Positions 1 to 47,253 of a DNA stretch of 47,253 bases are shown here, piece after piece. This DNA is from Thermosynechococcaceae cyanobacterium MS004 (GTDB lineage: Bacteria > Cyanobacteriota > Cyanobacteriia > Thermosynechococcales > Thermosynechococcaceae), in the NCBI GenBank assembly GCA_022402525.1, contig JAKRSB010000010.1, positions 1 to 47,253 of the forward strand, in the 5' to 3' direction. The stretch's first letter is position 1. Each line of letters begins with the position of its first letter. Under the pieces are notes generated by a model. That model was not told where the DNA came from. It made no database searches and saw only the letters and a program-made list of their open reading frames with translations. The position numbers were made by a program, and so were the translations under genes.

Positions 1-63
1 GAAAATAGATGTCTCTCTACTTTACACATCCCACCATTCCTTGATGCACTACCCCCCATTCAC

Positions 64-750
64 TTAGGCCGCACTCAGCAAACTCTGGAAAAGCAGCAGT
101 CCATCCGTGCAGCCTAGGGCGGGATCAGAGGCTCGTTCTGGGTGGGGCATCATACCAACTACGTTGCCTTGACGGTTACAGATTCCGGCAATATTGTGCA
201 GCGAACCGTTGGGGTTTGCCAGTAAGGTTGGGTTGCCCGTCGCGTCGCAGTAGCGCAACACCACTTGACGATTTTTTTCTAAGTCTTGAATGGTCGCCTC
301 GTCAGCATAGAAACAGCCTTCCCCGTGGGCAATGGGCAGGGTAATCACCTGCTGGGACTGGTAGGCACTCGTCCAGGGGAGGTCAGTACGCTCAACTTTG
401 ACCGTGACGCGATCGCAGATAAAGTGCAGGTCGCGGTTACGCATCAGGGCACCGGGCAGTAAACCCATTTCGGTCAACACCTGAAACCCATTGCAGATGC
501 CTAACACCCGCTTCCCGGCCGCCGCATGTTCCAGCGTTGCCCTCATGACGGGCGAAAACTGGGCGATCGCGCCGCAGCGTAGGTAATCACCGTAGCTAAA
601 CCCACCTGGAATGATGATGGTATCTAGGTCGCTGATGTCGGTTTCCTCATGCCACACCATCCGGGTCGGCTGGCCTAAGAGATCCCGCGCCACCATCTGC
701 ATATCGCGATCGCAGTTAGACCCCGGAAAGACCACAATGCCAAAGTTCAT
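64..750 (-). CDS. purQ: Phosphoribosylformylglycinamidine synthase, glutaminase subunit PurQ
   Basis: PurQ hydrolyses glutamine and passes ammonia to PurL, which makes FGAM in the fourth step of purine synthesis. The 228-residue product is a class I glutamine amidotransferase. The nucleophile is C86 in a GICNGFQ motif, and the catalytic pair H203 and E205 sits in MPHPERA. Length is normal for the small-subunit form. I chose the ATG at 750 over an in-frame start at 780 because AGGAG lies about 7 nt upstream of it and family members begin with [10 protein letters not shown]. The start lies 1 nt beyond the purS stop, so translation is probably coupled. PurL is not in the window. Confidence 0.97.
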
Positions 751-751
751 C

Positions 752-1039
752 TCAGGCCGCTCCTGTGGTGACGGGAACATCGGATACAGCCGTTAGTTCA
801 AACCGATAGTTTTCGATGACCGTATTGGCTAAAAGCTGATCGCACATGCGATCAAGCTGGGTTTCCGCCGCCTGGGGCGTATCGGCACTGAGGGTCAGCT
901 CAATGTACTTGCCAATGCGAATTTGCTCTACATTGTCATAGCCCAAATGACTCAGGCCAGAGCGTACCGCCGTACCAGCAGGATCTAGCACGGAAGGACG
1001 GAGCGTGACGTAAATTTTGGCGTGATACTGCTGAGTCAC
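752..1039 (-). CDS. purS: Phosphoribosylformylglycinamidine synthase subunit PurS
   Basis: PurS is a small structural subunit that bridges PurQ and PurL in the three-part FGAM synthase. The 95-residue product opens with an [16 protein letters not shown] strand and then a G-Y-x-x-V-x-x-I-R-x-G-K-Y segment, the normal PurS pattern. The C-terminal tail is about ten residues longer than minimal homologues. It is the first gene of a two-gene purS-purQ unit, with its stop one base before the purQ start. Seen: sequence pattern and gene order. Known: complex role. Confidence 0.95.
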
Positions 1040-1287
1040 AATTTTGATGCGGCTAAAGGATTAGGCTAAAGGCTAAAAAACACTTCACAAAGAGGGTGAT
1101 GCGGAAAAAAACGCTCCAACACCCTATCTTTGACTCTACCGGATTCTAACCTGAGGTGAACACTCTGGAAGTCTATTCTCTTTTCATCTATCTTTTCATC
1201 TAGTCGAATGTCTTCATCCCATCGAACGTACCCATGAACGAGCCCATGCAAGACTTAAAGAAGCATCCTTAGAAAGGCGGTTTATGC

Positions 1288-2088
1288 ATGAGACGAGTCT
1301 GGATCACGCTGGGTTTATTGATGCTTTTGCTCTGGGGTGGCTTCACGCCCAGAAATGCCGCCCAGGCTGGTGCGCTTCAGGCTCGGCTCGATCAGTTCCC
1401 CCACTGGCGATCGCCCCCAAGCCTTCCCGCTGCCCAAGGTGACCTCTACTACCCAGACTGGCTGGCAGGGGAATGGACTGTGACCAGCACCCTGATAGAG
1501 ATTGCTGCCCCCCTCGCGCCCGATTTAGTGACGCCTGGATTTGAGTCAAATCGGAAGCAGCTCGGCAAAGGCATCACATTTCCCGTTCGGTTTCTCCCTG
1601 CAAAGCCTACAGCCCCCTGGCCTCAAAGTCCTTTTCCGATAGGGCTTGCGGCTCAAGGTATCGTGGCGGATCGGGTCTATAACGGCACTAGCCTCACTGA
1701 AGCGCTGATGGGGAAAGACGTACTGGAGTCGATTCAGGTCGGACGATCGCCCAATCGTCAGGTTGCTCGATTCCGGAACGGGCAGGAATTGGTGACAAAA
1801 ATTAGCGATCGCGCCACCGAAACCAGCGAGGAGGGTACCTTCATCAGCAGTGAACTCTACCAGCAAGAGTTTAGGCGTGATGCCCAAATCTACTTCAACC
1901 AGGTCGAAAACACCATTGCCTACCGTCGGGTTTCGGTTAATCCGCCTCAAGTCACAGCCAATCAAGTCACCGCAATTTATCTCTCCCCCCAAGACCCAGA
2001 CTATTTCAAAGCCCGTCAGCAGCCCGTGGCGCTTTATCGCTATGAGATGCAGTTTATGCCAGTCCTGAATCCAGCGGAGAAGCTATAA
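1288..2088 (+). CDS. Predicted exported protein, DUF6816-like
   Basis: Function unknown. The 266-residue product has a typical signal peptide: MRR, a leucine-rich hydrophobic core at about residues 5-18, and an AQA cleavage site near 27, so it is probably exported to the periplasm or thylakoid lumen. The mature part opens with a conserved-looking YPDWLAGEW segment (about 55-63), which resembles cyanobacterial and plant proteins annotated DUF6816; I recall that assignment and could not check it. The segment suggests a lipocalin-like beta fold, but this is inference. The start has a purine-rich site (AAAGGCGG) about 7 nt upstream. It is a single gene between purS, transcribed away from it, and a convergent oxygenase. 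Confidence 0.8.
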   Translation: MRRVWITLGLLMLLLWGGFTPRNAAQAGALQARLDQFPHWRSPPSLPAAQGDLYYPDWLAGEWTVTSTLIEIAAPLAPDLVTPGFESNRKQLGKGITFPVRFLPAKPTAPWPQSPFPIGLAAQGIVADRVYNGTSLTEALMGKDVLESIQVGRSPNRQVARFRNGQELVTKISDRATETSEEGTFISSELYQQEFRRDAQIYFNQVENTIAYRRVSVNPPQVTANQVTAIYLSPQDPDYFKARQQPVALYRYEMQFMPVLNPAEKL

Positions 2089-2104
2089 GCGCTTGCTCTA
2101 AACC

Positions 2105-2716
2105 TTACTTTTGCAGAACCCCGTCCCGATTTAAGGCACGGGACTCTAGCTTAAACGCTGGAATTTCATCCAGCTCTTTTTCGTCTAAGCTGTACTGCTC
2201 GCACACGAGGCTGAGTCGTTCGCCTCCCTTGACCACCGCAGTTACCGAATGGGTTAGATCACCCTGAAACAGCACAAGCGTATTGGCCTGGGGCTTAATC
2301 TGACCGACTGTGCGCTGGCGCGATCGCAGCACCAGCTCGCCTCCTTCGAGATCGTCCGGCACCGAAACATACAGCACACTGACCCAGTCCGGCGGCTGAA
2401 TCGTTTTGCAGTAAGAGCGCAGGGATCGATCAATATGGGGATCAACCCGTGACCCAGCCTTCAGGAGCAGCGGGTTGAGATAAAACGCATTACAGTCTGG
2501 CTGAAGCGCTTTCTCTAAATAACGCTGAAAGACCGGAAACTGCTCCGCCACGGTGGCAAGATGCGATCGCCTAAAGACCACCGAGAAGCCTTTTGTGGCC
2601 ACAAAGTCGCGGTTTAGATTATTGAGCGCCAGATAGGGGCTTGCTAAGATGCGGCTCTGGAGCTTTTCTAAATAATTGCGGGAAAAAACTGTGGGGTGCT
2701 GTTGATAGTAAGCCAA
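2105..2716 (-). CDS. 2-oxoglutarate/Fe(II)-dependent oxygenase family protein
   Basis: Predicted soluble dioxygenase of 203 residues. The iron-binding facial triad is visible: H94 and D96 in DPHIDRS, and H156 in GDLTHSV. R167 in GERLSL is placed to bind the 2-oxoglutarate carboxylate. Prolyl-hydroxylase-like (P4H) domains share this layout, but the substrate cannot be read from the sequence. The start is a TTG at 2716. The frame stays open upstream for about 22 codons without an ATG, and MAYYQQ fits the usual N terminus of related cyanobacterial proteins, so TTG is preferred. The gene converges on the DUF6816-like gene with a 16-nt gap. Confidence 0.8.
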   Translation of the reverse strand: MAYYQQHPTVFSRNYLEKLQSRILASPYLALNNLNRDFVATKGFSVVFRRSHLATVAEQFPVFQRYLEKALQPDCNAFYLNPLLLKAGSRVDPHIDRSLRSYCKTIQPPDWVSVLYVSVPDDLEGGELVLRSRQRTVGQIKPQANTLVLFQGDLTHSVTAVVKGGERLSLVCEQYSLDEKELDEIPAFKLESRALNRDGVLQK

Positions 2717-2912
2717 TCGATGAAACGCCAGATCATTAGTAATTGCCTTAGAAATGATAGCTTTAGAGTCTAAAGATCCTGCTTAAAAATGCCAGCCTAC
2801 TTCTGGCCTAAAGCCTTAAGTCGTGGTGGGGACCCAATCCTTCAGTCAAATCTTTTAGGCTAAGAGGGTGAATGGTCGGCGCAATAAGCCAACGGAATGA
2901 GAGGGTGAATCG

Positions 2913-3527
2913 ATGACATCGCATGTTTTGTCTCCAGCAATCAGCAGTGCCACACCAGAGCCGCGCGTTGTGCTTGAAGGGGTGAGCTGGCAGCAGTACG
3001 AACTGCTGTTAGTCACGTTGGGCGATGATTTTCCGGGTCTGCGGCTGAGCTACTTGGCAGGAACCTTAGAAATAATGACTAATTCTCCTCTCCACGAAGA
3101 ACTCAAAAAAATGATTGGGATGCTGATGGAGGCCTATTTTCAAGAGTCAGGGATTCGATTTCACGCGATCGGCTCAGCGACCTTTCGTAAACTGGCTCAT
3201 CAGCGAGGCCTAGAGCCGGATGAATGCTACTGCTTGGGTCAAAAAAAGGAGTTTCCAGATCTGGCTATCGAAGTCGTGCTCAGCAGTGGCGTGGTAGACA
3301 AGCTAGAAATTTATCGTGGACTGGGCGTGAAAGAAGTTTGGGTCTGGGAAGCCGGAGGGTTTACCATTTATCACCTGTGCATGGACAAGTATGCAGTCGT
3401 TCAGCACAGCGAACTACTGCCGCACTGTAACGTTGAACAACTGGCTAGCCATGTCAACCCAGATGAGCAGTTTGACGCCGTCATGACATTTCGAGCGGAA
3501 TTGCGCAGAAACCTAGCACCTGAATGA
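2913..3527 (+). CDS. Uma2 family endonuclease-fold protein (DUF820)
   Basis: This belongs to a PD-(D/E)xK-fold family that is strongly expanded in cyanobacteria and often called Uma2 endonuclease; its biological role is unknown. In the 204-residue product the nuclease core is D116-L-A-I-E120-V-V followed by K130 in a VDKLEIYRGLGVKEVW stretch. H61 lies in the earlier SPLHEE helix. All expected core residues are present, so the protein is intact. A GAGAGGG purine site precedes the ATG. No toxin, partner methylase or mobile element adjoins it, so the context gives no functional hint. Confidence 0.88.
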   Translation: MTSHVLSPAISSATPEPRVVLEGVSWQQYELLLVTLGDDFPGLRLSYLAGTLEIMTNSPLHEELKKMIGMLMEAYFQESGIRFHAIGSATFRKLAHQRGLEPDECYCLGQKKEFPDLAIEVVLSSGVVDKLEIYRGLGVKEVWVWEAGGFTIYHLCMDKYAVVQHSELLPHCNVEQLASHVNPDEQFDAVMTFRAELRRNLAPE

Positions 3528-3543
3528 CTTGCCCAGCCTTTCA

Positions 3544-3573
3544 AAGCAATTTCAGACAAAGCAATTTCAGACA
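3544..3573. repeat. Two exact 15-nt tandem copies
   Basis: AAGCAATTTCAGACA occurs twice head to tail in the short gap between the convergent Uma2 and Tic20 genes. It is one of the many short arrays in this window. Confidence 0.9.
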
Positions 3574-3603
3574 CAGGATTCGCAGATTCAGTCATCAAGA
3601 CAT

Positions 3604-4077
3604 TTACTGAACCTGGGAATAAACCGCATCCGAGAGCGTGGGTATTTCGGCATAAACCCCTCTCAAGGACTGCACCACTGAGTAGATAAAAATGGCCAGC
3701 ACACCCAAAAAGACAGTGCTAGATAAAGCCGTCACCACAATGCCCAGGCCGCTCTGACCCAGGAGGGGCAAAATCAAACTCACAATGACGAGCAAAATAT
3801 CCACCAAGAGCGCCTGCATGGTGTTGAAGCGGATAATATGGGGCACTTTTTCATTCCGCACCACAAGGAAAAAGAGTGCAAAAAACACCACAAGCCCCGC
3901 AAAGGGAATTTGAGCATAGAGCACCATCACGGGAACTAAGGGTGCAAGGAAAATTTGCAACTGCGGAAAAACCCGAAAAAAAGACCCAGAATAGGCGATC
4001 GCATCTATGAGGGGCAGCAAATACGGCAAACTAGAGAAAATTCGCTCTGGAATTGTTGTAGAACCGCGCCACGTCAT
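3604..4077 (-). CDS. Tic20 family membrane protein
   Basis: A 157-residue polytopic membrane protein with about four hydrophobic segments (near residues 42-52, 57-72, 88-106 and 112-131). The signature RFNTMQALLVDI at about 83-94, after the second segment, is typical of the Tic20/Ycf60 family. In plastids Tic20 is part of the inner-envelope protein import channel. The role of cyanobacterial homologues is not settled. The gene is divergent from the helicase gene, across a 630-nt gap. Confidence 0.85.
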   Translation of the reverse strand: MTWRGSTTIPERIFSSLPYLLPLIDAIAYSGSFFRVFPQLQIFLAPLVPVMVLYAQIPFAGLVVFFALFFLVVRNEKVPHIIRFNTMQALLVDILLVIVSLILPLLGQSGLGIVVTALSSTVFLGVLAIFIYSVVQSLRGVYAEIPTLSDAVYSQVQ

Positions 4078-4707
4078 ATCTGTATACTCCTAATTCTCTG
4101 AATCTGAAATGGATGCCCTCTTCTCATCTTAACGTGAGTTTGTGGGTAGACCATGACCATCCGGTAGAGAGGCAGATTCCCGTGATAGAATTTAGAAGAC
4201 GGTCTACGGTTAAGGATTTATTCCGTCATCAGCATAATGCGGCTGAATAGTGAGCATTCAGCGGGTGATGAGTCTTTCTGCAAGTTGATCTTGAAAGCAA
4301 GCTGATCTTGAAGGTAAATTGATCTAGAAAGCGGTTAATCTGCAAAGCAAAATTCTAGAGAGTCCTGGAACTTACGATTCTAGGCAGACATTTTCATTCT
4401 TAATCGTAGTTTCTGTAGCAATTGCAGTATCGTACTCCATTGCACTGAACTATTTGTGATCGCGCTTTTGCATCGGGCTAAGGCTGGACTTAGATGAGGA
4501 TGAAGGGGTTATAAACTGCTTCATTGCTTGAGTTGTCTGGAAAGGGAAATCCCTTGTGAAGCCTGAGATCGTCACTGGCTAAGGTGCTGTAGTTGAGCGT
4601 TTAAGCATTGAACTTACACGCTAAGTAGGGCATGCAAATGCAGCTCACTTAAAGGCAGCACAATCCATTAGCCAGCAATTCATATAGGCACTCAATAGGT
4701 TTTGTCC
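4078..4707 (+). promoter_or_regulatory. Long gap upstream of the RNA helicase, probable long 5' leader
   Basis: This 630-nt region holds no convincing ORF. A 17-nt degenerate unit, about C-AAG-TTGATCTTGAAAG, is repeated four times at 4281-4347. Cold-induced cyanobacterial CrhR-type helicase genes are known to have long regulated leaders, so a leader RNA is plausible here, but no promoter could be fixed by eye. Confidence 0.4.
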
Positions 4708-6504
4708 ATGTCTCCAGAAACCCTATCCCGGTTTTCACAGTTTGCTTTGTCTGCGCCCATTCTTCAGGCCATCGAAGAAATTGGCTATGAATCCCCTTCT
4801 CCCATCCAAGTCGAAAGTATTCCGCCCCTTCTAGAAGGCCGCGATATTCTGGGGCAAGCCCAGACCGGAACGGGCAAAACGGCTGCGTTTGCCTTACCCC
4901 TTCTGAGTCGTCTGGATTTGTCCCTGACTAAGCCCCAGATTTTGGTGCTTACCCCCACCCGTGAGCTAGCGCTCCAGGTAGCTGAGGCGATGCAGACCTA
5001 CGCCCGTCGGCTCAAGGGATTTCACATTTTGCCCCTCTACGGCGGACAGGGCATGGACGCTCAGCTTCGTGGTCTACGGCGCGGGGTGCATGTGGTGGTG
5101 GGGACACCAGGACGCATCCAGGATCACCTGCGGCGCGGCACCCTTCAGCTCAATTGCCTTTCGGCGGTGGTGCTGGATGAAGCGGATGAAATGCTGCGCA
5201 TGGGCTTTGTGGACGATGTGGAGCAAATTCTAGAGCACACGCCCCAGGAGCGCCAGACTGCGCTCTTTTCCGCCACGATGCCCGAAGCCATTCGGCGCAT
5301 TGCCCAGCGACACATGCGCCAGCCCGTTGAAATTCGCATTGCCTCTAAGACGGCGACGGTTGCTTCCGTGACCCAGCGCTACTGGGAGGTCAACGATCTC
5401 AATAAGCTGGATGCGCTCACTCGCATTCTGGAGGTGGAGGATTTTGAGGCAATGTTGATCTTTGTGCGCACTAAAGTCGCCACAGAGGAGCTTGCCGAAA
5501 AGCTAGAGGCGCGGGGCTACTCCAGTGCGGCGCTGAGTGGAGATGTGAAGCAGTCTCTGCGTGAAAAAATTGTGGAGCGCATGAAGAATGGCTCCTTAGA
5601 TATTGTGGTGGCTACCGATGTGGCGGCGCGCGGGCTCGATGTAGAGCGCATCAGTCATGTCGTGAACTACGATATTCCCTACGATACGGAAACCTATATT
5701 CACCGCATTGGCCGGACGGGACGCGCGGGACGGAAGGGTACGGCGATCTTGTTTATCTCTCGACGGGAAAAGCGAATGCTGCGCTCAATTGAGAAAGCAA
5801 CCCGTCAAGTCATTGAGCCGATGCAGTTGCCCACCCATCAGGATGTTTCTGAACGGCGGATTGTGCAGTTTAAGCAGCGCATTACGGAAACGATCGCTTC
5901 AGAGGATCTATTCTTTTTTGAGGAGCTGGTAACACGCTTCCAACAGGAAGAAGATTTACGGCTGAGCGAAATTGCAGCGGCGCTGACGTTTTTGGTACAG
6001 CAGGAGCGGCCTCTAGCACCCCAAGGCAGCGATCGCGTAGCTGCGGAGAGCCATGCCCAATACGGACAAGGAAGGCCAGAGCGACAGGATCGTGACGCTA
6101 GTGCGGAACGACTCCCCAGCGCCGCAATGCAGGAATTCCGGATTGAGGTTGGTCGTGAGCATGGGGCACAGCCCAAGCATATCGTGGGCGCAATCTCCAA
6201 CGAAGCGGGGATCGACGGTCGCTATATTGGACAAATTAAGCTGTTTGATGACTACAGCACCGTTGCTTTGCCAGAAGGGATGCCAAAGGATGTCTTTCAG
6301 CATCTTCAGGAAGTCATTGTGTGCGGTCAGCCCCTGCTGATTAGCCCCGTTACGCTCACGGAAAGGCAGGAAAAGTATAAAGCTAGGAAGCCTATCCAAT
6401 CAGGGGTTCGGTCAGGGAGCAAGTCAGGAGGCAAGTCAGCCGCCAGAGGAGCCGCAAAACCAGAAAAGAGCGATCGCAAGCGTAAAAAACACTTGGTCGG
6501 GTAA
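4708..6504 (+). CDS. deaD: DEAD-box ATP-dependent RNA helicase, CrhR/DeaD-like
   Basis: Unwinds RNA duplexes using ATP; relatives act in cold adaptation and ribosome assembly. In the 598-residue product the Q motif is near residues 9-34, motif I AQTGTGKT at 51-58, PTRELA at 83-88, DEAD at 157-160, SAT at 188-190 and HRIGRTGRAG at 332-341. A DbpA-like RNA-binding domain follows at about 474-548, after a variable linker, and the tail is rich in Lys, Arg, Ser and Gly. That RNA-binding domain separates it from short RhlE-type helicases. I chose the ATG at 4708, with AGG 8 nt upstream, over the in-frame TTG at 4702. The basic tail contains a 12-nt in-frame duplication (6415-6438) that gives GSKSGGKS. 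Confidence 0.95.
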   Translation: MSPETLSRFSQFALSAPILQAIEEIGYESPSPIQVESIPPLLEGRDILGQAQTGTGKTAAFALPLLSRLDLSLTKPQILVLTPTRELALQVAEAMQTYARRLKGFHILPLYGGQGMDAQLRGLRRGVHVVVGTPGRIQDHLRRGTLQLNCLSAVVLDEADEMLRMGFVDDVEQILEHTPQERQTALFSATMPEAIRRIAQRHMRQPVEIRIASKTATVASVTQRYWEVNDLNKLDALTRILEVEDFEAMLIFVRTKVATEELAEKLEARGYSSAALSGDVKQSLREKIVERMKNGSLDIVVATDVAARGLDVERISHVVNYDIPYDTETYIHRIGRTGRAGRKGTAILFISRREKRMLRSIEKATRQVIEPMQLPTHQDVSERRIVQFKQRITETIASEDLFFFEELVTRFQQEEDLRLSEIAAALTFLVQQERPLAPQGSDRVAAESHAQYGQGRPERQDRDASAERLPSAAMQEFRIEVGREHGAQPKHIVGAISNEAGIDGRYIGQIKLFDDYSTVALPEGMPKDVFQHLQEVIVCGQPLLISPVTLTERQEKYKARKPIQSGVRSGSKSGGKSAARGAAKPEKSDRKRKKHLVG

Positions 6505-6519
6505 GGTTACCGGAGAATT

Positions 6520-6562
6520 CTGATTCGCCAGCCAGGGTTATAGACCGTGGTTGGCGAATCAG
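6520..6562. terminator. 15-bp stem-loop between convergent genes
   Basis: Arms 6520-6534 and 6548-6562 pair over 15 positions with one G-T wobble and a 13-nt loop. It lies 15 nt after the helicase stop and about 70 nt beyond the lepA stop. There is no clear U-run on either strand, so it is either a bidirectional terminator, an mRNA 3'-end stabiliser or a repeated palindrome. Confidence 0.55.
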
Positions 6563-6565
6563 CTT

Positions 6566-6625
6566 CCCAGGCTTGCAGTTCCCAGGCTTGCAGTTCCCAG
6601 GCTTGCGGTTCCGAGGCTTGCATCC
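6566..6625. repeat. Four 15-nt tandem units
   Basis: The unit CCCAGGCTTGCAGTT is repeated four times with increasing divergence, directly after the 15-bp stem-loop and before the lepA 3' end. Confidence 0.9.
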
Positions 6626-6634
6626 TGCACAGCC

Positions 6635-8446
6635 CTATTCTTCCTTAAGCCGCAGCACTGCCATAAAGGCTTCTTGAGGCACATCCACACGCCCCACGGA
6701 TTTCATGCGCTTTTTCCCCGCCTTTTGCTTTTCCAGCAGCTTTTTCTTGCGGGAAATGTCGCCGCCGTAGCACTTAGCGAGCACATCCTTCCGCAGCGCC
6801 GGAATGCTCTCGCTTGCAATGACCTTGCTGCCGATCGCCGCCTGAATGGGGATCTTAAACTGATGGCGCGGAATGAGCTCCTTGAGCTTACTGACGAGGG
6901 CGCGACCCATGGGGTAGGCTTTATCCCGATGCACGATCGCCGCCAACGAATCTACGGGGTCGCTGTTGATCAAAATGTCCATCTTGACCAAAGTGTTTTC
7001 GCGGTAGCCGATGAGGTGGTATTCCATGCTGGCATAGCCCCGAGATCGCGACTTCATCTGGTCAAAAAAGTCCGTCACCACTTCCGCGAGGGGTAGCTCA
7101 TAGGTCAAGGTTGTGCGTCCTTGGGCCAGATACTTCATATCCTTAAAGACGCCTCGGCGCGTTTGGGATAGCTCCATTAGCGATCCCACATATTCCTCAG
7201 GCGTAATCATATCCACCTGAACGTAAGGCTCTTCAATTTTCTCCCGCGCCTGGGGATCGGGAAGTCGGCTGGGGTTATCGATCAGCTCCACCTCGCCCTT
7301 AATCGTCGTCACCCGATAGACCACGGAAGGGGCCGTAATAATCAGGTTTAAGTTGTACTCCCGCTCCAGCCGTTCCTGCACAATTTCCATGTGCAGCAGG
7401 CCCAAGAACCCGCACCGAAACCCAAATCCCATGGCACTGGAAGTTTCTGGCTCGTACTGGAGCGCGGCATCATTCAGGCTGAGCCGCTCCAGCGCCTCCC
7501 GCAGTTCTGGAAACTGATCCGCATCAATGGGAAACATACCGCAAAATACCATGGGCTTGGCTTCGACGTAGCCCGGTAGAGATTCCGCAGCAGGAGCTGC
7601 AACCTGAGTAATGGTATCCCCTACCCGTGCATCGGTGACGGCTTTAATGGCGGCGGCAAAGTAGCCCACTTCTCCCGCGTGCAGTTCATCCACCTGAACC
7701 TGATTGGGCAGCAAAACGCCCAGCTCATCAATTTGGTATTCTTTGCCAGAGGCCATCAGCCGCACGCGATCGCCACGCTTCACGCTGCCGTCCATAACCC
7801 GAAAGTACACCACCACCCCGCGATAGACATCATAGTAGCTATCAAAAATCAGGGCGCGCAGGGGCTGATCCACGGTGTCTTGAGGGGGCGGTACCTTTTG
7901 AACAATGGCCTCTAATATTTCAGGAATGCCCACCCCTTCCTTGGCGGAGGCTAAAATGGCATCGCTACAGTCGAGGCCAATAATTTCTTCAATTTCCCCT
8001 GCTACGCGGTCTGGGTCGGCACCGGGCAGGTCAATTTTGTTTAAGACCGGAATAATTTCCAGGTCGTTTTCCAGGGCCAGATAGACATTTGCCAGGGTCT
8101 GCGCCTCTACCCCTTGGGAGGCGTCCACCACCAGTAAGGCCCCCTCACAGGCCGCCAGCGATCGCGAGACTTCATAGGAAAAATCCACATGCCCCGGCGT
8201 GTCGATCAGGTTTAGCACATAGTTTTGGCCATCCTTAGCGGTGTAGTTCATCCGCGCAGCCTGGAGCTTAATGGTGATGCCGCGCTCCCGCTCTAGATCC
8301 ATATTGTCTAGAAACTGCTCCTTCATCTCCCGCGCCGCCACGGTGCCGGTGTACTGCAAGAGACGATCCGCCAGGGTTGATTTACCGTGGTCGATGTGGG
8401 CAATGATCGAAAAATTGCGAATGCGAGAGACGGGAACCTCGGTCAT
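6635..8446 (-). CDS. lepA: Elongation factor 4 (LepA)
   Basis: Ribosome-bound translational GTPase that back-translocates or remodels stalled ribosomes. The product is 603 residues from the ATG at 8446. G1 is HIDHGKST at about 17-24, G3 is DTPGHVDF and G4 is NKIDLPGAD. The EF-G-like domains and the LepA-specific C-terminal domain follow ([22 protein letters not shown] near the end). An upstream TTG at 8458 is in frame but is not needed, since homologues start [12 protein letters not shown]. The gene is monocistronic and convergent with the helicase. Confidence 0.97.
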
Positions 8447-8485
8447 ACAAGTTAGCAAGCCCAGTGGAGATTAGGAAAGAGAAAC

Positions 8486-8595
8486 GGATTAAGGCATGAA
8501 ATGGATTAAAGAATGCAATGGATTGCAGGATGCAAGGCTTGTCAATGCGGTGCTGCTCAATGACGGCACTGTTCTATTGCGGCACTGCTCTATTC
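8486..8595. repeat. Two tandem arrays in the 323-nt gap upstream of lepA
   Basis: The 17-nt unit GGATTAAGGCATGAAAT occurs three times at 8486-8536, and the 16-nt unit CGGCACTGTTCTATTG twice at 8564-8595. An ORF on the plus strand across them is an artefact of the repeats. The rest of the gap to 8769 shows nothing recognisable. Confidence 0.85.
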
Positions 8596-8769
8596 TGACC
8601 TACATTTTAAGTCCTTCCCGCAAGCCGCATATCAATATACTTGGAATTCATGGGCAGAGAATGCTGAAGAGGCCCAGGAAAGCATTGTTTTAAGTGCGAC
8701 AACTCCAACTTGCAGCAGACCTCAAGCCCATTCTGAAGTCCAATGGGGATCAATCGGAATATCTCAGCC

Positions 8770-9504
8770 TCAAAAGCGCACCTGCATCAGCTCAAATAGC
8801 TCTCCAGAGAAAGACTTGCCAACTTTGCCGCCAGACTCTTTAATCAGGGCTTTCCACTCATTAACAGAAGGGAGTAACACTTCCGCGCCCAGATAGGTTT
8901 CTAAAATCGACCAGTTTTCAGCTAGCGCTTGCTCTGGATTCACCACATCCAGAACCAGCACGCCTCCGGGCTTCAGGACTCTTTTTACCTCTGCGAGCAC
9001 CTGCTGCCAGTAGTCAAAGGGATAATAGCAGCTCCAGCCCGTCGCCACGACGCCATCAAACTGCTGCGCCTCCGCGCGAATTTGGTCGGCAGCCCCTAGC
9101 TCAACTCCCTTAAAGAGCTTGGAATTGAGCTGAGGCCCTCGACTTCTAAGCGCCTCTTGGGCAACGGTGCTGATCTCCTGACCCCAAAAAAAAGCGTTCC
9201 AGTCCCGCCAAGGATAAATCAAGAAGCTGAGACCACAGCCCAAATCTAGCCAGTGCTGATTTTTCTTAGGGCAAGCAACTTCCCAAAAGGGTGAAGCAAT
9301 GCGTGCCTGGAGCCGCCCCGCCGCCCAGTCCTGAAAGACCGGCATTGCCTCTACTTCCGCCGGTAATTCAAAGGCATCTCGCCGGTATTCATGGTCGTAG
9401 CGCTGCGCCACTGCCGTTGCGATCGCCTGCCAGTCTGCGTTGCCCTTTGGCAGTTGATACCCCGTATTCTTCAATTCAGCAGCAGCCTTCGATTTTCGGC
9501 TCAT
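8770..9504 (-). CDS. SAM-dependent methyltransferase
   Basis: Class I Rossmann-fold methyltransferase of 244 residues. Motif I is WLDLGCGLSF at about 85-94. E110 is the likely motif II acid that binds the ribose of SAM, and a late PGGVLVLDVV strand matches motif VI. The substrate is unknown. The product is soluble, with no membrane segment. The ATG at 9504 has AGGA about 8 nt upstream and is preferred over the in-frame TTG at 9522. It is a single gene with no operon partner to hint at its target. Confidence 0.85.
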   Translation of the reverse strand: MSRKSKAAAELKNTGYQLPKGNADWQAIATAVAQRYDHEYRRDAFELPAEVEAMPVFQDWAAGRLQARIASPFWEVACPKKNQHWLDLGCGLSFLIYPWRDWNAFFWGQEISTVAQEALRSRGPQLNSKLFKGVELGAADQIRAEAQQFDGVVATGWSCYYPFDYWQQVLAEVKRVLKPGGVLVLDVVNPEQALAENWSILETYLGAEVLLPSVNEWKALIKESGGKVGKSFSGELFELMQVRF

Positions 9505-9739
9505 GGGCAATTCCTGCGTCAAGGTTTCCTGTCAATTTTAAGGGGAGAACGGCCGGAAGGGGAGAGTGTCTTAGGCTTCGAATTGACTGCATAACCTGAG
9601 TGGGCCGACTCCTCAGGCTTTTGAAAAGACGCTCCACTCAAGCCTGTAGCAACGGGACGGAACAATCTTACGCTTAATGCTTTCTTAAAGATTGGGCGCT
9701 AAGATTAAAGCATTTGGCAGAAAAACGACCCGATTTCCG

Positions 9740-9840
9740 CTCGTATAGGCCGCGTATAAACCTCGTATAGGCAAAGAGTACTAGGGGTATTTGCGGATTA
9801 AGGCAGGAATCATGAGTCAATAAAAATCCGTAAATCTCCT
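9740..9840 (+). other. Structured intergenic element: CGTATAGGC repeats and long stem-loop
   Basis: Within the gap at 9505-9868, CGTATAGG-like units recur at 9740-9772. A long stem-loop follows. Arms 9784-9799 and 9825-9840 pair over about 15 positions, with an 11-bp core (one G-U) and one internal mismatch, around a 25-nt loop. It precedes a strong Shine-Dalgarno site and a 21-codon ORF, so a regulatory leader or small RNA is possible. No known riboswitch was recognised. Confidence 0.4.
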
Positions 9841-9868
9841 CAAGTCAACAGTCAGGAGAGCACCAATA

Positions 9869-9934
9869 ATGAGACTCAAGGGACAGAAACAGCCAAATGC
9901 TGACACCAAACTACGTTACAAACTCCGGTCTTAA
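9869..9934 (+). CDS. Possible 21-residue leader peptide
   Basis: The ORF starts MRLKGQKQPN and ends LRS, is very basic and has no hydrophobic stretch. Its ATG has AGGAG about 9 nt upstream, better than many real genes here. It lies between the stem-loop at 9784-9840 and a second tiny ORF. It may be a regulatory upstream ORF or a chance match. No homologue is recognised. Confidence 0.3.
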   Translation: MRLKGQKQPNADTKLRYKLRS

Positions 9935-9982
9935 TGTCCCGCCTAACAGTCAGATCTCAATTGAGTTACGGGCAAGCTAACT

Positions 9983-10111
9983 ATGTCATCCGTTGAATTC
10001 ATACAAACCATACAGCTTACTGAGACTTTCCAATCTCAAGTCTTTGCAGTCTGGATTCTATTTTCTGGTTTTGGTTGTTTTTTATACTGCCAAGATTTAA
10101 ATCAAAACTAA
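9983..10111 (+). CDS. Possible 42-residue single-span membrane protein
   Basis: The product has a polar N terminus of about 19 residues, one hydrophobic segment (VFAVWILFSGFGCFLYC, about 20-36) and a short polar tail. The size and topology resemble the many small thylakoid subunits of cyanobacteria, but I cannot match it to any named one. The Shine-Dalgarno site is weak. An in-frame stop at 9962-9964 rules out a longer upstream start. It is 49 nt downstream of the 21-codon ORF. Confidence 0.4.
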   Translation: MSSVEFIQTIQLTETFQSQVFAVWILFSGFGCFLYCQDLNQN

Positions 10112-10155
10112 TACTCGCTTAGGGCTTCAAGTCTATCAGTTCTCTCTCAATTTTT

Positions 10156-10185
10156 GATTGACATTGATTGGATTGACATTGATTG
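10156..10185. repeat. Two exact 15-nt tandem copies
   Basis: GATTGACATTGATTG occurs twice, with a further partial copy after it, in the gap before the Mo-nitro_C gene. Confidence 0.9.
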
Positions 10186-10260
10186 ACTCCCGATTGATAC
10201 TCTCGATCGATTTATTTCCTAGACAAATGGTTTTCAATATATCTCTGAGCCTTGAACAGC

Positions 10261-10647
10261 ATGGTTAGTGCATCGACTCACGCCCATTCTGCGCCAATTT
10301 CTGCGACAATTTCTGCGCCAATGGGTTCTGGCTTAGAAAAGGATTCTTCCTGCATGACCTCATCCTTCAAGATTTCATCTTTCAAGACCCTAATCCAAAG
10401 GCTGTTTAGCCCTGCAATTCGTCAAATTGATATTTCGACCCCAGAGAAAGCACATTTTATCTGTAGTGTGATTCCTTCTCACTGCCCTTTTGAGCGTGAT
10501 GTGTTGCTTTTTGGCCGGAAGCTTTTTCATATTCCGGCGCTTTGCAAACTCAACCCCCTCTATGATCAGTGCGTCGAGCTGCGGTTTCGGGCGCTGATAT
10601 TTTTGGCGGATGAATGTGGCGAAGATGTGACGCCCTATTGCCAATAG
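10261..10647 (+). CDS. Stand-alone Mo-dependent nitrogenase C-terminal family protein
   Basis: A 128-residue protein of the Mo-nitro_C family (PF06967), which is common in cyanobacteria as a free-standing protein of unknown role. The conserved core is visible from about 62 to 127: AHFICSVIPSHCPFERD, LFGRKLFHIP, CKLNPLYDQ, and LADECGEDVTPYC. It holds several cysteines (68, 75, 95, 104, 119, 127). I chose the ATG at 10261 over the TTG at 10252. The N-terminal 50 residues are low-complexity and contain two in-frame tandem expansions, 12 nt x3 at 10288-10323 (SAPI/SATI/SAPM) and 15 nt x2 at 10360-10389 (SSFKI/SSFKT). No nif genes are present, so the name does not imply nitrogen fixation. Confidence 0.85.
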   Translation: MVSASTHAHSAPISATISAPMGSGLEKDSSCMTSSFKISSFKTLIQRLFSPAIRQIDISTPEKAHFICSVIPSHCPFERDVLLFGRKLFHIPALCKLNPLYDQCVELRFRALIFLADECGEDVTPYCQ

Positions 10648-10710
10648 CTATTGCCCATAGGATTTCAAAAGGGTTCAAGACATCGACCTTCAGACGTGAA
10701 AATTGGTGCT

Positions 10711-13698
10711 CTATTCCCCTGGGGGATGCTGCAGTAGAATTTGCTTTAGATATTGGCCTGTATAGGACTCAGCCACTTCGGCCACCTGCTCAGGGGTACC
10801 AAAGGCGACCAACTCACCCCCGCGATCGCCTCCTTCCGGGCCAAGATCAATCACCCAGTCCGCACAGCGAATCACGTCAAGGTTATGCTCAATCACCAAG
10901 ACAGAATTGCCCTTATCCACCAGTCGCTGAATCACGTCTAGCAGCTTGTGGACATCGTAGAACGAGAGTCCAGTCGTGGGTTCATCAATGAGATAGAGGG
11001 TCTTACCCGTGGCTCGGCGGGAAAGCTCTGTGGCTAGCTTGACCCGCTGGGCTTCACCGCCAGAGAGGGTTGGTGCAGTCTGGCCGAGCTGGACGTAGCC
11101 CAGCCCTACATCAACCAGGGTTTGCAGTCGGGTTTCGGCCTTGGGAATATTGCGGCAAAACTCTAGGGCCTCTTCTACAGTCATGCTTAGGACATCCGCA
11201 ATAGACTTTCCCTTGTACTTAACCTGAAGGGTTTCGCGGTTATACCTGGCTCCCTTGCAGACCTCACACTGCACATAGACATCGGGCAGAAAATTCATCT
11301 CAATCACGTTGACGCCCTGGCCGCCACAAGCTTCGCAGCGTCCCCCCTTGACGTTAAAAGAAAACTGGCCTGGGCGATAGCCTCGCACCTTGGCCTCAAC
11401 CGTCTCCGCAAAGACGTTGCGAATGGTGTCAAAGACGCCCGTATAGGTTGCAGGATTTGAGCGGGGCGTGCGGCCAATGGGCGACTGGTCGATCACAATC
11501 ACTTTGTCCAGGGAGTTCAGCCCCGTAATTTTGTCGAGCTCTTTGGGGAAGGGCACCTTTTGGCCGAAGTGATGCTGGAGTGCAGGGTAGAGCAGCTCAT
11601 TCATGACCGTGGACTTGCCCGACCCAGATACGCCCGTAATGCTGACGAGCTTGCCAAGGGGAATTTCGATATCGAGGTTTCTTAAATTATTGCGGGCGGC
11701 ATTTTTGAGCTGGAGCGATCGCCCGTTCCCCTTGCGTCGCTCAGCGGGTGTTTCGATTTTGCGCCGTCCCGATAGGTACGCGCCCGTCAGGGAGTCTTTA
11801 GCGGCTAGCAGAGTATCGAAGCTGCCTTGGGCAATAACGCAACCGCCGTGAATGCCTGCACCGGGGCCAATATCCACGAGATGATCAGCAGCCCGAATGG
11901 TGTCTTCATCATGCTCCACCACAATTAGCGTATTGCCCAAGTCCCGAAGCTTAGTGAGAGTATTGAGGAGGCGATGATTATCGCGCTGGTGAAGTCCAAT
12001 ACTGGGCTCATCCAGGACGTAGAGCACCCCCGTCAGCCCTGCGCCAATTTGAGTGGCTAGGCGAATCCGCTGGGCTTCCCCACCGGAGAGGGTCATGGCG
12101 GTGCGCTGGAGGGTTAGATAATCAAGACCCACGTCCAGCAGAAATTTCAGACGGGCCTTAATTTCCCGCAGCACCAAGTCCCCGATCTGAGCCTGACGCG
12201 GCGTGAGTTGCAGGGTCTCTATCCGGTGTAGGCATTCCCGGATGGAGGCTTCCGTGAGGTCGGTGATGGCATACTGCCCAATGCGCACGGCTTGGGCTTC
12301 GGGCTTCAGGCGCTTGCCGTGACAGACTTCACAGGGTTCGTCAATGAGGTAGTTTTCAAGCTTTTGCTTGTACTGCTCCGAGGTGGTTTCGCGGTACTGG
12401 CGCTCCAGGAGGGGCAGAACGCCTTCATATTTGCGGTGATAGCCTTCTGACTCTCGATAACGAGAGTCAACCTGCATATAGATAGGCTCCGACGTACCGT
12501 GAAGGATGATGTCCTGCTGCTCTGGGGTGAGCTTTTGCCAAGGCGTCTGAAGCTCAAACCCGAAGGCTTGGCCCACGCTATAAAGAATGGAGAAGTAGTA
12601 GGTATTGTCTTTTTCTGACCAAGGGGCGATCGCAGCGTAAACCGGCAGCGCTGGGTCTGGCACCACCAAGTCTGCTGAAAACATTTTGAGACTGCCCAAG
12701 CCGTGACAGTGGGCGCAGGCCCCGTAGGGCGAGTTGAACGAAAACAGTCGCGGGGACAGCTCCTCCATGACTGCGCCATGTTCGGGGCAGGCGAAATTTT
12801 CAGAAAAGACAAGCAAGGAATTTTCAGCATCGTAGCTGCCGGTGGCTTCTGCGGCCTTTAATCCAGCCGTTTTATCTGGAGTTTGATTTGGGGTGGGAAA
12901 TTCAATGACCGTTTTTTCCTGCCCCAAAATCTCAACCATCGCAATGCCGTCCGCACGGCGCAGTGCGGTGGAGAGAGAATCCACGAGGCGCTCCTCTATT
13001 CCTGGCTTCTTGACGAGGCGATCCACCACCACTTCAATGTTGTGCTTATTGTTTTTATCGAGTTCAATATTGTCGCCCAGCTCACGCACTTCGCCATTGA
13101 TCCGCACCCGCACAAAGCCCTCGGAGGTTAGCCCCGATAGCAGCTTCCGATAGGTGCCCTTTTTGCCACGCACCACGGGGGCTAGAATCTGAAACCTTGT
13201 GCGGTCTTCAAGTTGCATCACCTGATCTACCATCTGGTCAATGGTCTGGGGCGATATTTTGCGATCGCAGTGGGGGCAGTGGGGTTCTCCGGCTCGACCA
13301 TAGAGCAGCCGCAGGTAGTCGTAGATTTCAGTGACCGTCCCCACCGTGGAGCGCGGATTGTGGGAGGTGGACTTTTGATCAATGGAGATGGCAGGACTTA
13401 GCCCTTCAATGGCGTCCACATCGGGTTTATCGACCTGGCCCAAAAACTGCCGAGCGTAGGCGCTCAAGGACTCCACATAGCGCCGCTGACCCTCAGCAAA
13501 AATGGTGTCAAAGGCCAAAGAGGATTTTCCAGATCCAGAAACACCAGTAAAGACAATCAGGCGATCGCGGGGCAGGTCAAGGTCTAAATTTTTGAGGTTA
13601 TGCTGTCGTGCGCCGCGAATCCGAATCATGCTGCCTGATGTCGAGGCGGCAGAAGGTTGATGCGCTGCGGAATTCAGAGCGTCGGAACGACGAGCCAT
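10711..13698 (-). CDS. uvrA: Excinuclease ABC subunit A
   Basis: The damage-recognition ATPase of nucleotide excision repair, acting with UvrB and UvrC. In the 995-residue product, two ABC modules carry Walker [10 protein letters not shown] (about 52-60) and GVSGSGKST, and each has an LSGGEAQR signature. Zinc-binding cysteine pairs are CPHC, CAHC and the pair CEAC / CEVC. The ATG at 13698 fits; the first 20 residues are a variable Ser/Ala-rich leader before [15 protein letters not shown]. The partner uvrC lies 27 kb away in this window and uvrB is outside it, the usual dispersed arrangement. Confidence 0.98.
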
Positions 13699-14027
13699 AG
13701 GACCTATTTTTTAAAAAGCCTTAATAATTCTAGCGCCAACCCCAAACCCCAATATATTTCGGCTGATTGGAGCGCGCAGGGTAGATCGGCTTGTGCCTTC
13801 CTTGGCAGGGCTGGTGGTCTGTGGGCTGAGCGGGTCGCGGGCTTGTCGTTTTCTGATTACTAGGAGTATGATTGCGGTGTTCAACAGGAACTAAAGGCTT
13901 AATTCGAGCAAAAAGATTACAAATTAGTCATTTATATGCGTTTAGCACCGCAAATTTGATTTAGTAATTTCAACTCAGACTGTTGGTATAGCCTAAACTT
14001 TAAGTAAGCTAAGGGCAGCATTCGGTC
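13699..14027. other. 329-nt gap between divergent uvrA and pseudopilin gene
   Basis: No ORF, repeat array or terminator was recognised. It must carry promoters for both neighbours, but none could be placed with confidence. Confidence 0.5.
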
Positions 14028-14630
14028 ATGAGAGGTCATTTTCTTGATTTACGCTCTATTCTTTCTCCGATGTCATCGTCTCGTTCCGTGCGGAGTGGAG
14101 GTTTTACTCTCGTAGAGGCCCTTATGACTGCGGTCGTGGTCGGCATTTTTGCAGCGATCGCCACGCCTAGTTTTTCAACCTGGTTTGGCAACAAAAAGGT
14201 AGAGGATGTCACCGCACAAATTGAGGGCGCGATTCGGGAAGCTCAAGGAGAAGCAATCAAAAAAAGCCAACCCTGTCTATTGAACATTGGGCTACAGATT
14301 ACCAGCACCCCTCCGAGCTGTCTACCCACAGGGCCAAGAGATTTGACGAAGCTAGGCATTAGGGCTTTGGGAAACAACAGCTCTAACATTTCGCTAGGGA
14401 CAGCCAACCTTGGTAGCCCTGCTCAAATTCAGTTCTCCTTTAAAGGAACGATCTCAATTCAAAACACAGGGACGGGTTTAGTGACAATCTACCCAGCGGC
14501 GGGCGCTAGCGGTCAGGTACGCTGTATTGCGATCGCCAGCGGCATTGGCCTGATCAGGACGGGCGTTTACAATGGAACTAATCCTGCTTCCCCCACCGAT
14601 ACAGCAGCCTGTGCCACCAATACGCCCTAG
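14028..14630 (+). CDS. Type IV pilin-like protein, GspH/FimT-type pseudopilin
   Basis: A 200-residue prepilin. The leader ends in SGG, followed by FTLVEALMTAVVVGIFAAIATPSF: the processing glycine, then Phe at +1, Glu at +5 and a hydrophobic helix, as PilD-type peptidases require. The C-terminal half is Gly/Ser/Thr-rich beta domain with cysteines near 82, 97, 167 and 194 that could form disulfides. It is probably a minor pseudopilin of a type IV pilus or a secretion pseudopilus. A second in-frame ATG at 14070 would give a shorter leader; neither has a good ribosome site. It is followed by another pilin gene on the same strand. Confidence 0.85.
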   Translation: MRGHFLDLRSILSPMSSSRSVRSGGFTLVEALMTAVVVGIFAAIATPSFSTWFGNKKVEDVTAQIEGAIREAQGEAIKKSQPCLLNIGLQITSTPPSCLPTGPRDLTKLGIRALGNNSSNISLGTANLGSPAQIQFSFKGTISIQNTGTGLVTIYPAAGASGQVRCIAIASGIGLIRTGVYNGTNPASPTDTAACATNTP

Positions 14631-14700
14631 TTCCTAAGGCACTAATTCTTAAGGCATTAGTTCTCAAGGCACTATTCTCAAGACCCCATTCTCAAGCTTT
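14631..14700. repeat. Five degenerate units of 14-15 nt
   Basis: TTCTCAAGGCACTA-like units fill most of the gap between the two pilin genes, starting at the base after the stop codon of the first. Confidence 0.85.
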
Positions 14701-14770
14701 CAGCTCCAACGCTTACACTCAAACATCCAGATTTTCCTGCGGCTTCTGCCTTCAGGCTTTTGCAAACCGA

Positions 14771-16054
14771 ATGATGCCAACACAGTCCCGTAAAACTTTC
14801 CCTCGCGGCTTTACCCTTACAGAACTTATTCTTGCAGCGTCCCTCACGCTCATCGTCGTGGCATTTGGGGGTTGGAGCATTACCGCAATTTTGTCGAGTA
14901 GTAAAAGGAATGAGTCCCAAAACGAGCGCCGTGGCGAGCTGAATCGGGCGCTGGAGTTTATTGCCTCTGAAGCAAGAGAAGCCACCAGCATCAACAACGA
15001 AGCCAGCAGTATTGCTGAATTTAACCCCTCTGCGAGTGAAGTAGCGGTTAGCTCGGTTCAAGAAGTGGTGCGGCTCCAAATTCAAGGGCTAGAGAGGCCT
15101 GTCGTTTACTATCTCGCAAGGCCTGCAGCAGCCAACTTAACTTGGCGTGGCCCCAAGGTCATCTATCGGTGGGGGCCTGATTTTGACAAGGATGGCAACT
15201 ATATCAACGCCAATGCGGTGGGCGCTTGGTCTCATAAACCTTTAATAGACGGCCTTGAAGAAACGGCTTCATTGTCTAATTGCGCGTCGGACTGGATCCT
15301 GTCTCCTCCCAACCCTACCGGATTCTATACCTGTACTGAAAAAACAGGTCGCAAAATTGCGCAGATCTACGTGAAAGGCCGGGTCAATAAGGTGTTAGGT
15401 CAGGCGGAACCATACCTTTTGACGTCCCAAGCCTATGCGCGCTCTGGAGCTTCGTCAAGCCGAAACTTTGGACGATCCTTTGAAGTGGGCAATGGGGAGG
15501 TCACGTTGACCGACCCTGCCACGACCGATATTCAAGTTTTAGGCACTGCGATTCAGTGTGGGACTAATGCGCCAGCACCCATGAAAACACAGCTTGTCAT
15601 CAATAAAGTGCTGAATGAGACCACAACCCCCTCAACGCCCATCGTGCTTGATCCTGCGATCGCCATGCCCAGGATTGCGTCCTACAGCAATGAGCCTGCG
15701 GGGACAACGTTCAACTTTACGGGCATGGTGCCTCAAAAATCCAATAACAACCCGAACAATACCTGTGGCCTAGAGAATATTGCCGGGGCGGGGGGCTTTA
15801 ACTCCAAGACCACTCCGAGCCAGGTTGTCATTCTCCAAGATGGCGAACTTGTGCCAAACGTTGCTGGCTATGGGGGGTCAAGATCGGCAAAGGACTTCGT
15901 AAAAGACTACCTAGATGCATCCGGAACCCGCATTAAGCTCCCGGATCCAGAACGTCAATATATTGTGCTTTTTGAGCTGGGGTCAACGCGAGTGGGTTCG
16001 GCGGCCTTTGACCGCCAGGATATTGTGCTCTTGGCTTCGGTCAAGCGCTCTTAA
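14771..16054 (+). CDS. PilW-like pseudopilin
   Basis: A 427-residue prepilin. Leader MMPTQSRKTFPRG is cut before FTLTELILAASLTLIVVAFGGWSI: Gly at -1, Phe at +1, Glu at +5. A long extracellular domain follows, starting with a charged helix (SKRNESQNERRGELNRALEFIASEAREA). The length suggests a large minor pilin of the PilW type, with an added globular domain that I do not recognise. It is co-directional with the GspH-like gene and separated from it by a repeat array. They may form one transcript. No pilus assembly ATPase or secretin is nearby. Confidence 0.8.
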   Translation: MMPTQSRKTFPRGFTLTELILAASLTLIVVAFGGWSITAILSSSKRNESQNERRGELNRALEFIASEAREATSINNEASSIAEFNPSASEVAVSSVQEVVRLQIQGLERPVVYYLARPAAANLTWRGPKVIYRWGPDFDKDGNYINANAVGAWSHKPLIDGLEETASLSNCASDWILSPPNPTGFYTCTEKTGRKIAQIYVKGRVNKVLGQAEPYLLTSQAYARSGASSSRNFGRSFEVGNGEVTLTDPATTDIQVLGTAIQCGTNAPAPMKTQLVINKVLNETTTPSTPIVLDPAIAMPRIASYSNEPAGTTFNFTGMVPQKSNNNPNNTCGLENIAGAGGFNSKTTPSQVVILQDGELVPNVAGYGGSRSAKDFVKDYLDASGTRIKLPDPERQYIVLFELGSTRVGSAAFDRQDIVLLASVKRS

Positions 16055-16064
16055 AGCTGCTTTT

Positions 16065-16100
16065 GAGGGCACTCTTGAGGACACGCTTGAGGATACGCTT
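16065..16100. repeat. Three 12-nt tandem units
   Basis: GAGGACACGCTT-like units lie just after the pseudopilin stop, with a further partial unit. Confidence 0.85.
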
Positions 16101-16145
16101 GACGGGATAGAGCTGTTCGCTGATTTTGGGAAGGCTTACTCCTGC

Positions 16146-17537
16146 CTACTCCTGGGCTGACACCTGCTCAAGCGCCTTTTGGGCCAGCCTGTAGACTTCT
16201 ACCTCCTGCTGCGTCCGTTTTTTGGCACCACTTTTGCGATCGCGGCGGGCGATGGGGACATCCATTGTCCAGTAGCGTGAGGCTTGGGACATATTCATCT
16301 GCAGCAGTACCGAATCACCAAGTTGCAAAAGTTGAGTGGGCTGCGAAGGGGTCAGGTGCATCGCTGTCATGAGTTCTGCGGCCACCTTGCGAGCCAAGGG
16401 CGGCGGCACCGAGTTACCAATTTGGCGTGCGCCATGCCACTTGGTTGAGTGAAATCTAAACCAGTCTGGAAATCCGTGCAGTCGCGCCATCTCGCGGACT
16501 GTGATACAGCGAGGGCTAGCGTAGTGAATGGGGCGAGGACTTGTAAAAGCACCCCGTGCTGAGTCAGTCCCGGCGCGGAGCGTATTGGCGACGCCCTCTG
16601 ACTTGAGCTTAAAGAATCGAGAGATCGGCTCAACCTGTCCCGGCGGTGTTTCGGCAAAGCGCTGCCGGGAAATTTCAGAGTGGTGGGTGCGAATGCTGGC
16701 GGTCAAGACGGTTGGGTTCCACTGCCTGGGGTAGCCGAAGTGCCATGCATTCCACTCAAGACAGCGCATTTCTCGTGCGTAGCGGCTCAGGCGATCGCTC
16801 CAGCGGCGCAGCTTGACTTGGTCGCAGTCTAGCAGCGTTTCAAACTGCTCAGGATCGGGCAGATCGCCAAGGGCTTCCCCGCAGGAGGGGCTGTCTGGAA
16901 GCGCAAGCCCCGCAAACTTGGCGACTCCCGCAGGTTTTGTAATGGGCGTAGGGTAGCTGGGCAACGCCCTATCTTGGCGCGCCCCAATCAAAATTAAACG
17001 CTCTCGATTTTGGGGCACGTCATAGAAGGATGCGTTGAGGGTCTTCCAGGGCAGCAAGACCCGATAGTTCACCGCATCAAAGGCGGCAATGAGTTCTTCA
17101 AGAAACAGCCGATGCTTCCCAATCGCCAAGCCCTTGACGTTTTCAAACACAAAATAAGACGCATTTAACTCCTGCACAAGCCTGACAAATTCACGGACCA
17201 ACGCATTGCGAGGATCTTCAAGGGCGCGCTGCCCCATGATTGAAAATCCTTGACAGGGCGCACCTCCAAAGACCACATCTATATTGCGATCGCCAATCCC
17301 GGCTGCTGTCCGAATGTCCGTTCCGGTCAAGTGGGCTACCGACCGGGGCAAAACCGCACAGTTTGGAAAATTGAACTGGTGCGTCACTGCATGAACCGGA
17401 TCGACCTCAACCGCTGCCACCACGTCAAAGCCAGCCTGCTCAAAGCCCAGACTCATCCCACCCACCCCAGCAAACAAGTCAACTCCGATGGGCCTTTGCG
17501 CCATCCCTTGCACCATCTGTACAGAAAACTCCTTCAT
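16146..17537 (-). CDS. Orphan C5-cytosine DNA methyltransferase, possibly CGATCG-specific
   Basis: Transfers a methyl group from SAM to C5 of cytosine. In the 463-residue product, motif I DLFAGVGG is at 20-27, motif IV G-A-P-C95-Q-G carries the nucleophile, motif VI ENV is at 132-134 and motif VIII QNRER at 176-180. The C terminus has GNSVPPPLAR (motif X). No restriction endonuclease or Vsr gene adjoins it, so it is a solitary enzyme. Cyanobacteria with abundant HIP1 sites usually carry an orphan methylase for CGATCG, the centre of GCGATCGC; that specificity is inferred from family resemblance and from the richness of HIP1 here, not read from the target-recognition domain. No clear ribosome site is seen, and M12 is an alternative start. 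Confidence 0.88.
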   Translation of the reverse strand: MKEFSVQMVQGMAQRPIGVDLFAGVGGMSLGFEQAGFDVVAAVEVDPVHAVTHQFNFPNCAVLPRSVAHLTGTDIRTAAGIGDRNIDVVFGGAPCQGFSIMGQRALEDPRNALVREFVRLVQELNASYFVFENVKGLAIGKHRLFLEELIAAFDAVNYRVLLPWKTLNASFYDVPQNRERLILIGARQDRALPSYPTPITKPAGVAKFAGLALPDSPSCGEALGDLPDPEQFETLLDCDQVKLRRWSDRLSRYAREMRCLEWNAWHFGYPRQWNPTVLTASIRTHHSEISRQRFAETPPGQVEPISRFFKLKSEGVANTLRAGTDSARGAFTSPRPIHYASPRCITVREMARLHGFPDWFRFHSTKWHGARQIGNSVPPPLARKVAAELMTAMHLTPSQPTQLLQLGDSVLLQMNMSQASRYWTMDVPIARRDRKSGAKKRTQQEVEVYRLAQKALEQVSAQE

Positions 17538-17574
17538 TCAACTTTTACGATTCGGAATTAGTCCACCAATTAGC

Positions 17575-17604
17575 GCCCGCCAATGAGTACCCGCCAATGA
17601 GTGC
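17575..17604. repeat. Two 15-nt tandem units
   Basis: CCCGCCAATGAGTA-like units are repeated upstream of the methyltransferase start, within the gap at 17538-17885. Confidence 0.85.
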
Positions 17605-17748
17605 CTACTATCTAGCGTCCACTGTCTAGCACTCAGGGTTTCGCTTTGAGAGAGACATTGGAATCGCGTTAATATCCTAGAACGTTCACTTAAGAATTAC
17701 TCCCGCTTGATTCTCAACTGTGGCCAAGCTCCTCGGATAGCGACTTGA

Positions 17749-17800
17749 GTATGGATTGAACGTATGGATTAAAAGTATGACTTGAACGTATAGGTTGAAT
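17749..17800. repeat. Four 13-nt tandem units
   Basis: GTATGGATTGAAC-like units occur four times. A unit of 13 cannot keep a reading frame, which fits a non-coding place. The array ends about 85 nt before the PfkB start, and a longer in-frame ORF across its end is not a real extension. Confidence 0.9.
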
Positions 17801-17885
17801 GCGGATAGAAGCATCGCCATCGCTCCAGGCTTCTTTAGAATTATTGATCTGCAAAAGAATCATCTTCTGCGAAAGGATACTATTC

Positions 17886-18950
17886 ATGGCCTCTGCTTCA
17901 GTGCTCTGCATTGGTGAAATTTTATGGGATAACCTTGCCAATCAGCTTGGTAAATCTTTGGCAGAGGTCATAGACTGGACCTCCTATCCTGGGGGCGCAC
18001 CTGCCAATGTGGCCTGTGCCCTTATGAAGCTAGGGACAGCCGCTGGGTTTCTAGGCTGTGTGGGGCAAGATGAATCTGGCGCTGAGCTAGTCACGCTACT
18101 TAAGTCCCTGGATGTCAATATCGAAGGGCTACAGCAACACCCCACCGCACCCACTCGTAAAGTCTATGTAACCCGGACTGAAGGGGGCGATCGCACGTTT
18201 GCGGGGTTCGGCAAGCATGATACCGCTGAATTTGCCGATGCCTACTTGAGTGCGGCGGCGCTACCGGAGTCTCTCTTTGTGGGGGTACAGTATCTGGTTA
18301 CAGGCACCCTGTCCCTGGCCTACCCCAAAAGCCGCGAGGCGCTTTACCGGGCGATCGCGCTGGCGCAGCAGCAGGGTACAAAAATCATGGTGGATGTGAA
18401 CTGGCGACCTGTCTTTTGGAGCAGTGCTGAGACTGCTAAGCCCTTGATTGCAGAAGTTTTGAGTCAAGCAGACTTTATTAAGCTAACGGATGAAGAAGCA
18501 GAATGGTTCTTTGGCAGCAGTGACCCAGACTCCATTGTTGCAGCCTACCCGCAGGTGCAGGGTGTCCTCATTACGGCGGGGGAGAAAGGATGTTCCTATT
18601 GGCTGCGGGCCGATCCAGAACAGATCAAGTCAAAACAGATCAAGTCAAAACAGATCAATTCAGAACAGGCCAATTCAGAACAGATCAATTCAGAACAGGT
18701 CAGCAGGGGAGACATTCCGGCTTTTTCGGTGAAGGTGGTGGATACGACTGGCGCAGGAGATGCTTTTCTGGCAGGTTTTTTACATCAGCTTGTGGCCCAT
18801 AAGCCTAACTTGAGCGACCCAGCCCAGGCGCAACAGGTGGTGCGCTATGCCAGTGCAGTGGGGGCATTGACAACCCTAGATGCTGGCGCGATCGCGGCTC
18901 AGCCCACACCGCAAGCGGTGGATGAGTTTTTCCAAAGCGCGGGCAATTAA
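17886..18950 (+). CDS. PfkB family sugar kinase, fructokinase-like
   Basis: Ribokinase-fold kinase, 354 residues, likely to phosphorylate fructose or a similar sugar. GEILWD at 10-15 and PGGAPANVA at 35-43 bind sugar. DTTGAGDAF (286-294) holds the catalytic base D292 and the anion hole. The ATG at 17886 has AGGA 8 nt upstream and is preferred over the start at 17799. Residues 244-272 are an insertion made by a 15-nt tandem array (KQIKS/KQINS/EQANS types), sitting in the loop just before the conserved F-S-V-K-V-V-D-T-T-G-A-G-D strand. Related kinases have only a short turn there, so the enzyme probably stays active. No sugar-pathway genes flank it. Confidence 0.9.
   Translation: MASASVLCIGEILWDNLANQLGKSLAEVIDWTSYPGGAPANVACALMKLGTAAGFLGCVGQDESGAELVTLLKSLDVNIEGLQQHPTAPTRKVYVTRTEGGDRTFAGFGKHDTAEFADAYLSAAALPESLFVGVQYLVTGTLSLAYPKSREALYRAIALAQQQGTKIMVDVNWRPVFWSSAETAKPLIAEVLSQADFIKLTDEEAEWFFGSSDPDSIVAAYPQVQGVLITAGEKGCSYWLRADPEQIKSKQIKSKQINSEQANSEQINSEQVSRGDIPAFSVKVVDTTGAGDAFLAGFLHQLVAHKPNLSDPAQAQQVVRYASAVGALTTLDAGAIAAQPTPQAVDEFFQSAGN
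18621..18695 (+). repeat. Five 15-nt in-frame tandem units inside the PfkB gene
   Basis: CAGATCAAGTCAAAA and its variants are repeated five times. The unit length keeps the frame and adds pentapeptides rich in Gln, Lys, Ser and Asn. Confidence 0.95.
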
Positions 18951-18988
18951 CACAGGTGATTAACGCAGGCGATTAACGCAGCCGATTA
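18950..18988. repeat. Three 13-nt tandem units
   Basis: ACGCAGGCGATTA-like units begin at the last base of the PfkB stop codon. Confidence 0.9.
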
Positions 18989-19071
18989 ATCATGCCCCTT
19001 AAAGTGTGTTCAATTTCTGAGATCTGTTCAGCAGTGAGTTCTAGCTTAAATTCCCAGACCATGTTTAGCAT
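18973..19071 (-). pseudogene. Possible remnant of a TnpB-like N terminus
   Basis: The 32-codon ORF reads MLNMVWEFKLELTAEQISEIEHTL and then stops. The opening resembles the first strand and helix of IS200/IS605-type TnpB proteins (ML-x-x-x-x-E-F/Y-K-L-x-x-T). Nothing of the remaining protein is present, and the 3' end runs into the 13-nt repeat array. It may be a decayed insertion or chance. The rest of the 350-nt gap holds only repeats. Confidence 0.25.
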
Positions 19072-19192
19072 ACCTACACCCCTAGCCGTACCCATTAGGC
19101 TTGGTTGGAGTACCAGTTCTGAATAGTGCAGACTTTCACCTTTATCTGGGGCATCCTGCCTGTAGGGGCGCGTTCAAAACGAAGTGGATGTT

Positions 19193-19252
19193 CTCAAAAA
19201 TCCTCTCAAAAATCCTCTCAAGGCTTCTCTCAATACCGCTCCCAATACTGCT
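19193..19252. repeat. Five 12-nt tandem units
   Basis: CTCAAAAATCCT-like units occur five times, the first two exact, upstream of the small membrane protein gene. Confidence 0.9.
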
Positions 19253-19300
19253 CCAGATCCCTGAAGGCACGCTGATTCAACCTTTTCATCCTACAGACTC

Positions 19301-19699
19301 ATGGCTCGCCATCGTTCCTCACACAACCTATCGCAAAACTCGAAGCAAGAAGAAATTCGCCTTGCGCAGAAGGATGCCTGGAACGGCCTGGTGGTGTGGC
19401 TTTTTTTAGAAGTCTTAAGTTTTGCCATTTTGCCCAGATCGAACATTATTCCGGGAAACAATAAGCTACTCACCTGGCTCACGTTTAGCGTTCCTTTGGG
19501 ACTGGTGGGAGCCTATCTCATTGGCCTTAGCTCCTGGCTCATGAAACATATTCAAGAAGAAGTCGATCGCAGCCATCCCAATAAGCGCCTCATGCTGTTT
19601 GCCTCTCAGCTCGTGGGCTGGGTAGGACTATTGGGAATTGGTTTACCCAGCATTATGGTCGGGCTGGTGCTGTGGTCTTACCTGACAAAAGGGGGATAG
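19301..19699 (+). CDS. Small membrane protein of unknown function
   Basis: A 132-residue protein I do not recognise. A charged, soluble N terminus of about 28 residues (MARHRSSHNLSQNSKQEEIRLAQKD) is followed by hydrophobic segments at about 29-43, 58-80 and 100-128, so two to four membrane spans. A charged loop, KHIQEEVDRSHPNKR, lies between the second and third. The ATG lacks a strong ribosome site. It converges on the LysM gene with a 15-nt gap. No functional claim is made. Confidence 0.7.
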   Translation: MARHRSSHNLSQNSKQEEIRLAQKDAWNGLVVWLFLEVLSFAILPRSNIIPGNNKLLTWLTFSVPLGLVGAYLIGLSSWLMKHIQEEVDRSHPNKRLMLFASQLVGWVGLLGIGLPSIMVGLVLWSYLTKGG

Positions 19700-19714
19700 C
19701 GATCTCTGTATCAT

Positions 19715-20851
19715 TTACCGGTCTTGCTTGTTGACCGTTTGATCTGCGCTAGGCCGAGGGGAAGGCGCGATCGCCTGGAGGTAGGGAGTTGGATCTTGGG
19801 CAACCCAGCCCAGATTAGAGCGCGTGCGCAGCTCAAACCGCAGTGCTGAAGCAGTGGGGGCGATCACGCCCAGGACCTGTCCTGGGACAACCCGCTGCCC
19901 AACTTTAACCTTCAGGGCACCCAAGTAGCCGTAGCGTGTTTGGCGACCCTGGGCATGGTTGACCACCACCATGCTGCCCCAGGGGGCTTGGGGGCCTGCA
20001 AAGGCTACAGTGCCCTCTGCTACCGCCTGGACTGAGGTTCCAGGGACGGCAGCTAGGTCTACACCGCTTGAAAAAACCACTCTCTCCTGCCCCTGCCATC
20101 CGTAAGCGCGCTGCACCTCAGCCCGGTTTGGCAGTGGATAGCGATCTTGGCGGCGTTCTGCACTGACTTGGCCAACGGGTCGGGTGGGGAGTGGCGCGAT
20201 ATTGCCCGCACCTGCCTTAGTCTCACCACTGGGAGACCAGTTTACCCCTGGGACAAAGACAACCCGTGGCGCAGTCTGGCACCCATTCACTTCAAACAAA
20301 ACATCAGGACGCACGCGATAAATGGTCGCCACAGACCGCAGGGTTTGGCCGGGTGGAACGGAAACTAAGATGCCGTTGTAGGGGGGAATCTGAAGCACTT
20401 GGCCCGGCGTCACTTGGCCATTGCGCACCGCAGGGTTGAGCCCCATGAGCGTAGAGCTTAGGAGTCCAGAGCGCTGGGCAATTTGGGCCAGTGTTTCGCC
20501 AGGCTTCACTCGATAGCGTTGAAACCGATCCAGGGCTGGGCGCTGAGGGCAAGTCGGAGCGGCCGCAAGTAGAGGTCTAGCGCTTGGTCTAGACTGAGCG
20601 CCAGACTCAGGAATTGGCATCAAAGGTTGCCTGGGGGTCGGGGATTGCCCCATTGAGGGAGTCGCCGGAAGGAAGAACATAGTCCCAAGAGTGAACCCTC
20701 CCACCAGTCTTGGACGGCGAAGCGTCTTTGAATAGGACATCTTTGAACAGAACACCTTTGAACGGAACACCTTTGAACAGAGCACCTTTGAACGAATCGT
20801 CATTAAAAAACTAGGCACTGCGCTAAACACATTCACGCTAAACACATTCAC
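19715..20851 (-). CDS. LysM protein with degenerate M23 (LytM-like) domain
   Basis: Likely a cell-envelope protein that binds peptidoglycan. LysM 1 is at about 112-156 and a second LysM-like unit at 161-201. An M23 fold follows at 246-355. Zinc ligands are lost: the His of HxGxD is S261 (D265 stays), the Y-x-H-L position reads YGYL, and the final HLHFE reads ALRFE. A scaffold or hydrolase activator, as for EnvC/NlpD, is more likely than an enzyme. The GTG at 20851 has AAGGGGG 6 nt upstream, so the 37-residue N-terminal extension, built of 15-nt repeats (VNVFS, then SKVF-type units), may be translated. M38 (20740) would give a classic signal peptide start. Confidence 0.8.
   Translation of the reverse strand: MNVFSVNVFSAVPSFLMTIRSKVLCSKVFRSKVFCSKMSYSKTLRRPRLVGGFTLGTMFFLPATPSMGQSPTPRQPLMPIPESGAQSRPSARPLLAAAPTCPQRPALDRFQRYRVKPGETLAQIAQRSGLLSSTLMGLNPAVRNGQVTPGQVLQIPPYNGILVSVPPGQTLRSVATIYRVRPDVLFEVNGCQTAPRVVFVPGVNWSPSGETKAGAGNIAPLPTRPVGQVSAERRQDRYPLPNRAEVQRAYGWQGQERVVFSSGVDLAAVPGTSVQAVAEGTVAFAGPQAPWGSMVVVNHAQGRQTRYGYLGALKVKVGQRVVPGQVLGVIAPTASALRFELRTRSNLGWVAQDPTPYLQAIAPSPRPSADQTVNKQDR
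20721..20850 (-). repeat. Two 15-nt arrays encoding the N terminus of the LysM protein
   Basis: Five units like AACACCTTTGAACAG fill 20721-20795, and CGCTAAACACATTCA occurs twice exactly at 20821-20850. Both keep frame with the LysM ORF. Confidence 0.92.
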
Positions 20852-20920
20852 TAAATTCCCCCTTGGGTCGATAGGCTCGTCTGACGGGACTCAGACACAG
20901 TACGGGTGGGATGATTTCTG

Positions 20921-20976
20921 TTGAGAAGATTATGTTGAGACAATTATGTCGAGACAATTACGTTGAGACTATTACT
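20921..20976. repeat. Four 14-nt tandem units
   Basis: TTGAGACAATTATG-like units occur between the divergent LysM and gltX genes. Confidence 0.92.
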
Positions 20977-21087
20977 AGGTTAGCTCGACGGATTCCAACC
21001 CTAGCCGGAGTCTCGAAGTCGGGTGTGGAAAGGCAGCTTGAGAGTACGATAGAGTCAGAGAACATATCATATTTCTAGGAAAGCATT

Positions 21088-22542
21088 GTGACGGTTCGAG
21101 TTCGTATTGCGCCCAGTCCCACCGGAAATCTCCACATCGGCACCGCGCGGACTGCGGTTTTTAACTGGCTGTTTGCCCGTCACCATCAGGGACAGTTTAT
21201 TCTGCGCGTTGAAGATACCGACCTAGAGCGATCGCAGCCTCAGTACACCCAAAACATCATTGACGGCCTCACTTGGCTAGGGCTGACCTGGGATGAAGGG
21301 CCATTCTTTCAGTCGGAACGGATGGATTTGTACGGTCAGGCGGTGAAAACACTGCTGGAGCGGGGGCTAGCCTACCACTGCTATTGCACCCCTGCGGAGC
21401 TAGACGCCATGCGCGACGCCCAGAAAGCGCGCGGAGAAGCGCCCCGTTATGACAATCGACACCGGAACCTGACGCCAGAAGAAAAGGCAGCTTTTGAAGC
21501 GGAGGGACGGAAGCCCGTCATTCGCTTCAAGATTGAGGACAGCCGCGAGATTTCTTGGCAGGATTTAGTGCGCGATCGCGTGACTTGGCAAGGTCGCGAC
21601 CTCGGCGGCGATATGGTGATTGCCCGTGCGGCCTCTAGTACCGACATTGGGCAGCCCCTCTACAACCTAGTGGTGGTGGTGGATGACATTGATATGCAGA
21701 TTAGCCACGTCATTCGTGGCGAAGACCACATTGGCAATACACCCAAGCAAATCTTGCTGTATGAGGCATTGGGGGCAGCGGTTCCAGAATTCGGCCATAC
21801 GCCGCTCATTCTGAACCAAACGGGACAGAAGCTGTCTAAGCGCGATGGTGTGACCTCCATCTCAGACTTTCAAGACATGGGCTTTCTGGCTCCCGCCTTG
21901 GTGAACTACATGACCCTGTTGGGATGGTCGCCCGTAGACGCCGCCCAGGAGCTTTTTTCCCTGGCAGAAGCCGCTCAGGTTTTTGAGATTGGGCGGGTGA
22001 CCAAGGCTGGGGCAAAGTTTGACTGGGACAAGCTGGACTGGGTGAATAGCCAGTATCTTCACACCATGCCCATTCCTGAATTGACCGATCGCCTGATTCC
22101 CCTCTGGAAAGCGGCAGGATACACCCTGGACACGCAGACCGATCGCCCTTGGCTAGAGCAGCTCACGACCCTGCTTGCCCCAAGTCTGACGCGGCTTAAG
22201 GATGCCGTTGAGCAGGCCCAGGTCTTTTTTACGCCTGAACGGCCGTTCGGAGAAGAGGCCCAGGCTCAACTTCACCAGGACAGTGCATCAGCGGCGCTCG
22301 CTACCGTCCTAGAAGGGCTTGAGTCTCTCCCTGAACTTAATGCGGAGAGCGCTAAGACACTGATCAACCAGGGTGTCAAACAGTTGGGTGTCAAGAAAGG
22401 CGTGGTCATGCGATCGCTCCGAGCAGCCCTCACGGGAGAGGTTCACGGCCCGGACTTGATTGAGACTTGGCTGCTGCTCCATCAGCGCGGCTGGGCTACG
22501 CCCCGTCTTGAGCAGGGGCGATCGCTGACAACTCAACCCTAA
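21088..22542 (+). CDS. gltX: Glutamyl-tRNA synthetase
   Basis: Charges tRNA with glutamate. In cyanobacteria it also makes Glu-tRNA for tetrapyrrole synthesis, and a non-discriminating enzyme feeds Gln-tRNA(Gln) through GatCAB. The 484-residue product has the class I motifs: HIGT within [14 protein letters not shown] (16-19) and KLSKR at 248-252. The start is GTG at 21088, with AGGA about 7 nt upstream. The C-terminal helical anticodon domain is full length. It is a single gene. Confidence 0.98.
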
Positions 22543-22760
22543 GACAAGCCCAAAGGGCAGGGCGACCAGAGATTTCTAGGGCAATGGTTGCGTCCTTTCT
22601 GAGAAATACGTTAAATTTAGTTAAGATTCTTTTCTTTAACAGAGTAAAACAATTTACGTTTTAACCGATCCAGTTTTAACGGCCTAGAGCCAGCATTGGC
22701 TCCAGTCCAAGTTCAGCTCCAGCTTCTGATGAGAAGCGTCATTACCTAAGGATCAAGCCT

Positions 22761-24665
22761 ATGAAATTCACTTGGAAAACAGCACTTTTGTGGGCCTTGC
22801 CCATCCTCATTGTGGGCTTCTTCATCTGGCAAGCTGCCTTTGCGACTGTGCCCGGAAACGATGCTGGGGTTAAGAACACGGCAAACTCTCGGATGACCTA
22901 CGGACGTTTCCTAGAGTATCTGGAGGCTGGGCGCATTCAGAAGGTAGATCTGTTTGATTCAGGTCGGACGGCCATTGTGGAAACCAACTCGGATCAGGAT
23001 ATTCCTGGCCTGGGCGATCGCATTCAGCGGGCGCGGGTTGACCTACCGGGCTCCACGCCGCAGTTCATTGCGCACCTCCGCGAGCTAAAAATTGACCTTG
23101 ACGTACACCCCACGCGCAACAATAGCGCCATTGTGGGCCTGATTGGAAACCTCATCTTTCCGGTATTCCTGATTGCTGGGTTATTCTTTCTGTTCCGCCG
23201 ATCCAACAACGTACCGGGCGGCCCAGGTCAGGCCATGAACTTTGGCAAGTCGAAGGCGCGCTTTCAGATGGATGCCAAGACAGGCGTAAAGTTTGATGAT
23301 GTGGCTGGCATCGAAGAAGCCAAAGAAGAACTCCAAGAGGTTGTGACCTTCTTGAAAAAGCCTGAGCGCTTTACCGCCGTGGGCGCAAGAATTCCAAAGG
23401 GTGTGCTGCTGGTGGGGCCTCCAGGGACAGGTAAGACCCTACTGGCCAAGGCGATCGCAGGAGAAGCCGGGGTACCCTTCTTCAGTATTTCTGGCTCTGA
23501 ATTTGTCGAAATGTTTGTGGGCGTCGGCGCTTCACGCGTCCGCGACCTGTTTAAGAAAGCCAAGGAAAATGCGCCCTGCATTATCTTTATTGATGAAATT
23601 GACGCCGTAGGCCGTCAGCGTGGGGCAGGCATTGGCGGCGGGAACGACGAGCGAGAGCAGACCCTCAACCAGCTCTTGACCGAGATGGATGGCTTTGAAG
23701 GCAACTCCGGCATCATTATTGTGGCGGCAACCAACCGCGCCGATGTGTTGGATAGTGCGCTCCTTCGTCCAGGTCGATTTGACCGACAGGTGAGTGTGGA
23801 TCCGCCAGATATTAAGGGTCGCCGGGAAGTACTGGCGGTTCATGCCCGCGACAAGAAGCTAGCGGATGATATCTCCCTAGAGGCGATCGCCCGTCGGACG
23901 CCAGGGTTTAGCGGAGCCGACCTAGCCAACCTCCTGAACGAAGCAGCCATTTTGACGGCTCGCCGCCGCAAAGACGCCATCACCATGCTGGAGATTGACG
24001 ATGCCGTAGACCGCGTGGTCGCCGGAATGGAAGGGACACCCCTCATCGACGGCAAGAGCAAGCGCCTCATTGCCTATCACGAAGTGGGCCACGCCTTAAT
24101 TGGGACACTCATCAAAGAGCATGACCCAGTGCAAAAAGTAACCTTGGTTCCACGCGGGCAGGCTAGAGGGTTGACCTGGTTCATGCCTTCCGAAGACCAA
24201 GGGCTGATCTCGCGATCGCAAATCACGGCCAGAATGGCGGGTGCGTTGGGTGGACGAGCCGCTGAGTATGTCGTCTTTGGCGATTCGGAGATTACCACCG
24301 GAGCCAGCAACGACCTTCAGCAGGTTACGAGCATGGCGCGCCAGATGGTGACCCGCTTTGGGATGTCTGACCTCGGCCCCCTGTCTCTAGAAAGCCAGTC
24401 TGGAGAAGTATTCTTGGGTCGGGACTGGATGAGCAAGTCAGAATATTCTGAAGAGATTGCCAGCCGAATTGATGCCCAAGTGCGCGAACTGATTCAGCAC
24501 GCCTACGAAGAAGCCATCCGCATCATGCGCGAAAACCGCACAGTGATGGATCGTCTGGTGGATCTGCTGATTGAGAAAGAAACGATCGATGGTGAAGAAT
24601 TCCGCCAAATCGTGGCTGAGTACACCGTCGTCCCTGAAAAAGAGCGGTTCGTGCCTCAGATTTAA
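22761..24665 (+). CDS. ftsH: FtsH2-type membrane AAA+ metalloprotease
   Basis: ATP-driven zinc protease of the thylakoid or plasma membrane. The N terminus ([21 protein letters not shown]), the [11 protein letters not shown] segment and the whole domain order closely resemble Synechocystis FtsH2 (slr0228), which removes damaged D1 during photosystem II repair; this is from memory and not aligned. In the 634-residue product, membrane spans lie at about 7-27 and 125-145. Walker A GPPGTGKT is at 219-226, Walker B FIDEID at 276-281 and the zinc site HEVGH at 440-444. A strong terminator follows, so it is monocistronic. Confidence 0.96.
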
Positions 24666-24704
24666 CGGACTGGTTTTAACGGGTTAGTTCTAACGGGTTA
24701 TTCT
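24663..24704. repeat. Three 14-nt tandem units
   Basis: TAACGGGTTAGTTC-like units begin at the ftsH stop codon and run toward the terminator. Confidence 0.88.
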
Positions 24705-24742
24705 GTTTTGAAGTGATTGCAGCAACTTGATCCTCAACAAAG

Positions 24743-24769
24743 CGGCTCCTGAAAATGGAGCCGTTTTTT
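24743..24769 (+). terminator. Intrinsic terminator of ftsH
   Basis: CGGCTCC and GGAGCCG form a 7-bp stem with a 7-nt loop, followed directly by six T. It is 78 nt after the ftsH stop. Confidence 0.92.
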
Positions 24770-24845
24770 GTGAACCACTGTGCCTAAGCTTGAACAGAGT
24801 TATCTGAAGCGAATCCATCTGTCACCCAAGTCTCTTCCGCGCTGT

Positions 24846-24894
24846 ATTCAAACTCACCGCTATCCAAACTTCATCGCTATTCAAACTCATCGCT
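24846..24894. repeat. Three tandem units of 16-17 nt
   Basis: ATTCAAACTCATCGCT-like units lie just before the MAPEG gene. Confidence 0.85.
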
Positions 24895-24910
24895 AGAGGA
24901 ACCCGCTTCA

Positions 24911-25300
24911 ATGACCGTCGATTTAATTTGTTTACTCATCCTGGCGCTCTGGTCTATTCCGCTCAACCATATTCCGGCGATCGCCCGCGTTTCGGCCAGC
25001 GGTGTGAAATGGGCGATGGGCAACCGCGATACGATGCCAGAGACTGCTTCTTGGGTGGGACGAGCAGATCGCGCCCAGCGGAACCATCATGATAATTTGG
25101 CGATGATTGCTGCGGTCATTTTAACGGCTCAGGTGACTGGGCAAACCGATGGCGTTACGGCGATCGCGGCGATCATCACGGTGGCCTTGCGGATTCTGCA
25201 CGGCGTGGCCTACATTGCTGGCATTGGCCCAGTGCGATCGCTGGCTTATTTGGGTGCCTTAGTCGCCATGTTGGTCATTGTTTGGCGAATTTTTAGCTAA
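24911..25300 (+). CDS. MAPEG family membrane protein
   Basis: A 129-residue protein with four predicted membrane helices (about 4-24, 64-79, 83-98 and 108-127). The loop WVGRADRAQRNHHDN at about 48-62 has the Arg/Asn/His pattern of MAPEG proteins, membrane enzymes of eicosanoid and glutathione metabolism. Bacterial relatives of this short type have no proven substrate. It may be a glutathione-dependent transferase or peroxidase; that is inference. The gene stands alone in front of the DUF4332 gene. Confidence 0.85.
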   Translation: MTVDLICLLILALWSIPLNHIPAIARVSASGVKWAMGNRDTMPETASWVGRADRAQRNHHDNLAMIAAVILTAQVTGQTDGVTAIAAIITVALRILHGVAYIAGIGPVRSLAYLGALVAMLVIVWRIFS

Positions 25301-25386
25301 GCTCTGGGTGGGGTTTAAACATTTTTTAGGCACTCAAAGCCTGAGTATAAAATCGTGTCATCTCGGCTAGAGGGCATACAGCGTCC

Positions 25387-25821
25387 GTGGAAAATCCACT
25401 CTCAAGCCAGCCGCCTCAACCCAGCTTAGGGTGGCCGCTGGACTGCATTCCAGGCCTAGCCCTTGAGGACTGTCGTAAGCTTCAGTCTGCTGGGCTGTTC
25501 ACGACCGCCAGTCTTCTAAAGCAGACACGCACCCCTCAGCAAGTTCAGCAGCTTGCCGCCCAGCTTCAAATGCCAGATCGCTGGGTGCGGAAATGGAAAG
25601 CCCTGGCTGAGTTGTCTGAGCTGCCCAGCGTAGGCTATCAATATTGTGGCCTACTGCTTCATGGTGGCGTTGCGTCAGTGGCTCAGCTTGCGCTCATGCA
25701 AACCCATACCCTACACCGTCAGATTTTACGCCTACAGGTTACTGTCTTACAGCGTCGGGACTTGTGCCCCTCCCCTGGCGTGGTTGCCCAGTGGATTCAA
25801 GAGGCTCAGCAGCGGCGATGA
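25387..25821 (+). CDS. DUF4332 (helix-hairpin-helix-like) protein
   Basis: A soluble 144-residue protein of unknown role. It resembles DUF4332: an IPGLALEDCRKLQSAGLFTTASLL segment near 21-44, then a second similar unit, LPSVGYQYCGLLLHGGVASVAQLA near 79-102. Paired I/L-P-G-hydrophobic turns of this kind are seen in helix-hairpin-helix proteins, so nucleic-acid or protein binding is possible. The start is GTG at 25387. It precedes the DALR gene on the same strand and may share its transcript. Confidence 0.75.
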   Translation: MENPLSSQPPQPSLGWPLDCIPGLALEDCRKLQSAGLFTTASLLKQTRTPQQVQQLAAQLQMPDRWVRKWKALAELSELPSVGYQYCGLLLHGGVASVAQLALMQTHTLHRQILRLQVTVLQRRDLCPSPGVVAQWIQEAQQRR

Positions 25822-25897
25822 TCTTGAGGCATCCAGCGCCAGCGTTTGAACCCACTGGTCTTATGGCATCCATCATCCTTTGCGATCGCTACCGCTG

Positions 25898-27121
25898 ATG
25901 CAGTCCGCCCAGCCCCAGACTATCCTCCGCTATCCATCGCCCCTTCAGTGGTTCGCAGACCATTTGGCGCAGGCTCTCCTCCATCTTGGCTATGTAGAAA
26001 ATGAACCTACCCAGAATTCTGCTGTGGATTGGCTGATGCTTCCTGATTTTGTCCTAGACTCACAGCGTCTGGGCACGATCGCCACCCCCTTACCCCTCAA
26101 GCTTGCAGGTCAGGTGCAGGGACAAGGGCTGGAGCGAAGGCAGAGGGGTGACGTTACGGCCGCACTCAAGATTGGGCAACAGCTCATTACACAATTGCTT
26201 ACAAACCTTGAACTTATAAACCTTGAACTTATAAACCTTGAACCTGGCTCAGCGATCGCCCTCAAATTTTCTGCAATTCCCGTTCCTCGCTTTTGGATGC
26301 ATCCCAACGGGTGGCTCTATGCGGAGTTTTCCGATGAATTTTTAAGTCAGTGGCTTCAGTTACTCATGACAGCCTGCCCTCAAGTGTGGTCAGCCAGTAC
26401 CCTTCTATCCCATCAAGACCAGGGCGCTGGGTCGGCGTTTGCTGCTCTAGATTGTGCTGAGCGCGTTCAGCCTGCTCCAGCCATTAGCGATCAGCCAATT
26501 GCCTTTGGGCTACAGTATGCCCATGCCCGCTGCTGTAGCCTACTGCGCCTGGGTCAACAGGCTCGTCTGATTCAGTTTGGCCCTGCGCCAGATCTTACGG
26601 ATAAGCTGGCGCAGGATCTGGCGCAGAACTTGACGCAGGATCTGAAGCAAGATCTGGTGCCAGATTATGGCTGTTTATTTGCGTCCTCAAGCATCCGCCC
26701 CAGCCCCATTCCCTGGCAAACAAAACAGGGAGTTTTGCGCTTACAGACGGCTTCAGAACAGGCATTAATTCGGGCGCTCATGCAGTTCCCGCGATCGCTC
26801 TGTCGTGAGAAGGTGATATATGGAAAACTTGAGGGCCAAGCCGGACAGCAGACTCGGATTCACTGGCCAATTTCTGCCCAAGGCCTTCACCAGCCGCTTC
26901 AGAAGTGGAGTCAGCTTTTTTCAGATTTTTATAGCGAATGCCGCTTCCTGGGTGCAGGTCAATCCGAAGCTCGTCAGCCAGACGCTCATCAGCCAGAAGC
27001 CCATCAGCCAGAAACTATCGCGATCGCCCAGGCTCGTTTAGGGCTAGTGTATATTCTCAGAGCAGCTTTGCGTTTTTTGCTTTTGGATGTTTTAGGAATA
27101 GATGCGCCTCAGGCATTATGA
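25898..27121 (+). CDS. Stand-alone DALR anticodon-binding domain protein
   Basis: A 407-residue protein. YAHARCCSLLR near the middle and the C-terminal helix ARLGLVYILRAALRFLLLDVLGIDAP match the DALR domain of arginyl-tRNA synthetase, but no HIGH or KMSKS site is present, so it cannot charge tRNA. It may bind tRNA or regulate ArgRS; the role is unknown. Three in-frame tandem expansions interrupt it: 15 nt x3 at 26201-26245 (NLELI type), 12 nt x4 at 26609-26656 (AQDL type) and 15 nt x3 at 26972-27016 (HQPEA type). I chose the ATG at 25898 over a TTG at 25880. Its 3' end overlaps the convergent HPr-kinase-like gene by 13 nt. Confidence 0.8.
   Translation: MQSAQPQTILRYPSPLQWFADHLAQALLHLGYVENEPTQNSAVDWLMLPDFVLDSQRLGTIATPLPLKLAGQVQGQGLERRQRGDVTAALKIGQQLITQLLTNLELINLELINLEPGSAIALKFSAIPVPRFWMHPNGWLYAEFSDEFLSQWLQLLMTACPQVWSASTLLSHQDQGAGSAFAALDCAERVQPAPAISDQPIAFGLQYAHARCCSLLRLGQQARLIQFGPAPDLTDKLAQDLAQNLTQDLKQDLVPDYGCLFASSSIRPSPIPWQTKQGVLRLQTASEQALIRALMQFPRSLCREKVIYGKLEGQAGQQTRIHWPISAQGLHQPLQKWSQLFSDFYSECRFLGAGQSEARQPDAHQPEAHQPETIAIAQARLGLVYILRAALRFLLLDVLGIDAPQAL
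26201..26245 (+). repeat. Three 15-nt in-frame units in the DALR gene
   Basis: ATAAACCTTGAACTT-like units add repeated Asn-Leu-Glu-Leu-Ile. Confidence 0.92.
26609..26656 (+). repeat. Four 12-nt in-frame units in the DALR gene
   Basis: GCGCAGGATCTG-like units encode AQDL, AQNL, TQDL and KQDL. Confidence 0.92.
26972..27016 (+). repeat. Three 15-nt in-frame units in the DALR gene
   Basis: CATCAGCCAGAAGCC-like units encode RQPDA, HQPEA and HQPET. Confidence 0.92.
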
Positions 27122-28038
27122 ATGGGGCTATCCCCTATTCCAACCTGCGGAATGTGCGTAGGGGCTTTTCCGTGGGTCAAGTCATCTTCCACAAGCCCTA
27201 CAATCTCCGAAAGAGATTCTAGCCCAGGTCTGCGCCTCAAGCGGAAGGTCATCTGAAGGTTCGCAAGCTCTGCACACTGCTTAAAATGTAGTTTTTTAGC
27301 GCTGGGGTCAATCAAATTCTTGACTGCACGGGACTGCTGAGTAAGCGTCAATAGCGCCTCTGTCAAAGAAAGCGACTGAATCTCATGGCGATCGCCCTTT
27401 GCAAGCAGGTAAATTTTCTGGAGTGGATAGCTTTCTTGAAGCGTTTCGCAGTCAAAGGTTTGAATGCGCTTATGGCTGGTGGCATGGAGGAGCGGTAGCC
27501 CTTCTGCTTCATGTCCTAGCGCCTCTACCGCGTCGGGCAAGAGCTTGAGGATCGGGTAGCTGGGAATAACCCTAGGCTGGCCTTCACTCAGCCGAATCGC
27601 AAGAACATCATCCGTAATGACTGGATACCCGTGCCGTAAAAATGCGGATGCAGTTGTCGATTTACCCGCCCCAGGGTTGCCAATAAAAGCGATCGCGCTG
27701 CCATCAACAATCACTGCGCTGGCGTGGAGTACCAAAAAGCCACGCTGCTGAAGCAGCACCGAAAAAGCCGTCCCCAAAATACAGGAGCTCAGCACCTGCT
27801 CATCCACCCCAGGGCATGGCTCAACAATAATGCGATCCGGCTGAATCCAAAACTGTCCAATCTCAGGCAAACTCCCCTTAAAGGACGCCTCCGAGCCGAA
27901 GGATTTCTCAGCCGCTGCCGCCACTGATCCAACCTGCACCACAACGTCAGGACAGCGATCGCCAAGCTGTGTAGCAGGCTCTAGTAGACAAAACTCAGAC
28001 CCAACTAACAGGCCGTAGGAATTAGAGGCGTACATCAT
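27109..28038 (-). CDS. HPr-kinase-like protein of the lasso peptide cluster
   Basis: P-loop kinase of the HPr kinase/phosphorylase C-terminal fold, 309 residues. The LHAS motif is at 104-107, Walker A GNPGAGKST at 120-128 and the acidic pair D143-D144 in PVITDDVLAIRL. No PTS HPr gene is near; instead it lies downstream of a lasso-type precursor and cyclase. In the paeninodin and related pathways such a kinase phosphorylates the C-terminal residue of the precursor, so the likely substrate is the peptide at 28432-28587. The ATG at 28038 is chosen over a TTG at 28089; a GAGGA lies too close to it to decide firmly. A terminator-like hairpin separates it from the precursor. Confidence 0.8.
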   Translation of the reverse strand: MMYASNSYGLLVGSEFCLLEPATQLGDRCPDVVVQVGSVAAAAEKSFGSEASFKGSLPEIGQFWIQPDRIIVEPCPGVDEQVLSSCILGTAFSVLLQQRGFLVLHASAVIVDGSAIAFIGNPGAGKSTTASAFLRHGYPVITDDVLAIRLSEGQPRVIPSYPILKLLPDAVEALGHEAEGLPLLHATSHKRIQTFDCETLQESYPLQKIYLLAKGDRHEIQSLSLTEALLTLTQQSRAVKNLIDPSAKKLHFKQCAELANLQMTFRLRRRPGLESLSEIVGLVEDDLTHGKAPTHIPQVGIGDSPIHNA

Positions 28039-28105
28039 TCCTCGACAAAGGGCAAGAAGTCCCCACAGAGAGCATCTGATACAGTTCAATTGGGGAATTT
28101 TCTAC

Positions 28106-28145
28106 TTCTAAAAACAAAAGATACCCTTGCTGAAAGAGTATCTTT
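28106..28145 (-). terminator. Terminator-like hairpin between RiPP precursor and kinase
   Basis: On the minus strand an 8-bp stem (AAAGATAC with GTATCTTT, 13-nt loop) is followed by a T-rich tail, TTGTTTTTAG. It would end or attenuate the precursor transcript before the kinase. The rest of the 393-nt gap has a second 7-bp hairpin at 28358-28376 and no further ORF. Confidence 0.6.
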
Positions 28146-28431
28146 ACGGACAAAGCAGCAATACGCTGATGTCAAAAAAAATGGATGATTAGAAACGACC
28201 GAGTACACAAGAAATGGCTTCAAGATAGCCATGCTTAGCAGGAAAGAAGCTCAGTCTCTTACTTCACCTAGAGCGAGTGCTAGTTGTATCAACTTGTTAA
28301 AAACCTGATTATGATTTCATTGGCTTGTCCAGGAACATAACTCCTTTAAGAGATTTAACTAGCTCTTGAAGCTAGTATTCCGAAAGACAAGCTTGAACAG
28401 AGACAGAGCAGGATTTGATCACTCTAAGTAT

Positions 28432-28587
28432 TTAGGTGTTGATGTTAAAAGGGGTAGAACCATCGGAATCTTGAAGAATTCCATTGAAGGTAAAAGAGTC
28501 GTCGGTAGGAGCTTTGCCGAGGAATTGGGTCAAAGCGTCAACGTCACCGTAGGACAAAAGCTTAGGTGCAGTGTACTGAGATTTCAT
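28432..28587 (-). CDS. Lasso-type RiPP precursor peptide
   Basis: A 51-residue peptide in the gap between cyclase and kinase. The leader carries the lasso recognition pattern: Y5, P8, L10, G14 and L19-T20, in a YTAPKLLSYGDVDALT stretch. The rest is acidic and Gly/Asn/Phe-rich, with D29, D30, D40 and D42, and ends in Thr51. If T20 is the usual -2 residue, the core starts at F22 and D29 or D30 would close an 8- or 9-residue ring. If G24 is residue 1, D30 gives a 7-residue ring. GGAG lies 7 nt before the ATG, and a consensus promoter lies about 40 nt upstream. The opposite-strand 74-codon ORF here is a shadow. Confidence 0.85.
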   Translation of the reverse strand: MKSQYTAPKLLSYGDVDALTQFLGKAPTDDSFTFNGILQDSDGSTPFNINT

Positions 28588-28626
28588 TAGGGGGCTCCGT
28601 AAGGTAAATGAAGTTGCCTTCGACCT

Positions 28627-28656
28627 AATATAATTCAGCGGTCAGGAAAGTGTCAA
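28627..28656 (-). promoter_or_regulatory. Sigma-70-type promoter of the RiPP precursor
   Basis: On the minus strand a perfect -35 TTGACA (28651-28656) is followed, after 18 nt, by TATATT (28627-28632). Transcription would start near 28620, giving a leader of about 30 nt before the precursor ATG. It lets the precursor be made in excess over its enzymes. Confidence 0.75.
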
Positions 28657-28706
28657 ACATTCCCCAAAAAGCCGTATTGCCAAGAATTATGCCGGATTTA
28701 GACCCT

Positions 28707-28734
28707 TCTATCTATAAATCTATCCATAGATAGA
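28707..28734. other. Inverted repeat upstream of the precursor promoter
   Basis: TCTATCTAT and ATAGATAGA pair over 9 bp around a 10-nt loop, about 50 nt upstream of the -35 box. It may be an operator or a 3' hairpin of the cyclase transcript. The rest of the gap at 28588-28930 holds nothing recognised. Confidence 0.4.
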
Positions 28735-28930
28735 TAGAGGCGTATCTAGATTTCGATGCCACCGCAAAAGGAATATTGACTAAAGCTCTAAGGATACGTC
28801 TGAAAAGGATCCAGCTTATAGGGATGAATCTGCTCAGAATGGAAGCTAGAGCTAATAATATGTAGGCTGTCTGCTTAAATTCATACGGCCGACTAAAAAT
28901 AGGTCGCTGATGGAATGACGCAGAGTAATT

Positions 28931-30943
28931 TCAACATTTCTTAAGTCTTAGCCAAAGAGCTAGGGTAATTACAAACCACAAGGCTCCAATGTTCTCGCCG
29001 CTGTTATTCATAAGGATTCTGTATTGCTCTCTTGCGTGGTCAAGATTTAGATAACCTTCTAATCGATTAAAGTCTTGGTCAGCAATTTCATCTAAAAGCG
29101 GGCGATCATATTTTTGGAGGCCGTGAAAAAAAACGGCTGTGGCGCTGCCTTTACTGCCGCGCCACTGAATATCAGGCGGCAAAATACCGTCCATCCCACG
29201 CCGCAGGATCATTCTGGACCACCCTTGGCTGAGTTTTTGGGAGGCGGGGAGCGCTAAGCAGTATTCAACCAGGCGCTTGTCTAAGAATGGATGGGTTGTT
29301 TCGACGCCATGCACCGCAGACATGGGGCCTACAATTTCAAGGGGCAGCACCATCGTGCCAGAGGTCAGCGTTCTCCATTGAAATTCTCGCTCTGATTGCG
29401 GCGGCGGTAAGTTTGGCTCAAATTCTTGCTGTCTCTGGGGATAGTTGAGCCGTGCTAAAAAGCTGGGATTGAAATAAGGAAATGGGTTTGGAGTGGGCGA
29501 TCGCCGCTGACGTCGTTTTTTGCGAAGCTGACGCAACTGGCGGAGGCCGTCTAATTCCTTGAGGCCAAACTCATACCACAGGCGCTTACGGCTGAACTGA
29601 ACAATGGGACTCAGCTGATCGATTGCTTGAGCAAGGCTGACCCACCGCCGAGCGCGGCCCAACTTTTTTAGCGTTGGGAAGCTATGGAGCCTCACTAAGC
29701 CGCTCACCGTGGTGCCAGCACGCTCATATCTCTGCACAAACAGCGTCGCTTCTTGAATGAGCAATTGCCACTGAAGCGCCTGGGCGGATTCGGTGAGGAG
29801 ATTAAGGCCATGCCCCACCACGGTATCGCCATCAAATCCGCTCATCAGGACGCGCACGCCATTTTCTTGGGCAGACCGATTTACAATCCAGTTGAAGTAG
29901 GCATTGCCAATCAGCGGTTCATCCACTGCACCAAACAGACTCTCCCATTCTGTTAGTGCGCCCAAGACATCCCCACGAATGTCGTGGTGGGTAAAGTGAC
30001 CCTGGGCCAAAACCTTATGGATGAATTCGCTTTCATCACTGGCAGGGACATCGGGATAGGTATGGGAAAAGGTATGAATGGGCGCTTGCTGATGCTTGAG
30101 GCTGAGATACCTTGCGCTACAGGCCACTGAAGAGGAATCTAGACCGCCGCTGAGGTGTGCGCCGACGGGGTAGGCGCTTCTCATGCGGCACTGGACTGCG
30201 CTTAAAAAGATCTCTCGGTATTCTTCGGCGTAGTCTGCGTCGGAGGCGCGGTGAATCTCTCTGGTGGGGTCAAGCTGCCAGTATTGGTACTCTTGAGGAG
30301 CTTCTCCTAGCCGAAGCGTGAGGGCGTGGGCGGGGGGCAAACGCCAGATATTTTGATAGATCGTAATCCGTCGATCATTGACGTTGGCAGCGAGGCAGTC
30401 CGCAATTCTGGTTTCGTTAAGCTGAGGTGAAACTTCTTCTAGGGCAAGGATTGCCTTGATTTCTGTCGCAAAGGCGAAGGCCTGTGATTGAGTGTAGAAG
30501 TAGAACGGCTTGACGCCAAAATGGTCGCGGGCGCAGAAGAGGGTTTGGTTGGGAGCGTCCCAGAGGGCAAAGGCAAAGTCACCTAGTAAATGCTCTGGGC
30601 AGGCTGCACCCCATTGGCGGTAGGCGGCTAGCAGGATATCGCTATCGGTCAGGCGATCGCCAGAATATTGCTGAAGGCCCAGCCGGTCGATGAGTTCGGC
30701 TCGGTTATCGAGGCGCACATCGGCGGTAATGGCGTACTGAAGGGCTGCATCCCAATGGGGTAGCTTTTCCTGGAGAGACTCTGGCGTGGTCCACAGCATT
30801 TGGTGGCCCAGCCCCACAGAACCCTCACACCATAGCCCCTGTCCATCGGGGCCACGATGGGCGATCGCCTCAAGCATTACAGAGAGCTGAGCTTCTCCGA
30901 CAGGCCGCCCATCCTGATATAGAAGTCCTAAAATACCGCTCAT
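28931..30943 (-). CDS. Lasso peptide isopeptide-forming cyclase (asparagine synthetase-like)
   Basis: Asparagine-synthetase-B-like enzyme of 670 residues. In lasso pathways this protein adenylates an Asp or Glu side chain of the core peptide, and the new N terminus attacks it to close the ring. The N-terminal Ntn domain starts MSGILG, so the glutaminase Cys2 is replaced by Ser and no ammonia donor is expected; that argues against true asparagine synthesis. RGPDGQG (30-36) and GDFAFALWD are kept. The pyrophosphatase motif SGGLDSSS is at 265-272. It sits downstream of the B1 and B2 genes and upstream of the precursor, all on the minus strand. Confidence 0.9.
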   Translation of the reverse strand: MSGILGLLYQDGRPVGEAQLSVMLEAIAHRGPDGQGLWCEGSVGLGHQMLWTTPESLQEKLPHWDAALQYAITADVRLDNRAELIDRLGLQQYSGDRLTDSDILLAAYRQWGAACPEHLLGDFAFALWDAPNQTLFCARDHFGVKPFYFYTQSQAFAFATEIKAILALEEVSPQLNETRIADCLAANVNDRRITIYQNIWRLPPAHALTLRLGEAPQEYQYWQLDPTREIHRASDADYAEEYREIFLSAVQCRMRSAYPVGAHLSGGLDSSSVACSARYLSLKHQQAPIHTFSHTYPDVPASDESEFIHKVLAQGHFTHHDIRGDVLGALTEWESLFGAVDEPLIGNAYFNWIVNRSAQENGVRVLMSGFDGDTVVGHGLNLLTESAQALQWQLLIQEATLFVQRYERAGTTVSGLVRLHSFPTLKKLGRARRWVSLAQAIDQLSPIVQFSRKRLWYEFGLKELDGLRQLRQLRKKRRQRRSPTPNPFPYFNPSFLARLNYPQRQQEFEPNLPPPQSEREFQWRTLTSGTMVLPLEIVGPMSAVHGVETTHPFLDKRLVEYCLALPASQKLSQGWSRMILRRGMDGILPPDIQWRGSKGSATAVFFHGLQKYDRPLLDEIADQDFNRLEGYLNLDHAREQYRILMNNSGENIGALWFVITLALWLRLKKC

Positions 30944-31093
30944 AAAATCTTGGTACGCTTAAAGGAGCCAACTGAGGCAAGAACGTTGGCTGGGGTAAAG
31001 TTAGCTTGCCGTGAGCTGAGGGTGGTCTTAGGCAAAGCAGTCGCTAAGATACTCAGTTGGTGGAGCGAAATGGGTAGAGCGACCTTGGGAGCG

Positions 31094-31540
31094 TTAGATT
31101 GGCAGCGGCGGCAATGCCGTGTACTCAGAGATCTTACTGACCTGTCCCATCACCACATGCCCCTGAAACTCGATCCAGGCATGGGCATCAAGACCCCCAG
31201 AAGCATCTTTGGCGACCCCAATCTTGAACAACGAGGGGCAGTGACGCTGATCCAGTAAGACCTTGGTGGTGAGCGCCCGCGCTAAGCACTTCGCACCGCC
31301 GGGCGTAAACCGAGCGCTGAGGTTGACTGCCCACACAATTTGGCGCACGGTCTGTACGTCTGTTTTTGCAGACAGTACGGCTTTTGCTGGCCGCTGACCG
31401 AGCTTCAGCGAAAGCTTCCAGAGCCGCTCAAAGGGCACCAGCCACAGCCCCAGGCGAATGAGGGTTAGTAAAAGATAGGTTTGAAGCAGAATAATTCGGT
31501 CTGGTGGGCTAAGCTTCCAAAAATTGCGAAGGGGCTTCAT
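31094..31540 (-). CDS. Lasso peptide biosynthesis B2 protein (transglutaminase-like leader peptidase)
   Basis: A 148-residue papain/transglutaminase-fold protein that cuts the leader from the precursor before ring closure. The catalytic Cys is C85 in GGAKCLARAL and the His is H120 in DAHAWIEF; an acidic residue nearby (E124) may complete the triad. The N terminus has a hydrophobic stretch near 16-36 that could form a membrane-associated helix. It lies 52 nt after the B1 gene stop and about 150 nt before the cyclase start, as expected for one transcript. Confidence 0.88.
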   Translation of the reverse strand: MKPLRNFWKLSPPDRIILLQTYLLLTLIRLGLWLVPFERLWKLSLKLGQRPAKAVLSAKTDVQTVRQIVWAVNLSARFTPGGAKCLARALTTKVLLDQRHCPSLFKIGVAKDASGGLDAHAWIEFQGHVVMGQVSKISEYTALPPLPI

Positions 31541-31554
31541 GGGAGTGGGGTTAC

Positions 31555-31610
31555 GCCTTAATCTCTATGCCTTAATCTCTATGTCTTAATCTCTATGCCT
31601 TAATCTCAAT
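31555..31610. repeat. Four 14-nt tandem units
   Basis: GCCTTAATCTCTAT-like units occur between B2 and B1. The last unit overlaps the stop and final codons of B1. Confidence 0.93.
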
Positions 31611-31901
31611 AAGCTGGGCGCTCAATAAGTCAACCAGAAGCACCTGAATATCCTGCTCACAGGTCTGAAGATCTACTTCATATTCTTGCGTAATGGCTTC
31701 GCAAATCTCGCGGACCGATTTTGGGTCTTGAATCAGGAGCCAAACGCTATTGCCAACGGAATTCAGACCGTAGTAGGTGCCCGTTTTTAGGTTGAGAATC
31801 ACAGACTCTCCAGCTAAATCTGACGAGACTTGATCTGGACTGGCAACCACAACCGTTTCTGGGGAAATGACTGGATCTGCGGAAGGTGGCTGCTCATTCA
31901 T
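31593..31901 (-). CDS. PqqD-like RiPP recognition protein (lasso B1)
   Basis: A 102-residue protein of the PqqD/RRE type. The recognisable core is GESVILNLKTGTYYGLNSVGNSVW at about 31-54, a winged-helix start, followed by an amphipathic C-terminal helix pair ending LSAQLIEI. Such proteins bind the Y-P-G-L-T leader of the precursor and bring it to the peptidase. The ATG at 31901 gives the usual length; a TTG at 31943 is possible but adds an unrelated cysteine-rich stretch. It is the first gene of the minus-strand lasso operon, divergent from the TPR gene. Confidence 0.85.
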   Translation of the reverse strand: MNEQPPSADPVISPETVVVASPDQVSSDLAGESVILNLKTGTYYGLNSVGNSVWLLIQDPKSVREICEAITQEYEVDLQTCEQDIQVLLVDLLSAQLIEIKA

Positions 31902-32066
31902 AGGCCAAGGCTGTATACAGAGAGTGCAAAATGTTCTCCTCAATTTAACCTATGTTTTTTACTCCGTCTATGATGTAAATACTGGATAAAGGGCTATAAA
32001 GCATGCTGGAGCTGTAAAAAAATAAGCCTATAGTTTTTTTCTATTTTTCTCCCAAATTTTCCCAAG

Positions 32067-32600
32067 ATGACTTCTTCTTCTGCCTCTAACGAAACAAAGC
32101 CCTATGCCTTGGGGCAAGCTGCTTTTGAGCGCGGTCAGTATCGAGAGGCGATCGCCTATTTTGAGGAAGCCTTGAGTTTGGTGTCTGGGGATTCCAGGCG
32201 GGGGGGCGAAATTCAAATTTGGCTGGTTACGGCCTATGATGCGGCAGGGCGATCGGATGCAGCCTTGACCCTTTGTCAAAAGCTGCGCACCCACTCCAGC
32301 TACGAAACCCGCCAGCAGGCCAAGCAGCTCCTGTATGTCTTAGAAGCGCCTAAGCTACAGCTTAAGTCAGAATGGTTGACCCAGATCCCTGAAATTAAAG
32401 ATTCTGGAGAAGTTCCCCGCTACCGTGCAGCGGGGCAGGGGTCTCAGCGCTCAGCCCCCGCCAGCCCAGCTTGGCAAACCGAGCCGATGGAGCCGATTGA
32501 CCCGAAGGAAAGCCGTGGGTTTCTGGGGCTGGCGCTTGGGCTAAGTGCTGCCATCCTTGGAATTTGGTGGCTCAGTACGGCTTCGGCTAATCTGTTTTGA
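32067..32600 (+). CDS. TPR protein with C-terminal membrane anchor
   Basis: A 177-residue protein. A tetratricopeptide unit covers about residues 13-40 (ALGQAAFERGQYREAIAYFEEAL), with a second, weaker unit near 50-76. A Pro/Ser-rich linker leads to a hydrophobic anchor near 152-171 (LGLALGLSAAILGIWWLS), so the TPR face should be cytoplasmic. It is probably a protein-protein interaction adaptor; the partner is unknown. It shares a divergent promoter region with the lasso operon, but no functional link is visible. Confidence 0.8.
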   Translation: MTSSSASNETKPYALGQAAFERGQYREAIAYFEEALSLVSGDSRRGGEIQIWLVTAYDAAGRSDAALTLCQKLRTHSSYETRQQAKQLLYVLEAPKLQLKSEWLTQIPEIKDSGEVPRYRAAGQGSQRSAPASPAWQTEPMEPIDPKESRGFLGLALGLSAAILGIWWLSTASANLF

Positions 32601-32647
32601 CTATTTTTTGGTTTGTCAATTTTTTGCTTTGACTATTTTTTGCTTTG
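32596..32647. repeat. Three to four 16-nt tandem units
   Basis: TTTGACTATTTTTTGG-like units fill the gap between the convergent TPR and PmbA/TldE genes and overlap the TPR stop codon. Their T-runs could aid termination. Confidence 0.88.
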
Positions 32648-33940
32648 TCAAGCCATGACTGAAAGCCCCTCCAGCAAAATGGATGGCGTATAGCAAGAGC
32701 CGTACCAGTCTGCATCATTGCCGAGGCCAATGACTTGGTTTAGCACCTCGTAGACATTACCGGACACTAGGGTATCTTTGACCCGTCCGAGGATGTTGCC
32801 CTGCTCCACCCGAAACCCCAAGTCAACGTTAATGGCGAAGTCACCAGAAATGCTGCCCACTTCGCCTAAAAACTGATCGACGATTAGGCCGTTGTCCAAA
32901 AGAGCCAGCAGGTCTGCAAAGCTATGCTGTCCTGGCGCAATCATTAAATTAAACAGCCCCGGACTTGGATAGCGCTCTAGTCCAGGGCGAAAGCCGTTAC
33001 CCGTGCTGCCGCAGCCCAGTTGTCGCCCTAGGGTTCGGTCAGTATAGAACAGCTGAAGGACACCCTGCTGAATAAACTCAACGCGACGGGTGGTTATGCC
33101 TTCATCATCAAAGGGCCGACCAAAGGGGCCAAGATTTGGGTCTTGAAATAGCGTTAGCGCTGGGGAAAGAATGGGCTGACAAAGGCGATCGCTCCAGGGA
33201 GAGGCACCTTCAAGGACGCGCTTGCTGTTGAGGGCGGCTTCCACCGTCAACCAGAGTAGCTCTGCGGCCTTGCCGGTAAACAGCACGGGGAGACGGCCCA
33301 CGGGGGACGCGCTGTCTGCTTGAGACCACTGAAGGCGCTCGGTAAGGCTCAGCTTATATCGGGAAATATCCAGGGTGTCACGCTGGGTTTGTTCCGCCTC
33401 AATACAGAGTAGGTCTTCGCCACGCACCCATTCTGCTGCACCATAGATGGAGAGAATTTGATTGGTATGGTCGCAGGCTAAACCTTGGGAGTTAAAGAGC
33501 TGGGTGGTCGTGCTTTCCTGCTCTAGCTCTAGGACACACTGCAAGTCTTCATATTCATCAAGCAGCTGATCGATGACCGCTTCTCCCCACTGCATCAGTT
33601 GAGGAACATCCACTGTCTCTCCATACTGGGAGCGGCAGTTTTTGGGTGGGATATTGGTCAGCTCTATGGCTTCTGGCTCGTTGAGGCGGCTAAGGGCGAT
33701 CGCGGTTTCCACGAGTTTTTCCGGCGGCAGGGTGCCGTAGGCCACCGCCATCCCCGGTCGACCTTCCACCCAGAGGCGCAGCGCTGTCCCCTCTGAGTCA
33801 CGGCTTTCAAGCTGCTTGAGCGCATTGGACTCAAACAAGACAGGCTGATGCCGCGATCGCTCTACAAACACCTCCGCCGCCTCAGCACCTGAGCGGAGCG
33901 CCAAATCGAGAAGCTGTTCGGCAAAGGGCGTAGGCATCAT
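32648..33940 (-). CDS. TldD/PmbA family protein (PmbA/TldE-like)
   Basis: A 430-residue protein of the TldD/PmbA family. TldD carries the zinc HExxxH site; this protein lacks it and so matches the TldE/PmbA partner, which shapes the barrel that admits unfolded peptides. The C-terminal GSISGDFAINVDLGFRVEQG and the VSGNVYEVL segment are typical. TldD/E heterodimers mature peptide antibiotics such as microcin B17. The tldD gene is not in the window. The RiPP cluster is about 0.7 kb away, but a role in it is only a possibility. Confidence 0.85.
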   Translation of the reverse strand: MMPTPFAEQLLDLALRSGAEAAEVFVERSRHQPVLFESNALKQLESRDSEGTALRLWVEGRPGMAVAYGTLPPEKLVETAIALSRLNEPEAIELTNIPPKNCRSQYGETVDVPQLMQWGEAVIDQLLDEYEDLQCVLELEQESTTTQLFNSQGLACDHTNQILSIYGAAEWVRGEDLLCIEAEQTQRDTLDISRYKLSLTERLQWSQADSASPVGRLPVLFTGKAAELLWLTVEAALNSKRVLEGASPWSDRLCQPILSPALTLFQDPNLGPFGRPFDDEGITTRRVEFIQQGVLQLFYTDRTLGRQLGCGSTGNGFRPGLERYPSPGLFNLMIAPGQHSFADLLALLDNGLIVDQFLGEVGSISGDFAINVDLGFRVEQGNILGRVKDTLVSGNVYEVLNQVIGLGNDADWYGSCYTPSILLEGLSVMA

Positions 33941-33960
33941 GGGTTAGCGTTCCACTAGAT

Positions 33961-34824
33961 CTAAGCGAGGTCTAGGGTTTGCAAAAGCCAAAACCCGGCA
34001 AAGGATTGATCCTTGGCGTCAGACTGTATGGCCAGAAAATGGACATTTCGGGTGGACTGCTTCGCTTGGTCAAAGTATGCGGCTTCGGCGCGAAGCGCCT
34101 CTGTATTGAGAGGGGCCAAAATCCAGCGATCGCTCAAGCCCGTCTCCAGCAACAGACGCGGTAGCGGCTCAGACGCCACGGATAGGGTGGCAACTTCAAG
34201 GCCAGACATCCAGCCCGCAAGGGGCACCGCGCGCCGCGAAAGAATCACCAGCCCTGGAATAATGGTGTCTGAGGGGAGCGCCAATAGCTCTAGGGGAATA
34301 CTCTCGCGAAAGGGAATGTCCCATTCATTGATTGCTGTGAGATCTTCTAGGCTGAGAGACACAAACGACCAGCCCTCGCCCCGCAGCGCATCGGGAAGCT
34401 GCTGCGCCACCATCGGCTCAAAGGTTGGCGGTGGCGGCATCAGGGGCTGGAACCCTGGGTGTTTGGGATAGACCATCTGCGATCGCTCCTGAAGCCACTG
34501 CACAAGCGCAAAGGTGCGGCGGCTCTGCTGGGCCGGAATTTCTAGGGCGGTACAGGCTCTTGTCAGAATGGCGGTCATAGGTCGCCGGAAAAATCGAATT
34601 TTTTCCGGCTTTGCGGTAGAGGCTAGGTCAAATCGCGCCTGCCAAGCTGCGATCGCTTCACTCAAGGTATCTTGGAGCCAACGCGCATTGGCTTCAGCCC
34701 CAGCGCAGAACCGCGCAAACTCAAAGGTGCGCGATCCATTACAGACCAGAACTTCCCAGAGCTTTTTGCCCTGCTCATCTAAAATCGGGCGCGAATAAAA
34801 ATCAATTTCCCAAGCTTCTGTCAT
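33961..34824 (-). CDS. Tab2/Atab2 family RNA-binding protein
   Basis: A 287-residue homologue of Tab2, which in Chlamydomonas is needed to translate psaB of photosystem I. The W-E-I-D-F-Y-S-R-P-I-L-D-x-x-G-K-K-L-W-E opening is the hallmark, and the C-terminal block DRWILAPL with ...FWLLQTLDLA also fits. The plus strand is read from the ATG at 34824; the in-frame upstream extension to 34872 consists of intergenic repeats and is rejected. It lies 20 nt after the start of the PmbA/TldE gene on the same strand, so the two may be co-transcribed. Confidence 0.85.
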   Translation of the reverse strand: MTEAWEIDFYSRPILDEQGKKLWEVLVCNGSRTFEFARFCAGAEANARWLQDTLSEAIAAWQARFDLASTAKPEKIRFFRRPMTAILTRACTALEIPAQQSRRTFALVQWLQERSQMVYPKHPGFQPLMPPPPTFEPMVAQQLPDALRGEGWSFVSLSLEDLTAINEWDIPFRESIPLELLALPSDTIIPGLVILSRRAVPLAGWMSGLEVATLSVASEPLPRLLLETGLSDRWILAPLNTEALRAEAAYFDQAKQSTRNVHFLAIQSDAKDQSFAGFWLLQTLDLA

Positions 34825-34828
34825 TACG

Positions 34829-34875
34829 GCCCAATCAACGCTTACTACCCAATCAACACTTATTCCAATCAACCC
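34829..34875. repeat. Three degenerate units of about 17 nt
   Basis: CCCAATCAACGCTTACT-like units lie just upstream of the Tab2 start and make a false N-terminal extension of that ORF. Confidence 0.8.
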
Positions 34876-34978
34876 TTGCTCAAGAGATCCTACAGCCTGC
34901 TAACTCAACGGTCTGTTGAGCAGACGTTGATAAAGACCTTTAAGGAAGACAACTAAATTAAGACAACTAAATTAAAAC

Positions 34979-35150
34979 AACGTGAGTTCGATAAAAACAA
35001 CCGCCCCTCATCCTCCCATCATCCTTCTCCCTAGGGAGAAGGAGGGGCAATTAGAAGGAGGGATAACTAAAAATCAAGCTGCTTAAGCCCCTCGCCTTTG
35101 GGAGAGGGGTTTGGGGTGAGGGGATTCAAATGCATCATCGAACTCACGTT
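34979..35150. mobile_element. MITE-like element, 172 bp
   Basis: Perfect 14-bp terminal inverted repeats AACGTGAGTTCGAT (34979-34992) and its complement (35137-35150) enclose a non-coding, G/C-rich palindromic core (CTTCTCCCTAGGGAGAAG and AGCCCCTC...GAGGGG type stems). AAAAC flanks both ends directly (34974-34978 and 35151-35155), as a 5-bp target duplication would. The element sits inside a small array of ACAACTAAATTA units. No transposase is present, so it must be mobilised in trans. Confidence 0.7.
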
Positions 35151-35176
35151 AAAACAACTAAATTAAGGCGACCTGT

Positions 35177-35215
35177 AAAAAACACTCCCCAACAAGCATC
35201 TCATGCTGGGGAGTG
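35177..35215 (-). terminator. Intrinsic terminator of htpX
   Basis: On the minus strand, CACTCCCCA pairs with TGGGGAGTG (9 bp, with an inner GCAT/ATGC pair), followed by six T at 35182-35177. It lies 75 nt after the htpX stop. Confidence 0.88.
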
Positions 35216-35289
35216 ACACTGCTGAACTTAATTCACTTTCTGTGAAGATTTGGGGGATATGACTTAACCGCTGAAGTCAACCACTGAGC

Positions 35290-36171
35290 TTAACCTCTGA
35301 CAAAGCGAGACCTTGAAGATCCCAGCTGATGGTCAAGCGCTAGCAAACGCTGCACTCGATCTTCTGTGGCGGGGTGGGTTGAGAATAGGCTCCGCAAGAG
35401 ATTGCGCGGGAGCGGATTGATAATGAGCAGCGGCGCAAAGGCAGGGCTTGCCTCAAGGGGCTGCTGGGCGGCTGAAGATTCTAGACGCTGAAGGGCGCGA
35501 GCCAGCGCTTGGGGATTCCCCGTAAGGCGAGCAGCACCCTCATCTGCGGCAAATTCACGGGTGCGCGAGATACCGAGCTGAATAATGGTCGCGGCCAGCG
35601 GCGCAACAAAAATAGTCACCAGCAGCCCAATCGGGTTAGGCCCATTGTTTTCGTTCCGGCTGCCGCCAAAGAAAAACATGCTGTAGCTGGCCATCTGACC
35701 GAGATAGGCGATCGCACCCCCCACGGTGGCGGCAACGGCTTGGGTTAGGGTATCGCGGTTGGCAATATGGGTCAGCTCGTGGGCAATCACACCCTCTAGC
35801 TCATCTTCCGGCAAAAATCGAACGAGTCCTTCGGTAACGGCTACCGCAGCATGGGCGGGGTCACGCCCCGTGGCAAAGGCATTTAACCCATTGCTGGGCA
35901 CAACATAAACCTGGGGCATCGGGAGATTGGCGCGCTGGGAGAGCCGCTGAACGATGCGATAGACCCCAGGAGCTGTTTCAGGCCCCACGGGCTGAGCATT
36001 GTAAGCAGACAGCGCAATTTTGTCAGAGAAAAACCAGGAGCTAAAATTCATCACGGCCGCCATACCCAGACCAATGATGGAGCCATAGGTGCCGCCAAAC
36101 AAGAGTGTACTAATGGCAATGAGGAGTCCGCTCAATAGCCCTAGGAGCAAAACTGTTTTTATGTGTTTCAC
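35290..36171 (-). CDS. htpX: Protease HtpX homologue
   Basis: Membrane zinc metalloprotease (M48B) for quality control of membrane proteins. The product is 293 residues from the GTG at 36171, which has AAGGA about 9 nt upstream and gives the typical MKHIKTVLLLGLLSGLLIA start. A longer GTG start at 36216 is less likely. Two membrane helices lie near 5-23 and 26-44. The zinc site is HELTH (131-135), with a glutamate in SRTREFAADE as third ligand. Two further hydrophobic segments lie near 145-165 and 183-200. It is divergent from hslO, another stress gene. Confidence 0.95.
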   Translation of the reverse strand: MKHIKTVLLLGLLSGLLIAISTLLFGGTYGSIIGLGMAAVMNFSSWFFSDKIALSAYNAQPVGPETAPGVYRIVQRLSQRANLPMPQVYVVPSNGLNAFATGRDPAHAAVAVTEGLVRFLPEDELEGVIAHELTHIANRDTLTQAVAATVGGAIAYLGQMASYSMFFFGGSRNENNGPNPIGLLVTIFVAPLAATIIQLGISRTREFAADEGAARLTGNPQALARALQRLESSAAQQPLEASPAFAPLLIINPLPRNLLRSLFSTHPATEDRVQRLLALDHQLGSSRSRFVRG

Positions 36172-36503
36172 GGTCTTTGATCCTTGATCATGCTGTGAGA
36201 TAGCATCAGACGCCACCCTTCAGCAGCGTCGTTTATACTCTCTATTCTTAAGGAGGCGATCGCCCTACTTTTAGGTTAGTAATGCGTATCCATAAGTTCG
36301 GAATTCTCAACCTTAAAACGCAAACAAAGCTCTTGCAGGCGATTCACAAAGTTCTTCAGCCTAAAACTCTGGCAACCGCCTCAGCTCAGTTAGTCCCAAA
36401 CTCTGGCTCAAACTCTATCCCATACTCCGTCCCATCCTCTGATTGAACGGCTGCTTGAGAATTTCGGCACAATTTAGCATAGGATATGGAAGTATTATTT
36501 TGG
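36172..36503. other. Intergenic region between htpX and hslO
   Basis: Apart from weak CAAACTC/CCCATAC-type repetition near 36395-36440 and one HIP1-related site near 36257, I see no ORF or clear promoter. Confidence 0.5.
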
Positions 36504-36549
36504 TCTGTAAGGCTATGATGCTTCCAAATCAAGCCTTACAGATTTTTTT
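36504..36549 (+). terminator. Terminator-like hairpin in the hslO leader
   Basis: TCTGTAAGGCT and AGCCTTACAGA form an 11-bp perfect stem with a 17-nt loop, followed by seven T (36543-36549). It sits 37 nt before the hslO start, with no plus-strand gene upstream to terminate, because htpX is divergent. It is therefore a candidate attenuator of hslO. GGAAG at 36488 could pair with CTTCC in the loop at 36521. Confidence 0.8.
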
Positions 36550-36586
36550 GTCTCCTTGTTTCAGCGGCATTGATGCCTAGGGATAG

Positions 36587-37477
36587 ATGGCTGATCAACT
36601 GATTCGGGCAACGGCAGCTCAAGACGGCATTCGAGCAGTGGGCGTGATTACCACTCGTCTCACCGAAGAAGCACGCAGGAGGCATGGGCTTTCCTATGTT
36701 GCAACAGCGGCTCTAGGACGCACAATGGCGGCAGGGCTATTGCTGGCTTCAAGTATGAAACAGCCCCAGTCTAGGGTGAATTTGAGCATTAAGGGCAATG
36801 GCCCCCTGGGTAGTATTTCCGTAGATGCGGGGTTAGACGGCACTGTGCGGGGCCATGTCCGGCACCCTTCGGTTGAGATTCCCCTAAATGCCCAAGGCAA
36901 ACTGGATGTCGGTGGTGCGGTCGGCAGCGAGGGCTACCTATACGTGGTGCGAGACGTGGGCTACGGATACCCTTACTCTAGTACCGTAGAGCTGGTCACG
37001 GGCGAAATAGGGGAAGATGTGACGCACTATTTAGCCATGTCTGAGCAGACCCCTTCGGCTCTGAGTCTGGGGGTTTTAGTGGATCGTGAGGGGGTCAATG
37101 TTGCGGGCGGGCTCCTCATTCAAGTCTTGCCCAAAGCTGCGAGGGATGAGGCACTGGTCACTTTACTAGAGTCTCGGCTAGAGAGCCTTGCCGGATTTAC
37201 GCCGCTGTTGACGGCTGGCAAAACGCTGCCAGACATTTTTGAAGATTTATTGGGCGATCTGGGCCTCAATCTTTTGCCGCAAACTCAACTGGTTCGCTTT
37301 AGCTGTCGTTGTTCTTACGATCGCGTTTTGGGGGCGCTACAGCTCTTAGGGGCGGTTGAGCTACGGGACATGATTGAGAAAGATAACGGCGCTGAGGCAA
37401 CCTGTGATTTTTGTAATGAGGTTTATAAAGTTCCAAGAGAAGGGCTAGAAGAGTTGATTGCTGCGCTAGGGTCTTAG
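36587..37477 (+). CDS. hslO: Redox-regulated chaperone Hsp33
   Basis: Holdase chaperone switched on by oxidation and unfolding. In the 296-residue product the zinc centre is C240-x-C242 and C273-x-x-C276; all four cysteines are kept, so the redox switch should work. The N-terminal substrate-binding domain (RATAAQDGIRAVGVITT) is typical. A terminator-like hairpin directly upstream suggests control by premature termination. Another hairpin with a T-run follows the gene. It is divergent from htpX. Confidence 0.96.
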   Translation: MADQLIRATAAQDGIRAVGVITTRLTEEARRRHGLSYVATAALGRTMAAGLLLASSMKQPQSRVNLSIKGNGPLGSISVDAGLDGTVRGHVRHPSVEIPLNAQGKLDVGGAVGSEGYLYVVRDVGYGYPYSSTVELVTGEIGEDVTHYLAMSEQTPSALSLGVLVDREGVNVAGGLLIQVLPKAARDEALVTLLESRLESLAGFTPLLTAGKTLPDIFEDLLGDLGLNLLPQTQLVRFSCRCSYDRVLGALQLLGAVELRDMIEKDNGAEATCDFCNEVYKVPREGLEELIAALGS

Positions 37478-37555
37478 TGCAGTGAGCCCCAATCAAGCCT
37501 AAATCCGTGCGTTTGGTGATCCCATGCTTGCGCTCCCATTGAAGCTCTCATCCCA

Positions 37556-37601
37556 AACTCCTCGCCCAAAGGCGGGGAGCTGAAGCTCCTTGACTTTTTT
37601 T
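37556..37601 (+). terminator. Terminator of hslO
   Basis: Two overlapping hairpins: CTCCTCGCC/GGCGGGGAG (9 bp, loop CAAA) and GGAGC/GCTCC (loop TGAA, 37576-37589), the second followed by TTGAC and seven T. The first resembles G/C palindromes common in cyanobacterial repeats. Confidence 0.7.
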
Positions 37602-37662
37602 ATTCTTAATTTTTGTGCTGAGCTGAGAGAAGGCATCCATCACAGCAAAACGGCTTTCTGCC

Positions 37663-38556
37663 CTAACCCGTCCCCTTAAACAAGCCTTGGGGTCGAATCA
37701 GCAGCACCAGAACCATAACCACCAGCGCCACCGCCAGTTTGTATTCTGACGGTAAGACAGCGGTGCTGACTTCCTGCGCCACACCAATAATCAAAGCACC
37801 TGCGATCGCGCCGTAGGGGTTGCCAATGCCCCCCAAAATAATCGAAGCAAACAGCGGCAGAATTAGGAACCATCCCATATTTGGCCGCACGACAGTAATG
37901 AGTCCATAGAGTCCGCCAGACAATGCCGTCAGTCCGCCAGCAATAATCCACGTCCAGAGCACCACCCGCTCCACATCAATGCCAGAGACGCTTGCCAGAT
38001 CTAGGTCATCCGCCACAGCGCGCATGGCTTTGCCAATTTTGGTCTTTTGCAGCAAAAAGTGAAGCCCCATGACGACTACGACTGCAAGACCAATGACCAC
38101 TAGCCGATAGTAGGGAATTTTGAGTCCCAGCCAGGACAGTGCCGATTCAACGGGCAAGTCATAGCTTTGGTTACTGCCACCCCAAATGAAAATAATGCCG
38201 TTTCGGACAAAAAGCGCCAGACCAATTGAAATAATAATGAGCGTTGTTGAGTTAGATCGGCGGTTCCGCATGGGTCGCCAAATCAAGTATTCACAGAGCA
38301 AAAACCCCAAAATCGTGAGGCTGCTGCCGAGAATAATGGCGGCCCAAATTTTAAGGCCAGGACTACCAATGACCGAATTCAGAAGCTGCGTATCTAACAA
38401 AAAGGTAAGGTAGGCTCCCAGCGTTAGGAAATCTCCGTGGGCAAAGTTAGGCAGGCGCAGAATGCCATTAGTGAGGGTAAGGCCCACAGCGGCCAGCGCA
38501 ATAATAGAACCTAGGGCAATGCCGTTGAAAAGAAGCTGCGTAAATCCTAAATCCAT
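37663..38556 (-). CDS. livH: Branched-chain amino acid ABC transporter permease, LivH/NatD type
   Basis: A 297-residue inner-membrane permease with about eight hydrophobic helices. The LNGIxxGSIIALAAVGLTLTNG opening, RLPNFAHGDFLTLGAY and the cytoplasmic EAA-like KTKIGKAMRAVADDLDLASVSGID loop are typical of LivH. It imports branched-chain or neutral amino acids together with LivM, LivF, LivG and a binding protein (the Nat system in cyanobacteria). None of those is next to it, so it is an isolated component. The ATG at 38556 has AGGA 8 nt upstream; a TTG at 38562 is rejected. The exact substrate is uncertain (urea permeases are related). Confidence 0.88.
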   Translation of the reverse strand: MDLGFTQLLFNGIALGSIIALAAVGLTLTNGILRLPNFAHGDFLTLGAYLTFLLDTQLLNSVIGSPGLKIWAAIILGSSLTILGFLLCEYLIWRPMRNRRSNSTTLIIISIGLALFVRNGIIFIWGGSNQSYDLPVESALSWLGLKIPYYRLVVIGLAVVVVMGLHFLLQKTKIGKAMRAVADDLDLASVSGIDVERVVLWTWIIAGGLTALSGGLYGLITVVRPNMGWFLILPLFASIILGGIGNPYGAIAGALIIGVAQEVSTAVLPSEYKLAVALVVMVLVLLIRPQGLFKGTG

Positions 38557-38724
38557 CCTCAAGATCCTGAAAACAACCTGAAAACAGTAAGACCAAGCCT
38601 GACCTGCGTCGTCTTTGACCTTATCAATTTATCAGGGAACTGCTCAGGGAACTGTTGCGAAATGGCTTAAATGCTCAAAGCTGTAGTCTATTTTACGAGC
38701 ACACTTAATGCGAGAACATTGAAA

Positions 38725-38769
38725 GCAGGGAAATTGAATGCAGGGAAATTGAATGAAGGAAAATTGAAG
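38725..38769. repeat. Three 15-nt tandem units
   Basis: GCAGGGAAATTGAAT occurs twice exactly, with a third degenerate copy, in the gap at 38557-38878. Confidence 0.93.
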
Positions 38770-38878
38770 CTCATAGACAACCTAAGGCTCATCGCCGCAA
38801 TCTAAGTGCTGATCATTGTTGGCAATTTCAGCGCTGTGAAGAAACGATTACCCAGCAAGCCTGTGCAGCCTAGTGCTT

Positions 38879-39916
38879 TCAGCGATCAACCGCCCACAAC
38901 AATAAATCCTTTGCCTGGGGGTAGGGCGGAGATTGGGTCGCTTTATAACCAAGACTACAGGCCATCAACTTTAGCCAGCCCTTGGGTTGGTCAAGGTTCC
39001 ATCCTGCCAGTCTACATTCCCGCGCAATTAGCTCTAGGGTAAATGGACGATGGGACTTAGCAAATTCCGCTAGAGTTGGCGGCAATGGCTCCTTAAATTC
39101 GAGCTGCAGGAACCGGAGAATACGGCCTAGCAGTTGCCAGCTTTCTTGATCTGGCATGAGCCGGGTGAGGCGCTCAATATTAATTTGATGCCCCCACTGA
39201 CGCAGCAAAAAAACAAAGTCTAAGATCCAAAACAGCAGCGGCCCAGTCTCCGAGAAATGGCCCCCCAAGTGCACGGTCAGGTGCGTGAGCATCGCATTTG
39301 GCTCTAGGACGTGAAGTGTGGGTAGCCCTGGGTAAGCGGGCTGAAGCTTCATGGTCAGGGAAAGATGTTCCTTGCCTTCAAAAAGACGCACTCGATGGTG
39401 GACGTCAAAGTAAACCTGCTTGGGGCTTTTAAAGTACAGGGCATCTGAGGTGGTCAATTCTGGCTGTAGCGCAAACCCTAAGCTCTCAAAAATCTGTGCG
39501 ACGGGTTCCTTCTCTTCTGGGGCGATCGCCCAGTCAATGTCGCCAATGATGCGGGTGGCAAGATCTGGGTAAAGCTGATCGGCCAGGACAATACCTTTCC
39601 ACAGCACGGGATAAATGCCTTGGGCATAGACAGCCTTGAGGGCTGTCCCTAAGGTTTCGTACAGGACTCGGTTACGATAAAGCGACAAAAAATAGGCATC
39701 CATGCACTGATTCAAGGCAGCTTTGGGGACGCTATTCCGCAACTGAGGCTCTTTTAAAACATGGAAGACTAGGGGAAGCTGACGGTGTTTTGCCAGAACC
39801 GTAAGCACCTCCTGCCACTGCGACGCTGTTGCCTGTCTCAAGACCTGAAGCGATCGCTCAGAAACCGATGTCTCTGGGGCCATAAGCGAGAGTTGAAGGA
39901 GAGTGCGCAGCAACAT
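38879..39916 (-). CDS. Nucleotidyltransferase family protein (NTP_transf_5)
   Basis: A protein of about 345 residues of the Pol-beta-like family PF14907. The active site is visible: WKGIVLADQLYPDLATRIIGDIDWAI, with G-D-I-D providing metal-binding Asp residues, and YFDVHHRV downstream giving a further acidic residue. Such proteins recur in lasso peptide clusters of the kinase-containing type, where they may modify the peptide; here the cluster is about 7 kb away. The first ATG is at 39916; a TTG at 39946 would add ten residues. Neither has a clear ribosome site. It stands alone between a permease and uvrC. Confidence 0.8.
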   Translation of the reverse strand: MLLRTLLQLSLMAPETSVSERSLQVLRQATASQWQEVLTVLAKHRQLPLVFHVLKEPQLRNSVPKAALNQCMDAYFLSLYRNRVLYETLGTALKAVYAQGIYPVLWKGIVLADQLYPDLATRIIGDIDWAIAPEEKEPVAQIFESLGFALQPELTTSDALYFKSPKQVYFDVHHRVRLFEGKEHLSLTMKLQPAYPGLPTLHVLEPNAMLTHLTVHLGGHFSETGPLLFWILDFVFLLRQWGHQINIERLTRLMPDQESWQLLGRILRFLQLEFKEPLPPTLAEFAKSHRPFTLELIARECRLAGWNLDQPKGWLKLMACSLGYKATQSPPYPQAKDLLLWAVDR

Positions 39917-40172
39917 AGGAGCGTATTGCGAGATGATTGCGTCCAAAAGCTAAGTCAATTCATTATGATCGGGTCGACTGGAGCAAGCTACAACGACACA
40001 TTTGAAGCTTGGATTAAACCTTGGCTTAAATCTTGAAGGAGACCCCAAAACAACCCAGGGGTGTCAATATCCTATGGCTTTTGATTAAAAATACATTCTC
40101 TTCACACAAAAAATTAATTTCATATTTAACGAGCCTATGTCCATATTTTTTCTAGAGGGCTCTGCTCTGCGA

Positions 40173-40359
40173 GTGAACTGTATGTCGTGAATCCATAGGG
40201 TGAACCTATATCGTGAACCTCTGCCGTGAAAATAGGCCTTGAACCTACGCCTTGAACCTACGCCTTGAATACTACACAACACAGTGAGTGACAGTTCAAG
40301 GCTTACTTCAATTCAACGCTTATTTTCAATTCAACACTCATTTCAATTCAGCGCTTATT
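40173..40359. repeat. Two arrays in the gap upstream of uvrC
   Basis: About eight units of 12-14 nt (CGTGAACCT...-like, later CTTGAACCTACGC) fill 40173-40272. Three units of 17-18 nt like TTCAATTCAACGCTTATT fill 40307-40359. They account for most of the 532-nt gap and create a false upstream extension of the uvrC ORF. Confidence 0.88.
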
Positions 40360-40448
40360 TTATAGATACTGAGAGAAATATCCAGACCAGCGTCAAGATT
40401 GGTGCTGCCCAGAGTTCCTCAGTAGTATGCCCAAAAGTTTGCACACTC

Positions 40449-42395
40449 ATGACAATCGCCCAGTCCCAGGATTCGCAGCCCGTTCCGCAAGCCGTTCCAC
40501 AACCCATTCCACAACTAGCGCAGCAAACCAATCAGCCCCTCATCAAAACATCCGATCGCCTAGAGGCTCGGCTTAAGGAAATTCCCCCAGAGCCGGGGGT
40601 CTACTTTATGCGGGATGCCAACGACAATATTTTGTACATTGGCAAGTCTAAAAAGCTGCGGTCTAGGGTGCGTTCCTATTTTCGGAATCTGGCAGACCAC
40701 AGCCCCCGCATTGAGCTGATGGTGCGGCAAATTGTCGAAATTGAGTTTATCGTTACGGATACGGAGGCGGAAGCGCTGGCCCTAGAGGCCAATCTGATTA
40801 AGCAGCATCAGCCACACTTTAATGTGCTGCTCAAGGACGACAAAAAGTATCCCTACGTCTGCATTACTTGGTCAGAGGACTACCCCCGCATTTTTATTAC
40901 TCGTCGCCGCCAGCTCAGCCAAAAACAGGATCGCTACTACGGCCCTTACGTCGATACTTTCGCTCTACGCCAAACCCTGCGGATCGTTAAGCGTTTATTT
41001 CCGCTGCGGCAGCGGCCGAAACCCGTATTTAAGGATCGTCCCTGCCTGAATTATGACATTGGCCGCTGTCCTGGGGTTTGTCAGCAGCTCATTTCCACTG
41101 AGGAGTACCACAAAATCATGGCAAAGGTGGCGATGGTATTCCAGGGCAGGGCGGGGGAACTGGTCGAAACGCTGAAAGGCCAGATGGAGCAGGCGGCGGA
41201 AAATCTCAATTTTGAGGTGGCGGCGAGGCTGCGCGACCAGATTACTGGGCTAAAAAACCTGGGGTCTGACCAAAAGGTATCGCTGCCGGACGATACGATT
41301 TCGCGGGATGCGATCGCCCTCTCCTCGGACGATGTGTCGGCCTGTGTGCAGCTTTTCCAAATTCGGGCGGGGCGGCTGGTGGGTCGACTAGGATTTGTGG
41401 CCGATGCTCAGTCTGGCTCGACGGGGCAAATTTTACAGCGGGTCTTGGAAGAACACTATGCCAATGCCGATCCGGTGGAATTTCCAACCGAAATTTTGGT
41501 GCAGGAGGAGCTGCCCGACGGGGATATCCTGGCGGAGTACCTGAGCGATCGCAAGGGGCGGAAGGTGACCATTGTGTACCCCCAGCGCCAAACCAAGGCG
41601 GAACTCTTGGAGATGGTGGAGCGCAACGCCCAGTACGAGCTGGCTCGTGCCCAAAAGACCCGCGATCGCAACGTAAGTGCAATGGAAGACCTTGCGGCAT
41701 TGCTCGACCTGCCCGATCTGCCCCATCGCATCGAGGGCTACGATATTTCCCATATTCAGGGGTCGGATGCGGTGGCCTCCAGAGTCGTCTTTGTAGATGG
41801 AATGCCCGCGAAGCAGTACTACCGCCGCTATAAAATCCGCAACCCTGAAGTCAAAGCAGGCCACTCGGATGATTTTGCCAGCTTAGCCGAGGTGATTCAG
41901 CGGCGCTTCCGTGACTATGGGATTCACGCAGACAAGCCCCGCACAGGGGCAGACTGGCCGGATGTGGTGATGATTGATGGCGGGAAGGGACAGCTTTCGG
42001 CGGTGGTGAAGGTGCTGAGCGAGATGGGCCTAATGGAAGACTTACGAGTGATTAGTCTGGCCAAACAGCGCGAAGAAGTTTTTGTCCCAGGCGAATCTAA
42101 CCCCCTAGAGACAGAAGCAGAGCAGCCTGGCGTTCAGCTCCTGCGTCGGCTGCGAGATGAAGCCCACCGCTTTGCCGTGAGTTTTCACCGTCAGCAGCGG
42201 ACTGAACGGATGCGGCGATCGCGACTAGATGAGATTCCAGGGTTAGGCCACCAGCGGCAGAAGCTCTTGCTTGGGACGTTTCGCTCCATTGACTATATTC
42301 GAGAAGCCAGCCCTGAACAGTTGACCAGTGTGCCCACCATTGGCCCCCGTCTCGCTCAGCAAATTTACGACTACTTTCATCCCCAATCTGGTTAA
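40449..42395 (+). CDS. uvrC: Excinuclease ABC subunit C
   Basis: Makes both incisions in nucleotide excision repair. From the ATG at 40449 the product is 648 residues. The GIY-YIG nuclease starts at [11 protein letters not shown] and includes [19 protein letters not shown]. The UVR helix is [11 protein letters not shown], the RNase-H-like half has [13 protein letters not shown] and DGGKGQL, and two helix-hairpin-helix units end it (IPGLGHQRQ and VPTIGPRLA). The ORF is open to 40284, but that part is intergenic repeat. The N-terminal tail contains a 12-nt array at 40479-40526 that encodes PVPQ-type repeats. Confidence 0.95.
40479..40526 (+). repeat. Four 12-nt in-frame units in uvrC
   Basis: CCCGTTCCGCAA-like units encode [12 protein letters not shown] and LAQQ ahead of the GIY-YIG domain. 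Confidence 0.9.
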
Positions 42396-42420
42396 TGTGA
42401 CCCCAGCCTGGTTAATGTAA
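42381..42420. repeat. Two 20-nt tandem units at the uvrC 3' end
   Basis: CCCCAATCTGGTTAATGTGA and a near copy follow head to tail; the first spans the uvrC stop codon. Confidence 0.9.
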
Positions 42421-42437
42421 AAATTCACACGACCTAT

Positions 42438-43181
42438 TCACAGCTTGTCATTGAGCGGCTGGTAATTCACAATTCGGCCAAAGCTCTCACCCGTCAGGCT
42501 AGCGCCCCCCACCAGAGCACCATCAATTTCAGGCTGCGCTATGATTTCGTCAATATTTTCGGCCTTAACAGACCCGCCATATTGAATGGTGATGTCTTTA
42601 TTTGCGAACCGCGATCGCAGAAGTCCAATGACCCGATTGGCCTCTTCTGCGGCACAGGTATCTCCCGTGCCGATCGCCCAGATGGGTTCGTAGGCAAGGA
42701 TTAAGTCAAACTGATTCACACCGACCAACGCTAGATCAAGCTGCTGGATCAAGACGGACTCCGTCTCGCCAGCATCCCGCTGAGCCTTGGTTTCTCCCAC
42801 ACAGAGGATAGGCGTGAGGCCATGACTTTGGGCTGCTTTGAGGCGCAAATTAACGGTTTTATCCGTTTCACCAAAGTATTGACGGCGCTCGCTGTGGCCA
42901 ACCACGACGTGGCTCACGCCGATTTCCGTCAGCATTGGGCCAGAAATTTCGCCCGTATAGGCTCCGAAGTCTTCCCAATGAATATTTTGAGCGCCAACTC
43001 GGACGCGACTCCCGTGGAGATTCTTAGACAGGGATGTCAGGGTAGTGAAGGGGACACAGAGAATAATGTCTCGGTCTTCAGGAGTATCTTCCAGGGTCGG
43101 CAAAAAGCTATGCAAAAACTCTAGGGCTTCGGCCTGAGTTTTGTACATTTTCCAGTTGCCAGCGATCGCTACTTTGCGCAC
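42438..43181 (-). CDS. tpiA: Triosephosphate isomerase
   Basis: Interconverts dihydroxyacetone phosphate and glyceraldehyde 3-phosphate in glycolysis and the Calvin cycle. In the 247-residue product, N9 and K11 (GNWKMYK), H96 (VVVGHSERR) and the catalytic base E165 ([11 protein letters not shown]) are all present. The C-terminal GGASL phosphate loop is complete. The start is GTG at 43181. It is convergent with uvrC. Confidence 0.97.
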
Positions 43182-43363
43182 GGTTTGTCACAGAAAAGAC
43201 GGCAGTGACAGCAGAAGCTGCCTTAACGAGCTACAGCGCTAAGTTAGCCTGAGCGTTGCTCATCAGGCATTCTGAATGTCTTCATTAGTTTAAGGGTTTG
43301 CGGTCTCTTTTGTATCGCTTCTCCCAGAGGAGAGGAAGGATGAAGGATCCGTTACCCTAGGTT

Positions 43364-43440
43364 CTCTAGAGTTAAGTGCTCTGAAGTAAGTGCTCTGGAG
43401 TAAATGCTCTAGAGTTAAGTCCTTTAGAGTAGATTCTCTA
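43364..43440. repeat. Five degenerate units of 14-15 nt
   Basis: CTCTAGAGTTAAGTG-like units lie between ilvD and tpiA and reach the ilvD stop codon. Confidence 0.9.
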
Positions 43441-45123
43441 AAATAGGTTCAGATCTGTCACCGCTCCAATGCTGCTAGAAGAGACAAGCTTGGCATACTT
43501 GCCCAAAACGCCTTTGGAGTAGCGTGGGGCGCGGGGCTGCCATGCGGCCCTGCGCTCTGCTAGCTCTGCCTCTGAAATATTGAGGTTCAGTTTACGAGCC
43601 GGTGCGTCAATGGTGATGGAGTCGCCTTCCTGCACTAGAGCGATCGCGCCACCCACTGCTGCCTCCGGCGCAACATGGCCCACCACCATTCCGTAGGTGC
43701 CGCCCGAAAACCGTCCATCGGTGATTAAGCCTACGGAATCTCCTAAGCCAGCCCCAATAATGGCTGAAGTCGGCGCTAGCATCTCCCGCATTCCTGGCCC
43801 ACCTTTTGGCCCCTCGTAGCGAATGACGATAATGTCGCCCGCCTGAATTTTGCCGTCTAGAATAGCGGCTAAGCAGTCTTCTTCCGATTCAAAGACACGG
43901 GCAGGCCCAGTAATTTTTGGCGTTTTAACCCCCGTAATTTTTGCAACCGAGCCTTCTTCCGCCAGATTGCCCTTCAGGATAGCTAGGTGCCCCTGGGCAT
44001 ACATGGGGTTGTTCCAGGGGCGAATCACGTCTTGATCCGCTGAGGCCTCATCAGGGATCTCGTTCAGCAATTCCGCTACTGTTTTGCCGGTAATGGTAAG
44101 GGCATCTCCATGAAGTAAGCCATGAGCCAGCAGAATCTTCATGACTTGAGGGATGCCACCTGCTTTGTGCAGGTCAGTGGCCACATATCGACCAGAGGGC
44201 TTCAGATCGCACAAGACTGGAACTCTGCCCCGGATTTCTTCAAAATCATCCAGGGTTAGCTCAACCCCAATTGCGCGCGCAATGGCCAGCAGGTGCAGAA
44301 CTGAATTCGTAGAGCCGCCCACTGCCATAATGACGGTGATCGCGTTTTCAAAGGCTTTGCGGGTCAGAATGTGACTGGGTAAAATCTGCTGGCGAATCGC
44401 TTCGACGAGGGCAAGGGCTGACTTTTCGGCACTGTCCGCCTTTTCAGCATCTTCCGCCGCCATGGTGGAAGAATACATGAGGCTCATTCCCATGGCTTCA
44501 AAGGCAGAGGACATGGTATTAGCGGTAAACATCCCGCCGCAGGAGCCTGCCCCTGGGCAAGCATGTTTTTCAATGGCCGTCAGCTCTGCCTCATCAATGC
44601 GTCCGGCGCTGTACTGCCCCACCGCCTCAAAGGAACTTACAACGGTTAAATCTCTATCGTTATAGTGTCCGGGCTTAATGGTGCCGCCATAGACAAAAAT
44701 AGCTGGAATATTGAGTCGCGCCATGGCAATCATGGCCCCTGGCATATTTTTATCGCAGCCGCCAATTGCAAGCACTCCATCTAGGCTCTGGCCGTTACAA
44801 ACCGTTTCAATGGAGTCGGCAATCACTTCACGGGACACGAGGGAATACCTCATCCCCTCCGTTCCCATGGATATGCCGTCGCTAATCGTAATGGTGCCAA
44901 AGACTTGCGGCATGGCACCCGCCGAGCGCAGGCCAGCTTCTGCCCGTACCGCCAGCCCACCAATGCCCATATTGCAGGGAGTGATGGTGCTGAACCCACT
45001 CGCCAGACCCACAATTGGCTTAGTAAAGTCCTCATCCCCAAACCCAACGGCACGCAACATCGCACGATTGGGCGATCGCGCAACGCCCTGAGTGATGGCT
45101 TGACTGCGGAGGTTATCAGGCAT
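43438..45123 (-). CDS. ilvD: Dihydroxy-acid dehydratase
   Basis: Dehydrates 2,3-dihydroxy acids to 2-oxo acids in valine, leucine and isoleucine synthesis. In the 561-residue product, the iron-sulfur cluster cysteines are C50 (TPCNMG), C123 ([10 protein letters not shown]) and C195 ([14 protein letters not shown]). The three-cysteine layout matches [2Fe-2S] enzymes. The ATG at 45123 gives the usual cyanobacterial length. It is a single gene, on the same strand as tpiA but separated by a 256-nt gap with a repeat array. Confidence 0.97.
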
Positions 45124-45186
45124 AGGGAATCTTCCTAGAATTCAAGATCAAAGATTTTATAAAGTTAAGCGCTGGAGTCAATTTAT

Positions 45187-45230
45187 GGTGCTGCTAAACG
45201 GTGATGCTGCCAAACGGTGATGCCGTTAAT
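45187..45230. repeat. Degenerate tandem units of 13-16 nt
   Basis: GGTGATGCTGCCAAAC-like units occur upstream of ilvD. Confidence 0.75.
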
Positions 45231-45353
45231 TCGCTCTATTGACCCCAGACTCTATTTTTACAGAATCATGAGCGCTCTGAACGCTGATCGTCGCAAGAAC
45301 CCAAAAAAGTTGCCCTTTAGCTTTATTTTGGCGATCGCCCATAATGCCATCGA

Positions 45354-46328
45354 TTAAGCACAAGCATCGAGAGGACTGCGAACACCAAGTCCACCCTTAT
45401 TCAAGACATGGGTGTAAATCATGGTGGTTTTGACATCCTTATGCCCCAGGAGTTCTTGCACAGTGCGGATATCGTAGCCATTTTGAAGTAGGTGGGTAGC
45501 AAAACTATGGCGCAGGGTATGACAAGTGACGGTTTTGTTGATGTTGGCACTGCGGACGGCTTGCTTAAGCGATCGTTGAAGACTGCCATCATCAAGGTGG
45601 TGCCGCCGAACTTCATTACTTCTGGGGTCAATGGAACGCTGTTTGGCGGGGAAAGCGTATTGCCATTTCCACTCACGGTTGGCGTTAGGATATTTACGTT
45701 CTAGGGCAAAGGGGAGATAGACCGCACCGTACCCCAGAGATAAATCATCTTCAAAGGTTTGCTTGACCTGGACTAGATGCGCCTTTAAGGGTGTTATTAG
45801 ACTGTGGGGAAGGACAGTGAGACGATCTTTATTGCCTTTAGCATCACGAATGATGAGTTGATTTTGGGCAAAGTCTAAATCTTTGACCCGTAGCCGAAGC
45901 CCTTCTTTGATGCGTAATCCTGCGCCATAGAGTAACTTAGCGAGGAGTTGATGGGTGCCTTCTAAACGGATGAGAACCTGTTGAATTTCTTCTGGAGAGA
46001 GGACAGTGGGTAAATGTTTAGAATGTCTGGCTCTGACCGCATCAATGGAGTCTGATAAGGGCTGAAAAAGGACGTGTCGATAGAGAAAAAGTAAAGCACT
46101 CAGGGCTTGGTTTTGGGTAGAGGCAGCGACATTCTCTTCCACGGCTAAATGTGTTAAAAAGGCTTGGACTTCTGGTTCTGCCATGTCCTTTGGGTGCCGC
46201 TTGTTATGAAATAAGATGAAACGCCGAATCCATTGCACATAGGACTCTTCAGTACGATAGGCGTAGTGCTTAACGCGAAGGGTATCTCGTACTTGGTCTA
46301 GTAACTTTGGGGGCTGGGGAGGGTTCAT
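45354..46328 (-). CDS. intI: Integron integrase
   Basis: Tyrosine recombinase that moves gene cassettes between attC and attI, 324 residues. The catalytic residues are R139 ([14 protein letters not shown]), H270 and R273 ([13 protein letters not shown]), H296 (LLGHKDV) and Y305 (TTMIYTHV). Residues about 207-249, including [13 protein letters not shown] and [11 protein letters not shown], form the extra segment found only in IntI proteins, which sets it apart from XerC/D. The ending [10 protein letters not shown] is also typical. The gene is transcribed away from the attI-like site and cassette ORF, as in known integrons. Intact. Confidence 0.93.
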
Positions 46329-46603
46329 AGTGTGACAGATAAGATCCCAATTTTGGCAGATATAATAGCATTTTGCAGCCTAAATTATTTTAATTTTGAT
46401 AGATAATAATGCTCAAAGATTTATGGGAGATTGTTTTGAGGATTTTTGTGTAAAGATTCTGTATTTAAACTTTTGACAATCTAGTATCTTGGAGGGAGGG
46501 GTGCTAGTATACTTGGAAACTTTATATGGCATAGGTGCCAGGCACTAATACTCAAGAAGACTTAGATCTCATTTAGGGATCTACATATAGTTAGACTACA
46601 TAT
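46329..46603 (+). promoter_or_regulatory. attI region with possible cassette promoter and operator
   Basis: This AT-rich region lies between intI and the cassette ORF. TTGACA is at 46473-46478, but no well-spaced -10 follows it. An extended -10 (TGC-TAGTAT, 46502-46510) could start plus-strand transcription into the cassette. GTGCCAGGCAC (46535-46545) is an 11-nt palindrome, and TAGATC/GATCTA (46563-46583) an inverted repeat; either could bind a regulator or integrase. Confidence 0.45.
46590..46596 (+). other. attI core site GTTAGAC
   Basis: This matches the integron core consensus GTTRRRY. Recombination would occur after the G. The first cassette would thus begin TTAGAC, and this is mirrored exactly by GTCTAAC at 47162-47168. 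Confidence 0.8.
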
Positions 46604-47068
46604 ATGTGGCCACTCACTACCTTAAAATCAGCAGACAATGATGAAATTCTATGTGATAAAATCATCGCTGATTATTTGATGATCTTGCCTGATTCTGGTC
46701 AATGGGAAGATACAGAGATATTAGAAAAACTAGTACGGCAGGGACATAGTAAGATCCTGTCCTGGTATGTTATTGGATTAATTCCCATAATTGCTGGGAG
46801 GGAATTAATGGATGGAATGGGAATTACCTTTTCTAATTCCGTCGTATTATATGACGATGAGGGCAAACCGACTTCATGCATTAAATTCAAGGACTTCAGT
46901 GTTTACCAAGCTATCCAAAAGTCATGGAATCAGATACGGCAACATCCGAATATAAAAAATCTGATGATGTGTGGTGCAGAGTTTCACTGTGTCAATACAA
47001 TGCTAAATAATGGCTCAAACTCAAGGAATCTGGTGTTAGTTGAACCTGGCTTGTTAAGACCTAGTTAA
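46604..47068 (+). CDS. Cassette gene of unknown function
   Basis: A 154-residue soluble protein that I cannot assign. It begins MWPLTTLKSADNDEILCDK, is acidic early on (DSGQWEDTEILEKL), and has an isoleucine-rich stretch at about 55-64 (VIGLIPIIAG). Six cysteines or more are absent; Cys occurs at about 17, 91, 122 and 128. No catalytic motif, signal peptide or membrane span is clear. The ATG lies only 7 nt after the attI core, with no Shine-Dalgarno site, a common layout for cassette genes. Being in a cassette says it is transferable, not what it does. Confidence 0.7.
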   Translation: MWPLTTLKSADNDEILCDKIIADYLMILPDSGQWEDTEILEKLVRQGHSKILSWYVIGLIPIIAGRELMDGMGITFSNSVVLYDDEGKPTSCIKFKDFSVYQAIQKSWNQIRQHPNIKNLMMCGAEFHCVNTMLNNGSNSRNLVLVEPGLLRPS

Positions 47069-47161
47069 CATCATAGGGATATTGTTGTACTTTTAGAAAG
47101 TGTATTTTTCTTGCTTTTCACTATCGTCTCTAGTGTACACTTCTATCAGTTCTAGTTTTAA

Positions 47162-47253
47162 GTCTAACAATTTACTGCAAGGGACGCTCGAACCACACTA
47201 GACCTGTTGCTTTTTAAGCGATAATGTCCACAAGACCTTGAGAATTCGTCTGA
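47162..47253 (+). other. attC site, 5' part (truncated by window end)
   Basis: It opens with GTCTAAC (R'' box, consensus RYYYAAC), followed by AATTTACTGCAAGGGACGCTCG, whose spacing resembles the start of known attC sites that begin GTCTAACAATT. GGACGCT could pair with AGCG and GTCC near 47217-47228, with a small bulge. No closing GTTRRRY is present before 47253, so the site must extend beyond the window. Confidence 0.65.

Follow-up and report, generated by a model that had tools for sequence, protein, structure and literature searches.

The window, a 47,253-nt stretch of DNA from Thermosynechococcaceae cyanobacterium MS004, contains a complete lasso-peptide biosynthesis cluster that is encoded on the minus strand and transcribed in the order B1-B2-C-A-K (Table 1). 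A sequence-only reading of this DNA had placed a 51-codon ORF within a complete RiPP cluster, between a cyclase-like and an HPr kinase-like gene and downstream of B1, B2, and cyclase genes on the same strand; the gene coordinates, the family-model matches, and the repetition of the layout in relatives bear out that placement. The B1, B2, and C genes are adjacent. Family models NF033535 and NF033537 identified the cyclase and the leader peptidase, both above cut-off, and B1 was recognized by PF05402.

Table 1. Features of the lasso-peptide cluster, with positions in the window and the basis of each assignment.
Feature	Position	Strand	Basis
K, predicted HprK-like lasso precursor kinase	27109..28038	-	HprK_rel_A E 4.7e-9; BsfK-like catalytic residues; PEPCK/HprK-type fold
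Hairpin resembling a terminator (12 pairs, T-rich tail), between A and K	28117..28145	-	Consensus scan only
A, lasso precursor	28432..28587	-	NF033528 43.6 bits, cut-off 33; congener ortholog; register from relatives
Predicted core, residues 22-51	28435..28524	-	
Ser44 codon (core Ser23, DGST), predicted phosphorylation site	28456..28458	-	Ser in 47/49, Thr in 1/49 relatives
Asp30 codon (core Asp9), predicted ring acceptor, isopeptide to Phe22 N-terminus	28498..28500	-	Asp in 49/49 clade precursors; Asp29 (core 8) is Asn in congener
Predicted leader, residues 1-21	28525..28587	-	
Promoter-like TTGACA-18-TATATT, ~40 nt upstream of precursor start	28627..28656	-	11/12 matches, consensus scan only
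C, lasso isopeptide bond-forming cyclase (asparagine-synthetase-like)	28931..30943	-	NF033535 779.5 bits, cut-off 525; Asn_synthase domain
B2, leader peptidase (transglutaminase-like)	31094..31540	-	NF033537 95.4 bits, cut-off 33
B1, PqqD-like leader-binding protein	31593..31901	-	PF05402 69.6 bits; NF033536 76.7 bits, just below cut-off 80

In the cyclase, the nucleotide-binding stretch SGGLDSS is invariant and residue 2 is Ser rather than Cys. Cys at this position is the glutaminase nucleophile of asparagine synthetases, and its loss fits a lasso cyclase. The catalytic Cys and His of B2 are invariant in 60 of 60 relatives, and the relatives of B1 with solved structures are lasso B1 proteins, TbiB1 among them. 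We placed the start of B1 at an internal ATG, the reading frame itself extending to position 31943. Profile search of the genome returned one precursor match and a single lasso B2, and none of the small ORFs listed between cyclase and kinase has a lasso leader. No Rfam family matched inside the cluster, and the neighboring genes looked at included no dedicated exporter. A promoter-like site upstream of the precursor and a hairpin downstream of it would allow the precursor to be made in excess over the enzymes, which we offer as a suggestion only, because these are pattern matches from a scan that gives a similar number of sites when the sequence is shuffled.

The precursor ORF begins with ATG, is preceded by a Shine–Dalgarno-type GGAG ending 7 nt before the start, in line with the good ribosome site noted in the sequence-only reading, and encodes MKSQYTAPKLLSYGDVDALTQFLGKAPTDDSFTFNGILQDSDGSTPFNINT followed by a stop codon. 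The leader residues noted in that reading (Y5, P8, L10, G14, L19, and T20) are all present in the translation. In an NCBIfam profile search, the curated model NF033528 (lasso_cyano) matched above its cut-off (E = 2.1e-11). The leader model NF033521, which had been proposed as a check, scored 15.2 bits, below its cut-off of 19, whereas the more specific NF033528 passes.

Relatives of the cluster were found at several depths. NF033528 matched in 18 of 386 genomes surveyed across the phylum, nine of them above cut-off, and a related cyclase is present in 13 of 29 genomes of the order to which the window belongs. The family occurs across many cyanobacterial families, commonly with several precursors per cluster. 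Most of the 79 named loci retrieved together with the cyclase alignment repeat the layout B1-B2-C-A-K with one to several precursor genes, and dozens of genomes show the C-A-K arrangement. At the equivalent position, a congener (G394, locus L147) encodes a precursor ortholog, MKAKYITPKVSCYGKVDALTQ-YIGSSPTNDSFVLNGVAVQADGSTGFLNRGG. When the two are aligned optimally with one gap, it is identical to the window precursor at 25 of 51 residues, with pN of 0.35 and pS of 0.73 overall, the synonymous sites being near saturation. The above-cut-off NF033528 match, the same-genus ortholog, and the recurrence of C-A-K argue that the ORF did not arise by chance, and together with the register of its relatives they confirm it as a genuine lasso precursor and a member of the curated family.

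The HprK-like gene, which the sequence-only reading correctly placed beside the ORF and treated as a flank, is predicted to be part of the cluster and to encode a tailoring kinase. Its start was placed at an ATG that agrees with relatives, within a frame extending to 28089. Profile matches to HprK-related kinase families are weak. Because a search of solved structures by sequence also gave only weak HprK matches, the fold had to be compared directly. The predicted model (pLDDT 83) has the PEPCK/HprK fold, with Foldseek matches to both PEPCK and HprK at E < 1e-4 and a Z-score of 16.8 against PEPCK 1aq2. The catalytic residues H, G..G.GKS, and DD are present (HASAVIVDGSAIAFIGNPGAGKSTTASAFLRHGYPVITDD), and their spacing is that of BsfK (PMC10368454). 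A kinase gene accompanies this precursor type at every relative locus that is uncut by a contig end; the three loci without a kinase downstream of such a precursor (L058, L069, and L072) are all cut in this way. PEP carboxykinases, which Foldseek ranks above HprK, align with the full length of the model (m24fec199f926), N-terminal part included, at Z-scores of up to 16.8. In the congener, the kinase gene (L147:6001-6905) is split over two overlapping frames, possibly through a frameshift or a draft-bin assembly error.

The boundary between leader and core follows from the leader register. With the core starting at residue 22, T20 lies at -2 and the YxxPxL block (Y5, P8, and L10) spans -17 to -12, the latter being the register reported for Bsf precursors (PMC10368454). 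The core of the window precursor is therefore predicted to be FLGKAPTDDSFTFNGILQDSDGSTPFNINT, with 30 residues. The leader as previously read stands; our amendment is that the core most likely begins at F22 and that the ring acceptor is most likely Asp30. Two acidic residues, Asp8 and Asp9, lie in the core 7 to 9 interval used by lasso rings. Asp30 is the likely acceptor because, of these two positions, only core 9 is still Asp in the congener, core 8 being Asn; the C-terminal Thr is also gone there, replaced by Gly. The ring Asp is invariant in the precursor alignment of the clade that includes the window, shifted by one residue in a few members, and of 134 distinct cores, 84 have Asp at core 9 and 19 have it at core 8. 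A nine-residue ring from Phe1 to Asp9 is thus predicted for the product, with a calculated lasso mass of 3200.49 Da, or 3280.46 Da with one phosphate. At five other loci with a related cyclase (L049, L050, L091, L096, and L105), the lasso-type precursors have no acid at core 7 to 9, the nearest lying at 10 to 14 or 2 to 6.

The tail of the core holds one more nearly invariant residue. Across 49 distinct precursors of the clade, the position aligned with Ser44 is Ser in 47, Thr in one, and Gln in one; in 60 rounds of tail shuffling and realignment, no Ser column exceeded 20. Because flexible gaps make any-letter columns look conserved in shuffles (a Gly or Pro column averaged 40.5 and reached 47 of 49, inflated by the aligner), we took only the Ser column as evidence. 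The motif [GD]S.[DN] occurs in 31 of 42 deduplicated long tails versus 4.2 expected and a maximum of 12 in shuffles. Like its congener, the window precursor keeps DGS and lacks the Asp that most relatives have two residues after the Ser. The NF033528 model ends at position 35, short of this serine. A C-terminal Ser is found in 31 of 60 short-core and 8 of 74 long-core relatives. Two other hydroxyl residues were put aside as kinase targets: Ser31, in whose place most relatives have Thr, Phe, Leu, or Val, and the nonconserved Thr51 at the C-terminus, which is Gly in the congener. In the kinase tree, kinases of clusters with the long-tail motif account for 29 of 34 rows in one clade, with five label changes versus 24.6 after shuffling, and kinases of clusters with a C-terminal Ser sit elsewhere; since A, C, and K are inherited together, this match is consistent with a changed target and is not independent evidence. 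The clade holding the window kinase, drawn open, has support of 90/94.

Taken as a whole, the locus very likely encodes a lasso precursor with a tailoring kinase; the component genes, the leader register, the conserved Asp of the ring and Ser of the tail, and the intact kinase motif are all evident from sequence. Small size is what would let the ORF pass for a spurious or dead reading frame, a reading that the family match, a pN/pS below one in the ortholog pair, the Shine–Dalgarno sequence, and the intact enzymes leave with a negligible probability. It is also highly unlikely that the product is a linear phosphorylated peptide. Such peptides (LPPs) share a leader-recognition element (RRE) and an HprK kinase with this cluster and have no cyclase or ring (PMC13381572), whereas the window encodes an NF033535 cyclase, a B2 peptidase, and a precursor with an invariant ring Asp. 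Within the lasso reading, a seven-residue ring from Gly24 to Asp30, with the leader cleaved after Leu23, is improbable. Gly does occupy position 24 in 43 of 49 precursors, and rings of the Gly1-Asp7 type are known, huascopeptin being an example cited in a 2026 review of interlocked peptides (PMC13352647); this ring would, however, put Thr at -4 and YxxPxL outside the reported register, and several relatives, including Mesorhizobium and Nostoc cores, have Gly at 22 with an acid nine residues on.

The role of the tail serine is more finely balanced. We lean slightly toward Ser44 as the kinase target. The product probably carries phosphate, and a shift of +79.966 should therefore be allowed for when its mass is sought. 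The contending explanation, which we hold to be less probable but of real weight, is that the precursor is a lasso precursor in which the tail Ser serves structure or processing (as a loop, the neighborhood of a plug, or a trimming site) and the kinase acts elsewhere, for example on Ser31 or Thr51, or not at all. Tails continue for 6 to 26 residues after the Ser, and cores of up to 58 residues occur, exceeding the 33-residue pandonodin that the review names as longest-tailed (PMC13352647), which makes trimming plausible. The Gly or Asp before the Ser and the Asp after it could suit a turn, and the Ser could be kept for threading or later trimming. Against this, Ser44 is the sole conserved hydroxyl residue of the tail, and the kinase is always present. 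Single relatives point both ways. In L067 Thr replaces the tail Ser, a change that BsfK tolerates at its own site (PMC10368454); L153, on a long branch, has Gln at the aligned position and keeps its kinase, which counts against a Ser target.

If phosphorylation at Ser44 is adopted, maturation would proceed as follows. B1 would bind the leader by its YxxPxL block (-17 to -12), and K would phosphorylate the linear precursor, most likely at Ser44 in the tail, before leader removal and ring closure. B2 would then cleave after Gln21, with Thr20 at -2 as the recognition residue, and C would activate Asp30 and join it to the amino group of Phe22, giving a nine-residue ring around the tail. Leader binding, cleavage, cyclization, and the timing of phosphorylation are modeled on characterized relatives; the phosphorylation target is proposed from the present analysis only.

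Related genes also occur in other settings. At three loci (L043, L047, and L048, from G101, G030, and G278), precursors with the same leader and cores of the type QVGGSGGFGTT..., having no acid at core 7 to 9, lie beside B1, B2, and an HprK-like kinase, and no related cyclase was found in the fetched stretches; these may represent cyanobacterial counterparts of the LPP family of linear phosphorylated peptides (PMC13381572). Many Mesorhizobium genomes (L113-L130) have a conserved A-B1-B2-C-K cluster with near-identical, Ser-terminated cores of the form GG.G.TA.DASFPAHTP.G.LTFS. Five contigs labeled archaeal (L090, L093, L099, L104, and L121; Methanothrix, Methanobacteriaceae, Halosimplex, and others) carry related cyclase, B1, and kinase genes, most with leader-type precursors and L090 with the layout B1-B2-C-A-A-A-K, the archaeal assignment being unsure because the records are mostly metagenome bins.

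The earlier proposal of an undescribed cyanobacterial lasso peptide holds for the individual peptide, whose sequence is new among NF033528 relatives, and not for its kind. The kind is known because the NF033528/NF033535 family is curated and a relative from Cyanocohniella sp. LLY has been described in silico (PMC9332814); the LLY precursor shares the ring and the tail motif. The precursor and cyclase of the window exceed both cut-offs, and the B1-B2-C-A-K order recurs in the fetched relatives. The window peptide is ordinary for its family and comes from one compact, single-precursor cluster suitable for expression. In the open-access literature we found no experimentally characterized cyanobacterial lasso peptide, and the word cyanobacteria is absent from the 2026 review (PMC13352647). 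The same literature, outside of which most subscription journals lie, yielded no report of the tail serine, and a conserved tail Ser next to a kinase in a cyanobacterial lasso family appears to be unreported. Achromonodin-1 has a 30-residue core, equal in length to that of the window, and the passages of the review that were consulted mention no kinase or tail phosphoserine for it or for pandonodin (PMC13352647).

Two groups of lasso kinases provide the closest comparisons. In the paeninodin, ThcoK, SyanK, and pseudomycoidin clusters, an HprK-like kinase targets a C-terminal Ser (PMC9266682). These systems resemble the window in having a cyclase, a leader peptidase, and a kinase whose substrate is the linear precursor; they differ in that the window core ends in a nonconserved Thr and its conserved Ser is internal. 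BsfK of the Bradymonas Bsf lasso cluster (PMC10368454) and LppK of the linear LPPs (PMC13381572) target core Ser3. BsfK shares the kinase motif and spacing with the window enzyme, and both BsfK and LppK act on a nonterminal Ser, whereas core residue 3 of the window is Gly. On balance we favor, with reserve, the view that NF033528 lasso peptides form a third phosphorylated class, with an HprK-like kinase acting on a near-invariant tail Ser 6 to 26 residues before the C-terminus. If the tail Ser is the kinase site, it would add a third regiochemistry for lasso kinases, with a predicted mass and a testable role for negative charge inside the tail.
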